A stretch of 53,470 bases of DNA. Source: an uncultured Saprospiraceae bacterium. Lineage in GTDB: Bacteria > Bacteroidota > Bacteroidia > Chitinophagales > Saprospiraceae. Shown one piece after another: positions 1-53,470 of this stretch; the first letter of the stretch is position 1; each line of letters begins with the position of its first letter. The stretch is taken from positions 1 through 53,470 of the forward strand of contig CALLXF010000005.1 of assembly GCA_938015805.1 (NCBI GenBank), in the 5' to 3' direction. A program made the position numbers and the translations under genes. The notes under the pieces are model-generated. The model was given only the letters and a program-made list of their open reading frames with translations. It searched no databases and had not been told where the DNA came from.

Positions 1-1739
1 GCATCTGGTGCTGGTACAATATCTATTGTGGCATCAAAAGTGTTAAAGCATCCACTACTAGCTGTAAATGTGGCCGTAACGCTAGGACCATCAGTAGAGG
101 GATCTACAGTATCGGGACTCCACGTTCCAGCAACTGAATTATTATCATTAGTAGGAAATGTAAAAACGCCATCGGTCTCACAAAGATCTGCAAATGCGTC
201 AAAGTCAGGATTACCAGCTGCCTCTACTTCGATATCTATAGAAGTTTCCTCTGCACACTGATTTGCATCTGGCGTAAAAGTAAAAGTGGTCGTCCCTACT
301 CCTAAATCACTCGGCACATAAGAATCATCAGGATCCCACGAACCAGTAATTCCATCAGGATCTGTATTATCTAGATTGTAAACCGTCATATCGGACTCAC
401 AAGAGGGAGCTGGATCAGAGAAATCTGCTTCCTCTGGCTCTACAAGCTGTATATCTAATTCTGGGGAATCATCAGTATTTATACAACCCGTATCATCTAC
501 TACTTCTGTTACGAAGATCGAACCATTATCACAAAATATTGGAAAACCTGTAAGTCCAGACCAAACCTCCACAGAGTTATCTGCATCATTCCAAAATGCA
601 GGGTTAAATAAATTAGTATTTTGATTATCTACACAAATAGTCAATGTGGTTTCTCCAGAATCAAAAGTCAAGTTTGCAGTGGTGGGAATAGGTACCCCAC
701 AAAACGATCCATCAAAAGTGACGGTAAAAGGGGCTGTTCCCGAAAAATTTAATTCAACTTCCAAACATTCTCCCAAACAAATTTCCTCGTCAGAGAGGTC
801 AAACTCTGCAGTGGGAGCTGAGCTTACGATTAATTCTATATCATCAGTCGCTGAACAATTATTTACATCCGTTACTGTGACCACATAATCACCTGCATCA
901 GAGGCTTCCACATCTAAAAGATCAAAAGTATTACTCCCATTTACTGATCCGCCAGGACCAGACCAAGACCACTCGTTTACTTTATTAGCATCTACATTTA
1001 ATTCTTCAAATTCTATATCCTGTCCTTCACAAACTTCTACTGGACCTTCGTCTCCATCTACTGTTGCGATTGGATCGTTTTCGTAGCAGACTAGAACCAA
1101 ATTTTCTAGAAGTACGGCCTCGTTAGCTCCCCAAAATTGAGTAGTTATTTTAATAAATGCATCAGTATCTCCCAATGTACAACTTGATAAACTAACTGTC
1201 CCACTTATCTCGGCATCAGTTGTACCACTATCTCCAATGATATCAAATTCTTCCTGAGATCCATTTATATAAAGCTCAGTATATAAATAATCCCAACAGA
1301 ATTCACAAGAATTATTTAATGGATTGTCAATATCACAATTACAACCGGGGACTGATAAACCTCCACACGCATAATTGCCATTAGCATATTGTTCATCACA
1401 ATATTCCAAAGTAGATGAGCCAGGTCCTTCCCAAGGAATTGAAAACTCATAATCGAATGTAAGTGTTATAGAACTACAGTTTGAAATATCAATATCATCA
1501 GTGGTAAATGTAGCAGGTCCATTGGTATCCTGAGCTTCAAGTCCTCCAGGAACAACTTCAAAATAATCATTAGATGGAATACAAGTCGGACAATCTGTCT
1601 CCCAGTCCACTCCTTCATCGCTTGATCCAGAAGTTGAACCGTTAGATTCATCAAAACTTTCAGTAAAAATATCTATTTGGGTATACCCATATTGGCATAA
1701 GCCAAATGAGAGAAAAAAGAATACTAGTATTTTCTTCAA
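1..1739 (-). CDS. Large secreted protein with Ig/PKD-like repeats, 5' part only
   Basis: The frame is open from a TTG codon at 1739-1737 to the window edge, giving about 580 residues with the C-terminus missing. It begins MKKILVFFFLSFGLCQYGYTQ, a clear signal peptide, so the protein is exported. The region after it is rich in Asp, Asn, Ser, Thr and paired cysteines. It includes an Ig/PKD-like module (around EWSWSGPGGSVNGSNTFD and DAGDYVVTVTDVNNCSATDD) and at least two further beta-sandwich-like repeats. Such proteins in Bacteroidota are usually adhesins or surface proteins ending in a sorting or gliding-associated domain, which would lie outside the window. An in-frame TAA lies seven codons upstream with no ATG between, so TTG is the only reasonable start. 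The neighbour at 1984-4917 is also secreted, on the same strand. Function unknown. Confidence 0.8.
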   Translation of the reverse strand, partial: MKKILVFFFLSFGLCQYGYTQIDIFTESFDESNGSTSGSSDEGVDWETDCPTCIPSNDYFEVVPGGLEAQDTNGPATFTTDDIDISNCSSITLTFDYEFSIPWEGPGSSTLEYCDEQYANGNYACGGLSVPGCNCDIDNPLNNSCEFCWDYLYTELYINGSQEEFDIIGDSGTTDAEISGTVSLSSCTLGDTDAFIKITTQFWGANEAVLLENLVLVCYENDPIATVDGDEGPVEVCEGQDIEFEELNVDANKVNEWSWSGPGGSVNGSNTFDLLDVEASDAGDYVVTVTDVNNCSATDDIELIVSSAPTAEFDLSDEEICLGECLEVELNFSGTAPFTVTFDGSFCGVPIPTTANLTFDSGETTLTICVDNQNTNLFNPAFWNDADNSVEVWSGLTGFPIFCDNGSIFVTEVVDDTGCINTDDSPELDIQLVEPEEADFSDPAPSCESDMTVYNLDNTDPDGITGSWDPDDSYVPSDLGVGTTTFTFTPDANQCAEETSIDIEVEAAGNPDFDAFADLCETDGVFTFPTNDNNSVAGTWSPDTVDPSTDGPSVTATFTASSGCFNTFDATIDIVPAPD

Positions 1740-1983
1740 TCTATTAATCGTTGCAGGTTAAGGTTCTCAAAAAGTGGTCTTTAAAACTAAGCAAACTTTA
1801 CTAAATTTTAGTGACAATTTCTAATGGAAATAGGCATATACCCTTTAGATAGTATTTAGACGTCGTTTGCTGCCTAGGATACCATAAATATTATCAGAAT
1901 TAATGAAAGAAAATGGTCTATTGAGACACCATTAAACGCAAAATAATTCTACTCTATCAATTAGCTCGTTAACTCATGCCAAA

Positions 1984-4917
1984 TCATAGCTTTAGGACTT
2001 TGGTAATGATTCTATTTTTTGCTTGGAGATCTGTAATTTCTATGAGATATATACCATTGGGGTAACCCAAAAGACTAACCTGATTATGATTACGCTCGGT
2101 TACTAGTTTATTTCCTAGTAAATCATAAACAGTAATATTCCTCATAATCTGAGAATCGATATATAGCATGTCACTCGTAGGATTAGGGTAAATGCGTAGA
2201 TCCGAAATGGCTGTATTTTTAGTCGAACTCACCGCATCCATACCATCGCAGTTTTCGTCGATCCCGTTATTAGGAACATCCTCCGCATCTGGGTTTATCA
2301 TAGCATTTGTATCATCACAATCTCCTGAAATAGAGGAAGTCGTATCTGACGGGGCACAGGCATCTACTGTATTATCGATATCCCCAAAGCCGTCCATATC
2401 ACTGTCTACATAATAGGTAGTAAGTAGGTTTTCGTCGATCTCGCCATCGCAATTATTATCAAAGTCGTCACATATTTCTACAGCATCAGGGTTTATAGCT
2501 GCATCAGTATCATCGCAATCTCCAGCCACTGTAGAGGTGGTATCAGTCGGACCACAGGCTTCTATCGTATTATCAAAGTCCCCAAAACCATCCATATCAC
2601 TGTCTACATAATAGGTCGTGAGGAGGTTTTCGTTAATCTCGCCATTGCAGTTATTATCTAGGTCATCACATATTTCTGCAGCATCAGGATTAATAGCTGC
2701 ATCAGTATCATCGCAGTCTCCCCCTATCAGCACAAAATCATCCAAAAGATCACAATCTGGGGTCTCGCTCATAAGATCTCCAAAACCGTCTCCGTCCAAA
2801 TCACGATAATAATCTAGCGTCTCATCATAAAGGATCGCAGTAACAAAAACTGATTCCGAACAGTTAAGGTCTGGCGTAAATTCCATTACTGAAGCAGTAA
2901 CATTTAGAACATCATCAACTACGAAGTTTTGAAATTCTGCCCAGCTACCTGACAAGCCATTAGTGGAAGTAGTAGGGAAATCTGCGGTGCTGGTGGTACA
3001 GAGCGATAGATCATCAAATTGTGGAATAACATACTCTATTATTTCTATGCTGAGTGTAGAAGTTCCTTGGTAATACTCTTTACAGTATTGAGGATCTAAA
3101 AGAAAATACACTGCATTATTTCCAAATTCTAAATCCTCCAAAGTAAGATAAGCTAACGTATCTGGAAATAAAGAAGGTTCTCTAATCCATACCCCTGATA
3201 AGCCGTTTTCTGATATCGAAGGCAAGAAAATAGTATCGACCTCTGTATCACAGAAAATCAAATTTGTGAACACCGGAATATCAAAATCTAAATCAGGATA
3301 AAGTATAAAGTCCTCTAAATTATATAGGTCACTCAGAGATTCTCCATTACTGATTACCTCGATATTCCTAATCACTAAGGAATCAAAATAATCAAAAGCA
3401 CTTACCGTAATAGAGTTGCTCGTCTCATAAAATAATGCCACCTCGGGCCCCATATTATCAAATACATAATCTATAGACAGTAAAGAATCCATGGAACTAA
3501 AAGTCAATGTATCCATAAACACGGCCGTGGGTGTCCACTGCACCTCAAAAACCAGTTGTAATATACCTGCGGTAGTATCTTTTTTTATCTGTAGGTCCGT
3601 AGACTGAGACACGCATATGGTATCCATAAAAGAAGCATCTTCCCATGCGAGATTTATAGCATTAGTATCTATTTCCAAATTAACAAATTGTTCCTCATCC
3701 CGAAGGCACTCTCCTATCGGATCTGCCCAGCACCCCAGCACTCCATCAGAGAAAGACTGGAACCCGACGTGGAGAGAAGCTCTTGCCAATTCTATATCCG
3801 AGAGATCATCTCTTACTTTTAGATTCCAGCAAAAATCTACCTGGGCTATATTCGATCCTATTCCCCAACTATTCTGTGGAGTTCCATCGTTTTCACAACC
3901 CGCATGAGCCCCGTCGGATAACCAAAAATATCCACCTGGTAACTGATGACCTAATGATATACCCGCTGTGCAAGGACAAGTACTACAGAGCACATTGCAC
4001 AATTGTAAATTTCCATAACTATCTGTGTAAGTACATAATATTCCGACATATACCTGAATCTCGGGAATACCTTCTGGAATCCATTGTCCGGGGATGCCAT
4101 TACCTATAACCTCGGAAGAATCTGGTTTAAAAAAATCCATATCCCAGCCATTTCCAAAAATCGGTATAATACCGATCAGCCAGTCTACGCCAGTCTGAGT
4201 AGCATCATAAAAAAACGAACCGCATAATTCTACTTCTTCGCCAGGAGATAAGGTAGGTACATTTCCATAATCTACAGGACCTAAGTCCTGATCTGGATCA
4301 TTAGAATCCTCTATGGACCAATCCGTTTCTGGACTGCAAGATCCATCTCCAAGACAGATTATAAGGTTTATTGTCGTAGTAATACACATGGTAAAATTAG
4401 GATGAGCTGCAATATTTGCAGCATCGCCATCAGCTCCTACTGCAATCCAGTATTCTGGAACATCACTATCTATCAGTTGGTTTATCTGATCCTTTAAAAC
4501 CCAGTCTAAGTTACAAGCAGGAGATTCCGGTGTAGATACTGGTACTAAACCAGAACAACCTCCACGAAAAATAGCAAAAACAGGAGACCATGTCGCATCC
4601 CCAAATGTCTCTATATTTATATACACCCGACCAGCATCATCATCTGGATAAAATTTATACCACACGACAGGTATCGTATCCATTCCACATGTATTTATTG
4701 CGGTTTCTGGAGTCGCATCTGTCATACAACCCGGATGACATATAAAATCAAAATCCCCACTCATGTCAGTAATCGGATATAATTCTTGGTTAGAAGTGAT
4801 GTCTGCACAGTTATCGGCCGTATTAAAATTAGCGGGGCACTGAGCTGTGATCCATTGCGAGCCGTGTAAAAAAAAGAAAATCAAAACGCATAGCAGATAG
4901 TGTAGATGTGGTTTCAT
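1984..4917 (-). CDS. Secreted T9SS-sorted protein with MopE-like metal-binding repeats
   Basis: A 977-residue exported protein. The N-terminus has a hydrophobic signal peptide ending near HGSQWITAQ. Residues about 30-690 are cysteine-containing, beta-rich and unassigned. Residues about 702-893 contain three repeats with DxDxDG-type acidic loops (DLDGDGFGD, DSDMDGFGD twice), each followed by GDCDDT, NPDA and DNNCNGE or DENCDG motifs. This is the putative metal-binding motif of the MopE family, expected to bind calcium or another divalent cation. Residues about 905-977 form a type IX secretion sorting domain: the IYPNP motif, a YDLLG segment and a basic VLKL end. It is therefore predicted to be exported through the T9SS and released or anchored at the surface. 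It is divergent from the SRPBCC gene, with only 44 bases between start codons. The actual role is unknown; adhesion or mineral binding are possibilities. Confidence 0.88.
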   Translation of the reverse strand: MKPHLHYLLCVLIFFFLHGSQWITAQCPANFNTADNCADITSNQELYPITDMSGDFDFICHPGCMTDATPETAINTCGMDTIPVVWYKFYPDDDAGRVYINIETFGDATWSPVFAIFRGGCSGLVPVSTPESPACNLDWVLKDQINQLIDSDVPEYWIAVGADGDAANIAAHPNFTMCITTTINLIICLGDGSCSPETDWSIEDSNDPDQDLGPVDYGNVPTLSPGEEVELCGSFFYDATQTGVDWLIGIIPIFGNGWDMDFFKPDSSEVIGNGIPGQWIPEGIPEIQVYVGILCTYTDSYGNLQLCNVLCSTCPCTAGISLGHQLPGGYFWLSDGAHAGCENDGTPQNSWGIGSNIAQVDFCWNLKVRDDLSDIELARASLHVGFQSFSDGVLGCWADPIGECLRDEEQFVNLEIDTNAINLAWEDASFMDTICVSQSTDLQIKKDTTAGILQLVFEVQWTPTAVFMDTLTFSSMDSLLSIDYVFDNMGPEVALFYETSNSITVSAFDYFDSLVIRNIEVISNGESLSDLYNLEDFILYPDLDFDIPVFTNLIFCDTEVDTIFLPSISENGLSGVWIREPSLFPDTLAYLTLEDLEFGNNAVYFLLDPQYCKEYYQGTSTLSIEIIEYVIPQFDDLSLCTTSTADFPTTSTNGLSGSWAEFQNFVVDDVLNVTASVMEFTPDLNCSESVFVTAILYDETLDYYRDLDGDGFGDLMSETPDCDLLDDFVLIGGDCDDTDAAINPDAAEICDDLDNNCNGEINENLLTTYYVDSDMDGFGDFDNTIEACGPTDTTSTVAGDCDDTDAAINPDAVEICDDFDNNCDGEIDENLLTTYYVDSDMDGFGDIDNTVDACAPSDTTSSISGDCDDTNAMINPDAEDVPNNGIDENCDGMDAVSSTKNTAISDLRIYPNPTSDMLYIDSQIMRNITVYDLLGNKLVTERNHNQVSLLGYPNGIYLIEITDLQAKNRIITKVLKL
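2239..2814 (-). repeat. Coding tandem repeats, about 198-base period, for MopE-like motifs
   Basis: Within the preceding gene the DNA encoding the acidic repeats is itself duplicated. The stretches near 2431-2523 and 2629-2721 are nearly identical and about 198 bases (66 codons) apart; a third copy toward 2239 is more diverged. This indicates recent intragenic duplication. Copy number could vary between strains by recombination or slippage. Confidence 0.75.
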
Positions 4918-4961
4918 ATTATCGATAGTGAAACCTTAAGATAGATTTTTTAACTTTAAAT

Positions 4962-5393
4962 ATGAAATTTTCCTGTAGTGTAGACATAAATAAACCTCGA
5001 GCTGAGGTGGTCGCTTTATTTGATAATCCTGATCATATGCAATACTGGCAAGATGGCTTTTTGCGTTTTGAACGCATCAGTGGAAAGCATGGTGAGGTCG
5101 GGTCTAAAAATAAAATAGTATACGATCAGAAAGGAAAAGAGATGGTATTAACAGAAACCATAAAGGTATACGATCTCCCTAGAGAAATGACGGGTATCTA
5201 TGAACATAAAATGATGGATAACGAGATGCAAAACATCTTTACAGAATTGTCGCCTACTCAAACCCGTTGGGTTACACATATACACTACTATCGGGTCAAG
5301 GGATTTTTAAAAATTGTTGCTTTTTTGTTTCCGGGTATGTTTAAAAAGCAAGTTCAGAAATGGATGGATCAGTTTAAGGCTTTCGCCGAATGA
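4962..5393 (+). CDS. SRPBCC family protein
   Basis: 143 residues, a full-length START/Bet v 1-like (SRPBCC) domain. The opening (KFSCSVDINKPRAEVVALFDNPDHMQYW) is the typical first beta strand and two short helices, in which a Trp closes the entrance helix. The C-terminal long helix is FKKQVQKWMDQFKAF. The fold binds hydrophobic ligands in a deep cavity. Members act as polyketide cyclase-like proteins, lipid carriers or uncharacterised housekeeping proteins, and no catalytic residue can be named here. No signal peptide, so it is cytoplasmic. It stands alone between the divergent secreted protein gene and a convergent hypothetical gene; a hairpin at 5544-5575 could end both transcripts. Family call firm, function unknown. 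Confidence 0.85.
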   Translation: MKFSCSVDINKPRAEVVALFDNPDHMQYWQDGFLRFERISGKHGEVGSKNKIVYDQKGKEMVLTETIKVYDLPREMTGIYEHKMMDNEMQNIFTELSPTQTRWVTHIHYYRVKGFLKIVAFLFPGMFKKQVQKWMDQFKAFAE

Positions 5394-5543
5394 TCTTCTA
5401 TCAAATTTTTTGTTTGATAAGTTCTAAGGATCAAAACGGGCATTAGAAAAAATTCAAAGACCAAATTCCACTGGGTAAACTTTTGTTTGAAGAGTTGTAA
5501 GTTGGGAATTACTGCTTCTGATTGTTTTGGATTTAGCTAAAAA

Positions 5544-5575
5544 AAAGGTCATCTGATATGAATCAAATGACCTTT
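5544..5575. terminator. Bidirectional intrinsic terminator
   Basis: Nine base pairs (AAAGGTCAT with ATGACCTTT), one C/A mismatch, four more pairs (TGAT with ATCA) and an ATGA loop. On the plus strand it is followed by an AT then T-rich run; on the minus strand by seven T. It lies 25 bases past the stop of the minus-strand gene at 5601 and 150 bases past the SRPBCC gene, so it can serve both. Confidence 0.85.
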
Positions 5576-5600
5576 ATATATTTTTTACAGCAAAGGATTA

Positions 5601-5849
5601 TTATATAATCGAAGCTGGTAAGTGCTCGTGCTTTAAGTTTTCAAAATCATTTTCGGCAAATTTCTTTCCATCCCAGCATCCTAACCACTGTACTTTACCT
5701 TGCTGAGTCAATAAATAATTTTTATACGCTTGAATAGCTTTTTTCTGATCCATTCTTTTTATTGTAATGGTATTCATAAAGCCTTTATTTACATTGAAGT
5801 AGTAAACACCTTTCTGATAATCAAATTTCTTAGTACTTCTTCTAGACAT
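5601..5849 (-). CDS. Hypothetical protein, small basic
   Basis: 82 residues, not recognised. The start is MSRRSTKKFDYQKGVYYFNV; the sequence is rich in Lys, Tyr and Phe, with no signal peptide, membrane segment or cysteine pair (one Cys in WLGCWDGKKF). The MDQKKAIQAYKNYLL segment looks helical, suggesting a small alpha/beta cytoplasmic domain. It is flanked by a good terminator at 5544-5575 and by a 457-base upstream spacer, so it is probably a single-gene transcript. Its reality rests on the ATG start, the adjacent terminator, lack of overlap with another gene, and plausible amino acid composition. No function can be proposed. Confidence 0.6.
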   Translation of the reverse strand: MSRRSTKKFDYQKGVYYFNVNKGFMNTITIKRMDQKKAIQAYKNYLLTQQGKVQWLGCWDGKKFAENDFENLKHEHLPASII

Positions 5850-6306
5850 ACAGTTCTATGTTTTAATTATAAAAAATCCACAATAAAATTCCTATCAAAC
5901 CACCACGGCTGATTTTTAAAAACTCAATCTAGGACAGGAAAAATTTGGACATACAATATTTGAACGCAAATTTGGCGAATTTAGTTTCCTTTCACCCATA
6001 TTTAAAGGGCTTTTTAAGTCTTTTATCCTGAAAAACATGCAAAAACTTAGTTTTTAGTCCTTCATATTAAAGCTATTTTATATATCACCAATTTGTAAAG
6101 GCTAATTAAAAATCTGGAAATGTTACTTGACGTGGAAACGTCGGAATTCTGAAATGTACAAATGATACTTAATTTAAAATTTGTAACTGGAAAATTTAAA
6201 AATAGGAAAATGAAATTTGATGTAATACTGGGCTAAATGTATACATGACTAACTCCGATGTTATTTATTAGTAATAACTAATAATCCTATTTAACCCTTT
6301 ACTATT
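5850..6306. other. 457-base non-coding spacer
   Basis: AT-rich, no convincing open frame. It contains the upstream region of the 5601-5849 gene, a small GACGT-ggaa-ACGTC hairpin near 6129-6142 and an AT-only hairpin at 6265-6284 (TTATTAGT, loop AATA, ACTAATAA). The latter lies just past the stop of the minus-strand gene at 6307 but has no T tract. No RNA gene recognised. Confidence 0.6.
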
Positions 6307-7998
6307 TTAACTAGTTAAGATTCCATTTAAAAATGCCAACGTAATAAGATATGTCGGTTTTACTCCAGATTTTCCTAATGCACCTGATGACAAAGTAGCT
6401 CCCGTTTCTAAAGGATTATCCGAGGCATAATAAGCATAACGTATATCTACATCTTTAGCAATACTTCCTCTTATTTGCGAAGCTGCTTGGATTGCTTTTT
6501 GGTAATGTGCTCCTTCCATTTCCAGGCCTATACATTCCCATGATGACTTATGGAAGTATCTAAGAATATCTTTATTCTGTAGGGAGGTACCTAATACCGT
6601 TATCATCGGTCCATGATAAATACCCAGCCCGCTTTTATCAAATAGTTCAGTAGTCATTTGGTTTTTAAAAGGATAATTATCCGCTGATCCTTCAAAGATA
6701 TGAGCATTAGGAATCATGATATCTCCTTTTCTTCCGTCTAGGATACCTGCCTTTCCCATAATATTTATAGAGGCAATATTTAATTTATATTTTTTATTAT
6801 TTACGGTAAGAGGTTTTAGCAATTCGTCCATACACTCAAAAGCTTGCTCACCAAAAGCGTAGTCCATCACCACAATAACACTATCCTTTATATCTGATTT
6901 GACATCTGCAGTTTTTAGTTCGCTCGGCAACAGTCTAAAGTCCATTTTCTTACAATCAAAAATCTGGACTCCTAGGTTGGTTCCACTAGCATCAAAAAGA
7001 TCAAACATTCCATTCTCTAATGCGTAATCAGAAACCTGTTTACGTTTTTCTTTATTGGAGCCGATGGAGAGCTCTTCTGCTACTTCTAGTAGAGAATCTA
7101 TATTTTCAGATTGTTGTAAAGCTGCTTTGGCGTAAAAGCAATTCATTACTGAGTGTAAATTAGAACTGATAATATGAATAGATCTTTCGATCATATTTTG
7201 TTCTAAGAGATATTTTTTTATTCTTTCGGCCCATTTTTCTCCGTATAGGTGATGTCCTATATTTTCGCGTAAGCTAACAGAAAAAGATATCTCTCTATCT
7301 TTCTTTTTTACTTCCTCTTGAATACTATGATATCCTAACCAGTAGACGATATTAAATAGCGAACTAATACCTTCTGTATTTTCAAATTTCTTACAGGCAA
7401 TTTTTGTTTCTTCATAAGTACGGCCGATCAGTGTACTGAGGTAAGTGTACCCTCTCTCCACATCAAAATCAGATCCCTTTTCAATATGTTCTATAATCTC
7501 CTCCAGTCTAGACCAATCTCTAATTTTACGGCCTTTGATATCTAATGCATTATTTTTTATTTTTTCTGCTTCTATGTACATAAAAGATAAGTGGGTCAGA
7601 ACATCATAAATATCACTACGGCCTCTAGTCATCTCAATATAAAACTGTTCCTTATCTATACGATAACAGTTACGTCGTCGCTTAGAGGGAACGATCGCCT
7701 CAAAAGAGTTTTCAAAACCTTCTCTAGAGATAAGTCGTATGTACCTACATTCCTCTATGCCCTGGGGTAATCGCTGGAATATATACTGTAAGCCATCTAG
7801 TTCTAACCTCTCTGGATCCGTAATATCGCCATAGATCTCTGGCTTTAGCTGCATCAGTGCTTTAAGTAATGCCTCTCCAGAAACGCCTAGTGGTTTATAG
7901 GAACCTCGGATAAATAGATGTCGCATAGCGATATATAATCGCTGTAATGCCGCTCTTGAGATTTGAGCTCGAGTAGAAGGGATGATTTCATTATACAT
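6307..7998 (-). CDS. DUF6909-like protein with nucleoside phosphorylase/AMP nucleosidase-like C-terminal domain
   Basis: 563 residues, cytoplasmic. The N-terminal about 360 residues are mostly helical (STRAQISRAALQRLYIAMRH, then ISREGFENSFEAI) and resemble the Bacteroidota family I recall as DUF6909; that name is from memory. Residues about 378-560 look like the purine nucleoside phosphorylase / AMP nucleosidase fold: DYAFGEQAFECMDELL, INIMGKAGIL, GDIMIPNAHIFEGSADNYPF, an HGPMITVLGTS strand, and LEMEGAHY at about 492-499, matching the Met-Glu that contacts the ribose in that superfamily. A nucleosidase or nucleotide-sensing role is therefore plausible, but the phosphate site and catalytic acid were not verified. 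Transcribed alone; the next gene (8105-8755, same strand) is separated by a terminator. Confidence 0.72.
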   Translation of the reverse strand: MYNEIIPSTRAQISRAALQRLYIAMRHLFIRGSYKPLGVSGEALLKALMQLKPEIYGDITDPERLELDGLQYIFQRLPQGIEECRYIRLISREGFENSFEAIVPSKRRRNCYRIDKEQFYIEMTRGRSDIYDVLTHLSFMYIEAEKIKNNALDIKGRKIRDWSRLEEIIEHIEKGSDFDVERGYTYLSTLIGRTYEETKIACKKFENTEGISSLFNIVYWLGYHSIQEEVKKKDREISFSVSLRENIGHHLYGEKWAERIKKYLLEQNMIERSIHIISSNLHSVMNCFYAKAALQQSENIDSLLEVAEELSIGSNKEKRKQVSDYALENGMFDLFDASGTNLGVQIFDCKKMDFRLLPSELKTADVKSDIKDSVIVVMDYAFGEQAFECMDELLKPLTVNNKKYKLNIASINIMGKAGILDGRKGDIMIPNAHIFEGSADNYPFKNQMTTELFDKSGLGIYHGPMITVLGTSLQNKDILRYFHKSSWECIGLEMEGAHYQKAIQAASQIRGSIAKDVDIRYAYYASDNPLETGATLSSGALGKSGVKPTYLITLAFLNGILTS

Positions 7999-8049
7999 TA
8001 ATCTAATATAACAAATATCGTTCCCAAAGAATTCTGCTCAGAGTACTGC

Positions 8050-8081
8050 AAAAAAAAGGGGCTTAACAAAAGTCAGCCCCT
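8050..8081 (-). terminator. Intrinsic terminator after the beta-barrel lipoprotein gene
   Basis: On the minus strand, AGGGGCT pairs with AGCCCCT across a short loop, followed by eight T (the A run at 8050-8057 on the plus strand). It begins about 24 bases past the stop at 8105 and separates this gene from the one at 6307-7998. Confidence 0.88.
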
Positions 8082-8104
8082 AATTACAATTATAATTTAT
8101 CGTC

Positions 8105-8755
8105 TTATCTGATTCCAATACCGAAACCTACATTAATCTGAGTCTGATCTGCATAGTTATCTGATCCTGATTTAAGGTATCCATATTCTATAAACACTCC
8201 ACTTCTTTCTCCTCCTAATCTTAATCCACCTACAACACCAAAGTTACTAGAGTTATCTCCAGCTTTTCTGAAAATGTATCTAGGCGAAGCATAAATACCT
8301 AAAGCACTACCTGCGTGATAAGATATGTAAGCAGGAATCGTAATATCTATGATAGAATTAGAATTTCCGTCATCCTCTCCAGATCCAAAAGATAAATATC
8401 CAAATCCAGCACCAATAGATGCCGCAAGTGGAGACTCAGAATCTCCTAAAAACTGATATTTAACATCTGCTCCAGCAGTTCCTAAAAGCGTAAAGTTTAC
8501 ACCTGCATCGATTTTATCCGTTACACCGTATCTTCCAAAAAATTCCATTGCAAAACCACCTAAATTAGTAGTATCTGTAGTTACACCTGAATCATTAATA
8601 TCATAAAATTCTGCATTAGGTAGTGCAACTCCAAATCCAAAACCTTTATCTCCTGCTGGAGTGGTCCTAGCTGTCTGGAATGCTTTGTTAGAAATACAGC
8701 TCTGCATACAAAATGCTAGGCATACAAAAAATAGTAAATTCTTTAAGTTAATCAT
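8105..8755 (-). CDS. Outer-membrane beta-barrel-like lipoprotein
   Basis: 216 residues from the ATG at 8755. An ATG 12 codons upstream (8791) is in frame, but the 8755 start places a standard lipoprotein signal (MINLKNLLFFVCLAFCMQSC) at the terminus with lipobox Cys20. The mature part has alternating Gly/aromatic beta strands (FGFGVALPNAEFY, GGFAMEFFGRYGVTDKIDAGVNF, SIGAGFGYLSFG, LGIYASPRYIF, SGVFIEYGYLKSG, INVGFGIGIR). The last strand ends near the C-terminus as in small outer-membrane barrels. Likely an outer-membrane protein of unknown ligand. Upstream is a palindrome-rich region shared with the divergent DUF4197 gene; downstream is a strong terminator, so it is monocistronic. Confidence 0.75.
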   Translation of the reverse strand: MINLKNLLFFVCLAFCMQSCISNKAFQTARTTPAGDKGFGFGVALPNAEFYDINDSGVTTDTTNLGGFAMEFFGRYGVTDKIDAGVNFTLLGTAGADVKYQFLGDSESPLAASIGAGFGYLSFGSGEDDGNSNSIIDITIPAYISYHAGSALGIYASPRYIFRKAGDNSSNFGVVGGLRLGGERSGVFIEYGYLKSGSDNYADQTQINVGFGIGIR

Positions 8756-9056
8756 GTGATTTGATAGTTTGTTAAATAATAGTTTTTTCAATATTAATCG
8801 CGGGTAGTTATTTAACCCAAAGTATAATTTATACTAATCAATTATACTTAATGATCACAAACTATGAAAAGTACACCACCTATACAAAATAAACATATAT
8901 AAATAAATTTAGTATGATTATCAGTTACTCAGCGTGTCGTTTTTAGGCTTGAACGTGTCATTTTTTAAGTAGCATAGGTTAAGCTATTCTTAAAATGTAT
9001 AAATAGACTATCTTTTAGTTCATTTTTGTAGTTATAACATTATACAATTTGATTTT
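8756..9056. other. Divergent intergenic region with palindromic half-sites
   Basis: 301 AT-rich bases between the lipoprotein gene and the DUF4197 gene. At 8821-8835 is a perfect palindrome (AGTATAA, T, TTATACT), followed at 8841-8849 by another ATTATACTT half-site complementary to 8820-8828. A GTTATTTAAC palindrome lies near 8807-8816. The first palindrome overlaps a minus-strand TATACTTTG that resembles a -7 element, as an operator might. No gene seen. Confidence 0.5.
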
Positions 9057-9785
9057 ATGAAAAAGAATTTAATATTTTGTTTTGTCTTATTTATAGGTAG
9101 TCAAGTTTCCTATGGTCAGTTTGGAAAACTAATAGATAAAGCCAAGTCTGAAGGAGAAAAAATAATTAGTAAGGACGATAGCGGATTAGATATCGCAGGT
9201 GGTCTAAAGGAGGCTCTGGATGAAGGTGTAAAAGATGCAGTAAATAATCTATCTCAAGAAAATGGTTATTATGCAAGTCCTTATAAAATACTCATCCCTA
9301 AGGATGCCCAAAAAGTAATTAAAAAAGTAAAACTCGTTCCTGGTTTTCAAAATGTAGAGGAGGAACTCATCACGAAAATGAATCAAGCTGCAGAGGTAGC
9401 CGCTAAAAAAGCGACTCCTATTTTTGTAAAAGCTATAAAAGATATGTCTTTTACCGATGCCAAAAAAATACTCTTTGGAGCGGACGATGCGGGGACTCGC
9501 TATTTAGAAGGCAGTGCAAGAAAATCTCTGTATAAAGAATTTATGCCAGTGATCCAAAGTGCATTAGAAGAAGTAAATGCAACTAAATACTGGAAAGGTG
9601 TAGTCACAAAGTATAATGCCCTACCCCTGACTAAAGATCTTAATCCAGATCTGGATGATCATGTAAACACCAAAGCTCTCGATGGATTATTTGGGCTTAT
9701 ACAGGTCAAAGAAAATGGTATCCGTAAAGATGTCGGTCAGCGTAACAGCCCTCTGCTTAAAGATGTTTTTGGACAATTAGACTAA
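9057..9785 (+). CDS. DUF4197 domain-containing exported protein
   Basis: 242 residues. A signal peptide (MKKNLIFCFVLFIGSQVSYG) with no lipobox Cys is followed by the mostly helical DUF4197 domain over nearly the whole mature chain. Family features are GLKEALDEGVKDAVNNLSQENGY, the YKILIPKDAQKV segment, the FTDAKKILFGADDAGTRYLE block and a closing RNSPLLKDVFGQ. The family is widespread in Proteobacteria and Bacteroidota, is periplasmic and has no established function. It is convergent with the App1-like gene, with only nine bases between stop codons and no obvious terminator in the gap, so transcripts may overlap. No operon partner. Confidence 0.88.
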   Translation: MKKNLIFCFVLFIGSQVSYGQFGKLIDKAKSEGEKIISKDDSGLDIAGGLKEALDEGVKDAVNNLSQENGYYASPYKILIPKDAQKVIKKVKLVPGFQNVEEELITKMNQAAEVAAKKATPIFVKAIKDMSFTDAKKILFGADDAGTRYLEGSARKSLYKEFMPVIQSALEEVNATKYWKGVVTKYNALPLTKDLNPDLDDHVNTKALDGLFGLIQVKENGIRKDVGQRNSPLLKDVFGQLD

Positions 9786-9794
9786 GTGAATTCT

Positions 9795-10748
9795 TTATGA
9801 TAATAATATATCCTTTTGCGGAAGTAATTGTTCGTAGCTATCTGCAAGCGTAATAGGAACGGGATATTTCTTTTTTATGAGAGCAGCAATTTTTTGATCG
9901 TTTTTTTTATTCCCTGCTTTTAAGATAATAATCTGGCTGATGCGATCTGGAAAATTTTCTAACAATAGAGTATAGATATAAAAATCTTTTTCAGCCGCGT
10001 CACCGATTAGTATAAATTTAGTTTGTTTAAAAATATTAAGTAATTTCTCTATTTCGAGATATTTATTTTGCTCTTCTAGTGCTTTGTTTTTACGTTTTAA
10101 AAGGTGCCACCCAAAATCTCTAAGTTGGATTTCGCCTTGAGGAAAATCGTTATAATCTAAAAACACTTTGAGGTAATCATACATATTCCACGGACTATTA
10201 GACACATAAATAATCGGTCCGCCCTCTGGAATTTGTTCTAGTTTATGTCTATAAAATTGTACTGCTTTTGCAATAGGCTTACGCCGAAAGGGATTTATAA
10301 AAATCACCTGAATCAGCATTCTGATTTTTAGAAAAGATTTTATGAAAGAGGCCATTACTGTATCATCGATATCGGAGATAATGCCCATTGGCATTTTATG
10401 AGCGTATGGAGTCAATGTAAAATCAAGGCTGTATTTCTTTTTTTTAATTTCTATGGAAATAGAGACTGAGGTATTATGTGTTAACTCTTGGAACCAGTTA
10501 TTAGGGATCAATAGTTCAAAATATCCCTCTGGATCACTAGTAATATTAAAAGACTGATTTAAACATTCGATTACAATCGGATGATTCCTGATTTCTCTAC
10601 TAAACGAACGAATAAAAGTGGCATAGAGCGAAAAAAGATATCCGTCCTGAGGTTTTAAAATCGTAGTCCTTCCTTTTAACAATCTCCCTTTAATGTATAT
10701 ATGAGATTTTGTAAAAAAATGGGTATATAAATATATATAAGAGGACAT
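9795..10748 (-). CDS. App1-like (DUF2183) phosphatidate phosphatase family protein
   Basis: 317 residues. The N-terminal about 115 residues form a beta-rich domain (RTTILKPQDGYLFSLYATF, then FELLIPNNWFQEL). The C-terminal part is the App1 catalytic domain of HAD-like phosphatases: the DxDxT nucleophile motif at Asp126-Ile-Asp128-Asp-Thr130 (GIISDIDDTV), motif II Ser in IIYVSNSPWNMYDYL, the GEIQLRDFGWHLL segment and the acidic IGDAAEKDFYIY motif. Yeast App1 dephosphorylates phosphatidic acid; the bacterial substrate is unproven. No signal peptide, so cytoplasmic or peripheral. It is followed directly by the convergent DUF4197 gene and diverges from lysS across a 275-base spacer. Confidence 0.87.
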   Translation of the reverse strand: MSSYIYLYTHFFTKSHIYIKGRLLKGRTTILKPQDGYLFSLYATFIRSFSREIRNHPIVIECLNQSFNITSDPEGYFELLIPNNWFQELTHNTSVSISIEIKKKKYSLDFTLTPYAHKMPMGIISDIDDTVMASFIKSFLKIRMLIQVIFINPFRRKPIAKAVQFYRHKLEQIPEGGPIIYVSNSPWNMYDYLKVFLDYNDFPQGEIQLRDFGWHLLKRKNKALEEQNKYLEIEKLLNIFKQTKFILIGDAAEKDFYIYTLLLENFPDRISQIIILKAGNKKNDQKIAALIKKKYPVPITLADSYEQLLPQKDILLS

Positions 10749-10916
10749 GTTTTTTATTAAGCTGACGGATCGTAAAGCTCTAGTATTTATTGTTTGCCGA
10801 TAATCAACAAATAAGCGATCGTTCCATTTATGCTTGCTAAAGTAAGGGATAAAATCACCTTGGTTTTATAAATGGTAAAAATATATTCCATCTGTTTATA
10901 AATATCTTACTCCCAT

Positions 10917-10939
10917 TGGCGAAAGCCAACATAACTTTG
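10917..10939 (+). promoter_or_regulatory. Candidate lysS promoter with overlapping hairpin
   Basis: A perfect Bacteroidetes -7 element, TAACTTTG at 10932-10939, sits about 88 bases before the lysS ATG. There is no well-placed TTG -33 element. Just upstream, bases from 10916 to 10929 form TTGGC-GAAA-GCCAA, an inverted repeat with a GNRA-type loop in the promoter spacer. It could be an operator or chance. Other weaker TA-rich matches lie closer to the gene. Confidence 0.4.
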
Positions 10940-11026
10940 TGCTAAATAGACTTACAAAATATAAATAGTATGCCTATAGACCCTGCAATAATCCATACTT
11001 TTACAGCCTAAAAGAAAAGCAACGTG

Positions 11027-12559
11027 ATGCAAGAACATCTTAGCGAACAAGAAATAATAAGAAGAGAAAATCTTCAGAAAATTATAGATCTAGGAATCGA
11101 ACCCTACCCTAGCGAGCTATATCCAGTAAATGTATATGCTGCTGAAGTAAAGGAAAAATTTATAGCGGATAGCGGAGATTACCAAGAGGTATGCCTAGCA
11201 GGAAGGCTGATGTCTAGACGGGTAATGGGTAAGGCCTCTTTTGCAGAACTGCTAGATGCCAGTGGTCGTATACAGATATACGTCAGTCGAGATCTAATCT
11301 GTCCTGACGAAAACAAAGATTTATATAACCAAGTCTTTAAAAAATTACTAGACCTAGGAGATTTTATAGGTGTAAAAGGATATGCTTTTAAAACTAAAGT
11401 AGGAGAAACCAGTATTTACGTCAACGAACTCAAGGTCTTAGGTAAATCATTAAAACCACTACCTGTGGTAAAGACTGATGCGGATGGAACTGTATATGAT
11501 AGTTTTTCTGATCCTGAACTGAGATACCGACAGCGATATGTAGATCTAGTCGTAAATCCTGAGGTAAAAGATGCGTTTATTAAACGGACGACGATGTATA
11601 ATTCGATCCGTACCTATCTAAACGATAAAGGATATCTCGAGGTAGAAACCCCGATTTTACAACCTCTATATGGAGGAGCAGCAGCCAGGCCATTTACTAC
11701 ACATCACAATACGTTAGACATGAAACTCTATCTACGTATTGCAAATGAGCTGTACCTAAAGAGATTAATCGTCGGTGGCTTCGATGGCGTATATGAGTTT
11801 TCTAAAGATTTTCGAAATGAGGGAATGAGTCGTTTTCATAATCCTGAATTTACTCAGATAGAACTCTATGTGGCCTATAAAGATTACGAGTGGATGATGA
11901 ATCTAGTAGAAGAAATGGTGGAGAAAGTATGTATGGATATGCATGGAACGACGGAGGTAAAAGTCGGCGAAAATATGATTAATTTTCAAAGACCATGGAA
12001 ACGTTATACTATGTTTGAAGCCATAGAGCATTTTACTCAGATCGACATCTCTGAGATGGATGAAGAGCAGCTGAGAGCTACTGCAAAAGAACTGCATGTA
12101 GAAGTAGATGCATCTATGGGTAAAGGAAAACTGATAGATGAGATTTTCGGTGAGAAATGTGAAGCCCTACTCATACAGCCCACTTTTATAACAGACTACC
12201 CCGTGGAGATGTCTCCTCTAGCTAAAAAACATCGTACTAAGGAAGGTCTCGTCGAACGTTTTGAAGCGGTGTGTAATGGTAAGGAAATATGTAATGCCTT
12301 TTCTGAACTTAATGATCCTATCGATCAGCGTAACCGATTCCAAGAACAACTAGATTTAGGAAAACGAGGTGATGATGAAGCGATGGTTTTAGATGAAGAT
12401 TTTTTACGAGCCTTAGAATACGGAATGCCTCCTACGGCAGGTCTAGGAATCGGAATGGATCGACTAGCTATGATCTTAACAAATAGTCACTCAATCCAAG
12501 ATGTACTGTTTTTTCCTCAAATGAAACCCGAAACTAAAGATTCTCCAGAGAGTGAATAA
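11027..12559 (+). CDS. lysS: Lysyl-tRNA synthetase, class II
   Basis: 510 residues from the ATG at 11027; the GTG just before it (11024) is an equally possible start and changes one residue. The enzyme charges tRNA-Lys with lysine using ATP in the cytoplasm. The N-terminal OB-fold anticodon-binding domain (about 55-160) carries [20 protein letters not shown]. Motif 1 follows near [11 protein letters not shown]. Class II motif 2 is [20 protein letters not shown] and motif 3 is [13 protein letters not shown] near the C-terminus. Length fits bacterial LysS (about 500). The stop overlaps the GTG start of the downstream acyltransferase by eight bases, so the two are translationally coupled. Very firm. 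Confidence 0.97.
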
Positions 12560-13322
12560 AATTATAGGATATCCATTAGCGTTTACACGATTTGTAATTT
12601 GTATCATTTTAATGATCTTTTACATCGGTGGATTTCTGGTCAGCTTACTTTTTACTAAAGGAAGTCGGGAACGGACATTTAGACTGAGAAGAAATTACCT
12701 TAAAGTAATTATGCCTTATGTCCTAAATGTAAAAATGGAGGTAAAAGGAAGCCCTATAGAGGAAAGTGCTCTTTACGTATGTAATCACCGTACATTTTGC
12801 GATCCAGGAATCTCTTCTATTTTTTTAGATGCTTTTGTGATTGCCAAAGCAGAAATCGCTGATTACCCTTTAATCAATAAGGGAGCAGAACTCACAGGGG
12901 TCATCTGGGTCAAGCGAGAAAATAAGGATAGTCGCAAAGCCACTCGAGAAGCACTGGTCAAAACAATACAGTCAGGTTATAACGTAATGGTATACCCAGA
13001 AGGAACCACAAACGATCAAAAAAATCTACTAAAATATCTAGACGGTACATTTAGAGAGATGTCTGCCATAAATAAACCAGCTGTTCCTGTCGCTCTAGAA
13101 TATAGAGATAAAAAAGATTTATGGAAAAATAGATCACTAGCCTCTCAGTACTTTCGACAATTTTCTGCCTGGAGGACGGAGGTGAAAATGGAAATCGGTC
13201 CTCCATTCCTAGATGCTGATGGTGTCGTCTTATCTAGAAAATGTGCTAACTGGACCAATGATAAGATCCATGAAATGCAAGCAGGATGGTCTAGGGCTTT
13301 TACTCAATTAGTTACGCAGTAA
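12552..13322 (+). CDS. 1-acyl-sn-glycerol-3-phosphate acyltransferase (PlsC-like)
   Basis: 256 residues from a GTG overlapping the end of lysS. An N-terminal hydrophobic stretch ([21 protein letters not shown], about 14-34) anchors it in the inner membrane. The acyltransferase motifs are all present: block I NHRTFCD (the HX4D catalytic pair), block II around [20 protein letters not shown], block III YPEGTTN and block IV VPVALEY. This family transfers an acyl group to lysophosphatidic acid to make phosphatidic acid. An ornithine-lipid or other lysolipid acyltransferase is an alternative. Coupling to lysS is noteworthy because both substrates could matter for lysine- or amino-lipids, but that is speculation. 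Downstream lies a long non-coding region. Confidence 0.85.
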
Positions 13323-13366
13323 GTTAGTTGGAAGTCATAATAACAAGGAAGGAGTACAAAGTAACA

Positions 13367-13401
13367 AGTAAGGAGTAAGGAGTAAGGAGTAAGGAGTAAA
13401 A
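13367..13401. repeat. 7-base tandem repeat AGTAAGG
   Basis: Four perfect copies of AGTAAGG at 13367-13394 plus a partial fifth. The surrounding bases, about 13344-13452, contain diverged variants such as GGAGTACAAAGTAAC and GGAAGTAAGGAGTAG, so the original array was longer. It is not in a gene. Simple repeats of this sort can vary in copy number. Confidence 0.9.
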
Positions 13402-13559
13402 GTAACAAGGAGGAAGTACTAAGAAGGAAATTCTAAGTAGGAAGTAAGGAGTAGAATTTGATAGCGAAAATAAAATAGTTGGCACTATGTCGATTTGAGT
13501 GGGTAAAAAATATCTATTCCATTCTGATTGTCATTTAAGTTCATATTCGAATGCCTCTT

Positions 13560-13585
13560 TTTCTTTTGCCTTGAAGCAAAAGAAA
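13560..13585. repeat. Hairpin element, 10-base-pair stem
   Basis: TTTCTTTTGC pairs perfectly with GCAAAAGAAA around a CTTGAA loop. A TTCAAG complementary to the loop follows at 13592-13597. From memory, similar pyrimidine/purine hairpins recur in intergenic DNA of Bacteroidota, so this may be one copy of a dispersed element. It is too far from either flanking gene to be an obvious terminator, though it could stop lysS-plsC transcription. Confidence 0.5.
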
Positions 13586-13894
13586 CAAAAATTCAAGACT
13601 GTTTTGATTTCTTAACGCTCCTAAATCCTTAAAATCCTAAAATAAATAAACTCGCAATATCAGCTGATTTTCACATTATTAATTATAATATCCCATTGGC
13701 ATATCTTATTCTCACAATTCTTAGTTTTGCTCAAACACTATTTTGTTTTTAACGGATTTTAAAAATTTATCCACTAAAATCAAAAAGGTCAATCCTTGCA
13801 TAATTTAGGAGTATACCTAGCATTTAATAACTCACCCATTCTGATCAACATAGAGCCAAATAGTTGCTTGAAAAAATACGGGTTATTTGAAATA

Positions 13895-13931
13895 AAAAAG
13901 GCTTCTTTCTAAATGAAAGAAGCCTTTTTTT
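13895..13931 (-). terminator. Intrinsic terminator of the carA-eno-ftsB-sucD operon
   Basis: A 15-base-pair perfect stem (AAAAAGGCTTCTTTC with its complement) and five-base loop, bounded by A and T runs so that it works on either strand. It begins about 30 bases beyond the sucD stop. Confidence 0.93.
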
Positions 13932-13961
13932 ATCGCTGATATTTCTTAGTAAAGTATGTTA

Positions 13962-14837
13962 CTATCCTAGTATTCTTTTAAGTGTAGACCCGATTTCTGC
14001 TGGAGATTCTACTACATGGATACCATGCTCTCTCATAATACGCATCTTAGCTTCTGCAGTATCATCCTCACCTCCGATAATAGCTCCGGCGTGGCCCATC
14101 GTTCTACCAGCTGGTGCTGTTTTTCCTGCAATAAATCCTACTACAGGTTTTTTATTTCCTGTCTCTTTAATGTACTTTGCAGCTAGAGCTTCATAATTAC
14201 CACCTATCTCTCCGATCATTACGATCGCTTTAGTATCTGGATCATTCATAAACATTTCTACTGCTTCTTTAGTAGGAGTTCCAATAATCGGATCTCCGCC
14301 TATTCCTATCGCTGTAGAAATCCCTAGTCCTGCTTTAACCACCTGATCAGCTGCTTCATAGGTCAGTGTTCCCGACTTAGATACGATACCTATATTTCCT
14401 TCTTTAAATACAAAACCAGGCATGATACCTACCTTTGCTGCACCTGGAGTAATAACACCTGGACAGTTAGGACCGATCAGAATGCAATCAGGATATTTAT
14501 TTAAATACGCTTTTACTTTTACCATGTCTTGTACTGGAATACCTTCTGTGATACAGATGATCACTTTAATCCCAGCCTCTGCAGCTTCCATAACTGCGTC
14601 TGCTGCAAATCTCGGTGGTACAAAAATGATAGAGGTATCTGCCCCTACTTTAATTACTGCTTCTTGCACAGAATTAAACACTGGTTTTCCAAGGTGCTCT
14701 TGACCACCTTTACCAGGTGTAACTCCACCTACGATATTAGTACCGTACTCGATCATCTGGCCTGCATGAAAAGAACCTTCTTTTCCTGTAAAACCTTGGA
14801 CTATGATATTAGAATTTTTATCTACTAAAACGCTCAT
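13962..14837 (-). CDS. sucD: Succinate-CoA ligase (ADP-forming) subunit alpha
   Basis: 291 residues, the standard length. With the beta subunit it interconverts succinyl-CoA and succinate, coupled to NDP phosphorylation in the TCA cycle. The N-terminal CoA-binding Rossmann domain carries [19 protein letters not shown] and [25 protein letters not shown] and [10 protein letters not shown]-like segments follow. The phosphohistidine motif is MGHAGAI (His about 249). The beta subunit gene sucC is not adjacent and not in the window. The start overlaps the stop of the ftsB-like gene by four bases (ATGA), so it is the last gene of the carA-eno operon and ends at a strong terminator. In this organism it also receives succinyl-CoA made by the mutase at 39273-42419. 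Confidence 0.97.
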
Positions 14838-15172
14838 TTTTTTATTTCAGATTCTATTATAAAAACATCTTCGTTAGGGTGGGCAAAGTTATACTTCTCC
14901 CGAGCCAATTTCTCCATATTATTGGATAAATCTTTTTCTTGTTTTCGAGCATTTGCGAGTTTTGCAATGTATTCCTCTTTTTCTTGCTCTAAACCTTCTA
15001 TGGCCTTTTGTACTTTTTGTTGTTTTACCCAATTATGGTTATCAAAAAAGCACACCCAAATTACAAATATAGAAAGCGTCAATGTATATTTATTTAGCCA
15101 CTTGATCGCTTTAAATCTCTGGAAAATCATCGATTTTATATCTGAATTTTGGGATTTCTTTTTAGCACCCAT
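14834..15172 (-). CDS. FtsB/DivIC-like septum formation initiator protein
   Basis: 112 residues, one membrane pass. A basic cytoplasmic N-terminus leads to one transmembrane segment ([15 protein letters not shown], about 30-44). A coiled coil follows ([25 protein letters not shown]), then the conserved [20 protein letters not shown] ending typical of the FtsB/DivIC family, where the short motif after the coil contacts FtsL and FtsQ. The protein is expected in the divisome. It sits between eno and sucD: 39 bases after eno and overlapping sucD by four. Adjacency of an ftsB homologue to eno is widespread in bacteria and supports the call. Confidence 0.88.
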
Positions 15173-15211
15173 ATATTAAATATTTTCTTAATATAAAGAT
15201 ACTATAAAATC

Positions 15212-17613
<2,402 letters not shown>

Positions 17614-17634
17614 TATATTTTTTTTAATATGTCG

Positions 17635-17664
17635 CAAATATAATATTTACCCTCGACTAACTAA
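17635..17664 (-). promoter_or_regulatory. carA promoter, Bacteroidetes type
   Basis: On the minus strand, TTA (17664-17662), 19 bases, then TATATTTG (17642-17635). This matches the housekeeping-sigma consensus TTG-N19-TAnnTTTG apart from one -33 base. Predicted start of transcription is about 15 bases before the carA ATG. Confidence 0.7.
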
Positions 17665-17970
17665 TCCCCTCTGACCTCTAATATCCGTTAGAATAAAATT
17701 TTATCACTTTAAATAAACAATATAAATGACTAAAACTTACCGTACTTCCTAAACACCATAATGCGGTAAATATTTAGGTAGAATGAAACACTAAATATTT
17801 ACGTTAATCGCACTAGAGGACTGAGTCATCTATCTTTCTATTTGGTTGAACACTTATTTTAGAGTACAAACAAAACTTCTTTGGCTGAGTGTTACCCATT
17901 TACAAAAGGGTATAAAAAAAGCGATAACAAATGATTGCTATCGCTTTTAATTTCTTTTAAGGCGTATCGA
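17665..17970. other. Spacer between rplQ and the carA promoter
   Basis: AT-rich, no open frame worth calling. It contains the ribosomal operon terminator at 17914-17948 and otherwise nothing recognisable. Together with the promoter it shows that carA-eno is transcribed separately from the ribosomal genes although in the same direction. Confidence 0.7.
17914..17948 (-). terminator. Terminator of the ribosomal protein supercluster
   Basis: AAAAGCGATA pairs with TATCGCTTTT, and CAA with TTG after one mismatch, around an ATGA loop. On the minus strand the stem is followed by a run of seven T. It begins 22 bases after the rplQ stop. Confidence 0.9.
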
Positions 17971-18468
17971 CTACTCTTCCTCAGAATCTGCTTTGGTAGC
18001 TACTGCTGCTGCAACCGCTGCTTTAGCTTCTGTTGCGCCACCAGATTTTTTACCACCTCTTCTTCTAGATTTCTTTTTAGATCCTGAAGACTCTTGTCCA
18101 GAATAAACCGTATTAAAATCTACAAACTCTATCATGGCCATTTCTGCACCATCACCTTGTCTAAATCCTGTCTTTATAATTCTTAAATAACCCCCCGGAC
18201 GGTTAGCTACTTTTTCTGAGATCACGTCAAACAATTCTTTAGTAGCAACTTTATCTTGTAGATAAGAAAATGCCACTCTTCTACTATGACTGGTATTTGT
18301 TTTAGACTTCGTTACGATTGGTTCTAAATGTACTCTCAGAGCTTTGGCTTTCGCCAATGTTGTTCTGATTCTTTTGTGAGTAATCAAAGCAATAGAGAGA
18401 TTTCTTAGAAGTGCAATTCTGTGGCCTCTTTGTCTACCTAAATGATTGTGTTTTTTACCGTGTCTCAT
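17971..18468 (-). CDS. rplQ: 50S ribosomal protein L17
   Basis: 165 residues. The first about 118 residues are the L17 domain ([20 protein letters not shown], ending [10 protein letters not shown]), a large-subunit protein near the exit tunnel. The remaining about 45 residues are a Lys/Arg/Gly then Ala/Glu tail ([11 protein letters not shown], then [16 protein letters not shown]), longer than the E. coli protein but a common style in Bacteroidota. It is the last gene of the supercluster, 98 bases after rpoA, and is followed by the terminator. Confidence 0.96.
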
Positions 18469-18566
18469 TTTTTAATTTTTTATCATCGTACCACCCAGCC
18501 GTTCTGATTCTTAATAATTAAAGAAGATCAGCTTCAGTAAGTACAGTTATTAATTAATAATAAGGA

Positions 18567-19565
18567 TTACTCCTCGTCTAATTTATATTTAGAAAGATCC
18601 ATTCCGAATGTCAGTCCCTTAGAAACTAGCAATTCTTCAATCTCTACTAATGATTTTTTACCAAAGTTTCTAAATTTAAGAAGCTCGTGTGTATCGTATT
18701 TAACCATCTCTCCTAGGGAGTTAATCTTAGCTGCTTTCAGGCAGTTATAAGCTCTTACAGAAAGATCTAGATCTTCTAGAGAAGTTTTTAATAACTTTCT
18801 CATGTGTAAGATATGCTCATCTACAATATTATCTTCTCTACTAGATGCGTCATCAAATGTGATATTCTCATCTGTTATCAACATTAAGTGTTGGATAAGA
18901 ATACGAGAAGCTTCTTTAACCGCATTTTCAGGATGGATAGTTCCATCAGTCTGGATATCGATCGTTAGTTTTTCGTAATCTGTTTTTTGTCCTACCCTTG
19001 TGTTCTCCACATGATAAGCAACTCTCTTAATAGGAGTATAAATAGCATCGATAGGAATTAGTCCTATTGTAGCATCTTTAGGTTTATTTTCATCAGAAGG
19101 AACATAACCTCTTCCTTTTGTTATCGTTAACTCTATCTCTAAAGTTACTGATGGCTCGAGATTACAAATAAGCAATTCCGGATTCATAACTTTATACACG
19201 TTGGTATGTGCTTCTATGTCTCCTGCTACAAATGCGTCTTTACCGCTGATGGTAATATATATTTTCTCTTCGTCAGAAGTATCTTCTGCCATTAGAGGTT
19301 TTAATCTTACTTGTTTTAGGTTAAGTATGATGTCTACTACATCCTGCACTACACCTTTGATAGTAGAAAACTCATGATCAACCCCAGCGATACGCATACA
19401 AGAAATCGCATAACCTTCTAAAGAAGATAAAAGTACTCTTCTTAATGAATTTCCTATCGTTTGACCAAAACCTGGTTCAAGCGGTTTAAATTCAAAAGTT
19501 CCTTCAAAGTCATTGGCTTTCTGAAGAAGTATTTTGTTAGGTTTTTGAAAATTTAAGATACTCAT
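18567..19565 (-). CDS. rpoA: DNA-directed RNA polymerase subunit alpha
   Basis: 332 residues. The N-terminal assembly domain (about 1-235) contains FKPLEPGFGQTIGNSLRRVLLSSL, the canonical dimerisation helix, and NPELLICNLE. A linker leads to the C-terminal domain (about 255-325), with helix-hairpin-helix motifs (LDLSVRAYNCLKAAKINSLGEM, then NFGKKSLVEIEELL) that touch UP elements and activators. It dimerises to scaffold beta and beta-prime. Placed between rpsD (70 bases away) and rplQ as in most bacteria. Confidence 0.98.
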   Translation of the reverse strand: MSILNFQKPNKILLQKANDFEGTFEFKPLEPGFGQTIGNSLRRVLLSSLEGYAISCMRIAGVDHEFSTIKGVVQDVVDIILNLKQVRLKPLMAEDTSDEEKIYITISGKDAFVAGDIEAHTNVYKVMNPELLICNLEPSVTLEIELTITKGRGYVPSDENKPKDATIGLIPIDAIYTPIKRVAYHVENTRVGQKTDYEKLTIDIQTDGTIHPENAVKEASRILIQHLMLITDENITFDDASSREDNIVDEHILHMRKLLKTSLEDLDLSVRAYNCLKAAKINSLGEMVKYDTHELLKFRNFGKKSLVEIEELLVSKGLTFGMDLSKYKLDEE

Positions 19566-19635
19566 AGCTTGCTGTTTAAAATTAGAACGTAATCAAAAAA
19601 ATGTGGTGCTAAAATTAGATAGATAGTATATCTAA

Positions 19636-20247
19636 TTACTTAGAGTAAAGCTCTACAATTAACTGCTCGTTAATTTTCTCTGGAATCGCTTCTCTTTGAG
19701 GATACTCTAAGAAAGTACCTTCCATTCTTTCCGGATTCCACTGTAACCAACCCCAATTTCTAACATCAGATTTGTTAGCAATAGAATCATTGATTACTTC
19801 TAGATTTCTTGACTTTCCTCTTACTGATATTACATCCCCTGGACGCATCATGTAAGAAGGAATATTAGTTACGATACCATTTACTAGGATATGCTTATGA
19901 GACACTAACTGTCTTGCTCCCCTACGTGTAGGTGACATTCCTAATCTAAAAACAGTGTTATCTAATCTGGCTTCTAAATACTGTAATAGTACCTCACCAG
20001 TTACTCCACCTTTAGAACTTGCTTTAGTAAACAAGTTTCTAAATTGTTTCTCGAGTACACCGTAGGTGTATTTAGCTTTTTGCTTTTCCATCAACTGCAA
20101 CTTATAATCAGAAGCTTGTTTTCTTCTTCTGTTATTTCCATGCTGACCTGGAGGATATTTTCTTTTATCGAATGCTTTATCAAAGCCGAAAAGCGATTCT
20201 CCAAATGCTCTTGATTTCTTAGTACGAGGTCCTGTATATCTTGCCAT
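19636..20247 (-). CDS. rpsD: 30S ribosomal protein S4
   Basis: 203 residues. Binds the 5' domain of 16S rRNA and starts small-subunit assembly. N-terminal region [20 protein letters not shown]; the S4 RNA-binding domain is at about 94-155 ([34 protein letters not shown]). The cysteines that bind zinc in some S4 proteins are absent, so this is the zinc-free form. In E. coli S4 represses its own operon; here it sits 48 bases after rpsK and 70 before rpoA, the longer spacers of the alpha section where such control could act. Confidence 0.97.
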
Positions 20248-20295
20248 TAATTATAATTCCTTTTAAAAATCCCAAATAAGATTATGATCTTAAGA

Positions 20296-20676
20296 TTATA
20301 CTCTTCTTTTCTTAGGTGGTCTACAACCGTTATGAGGAATAGGAGTTACATCCTTTATTCTACTTACTTTAATACCGGCACCATCTATCGCTCTGATTGC
20401 TGCTTCTCTTCCTGCTCCAGGTCCTTTTACAAAAACCTCGACTGTTCTTAATCCTTGCTCGTGTGCTTTCCCTGCTGCATCTCCTGCTGCGATCTGAGCC
20501 GCATAAGGTGTATTTTTCTTAGAACCTCTAAATCCAGCTTTTCCAGCAGAACCCCAAGAGATTACCTGACCTTTCTTATTGGTCATAGATACGATGATAT
20601 TGTTGAAACTCGCTTTTATGTAAGCAAACCCTTCAGGGGCAACAACAACTTTTCCTTTTTTCTTTACTTTAGCCAT
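20296..20676 (-). CDS. rpsK: 30S ribosomal protein S11
   Basis: 126 residues, usual length. Lines the mRNA path at the platform of the small subunit. The conserved parts are [40 protein letters not shown], the glycine-rich [12 protein letters not shown] and the C-terminal [13 protein letters not shown]. Seven bases separate it from rpsM. Confidence 0.97.
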
Positions 20677-20683
20677 CTATCGA

Positions 20684-21061
20684 TTATTTAGTAGCTTTTT
20701 TCTTGTTAGCAACAGTTTTCCTTTTTCCTTTTCTGGTACGTGCGTTATTCTTAGTACCTTGTCCTCTTAGCGGTAGACCTTTTCTGTGTCTGATTCCTCT
20801 GTAAGAACCTATATCCATTAGTCGTTTAATGTTAGTCTGAATTTCTGACCTTAATTCTCCTTCCACTTTTAAGTCATCTTGGAGCATCTTGGCTATGAAC
20901 TTGATATTTTCATCAGTCCATTCCATCACTTTAGTTTCGTGATCTATACCAGCTAAATCTAAAATTTCTGCTGCTTTACTTCTACCTATTCCAAAGATGT
21001 ACGTAAGTCCTATTACGCCTCTTTTATTTTTAGGAAGGTCTATACCTGCAAGTCTCGCCAT
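20684..21061 (-). CDS. rpsM: 30S ribosomal protein S13
   Basis: 125 residues. Located at the head of the small subunit, contacting L5 and the P-site tRNA through its basic C-terminal tail. Recognised by [20 protein letters not shown], the [14 protein letters not shown] helix-hairpin-helix and the [20 protein letters not shown] tail, followed by a Lys-rich end. It starts 13 bases after the short rpmJ gene. Confidence 0.97.
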
Positions 21062-21074
21062 TGGTCTATGTTGT

Positions 21075-21191
21075 TTATCCTTGTCTTTGTTTGAACCTAG
21101 GGTTCTTTTTATTAATTACGAACAATTTTCCTTTACGTCTTACGATTTTACAATCGGCAGAACGCTTTTTTATAGATGCTCTAACTTTCAT
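21075..21191 (-). CDS. rpmJ: 50S ribosomal protein L36, zinc-free form
   Basis: 38 residues, starting [19 protein letters not shown] and ending NPRFKQRQG with a TAA stop. Although tiny, it matches L36 over its full length and lies in the expected place between infA (38 bases) and rpsM (13 bases). Three of the four zinc ligands of the classical protein are replaced (Ser at 11, Asn at 27, Phe at 32; only Cys14 remains), so it does not bind zinc. This is the C-minus form usual for Bacteroidota. Confidence 0.95.
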
Positions 21192-21229
21192 AACATTATC
21201 ATTTTTCAGGATGAATACTAAATATCAAT

Positions 21230-21448
21230 TTATTTATATCGATATGTAATTCTACCCCTAGTTAAATCATAAGGAGACATTTCTACTGCCACCTTGTCCC
21301 CGGGTAAAATTCTGATGTAGTTCATCCTCATCTTTCCCGAGATCGTAGCCACGATTAAATGACCATTTTCCAGTGTTACTCGGAACATTGCATTGGACAA
21401 TGCCTCCTTGATAATACCGTCTTGTTTTATTAAATCTTGCTTAGCCAT
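21230..21448 (-). CDS. infA: Translation initiation factor IF-1
   Basis: 72 residues from the ATG at 21448, giving the usual [11 protein letters not shown] start; a TTG two codons earlier is less likely. An S1-type OB fold ([48 protein letters not shown]) occupies the A site of the 30S subunit during initiation. It follows map by 21 bases and precedes rpmJ, the standard order. Confidence 0.97.
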
Positions 21449-21469
21449 ATTCAAATGGAGTGCAAATAT

Positions 21470-22279
21470 CTATCTTTTTGATGAAATATTCATCAAATTG
21501 GGATTATTTTTTATTTCTTCAATAATTCCGTCATGATTAGATAAGATATCCGCTTTTTCTTTTCCTACTGCAACCGTGTGTTCAAAGTGAGCAGATGGTT
21601 TTTTATCTCTCGATATTATTGTCCATCCATCGTCTGATTGTCTGACTGCTCTCGTTCCTTCGTTTACCATCGGTTCAATAGCTATTACTAATCCCTCTTT
21701 AAGCATTATTCCTCTACCTCTGCTTCCATAATTAGGGACTTCTGGTGCCTCATGCAAATTTTTACCCACTCCATGTCCTACTAATTCCCTTACTACTCCG
21801 TAACCATTTGCTTTTTCAGCATATTGCTGTATGGCATAACCTATATCCCCAATTCTATTTCCTACTACTGCTTTATCTATCCCTCTATATAGTGACTCAT
21901 TTGTCACTGATAATAATTCTAATGTTTCTTCTGCAACTCCTTGCAATGCATAAGTAAAAGCACTATCACCATAAAATTCATTTACAATCGTTCCACAGTC
22001 TACACTAATGATATCGCCTTCTTGGAATTCTCTATCTGTTGGAATTCCATGTACTACCCCCTCATTAGGAGAAATACATAAAGTTGCGGGAAACCCTTTA
22101 TAACCTTTAAAGCCAGGAACTCCACCGTGATCTCTAATGCACTCTTCCGCTGCTCTGTCTATTTGGATACCTGTAACACCAGGTTTTATCATTGCTGCCA
22201 CAGTCTCATGAGCTTTACATACCAAAAGGCATGCTTCTCTAATAAGCTCTATCTCCTCTTTAGTTTTATAATAAATCAT
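21470..22279 (-). CDS. map: Methionine aminopeptidase, type I
   Basis: 269 residues from the ATG at 22279, four bases after the secY stop; a GTG further upstream inside secY is rejected. Removes the initiator methionine from nascent proteins. All metal ligands are visible: two Asp in DCGTIVNEFYGDSAFT, His in ELVGHGVGKNLHEAPEVPN, Glu in LVIAIEPMVNEG, and Glu with the final strand in SAHFEHTVAV. The N-terminus is IYYKTKEEIELIREACLLV. Its position after secY and before infA is common in Bacteroidota and Firmicutes. Confidence 0.97.
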   Translation of the reverse strand: MIYYKTKEEIELIREACLLVCKAHETVAAMIKPGVTGIQIDRAAEECIRDHGGVPGFKGYKGFPATLCISPNEGVVHGIPTDREFQEGDIISVDCGTIVNEFYGDSAFTYALQGVAEETLELLSVTNESLYRGIDKAVVGNRIGDIGYAIQQYAEKANGYGVVRELVGHGVGKNLHEAPEVPNYGSRGRGIMLKEGLVIAIEPMVNEGTRAVRQSDDGWTIISRDKKPSAHFEHTVAVGKEKADILSNHDGIIEEIKNNPNLMNISSKR

Positions 22280-22283
22280 GAAA

Positions 22284-23645
22284 CTACATGCCAGCCCCGA
22301 TCGGCTGCATACCACTTCTACCTTTGAGTCTACCTGATTTTACTAAGCCATCGTATTTTCTCATTAATAAATACGATTCTACCTGCTGTAAAAAATCTAG
22401 AACTACACCCACTAAAATCAGTAATGATGTTCCTCCAAAAAACAAAGCAAAACCAGCATTTACTCCTACGCTTGCTACAATGGCAGGAAATATAGAAATA
22501 AATCCAAGGAATATAGATCCAGGTAATGTTACTCTCGTGGTTAATGAGTCAATATAATCCTGTGTTTGTTTTCCAGGCTTAATTCCTGGGATAAACGCAT
22601 TTTGTCTTTTTAGGTATTCCGCATATTGTTGAGGATTAACTAGTAATGCGGTATATACATAAGTAAATACAACTACTAATAAGAAGAATATAATGTTATA
22701 TGGGATAGAAGTCCAATCCGCCAATTGCATCATGATACCACTCGGCCCATCTTCTCCTTGTGAAGCCCAGGTTCCTAATTGCATAGGTAAGAACATTATG
22801 GCTTGAGCAAATATGATAGGCATTACACCCGCCGCATTTACTTTTAAAGGAATATAATCTCTAGCACCAGCCATAGGTACATTTCCTGAACTTTTACCTA
22901 CCATCCGCTTTGCAAACTGCAAGGGAATTCGCCTTATTCCTTGGACTATTAAAACACAGGCCAGTACAGTCATAAATAGTACTGCTATTTCTAATACAAG
23001 TATAAATAATCCACTGTTTTGTAATTGAGACTGGATCTCAGTTACAAATGCTCGAGGTAATGTAGCAATTATCCCTATCATAATTAATAAGGAGATACCG
23101 TTTCCGATTCCTTTATCTGTTATTTTCTCTCCTAACCACATGGCTAGAATAGTACCTGATGATAATATAATAATATTAGAAACCCACCAGATAGTCATAT
23201 TCATATCACCGTCAATGGCTCCCTGACCGTGAATCATTTTTAAATAAGCTCCACCTTGTACAAGTGTAATCAGTACGGTTAGGAATCTTGTGATTTGAGT
23301 AATCTTTTTTCTTCCTGATTCTCCTTCTTTTTGCTGTAACTTCTGGAAATAAGGAACTGCAAAACCAAGCAACTGAATAATAATCGATGCTGTTATGTAA
23401 GGCATAATACCCAATGCAAAAACAGCGGCCGAATTAAAGGCACCACCTGTGAAAGAATTTATGATATTTAAAAGGTCATTTCCACCACCACTCTGCATGG
23501 ATGCTGCAAGAGCCTTGGAGTCCACTCCAGGTAAAACTACGAAACAACCAAATCTAAATAATGCCAATATCCCTAGCGTATATAAGATTCTTTGACGAAG
23601 CTCATCTATGCTCCAAATATTTTTTAAAGTCTCAATAAATTTCAT
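22284..23645 (-). CDS. secY: Preprotein translocase subunit SecY
   Basis: 453 residues, the channel of the general secretion pathway in the inner membrane, with SecE and SecG. About ten transmembrane segments are readable, beginning ILYTLGILALFRFGCFVVLPG and ending VVLDFLQQVESYLLMRKYDG. Conserved parts include FALGIMPYITASIIIQLL (pore helix), GIGNGISLLIMIGI, and the cytoplasmic YLKRQNAFIPGIKPGKQT loop that contacts SecA and the ribosome. It lies 20 bases after rplO. It exports the signal-peptide proteins of the window. Confidence 0.98.
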   Translation of the reverse strand: MKFIETLKNIWSIDELRQRILYTLGILALFRFGCFVVLPGVDSKALAASMQSGGGNDLLNIINSFTGGAFNSAAVFALGIMPYITASIIIQLLGFAVPYFQKLQQKEGESGRKKITQITRFLTVLITLVQGGAYLKMIHGQGAIDGDMNMTIWWVSNIIILSSGTILAMWLGEKITDKGIGNGISLLIMIGIIATLPRAFVTEIQSQLQNSGLFILVLEIAVLFMTVLACVLIVQGIRRIPLQFAKRMVGKSSGNVPMAGARDYIPLKVNAAGVMPIIFAQAIMFLPMQLGTWASQGEDGPSGIMMQLADWTSIPYNIIFFLLVVVFTYVYTALLVNPQQYAEYLKRQNAFIPGIKPGKQTQDYIDSLTTRVTLPGSIFLGFISIFPAIVASVGVNAGFALFFGGTSLLILVGVVLDFLQQVESYLLMRKYDGLVKSGRLKGRSGMQPIGAGM

Positions 23646-23665
23646 TCTGGAGAATTACTTATAAA

Positions 23666-24112
23666 TTAAACAAGGTTAACTGTACCTCCTTGTGCTTCTA
23701 TCTTTTCTTTGGCGGAAGCCGAAATAGCATGCACAGACACATTTACTTTTTTACTAATGTCACCATTTCCTAACACTTTTACCCTATCTCTTTTCTTGAT
23801 AATACGGTTAGCGTAAAGATTTTCTAAGGTAATCTCAGAAAGGCTGTATTTCTCTGATATACTCTGAAGATTAGCCACATTGAAAACTACAAACTCTACC
23901 CTGTTAGGGTTTTTAAATCCTACTTTAGGCAATCTCATTTGAAGAGGCATCTGACCACCTTCAAAATTCTTCTTCTTACTCCACCCAGATCTAGATTTTG
24001 CTCCTTTATGACCTCTCGTAGATGTACCACCTTTACCAGAACCTTGTCCTCGACCGATTCTCGTTTTACTCTTTACCGAACCTTTTGCAGGTTTTAAGTT
24101 ATGAAGTTCCAT
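23666..24112 (-). CDS. rplO: 50S ribosomal protein L15
   Basis: 148 residues. A late-assembly large-subunit protein with a long glycine/arginine-rich N-terminal extension threading 23S rRNA (RIGRGQGSGKGGTSTRGHKG, then GWSKKKNFEGGQMPLQMRLPK). The C-terminal domain ends KVNVSVHAISASAKEKIEAQGG. One base separates it from rpmD. Confidence 0.97.
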   Translation of the reverse strand: MELHNLKPAKGSVKSKTRIGRGQGSGKGGTSTRGHKGAKSRSGWSKKKNFEGGQMPLQMRLPKVGFKNPNRVEFVVFNVANLQSISEKYSLSEITLENLYANRIIKKRDRVKVLGNGDISKKVNVSVHAISASAKEKIEAQGGTVNLV

Positions 24113-24113
24113 T

Positions 24114-24293
24114 TTATACGTCTTCTACTTTTACTAAATGAGATATTTTTCTAACCATTCCTAAAATCTGAGGAGTAGCCTCTTTAACGACGGTTTGATG
24201 CATTTTTCTAAGACCTAATGCCTCTAGCGTAAGCTTCTGCTTCTTAGGTCTATCTATTTTACTTCTTACCTGAGTTATTTTAATGTGTGCCAT
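24114..24293 (-). CDS. rpmD: 50S ribosomal protein L30
   Basis: 59 residues with an ATG at 24293 and TAA at 24114. The protein reads MAHIKITQVRSKIDRPKKQK, then LTLEALGLRKMHQTVV and ends GMVRKISHLVKVEDV, matching L30 over its full length. It is located between rpsE (30 bases) and rplO (one base), the conserved position. Short enough to be missed by length-filtered gene finding. Confidence 0.95.
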   Translation of the reverse strand: MAHIKITQVRSKIDRPKKQKLTLEALGLRKMHQTVVKEATPQILGMVRKISHLVKVEDV

Positions 24294-24323
24294 TTTCTAT
24301 CTCTGTTTATTACAAAGAGGATT

Positions 24324-24839
24324 TTAACCCTCGAATAATTGTTTTATACCGATCCCTCTGTCTCTTGCAACTTGGTAAGGAGATCTTAATTTTGTTAAAG
24401 CATCTACTGTTGCCTTTACAACGTTATGTGGATTAGAAGAACCTTGTGATTTTCCTAAAACGTTCTGGACACCAGAGATTTCTAAAACAGCTCTCATCGG
24501 TCCACCCGCGATAACACCGGTACCCTCTGATGCTGGTTTAATTAATACCTTCCCTGCACCATATTTCCCTAATTGCTCATGAGGAATAGTTCCTTTTAAC
24601 AATGGAAATTTATGCAAGTTCTTTTTTGCGTCGTCTACAGCTTTGGCGATGGACTGCTGTACATCTCTTGCCTTACCCATTCCGTATCCTACTGTCCCTT
24701 CTCCATTTCCTACAACTACTAAAGCGGAGAAACTAAATGTTCTACCCCCTTTGTTTACCTTAGTCACCCTATTAAGACTTACTAGCTTGTCTTTAAGCTC
24801 AGTATCTGTTGGTTTGATTCTTTCTTGATTCTTTGCCAT
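24324..24839 (-). CDS. rpsE: 30S ribosomal protein S5
   Basis: 171 residues. Acts at the decoding site and mRNA entry, helping fidelity. The double-stranded-RNA-binding-like N-terminal part contains [25 protein letters not shown]; the C-terminal part has [20 protein letters not shown] and [16 protein letters not shown]. It begins nine bases after rplR. Confidence 0.97.
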
Positions 24840-24848
24840 TATCTTTTT

Positions 24849-25187
24849 TTAGAATTGTAGTCCTCCTTCTCTAGCCCCTTCTGCAAGAGCTTTTACTCTA
24901 CCATGATATAAATAACCAGCTCTATCAAAAACTACGTTTTCAATATTCTGAGCTTTGGCATTAGCTGCTAATTTTTTTCCAACTTCTGTTGCTCTTTCTA
25001 ACTTCCCACCAGATATTCCTTTTGCATCTGCAAAAGCAATAGTTACACCGTTTACATCATCGATCAACTGACAAGTAATATTTTTATTACTTCTGTGAAC
25101 TGACATTCTCGGACGAGAAGCTGTACCTTTTATTTTCTTACGAATTCCAAGATGAATTCTTTTTCTTATCTGTGCTTTAGTTTTCAT
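24849..25187 (-). CDS. rplR: 50S ribosomal protein L18
   Basis: 112 residues. Binds 5S rRNA with L5 and helps place it on the large subunit. Recognised by [21 protein letters not shown], the [21 protein letters not shown] ending and the [12 protein letters not shown] segment. Twelve bases after rplF. Confidence 0.97.
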
Positions 25188-25199
25188 TTATCTTAAATT

Positions 25200-25751
25200 T
25201 TAACCAGCCGTTTTACCTTGTTTTCTTCTAATCTCTTCTCCCTTAAATCTAACACCCTTTCCTTTGTAAGGCTCTGGTTTTCTAAATGCTCTGATTTTTG
25301 CGGCCACTTGACCAATAAGTTGCTTATCTATACTTTCTAAAATAATCGTAGGACTTGAACCCTTCTCACTTAGAGTAGACAATTTTACTTCCTCAGGGAT
25401 AGCAAACATAATCGGGTGAGAGTATCCAAGTGACAATTCTAATAATTGACCTGTATTACTACATCTATAACCTACACCTATAAGCTCTAGTTCTTTTTTA
25501 TACCCATTAGATACACCCTCTACCATATTAGCAATAAGTGATCTATACAAACCATGCATAGCTCTATGTCTTTGCTGATCAGTAGGACGAGTAACTTTAA
25601 GTTCGCCTTCTTCGATTTCGATCTTTAGATCTGGATCTACTTGTTGTGTTAATTCTCCTTTTCCTCCTTTGACAGTTACGAGATTTCCCTTAGAGATATC
25701 TATGCTTACACCATCTGGTAGAGTTATCGGAGCGGTTCCTATTCTAGACAT
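25200..25751 (-). CDS. rplF: 50S ribosomal protein L6
   Basis: 183 residues made of two homologous alpha/beta repeats. SRIGTAPITLPDGVSIDI opens the first, and VGYRCSNTGQLLELSLGYSH leads to the second. The signature is KIRAFRKPEPYKGKGVRF near the C-terminus. It lies near the sarcin-ricin loop where elongation factors bind. Confidence 0.97.
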   Translation of the reverse strand: MSRIGTAPITLPDGVSIDISKGNLVTVKGGKGELTQQVDPDLKIEIEEGELKVTRPTDQQRHRAMHGLYRSLIANMVEGVSNGYKKELELIGVGYRCSNTGQLLELSLGYSHPIMFAIPEEVKLSTLSEKGSSPTIILESIDKQLIGQVAAKIRAFRKPEPYKGKGVRFKGEEIRRKQGKTAG

Positions 25752-25770
25752 TTTTCTTAATTAAAATTTA

Positions 25771-26175
25771 TTAGTAAACGTAGCACATAACCTCACCACC
25801 TACATTTTCTCTTCTCGCTTGTTTATCTGTCATTAATCCTTTAGACGTGGATACTATGGCTATTCCTAATCCATTTATGATACGAGGAATATCATCTACA
25901 CCTGAATACTTTCTTAAACCAGGCTTACTAATTCTACCCATTTTCTGAATGGTAGGTATTCCTGTTTTTTTATCGTATTTAAGTGCAATACTGATGATAC
26001 CTTGTTTACCAGCATCCTTATCAAATTTATACTTTGCAATAAAACCCTGCTCGTATAATATTTCGGTCATTTTCTTTTTAGTATTAGACATCGGGATATC
26101 TACCACTCTGTGCCTAGCTTGTTGAGCATTTCTGATACGTGTTAGGTAATCCGCTATAGAATCTGTTACTGCCAT
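25771..26175 (-). CDS. rpsH: 30S ribosomal protein S8
   Basis: 134 residues. A primary 16S rRNA-binding protein of the central domain. N-terminal [19 protein letters not shown]-terminal signature [29 protein letters not shown]. In E. coli S8 is the repressor of the spc operon by binding the rplE region; whether that is conserved here cannot be seen. It follows rpsN by 20 bases. Confidence 0.97.
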
Positions 26176-26195
26176 TTAACTATTATTTTATTTTA

Positions 26196-26465
26196 TTACC
26201 AGCTAGCCTTAGTTATTCCAGGAATTTTTCCTGCCAATGCCATTTGTCTAAAAGTTACTCTATTAATTCCAAATTTTCTCATATACCCCTTAGGCCTTCC
26301 AGTAAGCTTACATCTATTATGCAGTCTTACCTTTGATGAGTTTTTAGGAAGTTTATCTAGTGCGTCCCAGTCTCCAGCCTCTTTAAGTTGTTTTCTTAAA
26401 TCTGCATATTTTGCAACTAGCCTTTCTCTTTTTGCTTCTCTAGCAATTATCGCCTTTCTAGCCAT
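26196..26465 (-). CDS. rpsN: 30S ribosomal protein S14, zinc-free long form
   Basis: 89 residues. Belongs to the long, zinc-independent class: the CxxC pairs of the short zinc form are absent (a single Cys in [19 protein letters not shown]), and the family end is [17 protein letters not shown]. Acts in the 30S head. Five bases after rplE. Confidence 0.97.
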
Positions 26466-26470
26466 ACTAA

Positions 26471-27028
26471 TTAATTTCTTTGGTTTTTAAACGGCATTCC
26501 TAGCTCTTTTAATAATGCTAAACACTCTGCGTCCGTCTGAGCTGTAGTAACGAATGTGATATCCATACCACTAATCGCGTTTATTTTATCAATGTTAATT
26601 TCAGGGAAAATAATTTGCTCTGTAATACCCATTGTATAATTACCTCTTCCGTCAAAACTTTTATCGTTTATCCCTCTAAAATCTCTAACCCTAGGAAGTG
26701 CAATAGCGATTAATCTTTCCATGAACTCATACATACGTTCGTTACGTAAAGTAACTCTAGCACCGATGGTCATTCCTTCTCTTAATTTAAAATTAGAGAT
26801 AGATTTTTTTGCTATTGTCGGAACAGCTTTTTGTCCTGCTATGGTCGTTAACTCTTCCAATGCATGGTCGATTAACTTTTTATCTTGAGTAGCTTGACCG
26901 ATCCCTTTATTGATGCAAATCTTTTGCAATCTAGGTATCTGCATCGTACTCTTATAAGAGAACTGTTCCTTTAACTTAGAAACTACCTCGTTCTCGTACT
27001 TTTTTCTTAATGTAGGAATGTAACTCAT
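26471..27028 (-). CDS. rplE: 50S ribosomal protein L5
   Basis: 185 residues. Bridges 5S rRNA in the central protuberance to S13 and P-site tRNA. Key segments are [59 protein letters not shown] and the C-terminal [20 protein letters not shown]. Its ATG overlaps the rplX stop by one base (TAATG), giving tight translational coupling. Confidence 0.97.
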
Positions 27029-27366
27029 TACTTAATGATTTCTCCAGATTTTTTAGAATATCTTACGCTCTTGCCGTCCACTATTTTTCTTCCTAATTTA
27101 CTTGCCTCTCCTGACTTAGGATCAATAAGCATTAAGTTAGAAACATGGATAGTTCCATTTATTTCGTTAATACCTCCCGGCTCATCTGCAGTAGGTTTAG
27201 AATGTTTCTTCCTAATATTTACACCTTCTACAGTAGCACGGCTAAGTTTAGGAAATACTTCCATTACTTTACCCTCGGTACCCTTGTATGATCCACTTAT
27301 TACTTTAACCTGATCTCCTTTTTTTACATGAAGTTTAGGTGCGAATCTATGTTTCTTAATTGTCAT
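27028..27366 (-). CDS. rplX: 50S ribosomal protein L24
   Basis: 112 residues. An assembly-initiator protein with a KOW motif in [20 protein letters not shown]. It continues [20 protein letters not shown] and then a strand naming the [11 protein letters not shown] region. It lies 13 bases after rplN. Confidence 0.97.
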
Positions 27367-27379
27367 AATCTCTGTGTTA

Positions 27380-27745
27380 TTAAAGTACCTCCGGAGCTAG
27401 TGAAACAATTTTCATATAATCCTTTTCTCTCAATTCTCTAGCTACAGGTCCAAAAATCCTTGTTCCTCTTGGTTCTTCTGCTGCGGTAAGTAGAACTACA
27501 GCGTTATCATCGAATCTGATGTAAGAACCATCTTTTCTACGGATTTCTTTTTTTGTTCTTACGATAACTGCTCTCGAAACAGTACCTTTTTTTACTCCTC
27601 CTGGAGAAGACTGTTTTACAGTACAAACAATTTGATCACCTACTGATGCATACCTTCTTTTAGATCCTCCTAGCACTCTTATACATAGTACCTGCTTAGC
27701 CCCACTATTGTCTGCAACATTCAGTCTTGATTCCTGCTGTATCAT
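27380..27745 (-). CDS. rplN: 50S ribosomal protein L14
   Basis: 121 residues, essentially the standard 122. Forms bridges to the small subunit and contacts L19. Recognised by [20 protein letters not shown], the [20 protein letters not shown] signature, and [20 protein letters not shown] at the end. Confidence 0.97.
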
Positions 27746-27764
27746 TGTTCTTTATTTAAAAATA

Positions 27765-28025
27765 TTATTTAGCTCTTTCAATAATTTCAGTAATCTTCCA
27801 ACACTTCCTCTTACTCAATGGTCTCGTCTCCTCAATTCTCACAGTGTCTCCGTCTTTACACTCATTCTTTTCATCATGAGCAATAAATTTCTTAGACTTC
27901 TTCATGAATTTACCGTAAATCGGATGCTTAATTTTACGTTCCACAAGAACGGATACTGATTTATCCATTTTTGAACTGGCTACTACACCGACTCTTTGTT
28001 TTCTAAGATTCTTAGTTTCTGTCAT
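27765..28025 (-). CDS. rpsQ: 30S ribosomal protein S17
   Basis: 86 residues, OB fold. A primary 16S rRNA-binding protein: [39 protein letters not shown] and [20 protein letters not shown] are all conserved. It starts five bases after rpmC. Confidence 0.97.
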
Positions 28026-28030
28026 GACGA

Positions 28031-28291
28031 CTATTGATTTCTTCTACGTTTTCTAATTTTTGTTCTTTTTGCCAACTGTTCTGGAGTCATATTCGTTACT
28101 TCTCTCCTACGTGCCTCTGTTAATAAACGGGCAATATCTCTTCTGACTTCCTTGATTGTCTGTGGATTTTCTACTCCTTTTACAGCGTGATCAAACTTCA
28201 TTTTCTTGTATTGAAGCTCAGTCTCTTTTAGTTCGTTTGCTAATTCTGCATCCGAAAACTCCTGTAATTCTATAAATTTTTTAGTTGCCAT
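28031..28291 (-). CDS. rpmC: 50S ribosomal protein L29
   Basis: 86 residues. The first about 65 form the two-helix L29 hairpin ([20 protein letters not shown], then [20 protein letters not shown]) at the tunnel exit. The remaining about 20 residues ([19 protein letters not shown]) are a basic extension beyond the usual 63-69 residue length. Six bases after rplP. Confidence 0.96.
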
Positions 28292-28297
28292 CTTATG

Positions 28298-28717
28298 TTA
28301 TTCTGCGTAGTCTCTTCTAATAATTGTCTTAGTCTTAACTGGTAATTTCTGAGCAGCTAATCTCAATCCCTCTTTTGCAATATCGAAAGGTACACCATCC
28401 ATTTCAAACAGTATCCTACCTGGTCTTACTACCGCAACATAATGGGATAAAGCTCCTTTTCCCTTTCCCATCCTCACCTCTGCTGGCTTAGATGTTATTG
28501 GTTTGTCTGGAAAAATTCTAATCCACACCTTTCCTTGTCTCTGCATGTACCTCGTCATCGCAATCCTCGCTGCCTCTATCTGCCTATTCGTAATCCATCC
28601 ACCCTCTAACGTCTTCAGAGCAAAAGATCCAAAAGCAATCTGGCTTCCTCTATGGGCAATCCCACGATTCCTACCTTTCTGCATTTTTCTGTACTTCGTC
28701 CTTTTTGGCTGTAGCAT
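28298..28717 (-). CDS. rplP: 50S ribosomal protein L16
   Basis: 139 residues. Sits near the A site and peptidyl transferase centre. [19 protein letters not shown] opens the protein; the signatures are [20 protein letters not shown] and [20 protein letters not shown]. The Arg in the latter region is the residue hydroxylated by YcfD in E. coli; no such enzyme is seen here. It is separated from rpsC by 70 bases. Confidence 0.97.
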
Positions 28718-28787
28718 GATTCTATTTTTACTGTACCGATACTCAAAAGTTGTGCAAAGGTACTACATTTTGTCTTTTAAATTATTA

Positions 28788-29585
28788 TCAATTTCTTCTA
28801 TCTCCACCACCTCGGTTACCACCTCTATTTCCACCTCGGTTACCACCTCTATTTCCTCCACGGTTACCACCTCTATTTCCTCCACGATTTCCACCTCTTC
28901 CTTGACCACCTTTTCCACCACGCTTATTATCAACACCTACATTAGGTGATAAGTCTCTTTTACCTAGAACTTCTCCTTTACAAATCCATACTTTTATCCC
29001 TATTTTACCGTAAACGGTTAGGGCTTCCGCCAATGAGTAATCTATATCGGCTCTGAAAGTATGCAAAGGAGTTCGGCCCTCTTTATATTCTTCAGATCTT
29101 GCCATCTCTGCACCATTCAATCTACCACTTATTCTTACTTTTATTCCTTCTGCACCAGCTCTAATAGTAGACTGAATAGACATTTTAATTGCTCGTCTGT
29201 AGTTCATTCTACCTTCCAGCTGTCTTGCTATTCCGTCTGCAACAATTGCTGCATCCATCTCTGGCTTTCTGATCTCTACAATATTAATCTGCACATCCTG
29301 GCTAGTTAATTTTTTCAGCTCTTCTCTAATTCTATCAACCTCAGTTCCCCCTTTACCGATAATAATACCAGGTCTAGATGTATGAATCGTAACTGTGATT
29401 CTCTTTAATGTTCTTTCGATAATAATCCTTGCGATTCCACCCTTGTTAATTCTGGCAGAGAGATACCTTCTGATTTTCTCATCCTCTACTACTTTTTTTG
29501 CAAAGTCTTTTCCACCATACCAGTTAGAATCCCATCCGCGGATGATTCCTAGTCTATTACCTATTGGATTTGTCTTCTGACCCAT
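28788..29585 (-). CDS. rpsC: 30S ribosomal protein S3 with RGGN-repeat tail
   Basis: 265 residues. The first about 215 residues are standard S3: [20 protein letters not shown], a type 2 KH domain with the GxxG loop in [20 protein letters not shown], and the C-terminal [20 protein letters not shown] block, which line the mRNA entry channel. After [13 protein letters not shown] comes a tail of seven consecutive RGGN units and a final RGGGDRRN. Such an Arg/Gly/Asn low-complexity extension is absent from the E. coli protein (233 residues) and could bind RNA. The tail is encoded by a 24-base tandem repeat. Confidence 0.97.
28800..28900 (-). repeat. Tandem repeat coding the S3 RGGN tail
   Basis: DNA alternating two versions of the 12-base RGGN codon set, giving an approximate 24-base period (Arg as CGA/CGT or AGA, Asn as AAC or AAT). 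Seven RGGN units plus RGGG. The purity suggests recent expansion. Confidence 0.85.
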
Positions 29586-29591
29586 AATTAA

Positions 29592-29975
29592 TTATTCTTC
29601 AGTAGATTGCTCTACGTTATCTTCTAAAGGAAGTTTATTTTCAACAACAAGTGTTACGTGATTCATTCTTTTTCTGATCCTATGTGCTCTACCGTGAGGA
29701 GCTGGTCTAAACCTTTTTAGTGATGATGCACTATCTACCATCGCCTTAGTTACATATAAATCATAATCATCCGCACTGTACGCCATATCGTTCTTATTTT
29801 CCCAATTGGCTATAGCTGACAATAATAATCTCTCAGTCCAAACAGAAGCTTCTCTTTTATTGAACTTAAGAATATTCAAAGCTTTATCCACTCTTTGACC
29901 GCGGATCATATCCACTACCATCCTCATTTTACGTGCGGACATCGGAACATTTTTTAATCTAGCTTTTGCTTCCAT
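29592..29975 (-). CDS. rplV: 50S ribosomal protein L22
   Basis: 127 residues. Its beta hairpin lines the narrowest part of the exit tunnel. Conserved: [20 protein letters not shown], then [20 protein letters not shown] at the hairpin tip. The acidic C-terminus ([13 protein letters not shown]) is an extension. Six bases before rpsC. Confidence 0.97.
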
Positions 29976-29996
29976 TACTTATTACTTTACTAATAG

Positions 29997-30263
29997 TTAT
30001 TTTCTATTTCCACCATGACCTTTAAAGGTTCTCGTTGGTGAAAATTCTCCTAATTTATGACCTACCATATTCTCTGTTACAAACACAGGAATAAAAGTTT
30101 TACCGTTATGCACTGCTATCGTAGTACCTACCATATCTGGAATGATCATCGATGATCGAGACCATGTTTTAATTACGGTCTTTTTTGTACTTGCTTTTGC
30201 AGCCATTACTTTATCTAATAAAGTATGTGTTACGTAAGGTCCTTTTCTAAGTGATCTTGCCAT
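29997..30263 (-). CDS. rpsS: 30S ribosomal protein S19
   Basis: 88 residues. Complexes with S13 in the head of the small subunit. Sequence opens [19 protein letters not shown] and has [20 protein letters not shown] and [18 protein letters not shown], all typical. Four bases after rplB. Confidence 0.97.
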
Positions 30264-30267
30264 TATA

Positions 30268-31092
30268 TTACTTTTTTCTTCTAGTGATGATTAATTTACT
30301 AGAATACTTTTTAGTGTTCCTTGTTTTTTGTCCTTTGGCCATAACCCCTGTTCTTGATCTTGGGTGTCCTCCAGACGCTTTACCTTCACCACCTCCCATT
30401 GGGTGATCTACAGGATTCATTGCTACCCCTCTAACTCTAGATCTTCTTCCTAACCATCTCTTTGCTCCAGCTTTACCTAAAACTTTTAAACCATGATCCG
30501 GGTTAGAAGTAGTTCCGATTACTGCTTTACATGTTAATAAGACTCTACGCACTTCACTAGAAGGTAATTTAATGATCGCGTACTTCCCCTCTCTTCCCAT
30601 TAATACACCATAAGTACCTGCGGATCTCGCTAAAGCTCCTCCTTTACCTGGAGTCATTTCTATATTATGTATAGAAGAACCTAAAGGAATTTTACTTAAG
30701 TATAATGCATTACCAACATCAGGAGTAGCAGTATCACCAGACATAATTTTATCTCCTACTTTGAGTTTGTCAGGTGCAACTATATATGTTTTCTCCCCAT
30801 CTGTATACTGAACTAGAGCAATAAAAGCAGTTCTGTTTGGATCATACTCTATAGACATTACTTCTGCTGACATCCCTTCTTTTCCTCTCTGGAAATCAAT
30901 AACTCTATACCTCCTTTTATGTCCACCACCTCTGTTACGTACTGTCATTTTACCAGAGTTATTTCTACCACCAGTTTTTGTCAGTTTACGTAAAAGCGTT
31001 TTTTCTGGCTTAACTTTCGTGAGCTCAGAGTAATCTACAGTTACTTTTTGTCTTAGTCCCGGAGTTACCGGATTATATTTTTTTATTGCCAT
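30268..31092 (-). CDS. rplB: 50S ribosomal protein L2
   Basis: 274 residues. One of the most conserved large-subunit proteins, needed for subunit association and peptidyl transfer. The N-terminal segment has [20 protein letters not shown], and the C-terminal part [20 protein letters not shown] includes the conserved His near the peptidyl transferase centre. Nine bases after rplW. Confidence 0.98.
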
Positions 31093-31101
31093 TTGTAATG
31101 A

Positions 31102-31398
31102 TTATAAATCACCGAAGAAATCAATGGATTCTCCTTCCTTTAGTGTGACTATTGCTTTTTTATATGCACTCACTCTTCCCTTACGCTGTCCGCCTCTTGT
31201 GTTTCGATTCTTAGGTTTAGGAGCCATTATTAATGTATTAACTCCATCCACTGCTACATTAAATTCTTTTTCTATTTCCTTTCTGATCTCTACTTTGTTA
31301 GCCTTTTTATGGACTACAAAACTGTATTGATTCAAAGACTCAGATAAGCCTTCGCTTTTTTCAGAGATGATCGGTTTTATTAGAATTTGCTTTTTCAT
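31102..31398 (-). CDS. rplW: 50S ribosomal protein L23
   Basis: 98 residues. At the tunnel exit, the docking site for trigger factor and SRP. Recognised by LIKPIISEKSEGLSESLNQY, then FVVHKKANKVEIRKEIEKEF and the RNTRGGQRKGRVSAYKKAIV loop. 25 bases after rplD. Confidence 0.96.
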   Translation of the reverse strand: MKKQILIKPIISEKSEGLSESLNQYSFVVHKKANKVEIRKEIEKEFNVAVDGVNTLIMAPKPKNRNTRGGQRKGRVSAYKKAIVTLKEGESIDFFGDL

Positions 31399-31423
31399 TA
31401 TTTACTCTTTTTGAGATACAGAT

Positions 31424-32050
31424 TTATTTACCAAATGATTCTGCAATTTTCCCTATTGCTGATTCTGAGATAATTAGATTCTTAGCTCTCATTATCTGAT
31501 AAGTATTTAAATCCTTAGCTACTACTACACCTGATTTAGCTAAATTTCTAGAAGACAAGTGTAAATTTTTATCATACTCACCTACGACCATCAAGCTTCT
31601 TCCATCAAGACCTAGGTTAGATATTACATTGTTAAACTCTTTAGTCTTAGGAGCATCGAAAGTAAAATCTTCCACTACCTTAAGATCACCAGACTTTGCT
31701 TTTAAAGAAAGTGCTGATTTTCTAGCTAATCTTTTTACTTTTCTATTTAAGTCAAAGCTATAACTTCTAGGTCTTGGTCCGAATACTCTACCTCCACTTC
31801 TAAACAACGGATTCTTTATAGATCCAGCTCTTGCAGTACCTGTTCCTTTTTGTTTCTTTATTTTCTTAGTAGATCCTTTGATCTCTCCTCTTTCCTTTGC
31901 CTTATGAGTACCTTGTCTCTGGTTAGCTAAGAACTGCTTTACTGCTAGGTAAAGAACATGATTGTTAGGCTCTACACCAAAGATCTCATCTGGCAGATCT
32001 GCTGATTTACCAGAACTTTTACCTTGTATGTTTAATATATCTAATTTCAT
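31424..32050 (-). CDS. rplD: 50S ribosomal protein L4
   Basis: 208 residues. Its extended loop reaches the tunnel ([20 protein letters not shown], then [20 protein letters not shown]). In E. coli L4 is the autorepressor of the S10 operon; the equivalent target here would be upstream of rpsJ or rplC. The ATG overlaps the rplC stop by four bases. Confidence 0.97.
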
Positions 32051-32676
32051 GACTTAGCTCTTTCTATAATTACCAATGCACCTTTATGACCAGGTATTGC
32101 ACCTTTTATTAATAGTAGATTCTTATCAGAAAGAATTTTTACTACTTCTAGATTTTTAATCTTAATTCTATTTCCTCCTGTTCTTCCACCCATTCTCATT
32201 CCCTTCATAACTTTAGCAGGATAAGAAGCCGCACCGATCGAACCAGGTGCTCTTAATCTATTATGCTGACCGTGAGTCGCATCTCCAACCCCGCGGAAAC
32301 CATGTCTCTTCACTACTCCTTGGAATCCCTTACCTTTAGAACTACCGATTGCATGCACGGCATCACCTTCAGCAAATACATCCTCGATAGTAATCGTATC
32401 CCCTTCCTTCTTCTCCATCTCCATGTCTCTAAACTCTACGAGTTTCCTTTTAGGAGCTGACTTCGTTTTAGCGAAATGACCTAACAACTGCTTAGAAGTA
32501 TTCTTCTCTTTTGCAGATCCGTACCCCAGTTGTAACGCATAATAACCATCTGTATCCTCAGTTTTTATCTGAGTGATTACATTAGGCTCAGCCTCGACTA
32601 CAGTACAAGAAATGTTTTTACCTGCCTCGTTGAAGAAGCTAGTCATTCCTATTTTTTTTCCTATAATTCCTTTCAT
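32047..32676 (-). CDS. rplC: 50S ribosomal protein L3
   Basis: 209 residues from the ATG at 32676, which gives the normal [15 protein letters not shown] start; a TTG nine codons upstream is rejected. Initiates large-subunit assembly and reaches the peptidyl transferase centre through the [20 protein letters not shown] and [15 protein letters not shown] segments. Ends overlapping rplD by four bases, and starts 106 bases after rpsJ. Confidence 0.97.
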
Positions 32677-32766
32677 TATCTTTTTTATATGAATAAAAGA
32701 CAATCCAGTCTAACAGCGGTCCTAACTTAAAATAAGATCGGACGTATTATCTTTTAATTTATAAAT

Positions 32767-32783
32767 ATTCGCGTAAAGCGAAT
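32767..32783 (-). other. Hairpin in the rpsJ-rplC spacer
   Basis: ATTCGC pairs with GCGAAT around a GTAAA loop (as read on the plus strand), beginning at the last base of the rpsJ stop. There is no T run, so it is not a terminator. It lies in the unusually long 106-base spacer before rplC and may be a processing or autoregulatory element. Confidence 0.45.
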
Positions 32784-33091
32784 TATGTCAACTTAACTTG
32801 GATATCCACCCCACTCGGTAGCTCGAGCTTTGATAATGCATCTACAGTTTTGGGTGTAGGTGTAAATATCTCGATGAGCCTCTTATGTGTTCTTAACTGA
32901 AACTGCTCCCGAGATTTCTTATTTACATGCGGTGATCGCAACACTGTAAACACTTCTTTCTCAGTAGGCAGCGGAATCGGTCCTGATATCACAGCACCAC
33001 TCTGTCTTACTGTCTTTACAATCTTCTCAGTAGACTTGTCTACTAGATTGTGATCGTAAGATCTGAGTTTGATTCTAATTTTCTGATTCAT
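32783..33091 (-). CDS. rpsJ: 30S ribosomal protein S10
   Basis: 102 residues. In the 30S head; also acts in antitermination as NusE with NusB. Recognised by [40 protein letters not shown], and [20 protein letters not shown]. It is the first gene of the S10 section and has its own strong promoter in the 79-base gap after fusA. Confidence 0.97.
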
Positions 33092-33129
33092 ATCCTCTGT
33101 TAAAAAAAATTCTTTATTCTAAAGAGCCG

Positions 33130-33159
33130 CAAAGATAGCAACTTTTAGTTATTATTCAA
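33130..33159 (-). promoter_or_regulatory. Internal promoter before rpsJ, consensus Bacteroidetes type
   Basis: On the minus strand, TTG (33159-33157), exactly 19 bases, then TATCTTTG (33137-33130). This is a full match to TTG-N19-TAnnTTTG. It lies after the fusA stop (33171) and gives a transcription start roughly 32 bases before the rpsJ ATG. The S10-spc-alpha genes can thus be driven separately from rpsL-rpsG-fusA. Confidence 0.85.
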
Positions 33160-33170
33160 TTATTAATCAA

Positions 33171-35303
33171 TTAAACTGAAACTTCTCCTTTAGCTTTATC
33201 AATTACTTCTTTTGCTACTCCTTTAGGAGCGGCCGCAAAGTGAGAAAATTCCATTGTACTACTTGCTCTACCTGAGGTAATCGTTCTCAACTGTGTTACA
33301 TATCCAAACATTTCGGATAATGGAACTTCTGCAGAAATAGATACGGCACCACCAGATTTAACCTCCTGGCCTTTAGGTAACCCTCTTCTCCTATTCAAGT
33401 CACCGATTACAGATCCAGTATACTCTTCCGGAGAGATAATCTCAAGTTTCATTATCGGTTCTAGTAATACTGGACCACACTGCTTAGCTGCTTCTCTAAA
33501 TCCTTCCTTCGCACATAGTTCGAATGCAATAGGCTTACTATCCACCGCGTGAGTAGCTCCATCATAAAGTCTCACCTTCATACTATCGATACCATATCCC
33601 GCAAGGATCCCGTTATCCATCATAGAGTTGAAACCTTTTATGATAGAAGGAAAATATTCTTTAGGAATCGATCCTCCAAAAATATTGTTCTCGAACTGTA
33701 ATCTAACCTTACCAGCTTTAAAATCATCTGAGTCTAAGAACTCCTGATCTGCAGGTCCTAACTCAAACTGCATCTGAGCAAATAAACCTGATCCACCCGA
33801 CTGCTTCTTCAATCTTTCTGTATGATCTACAGTAGATGTCAAAGCCTCTTTATAATTTACCTGTGGTGGTCCTTGATCACACTCTACGTTAAACTCTCTT
33901 TTTAGTCTATCGATAATAATTTCTAAGTGTAGCTCTCCCATTCCACTAATCACTGTTTGATTAGTATCCTCGTCATATCTTACTTTAAATGTAGGATCCT
34001 CTTCAGATAATTTACCTAGAGCCATTCCTAATTTATCTACGTCTTTTTGTGTCTTAGGTTCGATTGCTACACCGATCACTGGATCAGGGAACACCATACT
34101 TTCCAGAACGATCTGCTTATCTAAATCAGATAAAGTATCTCCTGTTTTGATATCCTTAAATCCTACTCCCGCTGCAATATCTCCTGCTTCTACTCTATCG
34201 ATCGGGTTTTGCTTATTAGAATGCATCTGATACAATCTAGAAATTCTTTCTTTATTTCCGGACCTAGTGTTCATAACATAAGAACCCGCATCTAATGCTC
34301 CAGAGTAAACTCTAAAGAAAGCCAATCTCCCTACGAAAGGATCTGTAGCAATCTTAAATGCTAAGGCTGCAAATGGCTCTGCAATAGAAGGCTGTCTAGT
34401 TACTTCTGCATCAGTTTTAGGATCAGTTCCTGTTACTGCATCTACATCTAGTGGAGAAGGTAAGAATGCACATACCGCATCCAATACTGCTTGTACTCCT
34501 TTATTTTTAAACGCAGATCCACACATCATTGGAACAAACTTATTGTCCAACACTGCACCTCTTACTGCATTAATCATTTCTTGTTCTGTAATACTTGCAG
34601 GATCTTCAAAGTATTTTTCCATCAGCGTCTCATCATATTCGGCCACAGCCTCCAATAACTTTTCTCTCCACTCCGCAACTATATCTACTAAATCCTCAGG
34701 TACTGGAATTTCCTCATAGGTCATTCCCATATCGTTATCGTTCCAAACGATAGCTTTACCAGTAATAAGATCAACTACACCTTTAAATGTTTCCTCCGCT
34801 CCAATTGGAACTTGGAGAGGAATCGCTTCAGATCCTAATTTCTCCTTTACATCATTTACTACCTCAAAAAAGTTAGCACCTGATCTATCCATTTTATTAA
34901 CAAATCCGATTCTAGGTACATTATAATTATCTGCTAATCTCCAGTTAGTCTCTGACTGAGGCTCTACTCCAGATACTGCACAGAATAAAAATACAAGACC
35001 ATCTAGAACTCTCAAAGACCTATTTACCTCTACAGTAAAATCAACGTGTCCAGGAGTATCGATAATATTCATAGGAAAATCCTGCCCCTTCCACTTCCAG
35101 TTAGTCTTAGTCGCTGCAGAAGTAATGGTTATCCCTCTTTCTTGCTCTTGCTCCATCCAGTCCATAGTAGCAGCACCATCATGTACTTCTCCTATTTTAT
35201 GACTCATTCCCGTGTAGTATAAAACCCTCTCGGTAGTAGTCGTTTTACCCGCATCAATGTGAGCAGCAATACCTATATTTCTTGTAAACTTTAAATCAGC
35301 CAT
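33171..35303 (-). CDS. fusA: Elongation factor G
   Basis: 710 residues, the usual length for EF-G. A GTPase that drives translocation of tRNA and mRNA. G1 is [20 protein letters not shown], switch II is [16 protein letters not shown], and G4 is NKMDRSG. Domain IV carries [16 protein letters not shown] and domain [19 protein letters not shown]. It follows rpsG by 51 bases. tuf, which follows fusA in Proteobacteria, is absent here, as is normal for Bacteroidota. Confidence 0.98.
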
Positions 35304-35354
35304 GTAGCTAAATAATTTAAATCGGAATTAATTAATAATCTGAACGATAATATA

Positions 35355-35822
35355 TTATACTCTAAAATGTGCGAAAGCCCTATTAGACTCAGCCATTTTG
35401 TGCGTATCTTCTTTTTTCTTTACTGCAGCACCTTCATTCTTACTTCCCGCTAATACCTCTGCAGCTAATTTCTCTGCCATGCCCTTACCAGACCTAGCTC
35501 TTGAATATTTAATCAACCACTTCATGCCTACAGATGTTTTTCTTGCTGCTCTTAATTCCACAGGAATCTGGAACGTAGCTCCACCGATTCTTTTAGACCT
35601 TACTTCTACTTGTGGAGTAATATTAGTTAATGCTCTTTTCCACACATCATGCGGATCCTCTTCTCCTTTTTCCTTTATAATATCCATAGCATCATAAAAA
35701 ATCTTAAACGAAGCCGATTTCCTACCATCTAACATCATGTTATTTACAAACTGTGTTACTAATGTATCCTTGAATCTAGGATCTGGCTGTACTATTCTTT
35801 TTTTAGGTTTTCTTTTCCTCAT
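35355..35822 (-). CDS. rpsG: 30S ribosomal protein S7
   Basis: 155 residues. Organises the head of the small subunit and touches the E site. Signatures are DPRFKDTLVTQFVNNMMLDG, VEVRSKRIGGATFQIPVELR, then ARSGKGMAEKLAAEVLAGSK, and HKMAESNRAFAHFRV at the end. 27 bases after rpsL. Confidence 0.97.
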   Translation of the reverse strand: MRKRKPKKRIVQPDPRFKDTLVTQFVNNMMLDGRKSASFKIFYDAMDIIKEKGEEDPHDVWKRALTNITPQVEVRSKRIGGATFQIPVELRAARKTSVGMKWLIKYSRARSGKGMAEKLAAEVLAGSKNEGAAVKKKEDTHKMAESNRAFAHFRV

Positions 35823-35849
35823 GATTTCTTAAATCTTAATAATGGACTA

Positions 35850-36224
35850 TTATTTCTTTGGAGCTTTTGTTCCGTATTTTGATCTTGATTGTAATCTATC
35901 AGTAACTCCCGCTGTATCTAACGCTCCTCTAACAACTGTATACCGTACACCAGGTAGATCTTTTACTCTTCCTCCTCTAATCAGCACGATAGAGTGTTCC
36001 TGTAGATTATGCCCCTCACCTGGGATGTAGCAGATAACTTCTAGACCATTAGTAAGTCTCACCTTAGCTACTTTTCTAAGCGCTGAGTTAGGTTTTTTAG
36101 GAGTAGTAGTGTAAACTCTTGTACATACTCCTCTTTTCTGAGGACATGAGTCTAGAGCTCTCGATTTACTTTTCTGAATAATCTTTTTTCTACCTTTTCT
36201 TACTAGTTGGTTGATAGTAGGCAT
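35850..36224 (-). CDS. rpsL: 30S ribosomal protein S12
   Basis: 124 residues. Monitors codon-anticodon pairing at the decoding centre. [20 protein letters not shown] carries the wild-type Lys at the position equivalent to Lys43, and [20 protein letters not shown] carries Lys88, the two sites changed in streptomycin resistance; so the sequence predicts the sensitive state. First gene of the supercluster, with the promoter at 36292-36299. Confidence 0.97.
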
Positions 36225-36273
36225 AAGTGCTATTTATCTAAATTATTATATAAAATACGCCAATAGGCATACC

Positions 36274-36299
36274 CTTCCTAAAAAGGAAGTGCAAAGGTA
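36274..36299 (-). promoter_or_regulatory. rpsL (str) promoter -7 element and leader hairpin
   Basis: On the minus strand a perfect -7 element TACCTTTG (36299-36292) lies 68 bases before the rpsL ATG; a clear TTG at -33 is not seen. Just downstream, at 36289-36274, the transcribed leader forms CTTCCT-TTTT-AGGAAG. The hairpin sits at the very 5' end of the predicted transcript and could affect stability or control. Confidence 0.6.
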
Positions 36300-36430
36300 T
36301 GCTTATTTCTTGGATATATCCATATGCTATTCCAAAAATATTTAGGTGATTTATAGATTTTTATGTGTTTTAGCAGGTTAAAGCCTAATTTACAAAATAG
36401 TCCTACATTCATATCTGTAAATTATACTTT

Positions 36431-36904
36431 ATGAAGAACGAACTTACCTTTAAAATTATAACCTGTATAGTGCTCTGCTTAGGCCTGGGTGTTGCCTCTG
36501 GATTTATAGCCGGCTCCCCTATGTCATTATGGTATCAAGGACTTAGTAAACCTTTTTTTCAGCCTCCTTCATGGGTTTTTGGGCCTGCATGGACTTTACT
36601 TTATACCTTAATGGGTATCTCGATAGGAAAGATATGGCATATCCCTAAATCCTCTGCCAAAACTACCGCGATAGGTTTTTTTATCTTTCAGTTTATTCTT
36701 AATCTGCTGTGGTCACCTGTCTTTTTTGGTCTTCAGAAACCTATTATCGCCTTAGGCATTATTGTTTGTATGTGGATTATGATTATTTTAACCATCAGAA
36801 ATTTCTTTGCTTTAGACAAAACGGCAGCATATTTACTCATCCCTTATTTACTATGGGTTAGTTTTGCTACTGTACTAAACGGAGCTATTGTTTATCTAAA
36901 TTAA
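36431..36904 (+). CDS. TspO/MBR family tryptophan-rich sensory protein
   Basis: 157 residues, an integral membrane protein with five transmembrane helices (for example ITCIVLCLGLGVASGFIAGS and TAIGFFIFQFILNLLWSPVFF). The family motifs are WYQGLSKPFFQPPSWVFGPAW and the NLLWSPVFFGLQKP block. TspO proteins bind porphyrins and take part in tetrapyrrole or stress signalling; the ligand here is unknown. It is divergent from rpsL and is followed after two bases by the acetyltransferase gene, so the two form a small operon. The gene symbol tspO is plausible but the function is not tested. Confidence 0.92.
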   Translation: MKNELTFKIITCIVLCLGLGVASGFIAGSPMSLWYQGLSKPFFQPPSWVFGPAWTLLYTLMGISIGKIWHIPKSSAKTTAIGFFIFQFILNLLWSPVFFGLQKPIIALGIIVCMWIMIILTIRNFFALDKTAAYLLIPYLLWVSFATVLNGAIVYLN

Positions 36905-36906
36905 CT

Positions 36907-37350
36907 ATGGATATCAGAATTAGAAAAGGCACATTAAAAGATTTACCTGCTGTTTTAGCGCTTGTAAAAGGATTAGCCAAATTTGAAAAAGCAGAAGATC
37001 AGGTTACAGCAACCTTAGATAATTATGGTGAGGCTTACGCCAATGGTCTGATCAGCTTACATATTGCTGAGTCTAATGATAAAGTTATCGGGTGTACCCT
37101 TTTTTATGATACCTTCTCTACATGGAGAGGGAAAATGTTATACCTAGAAGATTTTTATGTTTTACCTGAATGTAGAAGTCTCGGTGTCGGCAAAAAATTA
37201 TTCCATGCTTTTATCGCTGAGGCAAAAGACCGTAACTGTGCCTTAGTAAAATGGCAAGTTTTAGACTGGAACGAACAGGCCATAAAATTTTATAAACGAG
37301 AAGGAGCCACTATAGAAAAAGAATGGTGGAATGGTAAGATTATTTTTTAG
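36907..37350 (+). CDS. GNAT family N-acetyltransferase, SSAT-like
   Basis: 147 residues, one complete GNAT domain. It opens IRIRKGTLKDLPAVLALVKGLAKFEKAED, and the central FYDTFSTWRGKMLYLEDFYV is very close to the spermidine/spermine acetyltransferase motif. The acetyl-CoA pyrophosphate loop is ECRSLGVGKKL, equivalent to Q/RxxGxG/A. KWQVLDWNEQAIKFYKREGA completes motif B. It probably acetylates a polyamine, thialysine or similar amine, but specificity cannot be read from sequence. Cytoplasmic, in an operon with TspO. Confidence 0.87.
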   Translation: MDIRIRKGTLKDLPAVLALVKGLAKFEKAEDQVTATLDNYGEAYANGLISLHIAESNDKVIGCTLFYDTFSTWRGKMLYLEDFYVLPECRSLGVGKKLFHAFIAEAKDRNCALVKWQVLDWNEQAIKFYKREGATIEKEWWNGKIIF

Positions 37351-37609
37351 GAGTGTCTGAATTAAAAAGTTTTAATCATTACTTTGTACATCATTGATTT
37401 CTACATTATAGTTTAATCATGAATAGATGAATATCATTTTTATAACTCTGAAACTTACACAACTATTCCCATCAGTAAGTATGTACCCTTTTCAGAACGA
37501 TAAGAAAAAATAAGCATCTTTATACTTAAAAGAATGCTCATTCAATTTTAAAAGGTAATACGATCTAAATTCTAAAAATTTTATACTCAAAAGCATAACT
37601 TCTAAGAAC

Positions 37610-38575
37610 CTAATAATCCCGTTCGACTAAATACTTTGCAAAGGATTGAAATACAGCTATGCTCTCTTCATCTAAATTAACCGCATTTAGATGACTGTAA
37701 GCCAGATCTAAATAGGCTTGCTTAACTTGTTCTGCATATTCCTTTATTACTACCGTATCAAAGACAGAAGTTACGTCAATCACTTTATTCTCCTTATCAC
37801 TATTGTACAATGACTCAAAATCACTTTGGGCTTGACCCTCTAAAAGCTCCATCGTTTTTAAATAGAGATATGTTTTTTTCTTCTGTAAAATATCTCCTCC
37901 TTTTTGCTTACCGACTTTAAATTTATCGCCATAAGTATCGAGAATATCATCTTGTAACTGAAAAGCAATCCCTATGTTCTTTCCAAACTGATAAAGATGT
38001 TCGGATTGCTCATCGTTTGCACCACCTATCAATGCACCCATTTTTAAACCACCGGCAATAAGAACAGCTGTTTTTAACTCTATCATTTTGATATACTCAG
38101 CAATCGTTACGTTATCTCTAGTCTCAAAATCCATATCAAGTTGCTGTCCCTCACATACTTTAATGGCATTAGTATTTACAATCTCCATCAACTTTTTAAA
38201 TAGACCAACAGAGTAAGACTGCAGATAACCATAGGATTGGATAAGCATGGCATCTCCTGAGAGGATGGCAGCATTAAGACCATATTTTTTATACACGGAA
38301 TCTTTTCCCCTCCGAGTCGGAGCATCATCCATAATATCATCATGAAGTAGTGTAAAATTATGAAAGACTTCTATAGAAAGTGCAGCTGGAAGCACCTCCT
38401 TAATATTATCCCCAAAGGCATCGTAAGCTAACATGACAATAGCTGGTCTTATTCTTTTCCCCTTGTTCTCTAATGTGTATTTTACAGGATTGTATAAATT
38501 GGCGAAAGCCGGATCATATACGACCTGTTCTAGGTATTCCTCAAAAATATCGATGTAATCTTTTAGCATTTCCAT
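37610..38575 (-). CDS. Polyprenyl (geranylgeranyl/octaprenyl) diphosphate synthase
   Basis: 321 residues from the ATG at 38575; a second ATG at 38569 is equally possible, and a TTG at 38602 is less likely because it would precede a promoter -7 element (TACCTTTG at 38592-38585). Condenses isopentenyl diphosphate with an allylic diphosphate. Both Asp-rich motifs are present: FARM LLHDDIMDDAPTRRG and SARM QLQDDILDTYGD, with the GKRIRP motif near the N-terminus. Product chain length depends on residues just before FARM and is not predicted. Likely supplies quinone side chains or carotenoids. Same strand as DUF2490 and the mutase, 55 bases downstream. Confidence 0.9.
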   Translation of the reverse strand: MEMLKDYIDIFEEYLEQVVYDPAFANLYNPVKYTLENKGKRIRPAIVMLAYDAFGDNIKEVLPAALSIEVFHNFTLLHDDIMDDAPTRRGKDSVYKKYGLNAAILSGDAMLIQSYGYLQSYSVGLFKKLMEIVNTNAIKVCEGQQLDMDFETRDNVTIAEYIKMIELKTAVLIAGGLKMGALIGGANDEQSEHLYQFGKNIGIAFQLQDDILDTYGDKFKVGKQKGGDILQKKKTYLYLKTMELLEGQAQSDFESLYNSDKENKVIDVTSVFDTVVIKEYAEQVKQAYLDLAYSHLNAVNLDEESIAVFQSFAKYLVERDY

Positions 38576-38584
38576 AGAAGCGGC

Positions 38585-38592
38585 AAAGGTAA
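38585..38592 (-). promoter_or_regulatory. Candidate -7 element, near-leaderless start
   Basis: TACCTTTG on the minus strand, only nine bases before the ATG at 38575. If used, transcription would start essentially at the start codon, giving a leaderless or very short-leader message. There is no good TTG element upstream. Confidence 0.35.
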
Positions 38593-38630
38593 AATTACCC
38601 AAAAGAATAATAGAACGATGAGATTAGTTT

Positions 38631-39272
38631 CTACAGTTTATAATTTAAATTAATAACCCATATACTTACCCTTCCATCATTATCAGAATTAATCATATTT
38701 TCATCCCAGTATCGTAACATGATTTTGTATCGAGGATGTGCGAGATAAGTTACACCTAAGATATATCTAATTCTTTGTAATTTATTAATGCCATTTATCC
38801 TATAAAAAAAATCTGTTCCTAAAAATGGTTCTAACTTCTTGTATGGATTAAAACTTACACTGGGCTGCCATCTCAGAAAATCCGGATCAGTAAATGTGCC
38901 TATATCAAAAGCCTGATGATAGCGTAAGGTATTTCTCAGTGTTAGATGATGGAATTTTTTCTGATGCTTTATATCATAAAATATAAACTGCCGATTATCC
39001 CGGTTAGGCATAAACCACGTTCGACCTAGTATCATCACTCTCCAGTTATTATTAAAAGTATAATTTACAGCGTAGTCTGGAGACCAGTTTAAATACTGAC
39101 GATTAGACAAATTATGCCTAACAATAGGCTTTAAAAATACGCTCCAGTGATTATCTAATTTCTTATTTAACTGGATAGAAGACCAGGACAGTTGATCTTG
39201 AGCCGTACTACTTACCGTTACGCCTAAGATACATATCAGCAATATCCTCAATTTAAAAAACACTCCTCTCAT
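38631..39272 (-). CDS. DUF2490 domain-containing protein
   Basis: 213 residues. N-terminal signal peptide (LRILLICILGVTVSSTAQ). The mature part is made of alternating beta strands rich in aromatic residues (DNHWSVFLKPIVRHNLSNRQ, FNNNWRVMILGRTWFMPN, QRIRYILGVTYLAHPRYK, VWVINLNYKL-like end). This is the pattern of the DUF2490 family, predicted outer-membrane beta-barrels. Function unknown. The ATG directly abuts the stop of the mutase gene, so the two are cotranscribed even though no functional link is apparent. Confidence 0.82.
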   Translation of the reverse strand: MRGVFFKLRILLICILGVTVSSTAQDQLSWSSIQLNKKLDNHWSVFLKPIVRHNLSNRQYLNWSPDYAVNYTFNNNWRVMILGRTWFMPNRDNRQFIFYDIKHQKKFHHLTLRNTLRYHQAFDIGTFTDPDFLRWQPSVSFNPYKKLEPFLGTDFFYRINGINKLQRIRYILGVTYLAHPRYKIMLRYWDENMINSDNDGRVSIWVINLNYKL

Positions 39273-42200
39273 TTACCGCTTAAAATATTTTATCAATAAC
39301 TCTAATATGTCGATAGCCGCCTCCGAAATAACTGTGCCGGGACCAAAGATGCCTGCCACATTTTGCTCATATAAAAAATCATAATCTTGAGGTGGAATTA
39401 CTCCTCCACAAATCACCATAATGTCCCCTCTTCCTAGCGCTTTTAAAGCATTAATGGTTTCTGGAACCAAAGTCTTATGACCCGCTGCTAATGAGGAAAT
39501 CCCGAGAATATGCACATCATTTTCTACTGCTTGCTGAGCTGCCTCTGCTGGTGTCTGGAAAAGTGGACCTACATCTACGTCAAAACCCATATCTGCAAAA
39601 CTAGTTGCGATTACTTTAGCTCCACGATCATGACCGTCCTGTCCTAATTTAGCCACCATAATCCTAGGTCTACGTCCTACAATAGCCGCAAATTTATCAG
39701 ATAATTCTAATGCATTTTTAAAAGACTGATCGTTTTTTATTTCTTTTGCGTACACGCCTTGTATCGTCTGATTATTAGCTACATATCTCCCGTAGACTTT
39801 TTCTAAAGCCATGGAAATTTCTCCTAAGGTAGCTCTTTCTCTCGCAGCCTCTACAGATAAAGCAAGTAAATTACCAGTTCCATTTTTTGCTGCTTCTTCG
39901 ATTGCTGCCAGAGCAGCTTCTACTTTTATCGTATCTCTTTTTCCCTTTACTTCATGTATTCTAGCGATCTGCGATTTACGCACTGCATCATTATCTACCT
40001 CTAACACATCAAGAGCTTTTTGCTCATCTACTTGATATATGTTTACACCGATGATACGCTCTACTCCACTATCTATACGTGCCTGCTTACGAGCTGCCGC
40101 TTCTTCGATTCGCATTTTAGGTAATCCTTTTTCTATAGCAATAGTCATTCCTCCTAGGTCCTCTACTTCTTGTATCAGTTCCCAAGATTTTTTTACGATC
40201 TGATCTGTTAGAAACTCTACATAGTAACTTCCAGCCCATGGATCGACTACATCTGTTATACCCGTTTTTTCTTGTATATATTTTTGAGTATCCCTAGCTA
40301 TTTTAGCAGAATAATCTGTAGGCAATGCGATCGCCTCATCTAACGAATTAGTATGTAAAGACTGCGTACCTCCAAACACTGCAGATAAAGCCTCTATCGT
40401 TGTACGGGCAATATTATTATAAGGATCCTGAGCGGTAAGACTCCAGCCCGATGTCTGACAATGCGTCCTTAGGGCCATTGATTTAGGGTTTTTTGGATCA
40501 AATTTCTTGACCACTTTCGACCATAATAGACGAGCTGCTCGCATCTTTGCGATCTCCATAAAATGATTCATCCCGATACCCCAGAAAAAAGAAAGTCTAG
40601 GAGCAAAATCATCTATAGTTAGTCCGGAGTCGATTCCTTTCCGTATATATTCCAGTCCGTCGGCTATAGTGTAAGCAAGCTCTATTGCTGCCGTCGCTCC
40701 AGCCTCATGCATGTGGTAACCACTTATAGATATACTATTAAACTTAGGCATGTGATTAGACGTGTACTCAAAGATATCTCCTACGATTTTCATCGAATGT
40801 TTAGGAGGATATATATATGTATTACGTACCATAAACTCCTTGAGAATATCATTCTGGATGGTTCCCTTAAGTAAGTCTGGTTTTACACCTTGCTCTGCTG
40901 CTGCAACGATATAAAAAGCCATGATCGGCAACACCGCTCCATTCATCGTCATAGATACAGACATCTGATCTAGAGGTATCTGATCAAAAAGGATTTTCAT
41001 ATCCTCTACAGAATCTATCGCTACACCAGCCATCCCTACATCTCCTTTTACTCGATCGTGATCAGAGTCATATCCTCGATGTGTTGCAAGATCAAAAGCT
41101 ACAGATAACCCCTTTTGACCTTGGGCCAGGTTACGTCTATAAAATGCATTTGATTTCTCTGCCGTAGAAAATCCAGCATACTGCCTGATCGTCCAGGGTC
41201 GGCCTTTATACATAGAACTATAAGGCCCTCTTAAATAAGGAGGAATGCCTGCAACAAAACCGATATGATCTGCACTTAGTATATCCTCAGCGACAAAAAC
41301 ATTTTTAATATCAAAACCATCTGGCGACGTAAATAATCCACCTTTAAAATGATCTAGAGATGCTTCAATATGCTTTGGGTAAGTAAGATCTGCCTTTGTC
41401 TGATTTATAAAAATAGCCCAATTTTCTTTAAGTATATCACTAGTCAGTTGTTCAATATGATAACTACCCGTACCAGCATCCGTTACTCGATCGATGTAAC
41501 CTTCCAGTTCGTAAAGATTAGAGATATTTAATGCGATCCTGAGATCGTGTTCATCCCAGTCTTCTAGCTCATTATTTAACCGTAATCGGTCCGCTCCACC
41601 AGTAAGTCCAGATAAAGCCTGAACTGAATGTCTTATGCGACGGTCATCTTTATTTTCTGTTACGCTATTAAGTACATATACTTCTATAAACGGAACATAG
41701 TCCTTAATTCCAAAACAAGAAGCAATGTGTCGCAGACCCACTTTTACTGCTCTTATCGACGCGATGTTTTTAAAATAATGTTCCTTAATCTCTAGCTCGT
41801 AAAAAGTACGATCTATAACATACTGGGGGTTATCTGCATATCTGAGACTTTTAAAAAATTTAGAAAACATCTGATAGATATAATCTACTGACCCACGATA
41901 ATGCACGTCGTACATTTTAAACTTATAATCGATTAGCGGTTCTGAAGATTTAAAAAAAATAGTGGGACTTTCGTCCAATACTTGTTCTTTGGCGATATGC
42001 GTCTTTACTATGTTTGCTATGTTCTGTGCATTGTAAAATCCATCAAAAATCACAGAGATGTAGTCCAGTCTTATTTTTCTAAACAATCTTTCAAATTGAC
42101 TTAAAGTCAAATCTTTCTGCCCTTCTCTAAAATAAAATTGTATTGCTGAGGCTCCTCCGTTTAAAGCCTTACGAGCTACCTTGTTTGCACTAGAAATTCC

Positions 42201-42419
42201 ATCGATTACTATCGTCTGACAATTTTCCCAGCCTGCATTTTTCTTAGGAATCGGTTGATAGCTTATACTATGATCATCAGCATGGCCAAAAGGATCTATA
42301 CTTAGGTTATCTACTTCTTTATAAAGTGATTTGATATCTTTTCCTTTGAGATCAGATTTGATCTTATCGAGCCATTCTTGCTTACTTACCTTATTAAATG
42401 CTGAGAACAATTTTTCCAT
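39273..42419 (-). CDS. Methylmalonyl-CoA mutase, MutA-like and MutB domains fused
   Basis: 1048 residues from the ATG at 42419 (a TTG four codons upstream is less likely). Interconverts (R)-methylmalonyl-CoA and succinyl-CoA with adenosylcobalamin. Residues about 375-900 are the catalytic barrel: [20 protein letters not shown], the [20 protein letters not shown] block, and [16 protein letters not shown]. Residues about 917-1048 are the B12-binding domain with DGHDRG (axial His about 930), [12 protein letters not shown] and VICGGVIPP. The N-terminal about 345 residues ([56 protein letters not shown]) resemble the small-subunit barrel without a B12 domain. A normal MutB is about 715 residues, so this looks like a small-large subunit fusion. 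The acyl-CoA carboxylase genes at 44400-49805 would supply its substrate. Confidence 0.93.
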
Positions 42420-42732
42420 ATACTTTGACAAAAATGAACAAAAAATGTTTTAGAGTGCAAAGATCATTATTATAAATTTGATGTTTTTGTTTTGACGATT
42501 TTTTTAATACTCTTTTACCCGAGTTATTTTTAATACAATAGGATTATATAAATACTTGGGTACCTAAATACGTCAGTAAATCTAAGGATCAATCATAACC
42601 ACAACTTTAAAAGTCCTGTTTTTATGAAATAGGGAATTATCTACAAATCGTTGGGTAATATAGATAACAGAACTCCTGTAATTCTACCACACCTTTGTAC
42701 TGTTAATTATTCAAAAACTAAAAAATTAAATC
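42420..42732. other. Divergent spacer between mutase and cupredoxin-like gene
   Basis: 313 AT-rich bases, no gene. It contains near-consensus -7 elements for both sides: GATCTTTG on the minus strand (42465-42458), 39 bases before the mutase ATG, and CACCTTTG on the plus strand (42690-42697), 35 bases before the ATG at 42733. Each differs from TAnnTTTG by one base. No matching TTG at -33 is convincing. Confidence 0.45.
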
Positions 42733-43395
42733 ATGAACAAAATATTATCAGTCCTTGCCGTTATGTTTACTACTACATTTTTATCTGCACAAGCACAGCA
42801 GATCGACCTAACACAGGTTCCTGGAGCATTTAAAACTAATGAACTTAATCTAGCTGCAGGATCTTATCAATTTAATGTCATAAACGAAGGTGTTGATCAT
42901 GAAGTAGGTTTCGTTTTAGTTCCTAAAGGTAAGTATGAGACTGAGGACCACATTAAAGAAGCATATGTAAAATCTCCCGTTACTAATGGTAAAAATTCAT
43001 TGACAAATGAGGTATCACTTTCTGCTGGAGAATATGAATATTTTTGCCCACTTAATCCTACATCAAAATATAGTTTAAAAGTCCACAACAAGGTAGAGAC
43101 TATAAGATTAGAACAAAGTCCTGGTGTTTTTAATAAAGAAAATGTAACTCTAAAATCTGGTACCGCATATCAGTTCCAGATAGTAAACCAAGGAGTAGAT
43201 CATGAAGTAGGTTTTGTCCTTGTACCAAAAGGTAAATACGAATCTAATGATCATATCTCAGCTGCATACGTAAAGTCAACTGTACCACAAGGAAAAAATT
43301 CATTAACTAATGTTCTTACTTTGGAAGCTGGGGAATATGAGTATTTCTGTCCTCTAAATCCTACTCCTAAGTATAAGTTAACCGTGGTCAATTAA
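42733..43395 (+). CDS. Exported protein with two tandem cupredoxin-like domains
   Basis: 220 residues: signal peptide (MNKILSVLAVMFTTTFLSAQ) then two homologous domains of about 98 residues (23-118 and 122-220). Each begins with a strand and an LxxGxYQF motif, then GVDHEVGFVLVPKGKYE, a KNSLTN turn and a GEYEYFCPLNPTxKY end. The arrangement resembles plastocyanin/cupredoxin domains, with His56 and Cys105 (His157 and Cys206) as possible copper ligands. The usual second His and Met after the Cys are missing, since CPLNPT replaces CxxHxxM. Copper binding is therefore uncertain; the repeats may instead be structural. Transcribed alone, ending at a strong terminator (43427-43463). Confidence 0.75.
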   Translation: MNKILSVLAVMFTTTFLSAQAQQIDLTQVPGAFKTNELNLAAGSYQFNVINEGVDHEVGFVLVPKGKYETEDHIKEAYVKSPVTNGKNSLTNEVSLSAGEYEYFCPLNPTSKYSLKVHNKVETIRLEQSPGVFNKENVTLKSGTAYQFQIVNQGVDHEVGFVLVPKGKYESNDHISAAYVKSTVPQGKNSLTNVLTLEAGEYEYFCPLNPTPKYKLTVVN

Positions 43396-43426
43396 GAAAA
43401 ATTAATCTTTTATATATTATAAAAGG

Positions 43427-43463
43427 AGGGTTATACTCATTATTGCGAGTATAACCCTTTTTT
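43427..43463 (+). terminator. Intrinsic terminator of the cupredoxin-like gene
   Basis: AGGGTTATACTC pairs perfectly with GAGTATAACCCT around an eight-base loop, followed by six T. It lies 32 bases past the stop codon. Confidence 0.93.
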
Positions 43464-43634
43464 AATTTACTTCGATTCATCAGATGGTTTATCAACTTTG
43501 AACATAGCACTCAATAGTATCCCATGTTATGGTATAATTGAGGGAAAAATTTAGCTAGACATAGTGATAACCCATTAGACGAATTAAAAAGACACTGATC
43601 AAAAGAGGTAACATTAGAATTAGGTAGCGGTAAT

Positions 43635-44294
43635 CTAAAAAGAAACGATTTCTTGCATAAAAGAATCATAGGACAACCCTAGCTTCTCGTAATAGTCTTT
43701 TCCAAAATGATTTACAAATGACTTTATACCTTTCTCCGTAAAATGAGGTAACAACAGACACCACATCTGTTTGTCCCAAGTTACATCTAATTTTCCTTTA
43801 AAGTTTTTGGCTACGAGATAGAAAAATAATATTTGCCATAGCGTTCTGGATAAGTTATGGTACATACCAGATATAGATTCTTTTTTCATATTTCCAGATT
43901 GTATCGATACATTAATCATAGACATCTGAATACGGATGTGATTTTCACGGATGACTTTTATTCTTTTTTGAACCTCCGGCATAAATAAGATGTTCTTATC
44001 AAAGAAGATAAAAGAATAGTCTTTTTGAACTTGGAGAAAGTCTTCTGAGGTTACAATTAAGGTTTGCCATGAGGGTACCAAAAAGGAATTAGTAAAACTC
44101 TCTTTACTCCTTTTTACCATATCGTCGAGATGGATATTTAGTAATGATTCTTTATCCTTAAAATGGTAGGTCAGATTTCCTCTAGAGATATTCATACCCT
44201 GAGCAATTTGATATAAAGAGGAGGCTCCATAGCCGTGTTTATTAAAGTAGATGCGACTAGACTCGAGGATTCTATCTTTTGTATTTATTTTCAA
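43635..44294 (-). CDS. TetR/AcrR family transcriptional regulator
   Basis: 219 residues. The N-terminal DNA-binding domain (about 5-55) has the TetR helix-turn-helix: KDRILESSRIYFNKHGYGAS, then SLYQIAQGMNISRGNLTYHF followed by KDKESLL. The C-terminal helical part, which would bind a ligand and dimerise, is unlike named subfamilies. It diverges from the biotin carrier / carboxylase operon with 105 bases between start codons and probably regulates it and itself; the ligand may be an acyl-CoA. Candidate operators are described at 44318-44331. Confidence 0.9.
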   Translation of the reverse strand: MKINTKDRILESSRIYFNKHGYGASSLYQIAQGMNISRGNLTYHFKDKESLLNIHLDDMVKRSKESFTNSFLVPSWQTLIVTSEDFLQVQKDYSFIFFDKNILFMPEVQKRIKVIRENHIRIQMSMINVSIQSGNMKKESISGMYHNLSRTLWQILFFYLVAKNFKGKLDVTWDKQMWCLLLPHFTEKGIKSFVNHFGKDYYEKLGLSYDSFMQEIVSF

Positions 44295-44317
44295 TTTGGT
44301 AAAAAAGACTTATTTTT

Positions 44318-44374
44318 AGTCAATATTAACTAAATTATTTTTTAAATGCATACTTTTGTTTTGATTTACTTTTG
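44318..44374 (+). promoter_or_regulatory. Promoter/operator region of the acyl-CoA carboxylase operon
   Basis: Two perfect -7 elements TACTTTTG, at 44351-44358 and 44367-44374, stand 16 bases apart before the ATG at 44400. Upstream at 44318-44331 is an imperfect palindrome, AGTCAATATTAACT (two mismatched positions), and its AGTCAAT half recurs inverted as ATTGACT at 44379-44385. Such a palindrome beside a divergent TetR gene is a likely operator. No TTG -33 element is evident. Confidence 0.5.
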
Positions 44375-44399
44375 TAACATTGACTGAAGTGATAACTAA

Positions 44400-44882
44400 A
44401 TGAACCCATACAAACTAATCTGCCAAGACGATGAGATAGAATTATCCTCATTGGATATTCAAAAACTAGATATCGTAGATCATCAAAAAGGCTATCATAT
44501 TTTAGATGATAAACGTTCTTTTCACATACAAGAAATCCATCCTTCAAATAACCCTAAGCAAGTATCTGTAACGATAAATGGTTCTACTTACGATTTTGAA
44601 ATAAAGGATCATTATGATCTCCTTGTGGATAGAATGGGACTTGCTGACGTAGGAACAAAAAAAATTACGGATATAAAATCTCCGATGCCAGGTCTGATAT
44701 TAGAAATCAGCATACCGCAAGGTGCTTCTTTTAAAGAAGGAGATACCTTACTCATACTTGAGGCTATGAAAATGGAAAACGTGATCAAAGCGGAGGCAGA
44801 TGGAGTTGTCAAAAAAATCTTGAAGAATAAATCTGATGCTGTAGAAAAAGGAGAAATCATTATTGAACTAGAAGCAGAATGA
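44400..44882 (+). CDS. Biotin carboxyl carrier protein of acyl-CoA carboxylase
   Basis: 160 residues. The C-terminal 70 residues are the biotinyl domain with the biotinylation motif EAMKMEN at Lys124 and the SPMPGLILEISIPQGASFKEG beginning. The N-terminal half (about 1-85) is a beta-rich domain found in separate carrier subunits of propionyl-CoA or methylcrotonyl-CoA carboxylase. It carries CO2 as carboxybiotin between the carboxylase and transferase. First gene of the operon; the stop overlaps the next start by four bases. Confidence 0.9.
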   Translation: MNPYKLICQDDEIELSSLDIQKLDIVDHQKGYHILDDKRSFHIQEIHPSNNPKQVSVTINGSTYDFEIKDHYDLLVDRMGLADVGTKKITDIKSPMPGLILEISIPQGASFKEGDTLLILEAMKMENVIKAEADGVVKKILKNKSDAVEKGEIIIELEAE

Positions 44883-46348
44883 AAAAAATACTAATTGCAA
44901 ATAGAGGAGAGATTGCTTTACGAGTTATGCGTAGTGCAAAAAAAATGGGTATTAAAACGGTCGCTGTTTATTCGGAAGTGGATCGATATGCTCCACATGT
45001 AAAGTTTGCAGACGAAGCAATATTGCTAGGTCCTGCTCCATCATCAGAATCTTATCTGGTAATGGATAAAATATTGGCGGCAGCCAAAACTACTCAATCA
45101 GAAGGTATACATCCTGGATATGGATTTTTAAGTGAGAATGCAACTTTTGCAAAAAAAGTATCAGAGGCTGGAATAAAATTTATAGGTCCAGGTATCCATG
45201 CCATCGAGGTAATGGGAAGTAAACTAGCCGCTAAGGAAACGGTAAAAGATTATAATATCCCGATGGTTCCTGGAACAGATGAGGCAATTACTGATCCTGC
45301 CCTAGCTAAGACCATTGCAAAAGATATAGGTTTTCCGATCCTGATCAAAGCCTCAGCAGGTGGAGGTGGAAAAGGTATGAGAGTGGTAGAAAAAGAAAGC
45401 GAACTAGAGGAACAGATGGAAAGAGCTATCAGCGAGGCGGAATCTTCTTTTGGGGATGGCTCTGTATTTATAGAGAAGTACATCAGCAGTCCTAGACATA
45501 TAGAGATACAAGTATTGGCTGATAGCCATGGAAATGTGGTACATCTATTTGAAAGAGAATGTAGTATCCAGCGACGTCACCAAAAAGTAGTAGAGGAAGC
45601 TCCATCAGCAGTGCTTACTCCTGAGCTAAGAGCAAAAATGGGAGCCGCAGCTGTGGATGTAGCAAAATCTTGTAGTTACGAAGGAGCTGGAACAGTGGAG
45701 TTCTTATTAGACGAAAACAATAATTTCTACTTTCTAGAAATGAATACACGACTACAGGTAGAACATCCCGTGACCGAACTGATTACTGGTATAGATTTAG
45801 TAGAACAACAAATCAAAGTTGCGAGAGGAGAAAAACTTTCTTTTACTCAGGCAGATCTATCGATCACTGGACATGCTCTAGAGCTTAGAGTCTATGCGGA
45901 AGATCCATTAAACAATTTTCTGCCGAGTATCGGTAACCTAGAGGTTTACACTAAACCTAAAGGAGACGGGATACGACTAGATGATGGTTACGAGCAAGGA
46001 ATGGATATACCGATTTACTATGATCCGATGATTTCAAAATTAGTCACCTATGCAGATACCCGATTATCTGCAATAGAAAAAATGAATCAAGCGATCAATG
46101 ACTATAAAATAAAAGGAATAGAAACAACATTATCGTTTGGGAAATTTGTGTGCGAACATCCTGATTTTATCACGGGTAATATCGACACTCATTTTGTGAA
46201 AAAACATTTTACCCCAGAAAAAATCAAAGCGGGTAAAGCTGAAGAAAAAAAGATCGCTGCGATGGTAGCTCTTAAATATTATCTAGTAAATAAAGAAAAA
46301 TTAGTAGGTATAAAGCCAGATGATTCTACTTGGAATCAGAGGTCATAA
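44879..46348 (+). CDS. Biotin carboxylase subunit (acyl-CoA carboxylase, AccC-like)
   Basis: 489 residues. ATP-dependent carboxylation of biotin. The N-terminal preATP domain is KKILIANRGEIALRVMRSAK, the ATP-grasp has IKASAGGGGKGMRVV and ERECSIQRRHQKVVEEAPS, the metal-binding block is FLEMNTRLQVEHPVTE, and the biotin-carboxylase C-domain has LRVYAEDPLNNFLPSIG. Slightly longer than AccC of fatty acid synthesis (about 450). Given its partner carboxyltransferase and the mutase nearby, a propionyl-CoA carboxylase alpha role is most likely. It lies 32 bases before etfB. Confidence 0.92.
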   Translation: MKKILIANRGEIALRVMRSAKKMGIKTVAVYSEVDRYAPHVKFADEAILLGPAPSSESYLVMDKILAAAKTTQSEGIHPGYGFLSENATFAKKVSEAGIKFIGPGIHAIEVMGSKLAAKETVKDYNIPMVPGTDEAITDPALAKTIAKDIGFPILIKASAGGGGKGMRVVEKESELEEQMERAISEAESSFGDGSVFIEKYISSPRHIEIQVLADSHGNVVHLFERECSIQRRHQKVVEEAPSAVLTPELRAKMGAAAVDVAKSCSYEGAGTVEFLLDENNNFYFLEMNTRLQVEHPVTELITGIDLVEQQIKVARGEKLSFTQADLSITGHALELRVYAEDPLNNFLPSIGNLEVYTKPKGDGIRLDDGYEQGMDIPIYYDPMISKLVTYADTRLSAIEKMNQAINDYKIKGIETTLSFGKFVCEHPDFITGNIDTHFVKKHFTPEKIKAGKAEEKKIAAMVALKYYLVNKEKLVGIKPDDSTWNQRS

Positions 46349-46380
46349 AATATCTCGTTAATTAAAACTGTATATAATTT

Positions 46381-47121
46381 ATGAAGTATTTAGTTTGTAT
46401 AAGTAGAACTCCAGAAACCACTGCTAAAATTGCATTTACAGATGGTAATACCCAGTTTGATAAAAATGGAGTGCAGTATATTCTTAATCCTTATGACGAG
46501 TGGTATGCACTAGTGCGAGCTCTAGAATTAAAAGAAGCAGGAGGAGGAACCGTTACTGTAATCAATGTCGGAACAGCGGAAAACGATGCCGTGATCCGTA
46601 AAGCTCTCGCCATAGGTGCTGATGATGCCGTACGTATCGATACGGATCCTAAATCTGCAATGAATGTAGCAAAACAAATATCAGAATATGTAAAATCTAA
46701 CCCACATGATATAATCCTTTGTGGGAAAGAGACCATCGATTATAATAGTGGAGAAGTGGGAGGTATGATCGCAGAGTTCTTAGATATCCCATTTGTTTCT
46801 TACGGAGAACACTTAGATATAGAAGGATCATCCGCAACAGTAAAAAGAGATATAGAAGGTGGTTCTCAGACTGTAAAAGTAAATCTACCTGCAGTCATCA
46901 GTGCTGCTAAGGGAATGGCAGAGCAGCGTATCCCTAATATGCGAGGTATCATGATGGCTAAAAGAAAACCACTCAATATCGTACCCGCTGTTCCATTTGA
47001 AGATGCAGCCACGGTCATAGGGTATACATTACCAGAAGGAAAATCAGCTGTAAAAATGATTGATCCAGAAAATATGGATGAGCTAGTAAGACTACTTCAA
47101 GAAGAGGCTAAAGTCCTTTAA
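46381..47121 (+). CDS. etfB: Electron transfer flavoprotein subunit beta
   Basis: 246 residues. With EtfA it accepts electrons from acyl-CoA dehydrogenases and passes them to the quinone pool through ETF dehydrogenase. The conserved parts are LNPYDEWYALVRALELKEAG, CGKETIDYNSGEVGGMIAEF and the signature AEQRIPNMRGIMMAKRKPL. It precedes etfA by 46 bases in the operon. Its presence among carboxylase genes suggests a unified acyl-CoA breakdown unit. Confidence 0.95.
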   Translation: MKYLVCISRTPETTAKIAFTDGNTQFDKNGVQYILNPYDEWYALVRALELKEAGGGTVTVINVGTAENDAVIRKALAIGADDAVRIDTDPKSAMNVAKQISEYVKSNPHDIILCGKETIDYNSGEVGGMIAEFLDIPFVSYGEHLDIEGSSATVKRDIEGGSQTVKVNLPAVISAAKGMAEQRIPNMRGIMMAKRKPLNIVPAVPFEDAATVIGYTLPEGKSAVKMIDPENMDELVRLLQEEAKVL

Positions 47122-47167
47122 CGTATTTCTCTTTTTTATTAATTGATAATCATTAAAAATAAAATAA

Positions 47168-48127
47168 ATGGTTTTAGTATTTGCAGAATCAAAAAATGGT
47201 CAGTTTAAAAAAGCTACTTTCGAGGCGGTAACGTACGGTAAGCAAACAGCTGACATCTTAGGAGTAGAATGTCATGCTATCGTAATCGGTAGTGCTGATA
47301 ATCCTGCTCATCTCGGACAGTACGGTGCGAGTAAAGTACATCACATAAATAATAATGCTTTAGATCATTTTAGTAGCCAAAGCTACACTGCTGCTATAGC
47401 CAAAGCCGCAGAAATTATCGGAGCTTCCACAGTAATCGTAAATCATTCTTCTACAGGAAAATCATTAGTTGGAAGACTCGCGGTAAAAATGAATGCAGGA
47501 TCTGTTGCCGGGGCAAATCATCTACCAGAAATAAAAGATGGAGTCTTTACAGTTAAGAAAAATGTTTTTTCTGGTAAGGCTATAGCCGAATATAAAATAT
47601 CGAGTAAAAATAGAGTTTTATCTCTTATGGGTAATACATTAAAACCAGAAGTAACTGGATCCGATGCTCCTGTAGAGATTGTAGATCTGCCTGTCGGCGA
47701 ATCAAAATTACAAGTAATCAGTACAGATTTACAACAGGGAACAGTTGCCCCATTACCGGAAGCCGAACTAGTCGTATCTGCAGGAAGAGGAATGAAGGGT
47801 CCTGAAAACTGGGGAATCATCGAAGACCTAGCCAATGTCCTCGGAGCAACTACTGCTTGTTCTAGACCAGTTGCTGATACAGGATGGAGACCTCATCACG
47901 AACATGTAGGACAGACTGGTGTAGCTATTAGACCTAATCTTTATATCGCAGCCGGAATTTCTGGAGCTATCCAGCACTTAGCTGGAGTAAACTCTAGCAA
48001 ATGTATCGTAGTGATTAACAAAGACTCAGAGGCACCGTTTTTTAAGGCAGCAACGTATGGCGTATGTGCTGATCTTTTTGATGTAGTTCCAAAATTAACA
48101 GAAGCTATTAAGAAAGCAAAAGCATAG
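47168..48127 (+). CDS. etfA: Electron transfer flavoprotein subunit alpha
   Basis: 319 residues. The C-terminal FAD-binding domain is clear: VSAGRGMKGPENWGIIEDLA, GATTACSRPVADTGWRPHHE, IRPNLYIAAGISGAIQHLAG and VINKDSEAPFFKAATYGV. It binds the FAD that shuttles electrons from acyl-CoA dehydrogenases. The N-terminal domain (FAESKNGQFKKATFEAVTYG) pairs with EtfB. It is separated from the carboxyltransferase gene by 136 bases that contain a long inverted repeat. Confidence 0.95.
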   Translation: MVLVFAESKNGQFKKATFEAVTYGKQTADILGVECHAIVIGSADNPAHLGQYGASKVHHINNNALDHFSSQSYTAAIAKAAEIIGASTVIVNHSSTGKSLVGRLAVKMNAGSVAGANHLPEIKDGVFTVKKNVFSGKAIAEYKISSKNRVLSLMGNTLKPEVTGSDAPVEIVDLPVGESKLQVISTDLQQGTVAPLPEAELVVSAGRGMKGPENWGIIEDLANVLGATTACSRPVADTGWRPHHEHVGQTGVAIRPNLYIAAGISGAIQHLAGVNSSKCIVVINKDSEAPFFKAATYGVCADLFDVVPKLTEAIKKAKA

Positions 48128-48145
48128 AATCTCAGAACTTAAAAT

Positions 48146-48180
48146 ATTAAATCTTAGACTTAACTAGTCTAAGATTTAAT
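48146..48180. repeat. 15-base-pair perfect inverted repeat after etfA
   Basis: ATTAAATCTTAGACT and its exact complement flank a TAACT loop, 18 bases past the etfA stop. There is no T tract, so it is not a standard terminator. It could trim or stabilise transcript ends, separating etfA and pccB mRNA levels. Confidence 0.85.
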
Positions 48181-48260
48181 AGTCTAAATTCTAGAAGTCT
48201 AACATCTAAAAAAAAAGATGAGTCTATCAGTCTAATATCTAACAGTTTACAAGTCTAAAT
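48181..48260. repeat. AGTCTAA-type degenerate repeats
   Basis: The spacer after the inverted repeat contains AGTCTAA or close variants at least four times, in forms such as GAAGTCTAACATCTAA and CAGTCTAATATCTAAC. The 15-base AAGTCTAACATCTAA at 48195-48209 occurs in inverted orientation at 49807-49821, after the pccB-like gene. It looks like a small intergenic repeat family. Confidence 0.75.
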
Positions 48261-48263
48261 ACA

Positions 48264-49805
48264 ATGGACAAACAAAAAGAAATCCTAAAATCCAAAATAA
48301 AAGAGGCCTACCTTGGAGGTGGTCAGGATCGTATCGATAAACAACACGCTAAAGGAAAACTGACCGCGAGGGAACGTGTTCATTTCTTACTCGATGAAGG
48401 ATCATTTGAAGAGATCGGTGTTTTAGTAACGCATAGAACTACTGATTTTGGGATGGAACGACAAAAATTCTATGGTGATGGTGTTATAACGGGATATGGT
48501 ACTGTAAATGGAAGACTGATTTATGTTTTTGCTCAAGATTTTACCGTATTTGGCGGAAGCCTATCTGAGACCCATGCAGAAAAAATCTGTAAGCTCATGG
48601 ATTTAGCTATGAAAACGGGAGCTCCTCTTGTAGGACTTAATGACAGTGGTGGTGCAAGAATACAAGAAGGAGTGAGATCATTAGGAGGTTATGCTGATAT
48701 TTTTTATCGTAATGTAATGGCATCAGGCGTCATTCCACAAATCTCTGCGATCATGGGACCCTGTGCTGGTGGAGCTGTTTATTCCCCTGCCATGACGGAC
48801 TTTACCATAATGGTCGAGAATACCAGTTACATGTTCGTCACCGGACCTAATGTTGTTAAAACAGTGACCAACGAGGAGGTAAGCTCGGAAGAATTAGGAG
48901 GGGCAAGTACCCATAGTACTAAGTCAGGAGTAACGCATCTGACCGCTGCTCATGATATCGATTGTATCGATCAGATTAAACGATTACTGAGCTATATGCC
49001 TCAGAACTGCGAAGGAAAAACACCATCCCTACCCTACGACATACAAGAAGAATATAGGGACGAATTAGAGAAAATCATTCCTGACAGTGCTAATAAACCG
49101 TATGACATACGTGACGTTATAACAGGAATCATAGATACCGATACTTTTTACGAAATACATGAGGCCTATGCTGATAATATTATTGTAGGTTTTGCTCGTA
49201 TCGCGGGAAAAACTATAGGAATCGTAGCTAATCAGCCTATGAGCTTAGCCGGATGTCTCGATGTAGATAGCTCTAAAAAAGCTGCACGATTTACGAGAAC
49301 TTGTGATTGTTTTAATATTCCATTATTAGTGCTCGTAGACGTCCCTGGGTTTTTACCAGGAACTGATCAGGAATGGAACGCCATCATAACTAACGGAGCT
49401 AAACTTCTCTATGCATTAAGCGAAGCCACCGTTCCTAGAATCTCTTTAATTACGCGTAAAGCATATGGAGGAGCCTATGATGTAATGAACTCCAAACATA
49501 TCGGAGCAGACATGAACTTTGCATGGCCCACTGCAGAGATCGCAGTAATGGGAGCAAAGGGAGCGAGTGAAATAATATTTAGAAAAGAAATTAAAGAAGC
49601 AGATGATCCTGCAGCTAAGCTCTTAGAAAAAGAACAGGAATACGCGGACTTGTTTGCTAACCCTTACTCTGCTGCCCAACGTGGTTTTATAGATGAAGTG
49701 ATCCAACCGCGAGAGACTCGTAGAAAACTGATTAGAGCTTTTGCGATGTTAGAAAATAAAGTGGCCGTATTGCCAAAAAAGAAGCACGGGAATATCCCTT
49801 TGTAA
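48264..49805 (+). CDS. Acyl-CoA carboxylase carboxyltransferase subunit (propionyl-CoA type)
   Basis: 513 residues. Transfers carboxyl from biotin to an acyl-CoA. The two crotonase-like halves carry the CoA and biotin sites: [20 protein letters not shown] with [20 protein letters not shown] in the first, and [20 protein letters not shown] with [22 protein letters not shown] in the second. Motifs fit propionyl-CoA carboxylase beta and methylmalonyl-CoA decarboxylase alpha. With the methylmalonyl-CoA mutase at 39273-42419, propionyl-CoA carboxylase is the best guess, but acetyl- or methylcrotonyl-CoA carboxylase cannot be excluded. Confidence 0.92.
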
Positions 49806-49867
49806 GTTAGATGTTAGACTTTTAGATATATTAATTTCTGATCTAAGTAAAATTTAAAAAGCAAAAA

Positions 49868-50653
49868 ATGGACTATAAAAATATACTTATCGAAAATAAT
49901 GACGGTGTAGTAACCCTAATCGTAAATCGTCCGCACGCTTTAAATGCTTTAAACATGGAGACCATCTCTGAGATCGGTGTCTTCTTTACTGAAGATTATA
50001 AAACGATCCAAAATCTAAAGGGAGTGATCATCACCGGAGCAGGAGAGAAAGCTTTCGTGGCTGGTGCAGATATCAAAGAATTTTTAGGTATAGAAAGTCC
50101 TGAAGCAGGGTCTGCTTTAGCTCGTAATGGTCATGATGTTTTTAATATTATAGAAAAGTTTCATAAACCTACGATAGCGGCTGTACAAGGATTTTGTTTA
50201 GGAGGTGGATTCGAATTGGCTCTAGCCTGTCATATGCGTATCGCTGGAGAAAAAGCAAAGTTCTCATTTCCAGAGGTAAACCTAGGACTACTACCTGGCT
50301 TTAATGGTTCCCAACGGTTACCTATGCTAGTCGGTAAAGCCAAGGCTTTTGAGTTATTAATGACCACAGATATGATCAAAGCAGAAGAAGCCGTCAAGCT
50401 CGGATTAGCTAATCATGTTGTTCCTCAAGGAGAAGAAATTTCTAAAGCCACAGAGATCATAGAAAAAATCGCAACTAAGGCCCCATTGGCTATAGCCGAA
50501 ATTATCAAAACTGTAAATGCCTATCAAGATAAAAACAGTGATGGAACCGAACAAGAGATTGCCTCTTTTGGTCAACTAATGACTACCAAAGATTTTGAAG
50601 AAGGTACTTCGGCCTTTATCGAAAAACGTAAAGCGGAGTTTACTGGAGAGTAG
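49868..50653 (+). CDS. Enoyl-CoA hydratase/isomerase family protein
   Basis: 261 residues, crotonase fold. Both catalytic Glu are present: the one in CLGGGFELALACHMRIAGE, which also holds the oxyanion-hole Gly, and the one in FSFPEVNLGLLPG. So it can hydrate 2-enoyl-CoA. The usual GGTQRL is slightly altered to NGSQRL. Acts in beta-oxidation or in branched-chain amino acid degradation. Lies 62 bases after the carboxyltransferase and 15 bases before the ECF sigma gene. Confidence 0.9.
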   Translation: MDYKNILIENNDGVVTLIVNRPHALNALNMETISEIGVFFTEDYKTIQNLKGVIITGAGEKAFVAGADIKEFLGIESPEAGSALARNGHDVFNIIEKFHKPTIAAVQGFCLGGGFELALACHMRIAGEKAKFSFPEVNLGLLPGFNGSQRLPMLVGKAKAFELLMTTDMIKAEEAVKLGLANHVVPQGEEISKATEIIEKIATKAPLAIAEIIKTVNAYQDKNSDGTEQEIASFGQLMTTKDFEEGTSAFIEKRKAEFTGE

Positions 50654-50668
50654 AAAAATCCACCCTTA

Positions 50669-51202
50669 ATGGCAAATGAAAAAGATTTTGAAAAACTGTT
50701 CAAAGCAAACTATAGAAGGTTTGTATCTGCCGCATACGCCTACTCTAAACAAAAACACATTGCTGAAGAAATTGTACAAGATGTATTTGTAGATTTCTGG
50801 AAACGCCTTGAGCGAAAAGAAAATATTTCAAATCATGAAGCCTACCTCAGAAGAGCTATCATGTATCGAAGTTTTGATGTTATTAAAGCGGAGAAAAAGC
50901 ATGGACATAAAGTGGAAGTCGATCTAATCGATAATTTTAGCAGAGACGAACATCAGAATCCTGAAACAGAAATTATCTCTAAAGAAAATCTAGCCTTTCT
51001 TCAAAAAACAATCGATTCCCTTCCAGAAAGAACCAGGCAAATTTTTATGCTCAGCCGATTTGAAAAAATGAGTTATAAAGAAATTTCTCAAAAAACTGAG
51101 ATCAATCAAAAAACGGTAGAATACCATATAAGTAAGGCGTTACAACTCATCAGAAATGCCTTAATCAGCTTGATAATCCTCACAATGAATATTCTTTTTT
51201 AA
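50669..51202 (+). CDS. ECF subfamily RNA polymerase sigma factor
   Basis: 177 residues with regions 2 and 4 only. Region 2 (about 8-75): FEKLFKANYRRFVSAAYAYS, then AEEIVQDVFVDFWKRL. Region 4 (about 110-165): LPERTRQIFMLSRFEKMSYK, then EISQKTEINQKTVEYHISKA, a helix-turn-helix for -35 recognition. Typical of Bacteroidota FecI-like sigma factors that are held by FecR anti-sigma proteins; FecR is two genes downstream. Being 15 bases after the hydratase, it may be read through from the carboxylase operon. Predicted to switch on the downstream receptor genes when a TonB receptor binds its substrate. Confidence 0.92.
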   Translation: MANEKDFEKLFKANYRRFVSAAYAYSKQKHIAEEIVQDVFVDFWKRLERKENISNHEAYLRRAIMYRSFDVIKAEKKHGHKVEVDLIDNFSRDEHQNPETEIISKENLAFLQKTIDSLPERTRQIFMLSRFEKMSYKEISQKTEINQKTVEYHISKALQLIRNALISLIILTMNILF

Positions 51203-51320
51203 AAAACTTTCAATTTCCACTAGGGTTTTTCTTTGTTTAATCTACTTCATAGTGTACGCAGTTTACAAAGCAGCTTTTTAAACACTAAAAACAATTTATT
51301 AAACTCTAAAAATTAGACAA

Positions 51321-51695
51321 ATGAATACGTTAAAAATATTGATAATGAGCCTTGGATTAATGATTGCTGCAACTTCTTGTGGCGACGATGATAGAGCAGC
51401 GGAATATAATTTAGTAAGCGCAAACCAAATCAAGAGTGACGATGAGGTAGCTTTAGAAATTAATATCAGCATTTCAGACCTAGATGGCCTTCAGCAAATC
51501 ATCGTAGAGAATGAGGAATTAGGCATTGATTTCTTAGAAAATATCACCACCAGATCCTCCATCGTAAATAAGAATTTTTTAATAGCACTTGATCCTGAAG
51601 AATTGGAAGAAGATACCATTTTCCTCTTAAATATTACCACCACAGACATAAACGGTAATACTTCAAAAGGAACAATAAATGTTGATATTTTATAA
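51321..51695 (+). CDS. Small lipoprotein of unknown function
   Basis: 124 residues. Signal peptide with lipobox: IMSLGLMIAATSCGDDD, with lipid-modified Cys20 followed by Asp-rich residues, which in Bacteroidota favours export to the outer-membrane surface. The mature part is a single beta-rich domain (VALEINISISDLDGLQQIIV, TIFLLNITTTDINGNTSKGT) reminiscent of an Ig-like beta sandwich. I do not recognise the family. It sits between the ECF sigma gene (118 bases) and the FecR gene (77 bases), where the usual order has FecR directly after sigma. The position suggests a role in the same uptake system. Confidence 0.75.
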   Translation: MNTLKILIMSLGLMIAATSCGDDDRAAEYNLVSANQIKSDDEVALEINISISDLDGLQQIIVENEELGIDFLENITTRSSIVNKNFLIALDPEELEEDTIFLLNITTTDINGNTSKGTINVDIL

Positions 51696-51703
51696 ATTTT
51701 ATT

Positions 51704-51740
51704 TCGAATCCCTTTACTTTATTTACGTAAAGGGATTCGA
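51704..51740 (+). other. 14-base-pair hairpin between lipoprotein and FecR genes
   Basis: TCGAATCCCTTTAC pairs perfectly with GTAAAGGGATTCGA around a nine-base loop, eight bases past the lipoprotein stop. The stem is followed by TACTTTG and then a T5 stretch, so it is not a classical terminator with adjacent T run, but may be a weak one or an mRNA-stability element. The FecR ATG is 32 bases downstream. Confidence 0.6.
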
Positions 51741-51772
51741 TACTTTGTTTTTAAATCATAACAAATAAATAT

Positions 51773-52756
51773 ATGAAAGCTAATTACACCTCACTAGTTC
51801 TCAAATCATTAGAAAACAATTTAAGTGAAAGCGAAAAAATTACTTTCGCAAATTGGCTACATGTAGAAGATAATTTCAAGAAATATCAGAAGATTAAACA
51901 AATCTGGAATGAATCAGGAAAACTTACTTATCCTGAATTAGAAGCATCTCTAAACGTAGAAGAGGCTTACCAAAAAGTAAAACGTAAAGCCGGATTATCG
52001 GATGCGACCACGAGATACATTACTCCAAAAAAACGGCGTACCCCATATTTAGTAGCCGCAAGCTTTATTCTTCTTGCGATGACATGCAGTTATTTTTTAC
52101 TTCAGTTTATTACTTCTAATGATTTTAAAACTTTAACTGCAGTTCAGAATATGGAATACACCCTTCCTGACTTGTCTACAGTCTGGCTTTCTGAGGGAAC
52201 TGAGTTATCATACCATCCTGATTTTAAAAATCATAGGAATATAAAGCTTGATGGCAAAGCCTTATTTGAGGTAATTCATGATACAGAAAAACCATTTACT
52301 GTGGATGCCGATGGAATGGATGTAACCGTACTAGGAACTAAGTTTATAGTATCTAATGAAGAAACAAGTACAGCATATATTCATGTCATAAATGGTAAGG
52401 TAAAAGTCGAGGACCCTAATAATAATGTGCAACCTCACATCCTAACTCAAGATATGACTGTAGAGAAAATCGAATCAAAATTAAAAATAACGGATAAAAT
52501 ATACGCTAACCAAATGTTCTGGGCTACGAATAAATTATACTATAAAGACGCCTCCCTAGAAAGAATTTTTGACGACCTAGAAAATTATTTTCATACAACT
52601 ATCACTTACAGCGATACTTTTAAAGATTGCAATTTTAGTGGGTCATTTAGTGAGCAGAATATCCAAGAAATCCTAAGCACTCTAGAGATTATTTATAACC
52701 TAGAAATAGAAAAGAAGCCTGGGAACATATCCATAACAGGACCATCATGCGATTAA
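51773..52756 (+). CDS. FecR family anti-sigma regulator
   Basis: 327 residues. N-terminal cytoplasmic part (about 1-88) with a helical anti-sigma segment (ENNLSESEKITFANWLHVED); one transmembrane helix (PYLVAASFILLAMTCSYFLL, about 91-113); then the periplasmic FecR domain (MEYTLPDLSTVWLSEGTELS, GKALFEVIHDTEKPFTVDAD, VLGTKFIVSNEETSTAYIHV) and a C-terminal STN-like region (FDDLENYFHTTITYSDTFKD). It inhibits the ECF sigma at 50669 until a TonB receptor signals. Its stop overlaps the receptor start by ten bases. Confidence 0.93.
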   Translation: MKANYTSLVLKSLENNLSESEKITFANWLHVEDNFKKYQKIKQIWNESGKLTYPELEASLNVEEAYQKVKRKAGLSDATTRYITPKKRRTPYLVAASFILLAMTCSYFLLQFITSNDFKTLTAVQNMEYTLPDLSTVWLSEGTELSYHPDFKNHRNIKLDGKALFEVIHDTEKPFTVDADGMDVTVLGTKFIVSNEETSTAYIHVINGKVKVEDPNNNVQPHILTQDMTVEKIESKLKITDKIYANQMFWATNKLYYKDASLERIFDDLENYFHTTITYSDTFKDCNFSGSFSEQNIQEILSTLEIIYNLEIEKKPGNISITGPSCD

Positions 52757-53470
52757 AGAAATTAACTATAACATTAATACTAATTACATTTTTAGGCTTA
52801 TCAAGTATAGCACAAAAAACAGAAAAAGATAATTCGGTAAGTATTAAAATATCCTATTCTTGTATCGATAAAGTACTAGAAAAAGTCATCGGAGATTTAG
52901 AAAAGGACTACCCTCTCCAATTCCAATACAACCCTATCGACGTTGAGAAGCAGCGTATAACAATCAATGCAGAGAACCTATCGAGCGAGACATTCTTAAA
53001 ACAAGCACTTAAAAACACTGGGCTTAAATTTAAAATAAACGAAAGCAACGTTATTCTATATACGTCTAAAAAAGACGATAGCCTGGGAAGTATAGAATCT
53101 ACATCAAAAAAAACAGTAAGTGGATATATTTTAGATGCAGAAACTACAGAATCACTAATCGGAGCTACCGTTTATGATTTAGCTTCAGGAAAAGGAACGG
53201 TAACTAATGAGTACGGTTTTTTTAGTATGACCCTCCCATCAGGACCGATTACCCTGCAAGCGTCCTACATTGGATATCAATCCGATGAAAACAAAATAAT
53301 GCTTCAGCAAGATGAAGAAATAAGTTTTGAATTATCATCAGGAGCATTAATAGAAGAAGTGGTCATCACCTCAGAGGCAGCATCAGAACCAATATACCAA
53401 CGGTCACAAATGAGTCAGTTAACGATTCCGGTAGGGCAACTAAAAGCCATACCTGTCATTCTCGGCGAAG
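52747..53470 (+). CDS. TonB-dependent receptor with STN and carboxypeptidase-regulatory-like domains, 5' part
   Basis: 241 residues visible, running off the window. The ATG at 52747 overlaps the FecR stop (52754-52756) in another frame, so translation is coupled. Signal peptide MRLKKLTITLILITFLGLSS. Residues about 30-105 are an STN (secretin/TonB short N-terminal) domain (SYSCIDKVLEKVIGDLEKDY, then LSSETFLKQALKNTGLKFKI). Residues about 122-205 are a carboxypeptidase-D-regulatory-like beta sandwich (VSGYILDAETTESLIGATVY, GYFFSM-like turn, ITLQASYIGYQS). The plug and barrel would follow. This is the SusC/RagA or FecA-like arrangement, in which STN touches FecR. The transported substrate is unknown. 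Confidence 0.92.
   Translation, partial: MRLKKLTITLILITFLGLSSIAQKTEKDNSVSIKISYSCIDKVLEKVIGDLEKDYPLQFQYNPIDVEKQRITINAENLSSETFLKQALKNTGLKFKINESNVILYTSKKDDSLGSIESTSKKTVSGYILDAETTESLIGATVYDLASGKGTVTNEYGFFSMTLPSGPITLQASYIGYQSDENKIMLQQDEEISFELSSGALIEEVVITSEAASEPIYQRSQMSQLTIPVGQLKAIPVILGE

Follow-up and report, generated by a model that had tools for sequence, protein, structure and literature searches.

The window analyzed here, a stretch of 53,470 bp, is a complete contig (C5) of an uncultured Saprospiraceae bacterium and ends inside a receptor gene. Its last genes encode a FecI-like ECF sigma factor, a 124-aa lipoprotein (LPA), a FecR-like anti-sigma factor and the beginning of an STN-TonB receptor, all identified in the order given by the original prediction by means of open reading frames, Pfam and NCBIfam. 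The finer features that had been described, i.e. a ten-base overlap between FecR and the receptor (52747-52756), spacers of 118 bp between sigma and LPA and of 77 bp between LPA and FecR, and a hairpin in the latter spacer, are all found at their places (Table 1).

Table 1. Features of the sigma/FecR cassette, its upstream neighbor and its probable continuation on contig C21.
Feature	Position	Strand	Basis or remark
Enoyl-CoA hydratase	49868..50653	+	Pfam ECH_1 E 5.6e-59; end of upstream row, neighbor outside cassette
FecI-like ECF sigma factor, 177 aa	50669..51202	+	TIGR02985, Sigma70_r2 and r4_2
Candidate ECF promoter ACTAGGGT-N15-CTAC	51219..51245	+	sigma-LPA gap; ACTAGGGT common to sister cassettes
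LPA, 124-aa lipoprotein with one predicted Ig domain, C20 then GDDDR	51321..51695	+	
Terminator-like hairpin, then TACTTTGTTTTT	51704..51740	+	between LPA and FecR
FecR-like anti-sigma factor, 327 aa	51773..52756	+	Pfam FecR and FecR_C
STN-TonB receptor, first 241 residues	52747..53470	+	CarbopepD_reg_2 E 3.4e-20; STN E 1.6e-06
DUF4249 lipoprotein, 303 aa	C21, directly behind receptor		DUF4249 E 6.1e-28
LPB, 124-aa lipoprotein	C21, after DUF4249 lipoprotein, last of row		

The sigma factor scores 136 bits against TIGR02985 (cut-off 126.4; E 1.3e-39) and is of the FecI-like Bacteroidota ECF kind, and the anti-sigma factor matches FecR (E 1.2e-13, 51.7 bits) as well as FecR_C (E 1.5e-13, 51.0 bits). 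The STN domain of the receptor is borderline (28.3 bits, just below the Pfam cut-off of 28.4); this N-terminal part aligns with the N-terminal extension of other receptors that adjoin FecR. Upstream, 15 bp separate the sigma gene from the enoyl-CoA hydratase gene, which closes a row that we take to encode a biotin carrier, a biotin carboxylase, an ETF and a carboxyltransferase before it. Since the same row in genome G002 (contig C73) continues without a sigma cassette behind it, the upstream neighborhood is unlikely to belong to the system; G001 was left out of this comparison, as its contig stops right after the carboxyltransferase gene.

Three observations suggest that the cassette continues on contig C21 of the same genome: (i) the end of C21 shares the last 10 bases of the window in the right orientation, (ii) the receptor frame is open across the join and gives a receptor of 878 aa with the Plug domain on the C21 part, and (iii) both receptor halves best resemble receptors without STN. 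The genome has 15 receptor matches: the one on C21 is in an open frame of 640 aa that reaches the contig end, and the frames of the remaining 14 measure 772-900 aa. If the contigs are joined in this way, the row would end with a DUF4249 lipoprotein and a second small lipoprotein, LPB.

The sequence of LPA, in which a hydrophobic stretch precedes cysteine 20, marks it as a lipoprotein. Neither LPA nor LPB has a Pfam match above cut-off, LPA has none in NCBIfam either, and LPA had originally been assigned to an unknown family. Its probable family can now be named: in comparisons with a profile of five small Ig-type lipoproteins (L189, L190, L010, L011 and L012, with the L189 row cut at a cysteine before the lipobox cysteine), four of which match Big_7 or DUF4625 above cut-off, none of 5000 shuffles each of LPA and LPB reached the real score. 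In addition, LPA and LPB detect each other weakly in searches (E 0.004 and 0.002) and their mature parts are homologous, with none of 2000 shuffles aligning as well. On these comparisons we classify LPA and LPB as probable diverged single-Ig-domain lipoproteins. Like LPA, the Big_7/DUF4625 lipoproteins of the profile have about 120 aa, a lipobox and one Ig-like domain (predicted in LPA); they stand alone and most have a Pfam match, whereas LPA sits in a cassette and has none above cut-off. With a seven-member profile built with LPA and LPB included, these two are the sole matches in their own genome at E <= 1e-4 among the 29 of 99 first-look candidates that were scored, and 52 of 148 genomes, their own included, have matches at this threshold with at most 29 candidates scored per genome. 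A pattern scan for LPA in genome_contigs gave 211 matches, none of them a relative. An AlphaFold model of LPA from the single sequence is all beta (pLDDT 74) and has weak Foldseek matches to beta-sandwich proteins, the best with E 1.5e-4 at TM 0.46 and with TM by query of at most 0.57 among the 50 matches listed. After the lipobox cysteine, both proteins continue with polar and acidic residues (GDDDR in LPA and TDDFY in LPB) that by eye resemble the Bacteroidota lipoprotein export consensus sequences SDDDD and SDDFE given in PMC5080379.

The site between the sigma and FecR genes acts like a slot for cargo. In three sets of loci, all consisting of best matches to FecR or the receptor and not of random samples, a gene lies in this position in 5 of 40 gaps of the first set (the window, G053, G084, G060 and G003) and in 5 of the 11 loci of the third set, which were found through the receptor, one of these five apparently being G084 again; the 35 gaps of the second, held-out set contain one doubtful 78-aa ORF. 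The latter (L229) and a 76-aa antisense ORF (L103) were not counted as inserts. The first set comprised 41 loci (the window and L073-L112), of which L083 (no FecR in the ORF set) and L104 and L109 (FecR without an adjacent sigma gene) were dropped, while L108 provided two gaps and L116 one to give 40; the held-out set comprised 40 loci, five of them without a sigma gene in reach. The slot holds a MORN-repeat protein in G060, a lipoprotein with a HELGH motif in G003, and a receptor together with a DUF4249 protein in G053 and G084. A FastTree phylogeny of 79 concatenated sigma and FecR pairs places the window in one small clade with G053 and G084 (support 0.99), and thus all three members of this clade carry an insert. 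These sister cassettes have the order sigma, receptor and DUF4249, FecR, second receptor, and share ACTAGGGT behind sigma with the window; their slot contains a whole receptor and its DUF4249 protein, whereas that of the window contains LPA. The same order is present in three Aquimarina records, which do not group with the window in the sigma and FecR tree; their gaps of 342-398 bp have no box of the kind described below within the initial 250 bp. In total, the predicted layout recurs in relatives in kind, with other genes filling the slot, above all a metallopeptidase-like lipoprotein, but as far as searched it was not found again for the LPA family.

A promoter-like box lies behind sigma in many of these loci. 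In the gap downstream of sigma, the window and both sister loci (G053 and G084) share ACTAGGGT (3/3), which by itself would be expected about once in a stretch the size of the window. The pattern TAGGG-N15-18-[TC]G[TA]C, which was written after inspection of the first 40 gaps, occurs in 14 of these gaps and TAGGG alone in 18, compared to means of 0.06 (at most 2) and 3.1, respectively, in 500 dinucleotide shuffles, and to 2 and 16 of 180 other same-strand gaps in those loci. In the held-out set the full box is present in 12 of 35 gaps and TAGGG alone in 22, against 0 and 2 of 50 control gaps, and the full box is present in 3 of the 11 loci of the third set, with G084 again among the three. Thus, 26/40, 23/35 and 8/11 loci are without the box. 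The window is itself outside the 14: its sequence, TAGGG-N16-CTAC, has the first half and lacks the exact second half, and CTAC fits three of the four letters of CGAC in the sister loci.

From its position and form, we suggest that the box is a candidate sigma-dependent promoter. If so, LPA would be the first gene of the driven unit, and FecR would lie inside its own driven unit, creating a negative feedback. This provides a testable rule for this part of the Bacteroidota, namely to seek TAGGG-N15-18-[TC]G[TA]C behind sigma and to treat the genes after it, up to FecR and the receptor, as a driven unit. A published flavobacterial transcript map (PMC9723704) may bear on this box. We found no published match to an ECF promoter of this kind in a search mostly outside the subscription literature, and the box may already be published. 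Scans for sigma-70 promoters and consensus terminators gave no more matches than in shuffles. A regulon of the sigma factor is not claimed, as the strict motif has two matches in the genome versus five for the reversed control; the second of the two lies inside a gene presumably encoding guanylate kinase.

The cargo-slot behavior and the enrichment of the box behind sigma make LPA probably the first sigma-driven gene, and we favor with moderate confidence a reading in which LPA is the first sigma-driven gene and serves as a surface accessory of the receptor and not as a signaling part. This is the first of two functions offered by the original prediction, and it fits best with the acidic export-like residues, the all-beta model, the paralog after the DUF4249 gene and the promoter-like box. 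In this model, the cassette would be a FecI/FecR-type unit around a single TonB receptor that is both sensor (through STN) and transporter, with the DUF4249 lipoprotein as its probable lid: (i) binding of substrate by the receptor would release sigma through FecR, (ii) sigma would fire the promoter at approximately position 51219, (iii) LPA would be made first and, past a leaky hairpin, FecR, the receptor, the DUF4249 lipoprotein and LPB would follow, and (iv) LPA and LPB would be flipped to the cell surface, where they would help the receptor to bind its substrate. As the first gene behind a sigma-dependent promoter, LPA would be a cargo of the signal.

A different history of the locus is possible although doubtful, namely that the slot once held a receptor and DUF4249 pair as in G053 and G084, that a rearrangement put such a barrel behind the STN part, and that LPA is a replacement or a left-over. 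The receptors argue for this scenario: the C21 part is 55% and 54% identical to the receptors without STN that occupy the slot in G053 and G084, respectively, versus 43% and 42% to the adjacent STN receptors of these two genomes. Moreover, a tree of 85 receptors, of which 42 have an N-terminal extension as long as an STN domain and 43 do not, places the window receptor in a clade (support 0.995) that comprises 22 STN-less and three STN receptors, the latter three being those of the window, G053 and G084. However, the tree gives no direction of change, the parent node of the window receptor holds all seven members of the subclade, and LPA is an intact frame. This scenario concerns history and is compatible with LPA as a sigma-driven surface accessory.

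Somewhat less probable, and in our view unlikely, is that LPA came to lie between sigma and FecR as an unconnected Ig lipoprotein gene, with transcription and termination independent of its neighbors. The hairpin behind LPA, which has 14 pairs, a 9-nt loop and a T-rich tail, is strong (-22.6 kcal/mol, z -7.1; none of 200 shuffles as stable); with its 9-nt loop it is not listed by the consensus terminator scan, in which loops are limited to 8. It might end transcription ahead of FecR, and LPA would then be uncoupled from the receptor. As a candidate repeated element the hairpin was rejected, its core occurring at one place in the genome. The long gaps of 118 and 77 bp on the two sides of LPA point in the same direction as the hairpin, as do the relatives of LPA. 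LPA has a match at E <= 0.01 in 10 of 398 genomes of the family including its own, i.e. in 9 of 397 others, and these nine are five small lipoproteins that are lone genes among unrelated neighbors and four parts of longer proteins. The original prediction named the absence of the lipoprotein from this position in all relatives as one half of what would count against the proposal; as far as searched, absence is what we found, with a relative between or beside sigma and FecR in none of the nine contexts, several of which are short with contig ends nearby. By contrast, two observations speak against an isolated gene. The other family member found in the genome, LPB, stands last in this row, and a pair of copies inside some 5.4 kb of a 3.59-Mb genome is unlikely by chance (approximately 0.3%, a rough estimate that presupposes the join of C5 and C21). 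In addition, the box before LPA starts like the box behind sigma in the sister loci.

The second function originally offered, that LPA acts in the periplasm as a third signaling component, contacting FecR or the STN domain and adjusting the release of sigma, we consider improbable: it would account for the position of LPA, and the presence of a different small lipoprotein there in many related loci indicates that the slot can hold signaling-linked genes, but LPA itself provides no positive support, none of its relatives was found beside FecR in the nine contexts, it has no evident likeness to the metallopeptidase-like slot protein, and its export-like residues predict a location at the cell surface, away from FecR.

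That different lipoprotein is a better example than LPA of the wider idea of a lipoprotein in the slot. The HELGH lipoprotein, which fills the slot in G003 and L302, gives matches in 184 of the 398 genomes of the family (E <= 1e-4). Among the 30 best-matching loci, which include the query's own, 18 have the order sigma, HELGH lipoprotein, FecR, and three of these 18 (G001, G002 and G003) belong to the genus of the window; 10 have no sigma or FecR beside the gene and two are cut or unclear. In G001 and G002 the gene starts 7 and 9 bp behind sigma. All 30 aligned sequences have HExxH and share additional invariant H, C and M residues, 17 of the 30 fit a loose lipobox pattern, and Pfam PhageMetallopep is above cut-off for one of two proteins tested; a structure model of the L302 protein (pLDDT 34) was not used. 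The window's genome has two homologs, and the one viewed stands alone. In proteobacteria FecR is processed by Prc and RseP (PMC9249621), which makes a dedicated FecR protease a reasonable guess, and the HELGH lipoprotein is a candidate for an extra protease in FecR signaling. We found no published account of a metallopeptidase lipoprotein with FecR in a search mostly outside the subscription literature. As in the window, these loci of the same bacterial family have a small lipoprotein in the slot and a TonB receptor after FecR, with its STN domain read from sequence; their slot protein is metallopeptidase-like, unlike LPA. We attach little weight, about as little as to LPA as a signaling component, to the broader proposal that the family has a dedicated slot for small signaling lipoproteins, with the HELGH protein processing FecR and LPA binding the receptor or FecR; if true, surface signaling would have four parts instead of three.

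The cassette is a variant of known FecI/FecR-type cell-surface signaling. With FecI-FecR-FecA signaling, as described in PMC9249621, it shares the same parts in the same order, i.e. an ECF sigma factor, a FecR protein with FecR and FecR_C domains and an STN-TonB receptor. Unlike in that system, a lipoprotein preceded by a candidate promoter separates sigma from FecR, and two further lipoproteins lie behind the receptor. The genes on C21 have their parallel in BT2172/BT2173, in which a receptor is directly followed by a DUF4249 lipoprotein and for which PMC11003636 proposes that DUF4249 proteins work with such transporters; unlike that pair, as described there, the window receptor has an STN domain, is tied to sigma and FecR and is accompanied by Ig lipoproteins. 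Sensing and transport seem to be divided between two receptors in G053 and G084, and would be combined in a single receptor in the window. A sensor receptor with a barrel of the STN-less, DUF4249-partnered kind provides a hint as to how sensing receptors arise.

The motif TAGGG-N15-18-[TC]G[TA]C, written after inspection of the first surveyed set (L073-L112), lies 3' of FecR-linked ECF sigma genes in 14 of the 40 gaps of that set and in 12 of the 35 usable gaps of the held-out set (L229-L268), and the same motif is found in 2/180 and 0/50 control gaps, respectively.

The position between sigma and FecR is occupied by different proteins (see table). Among the 30 loci that best match the HELGH lipoprotein, the query's own included (L349-L378, Saprospiraceae), 18 carry the gene for a small metallopeptidase-like lipoprotein with the HELGH motif after sigma and ahead of FecR and a receptor. 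In the congeneric genomes G001, G002 and G003, this lipoprotein gene begins 7, 9 and 42 bp downstream of sigma, respectively. Two lipoprotein-like genes in opposite orientation (~228 and ~476 aa) adjoin it in G001, G002, G216 and G278.

Proteins encoded between sigma and FecR
Feature	Locus	Coordinates	Strand
HELGH metallopeptidase-like lipoprotein	L096	4093-4554	-
HELGH metallopeptidase-like lipoprotein	L302	7470-7967	+
MORN-repeat protein, 234 aa (genome G060)	L077	5190-5894	

FecR is the fourth gene of the row in the Aquimarina loci L287, L289 and L292 and in L073 and L074, the order being sigma - receptor - DUF4249 lipoprotein - FecR - second receptor. In the window's own genome, contig C106 (G000; L093) carries an additional cassette that includes sigma, FecR and an 879-aa receptor and, farther along, encodes a related 788-aa receptor.
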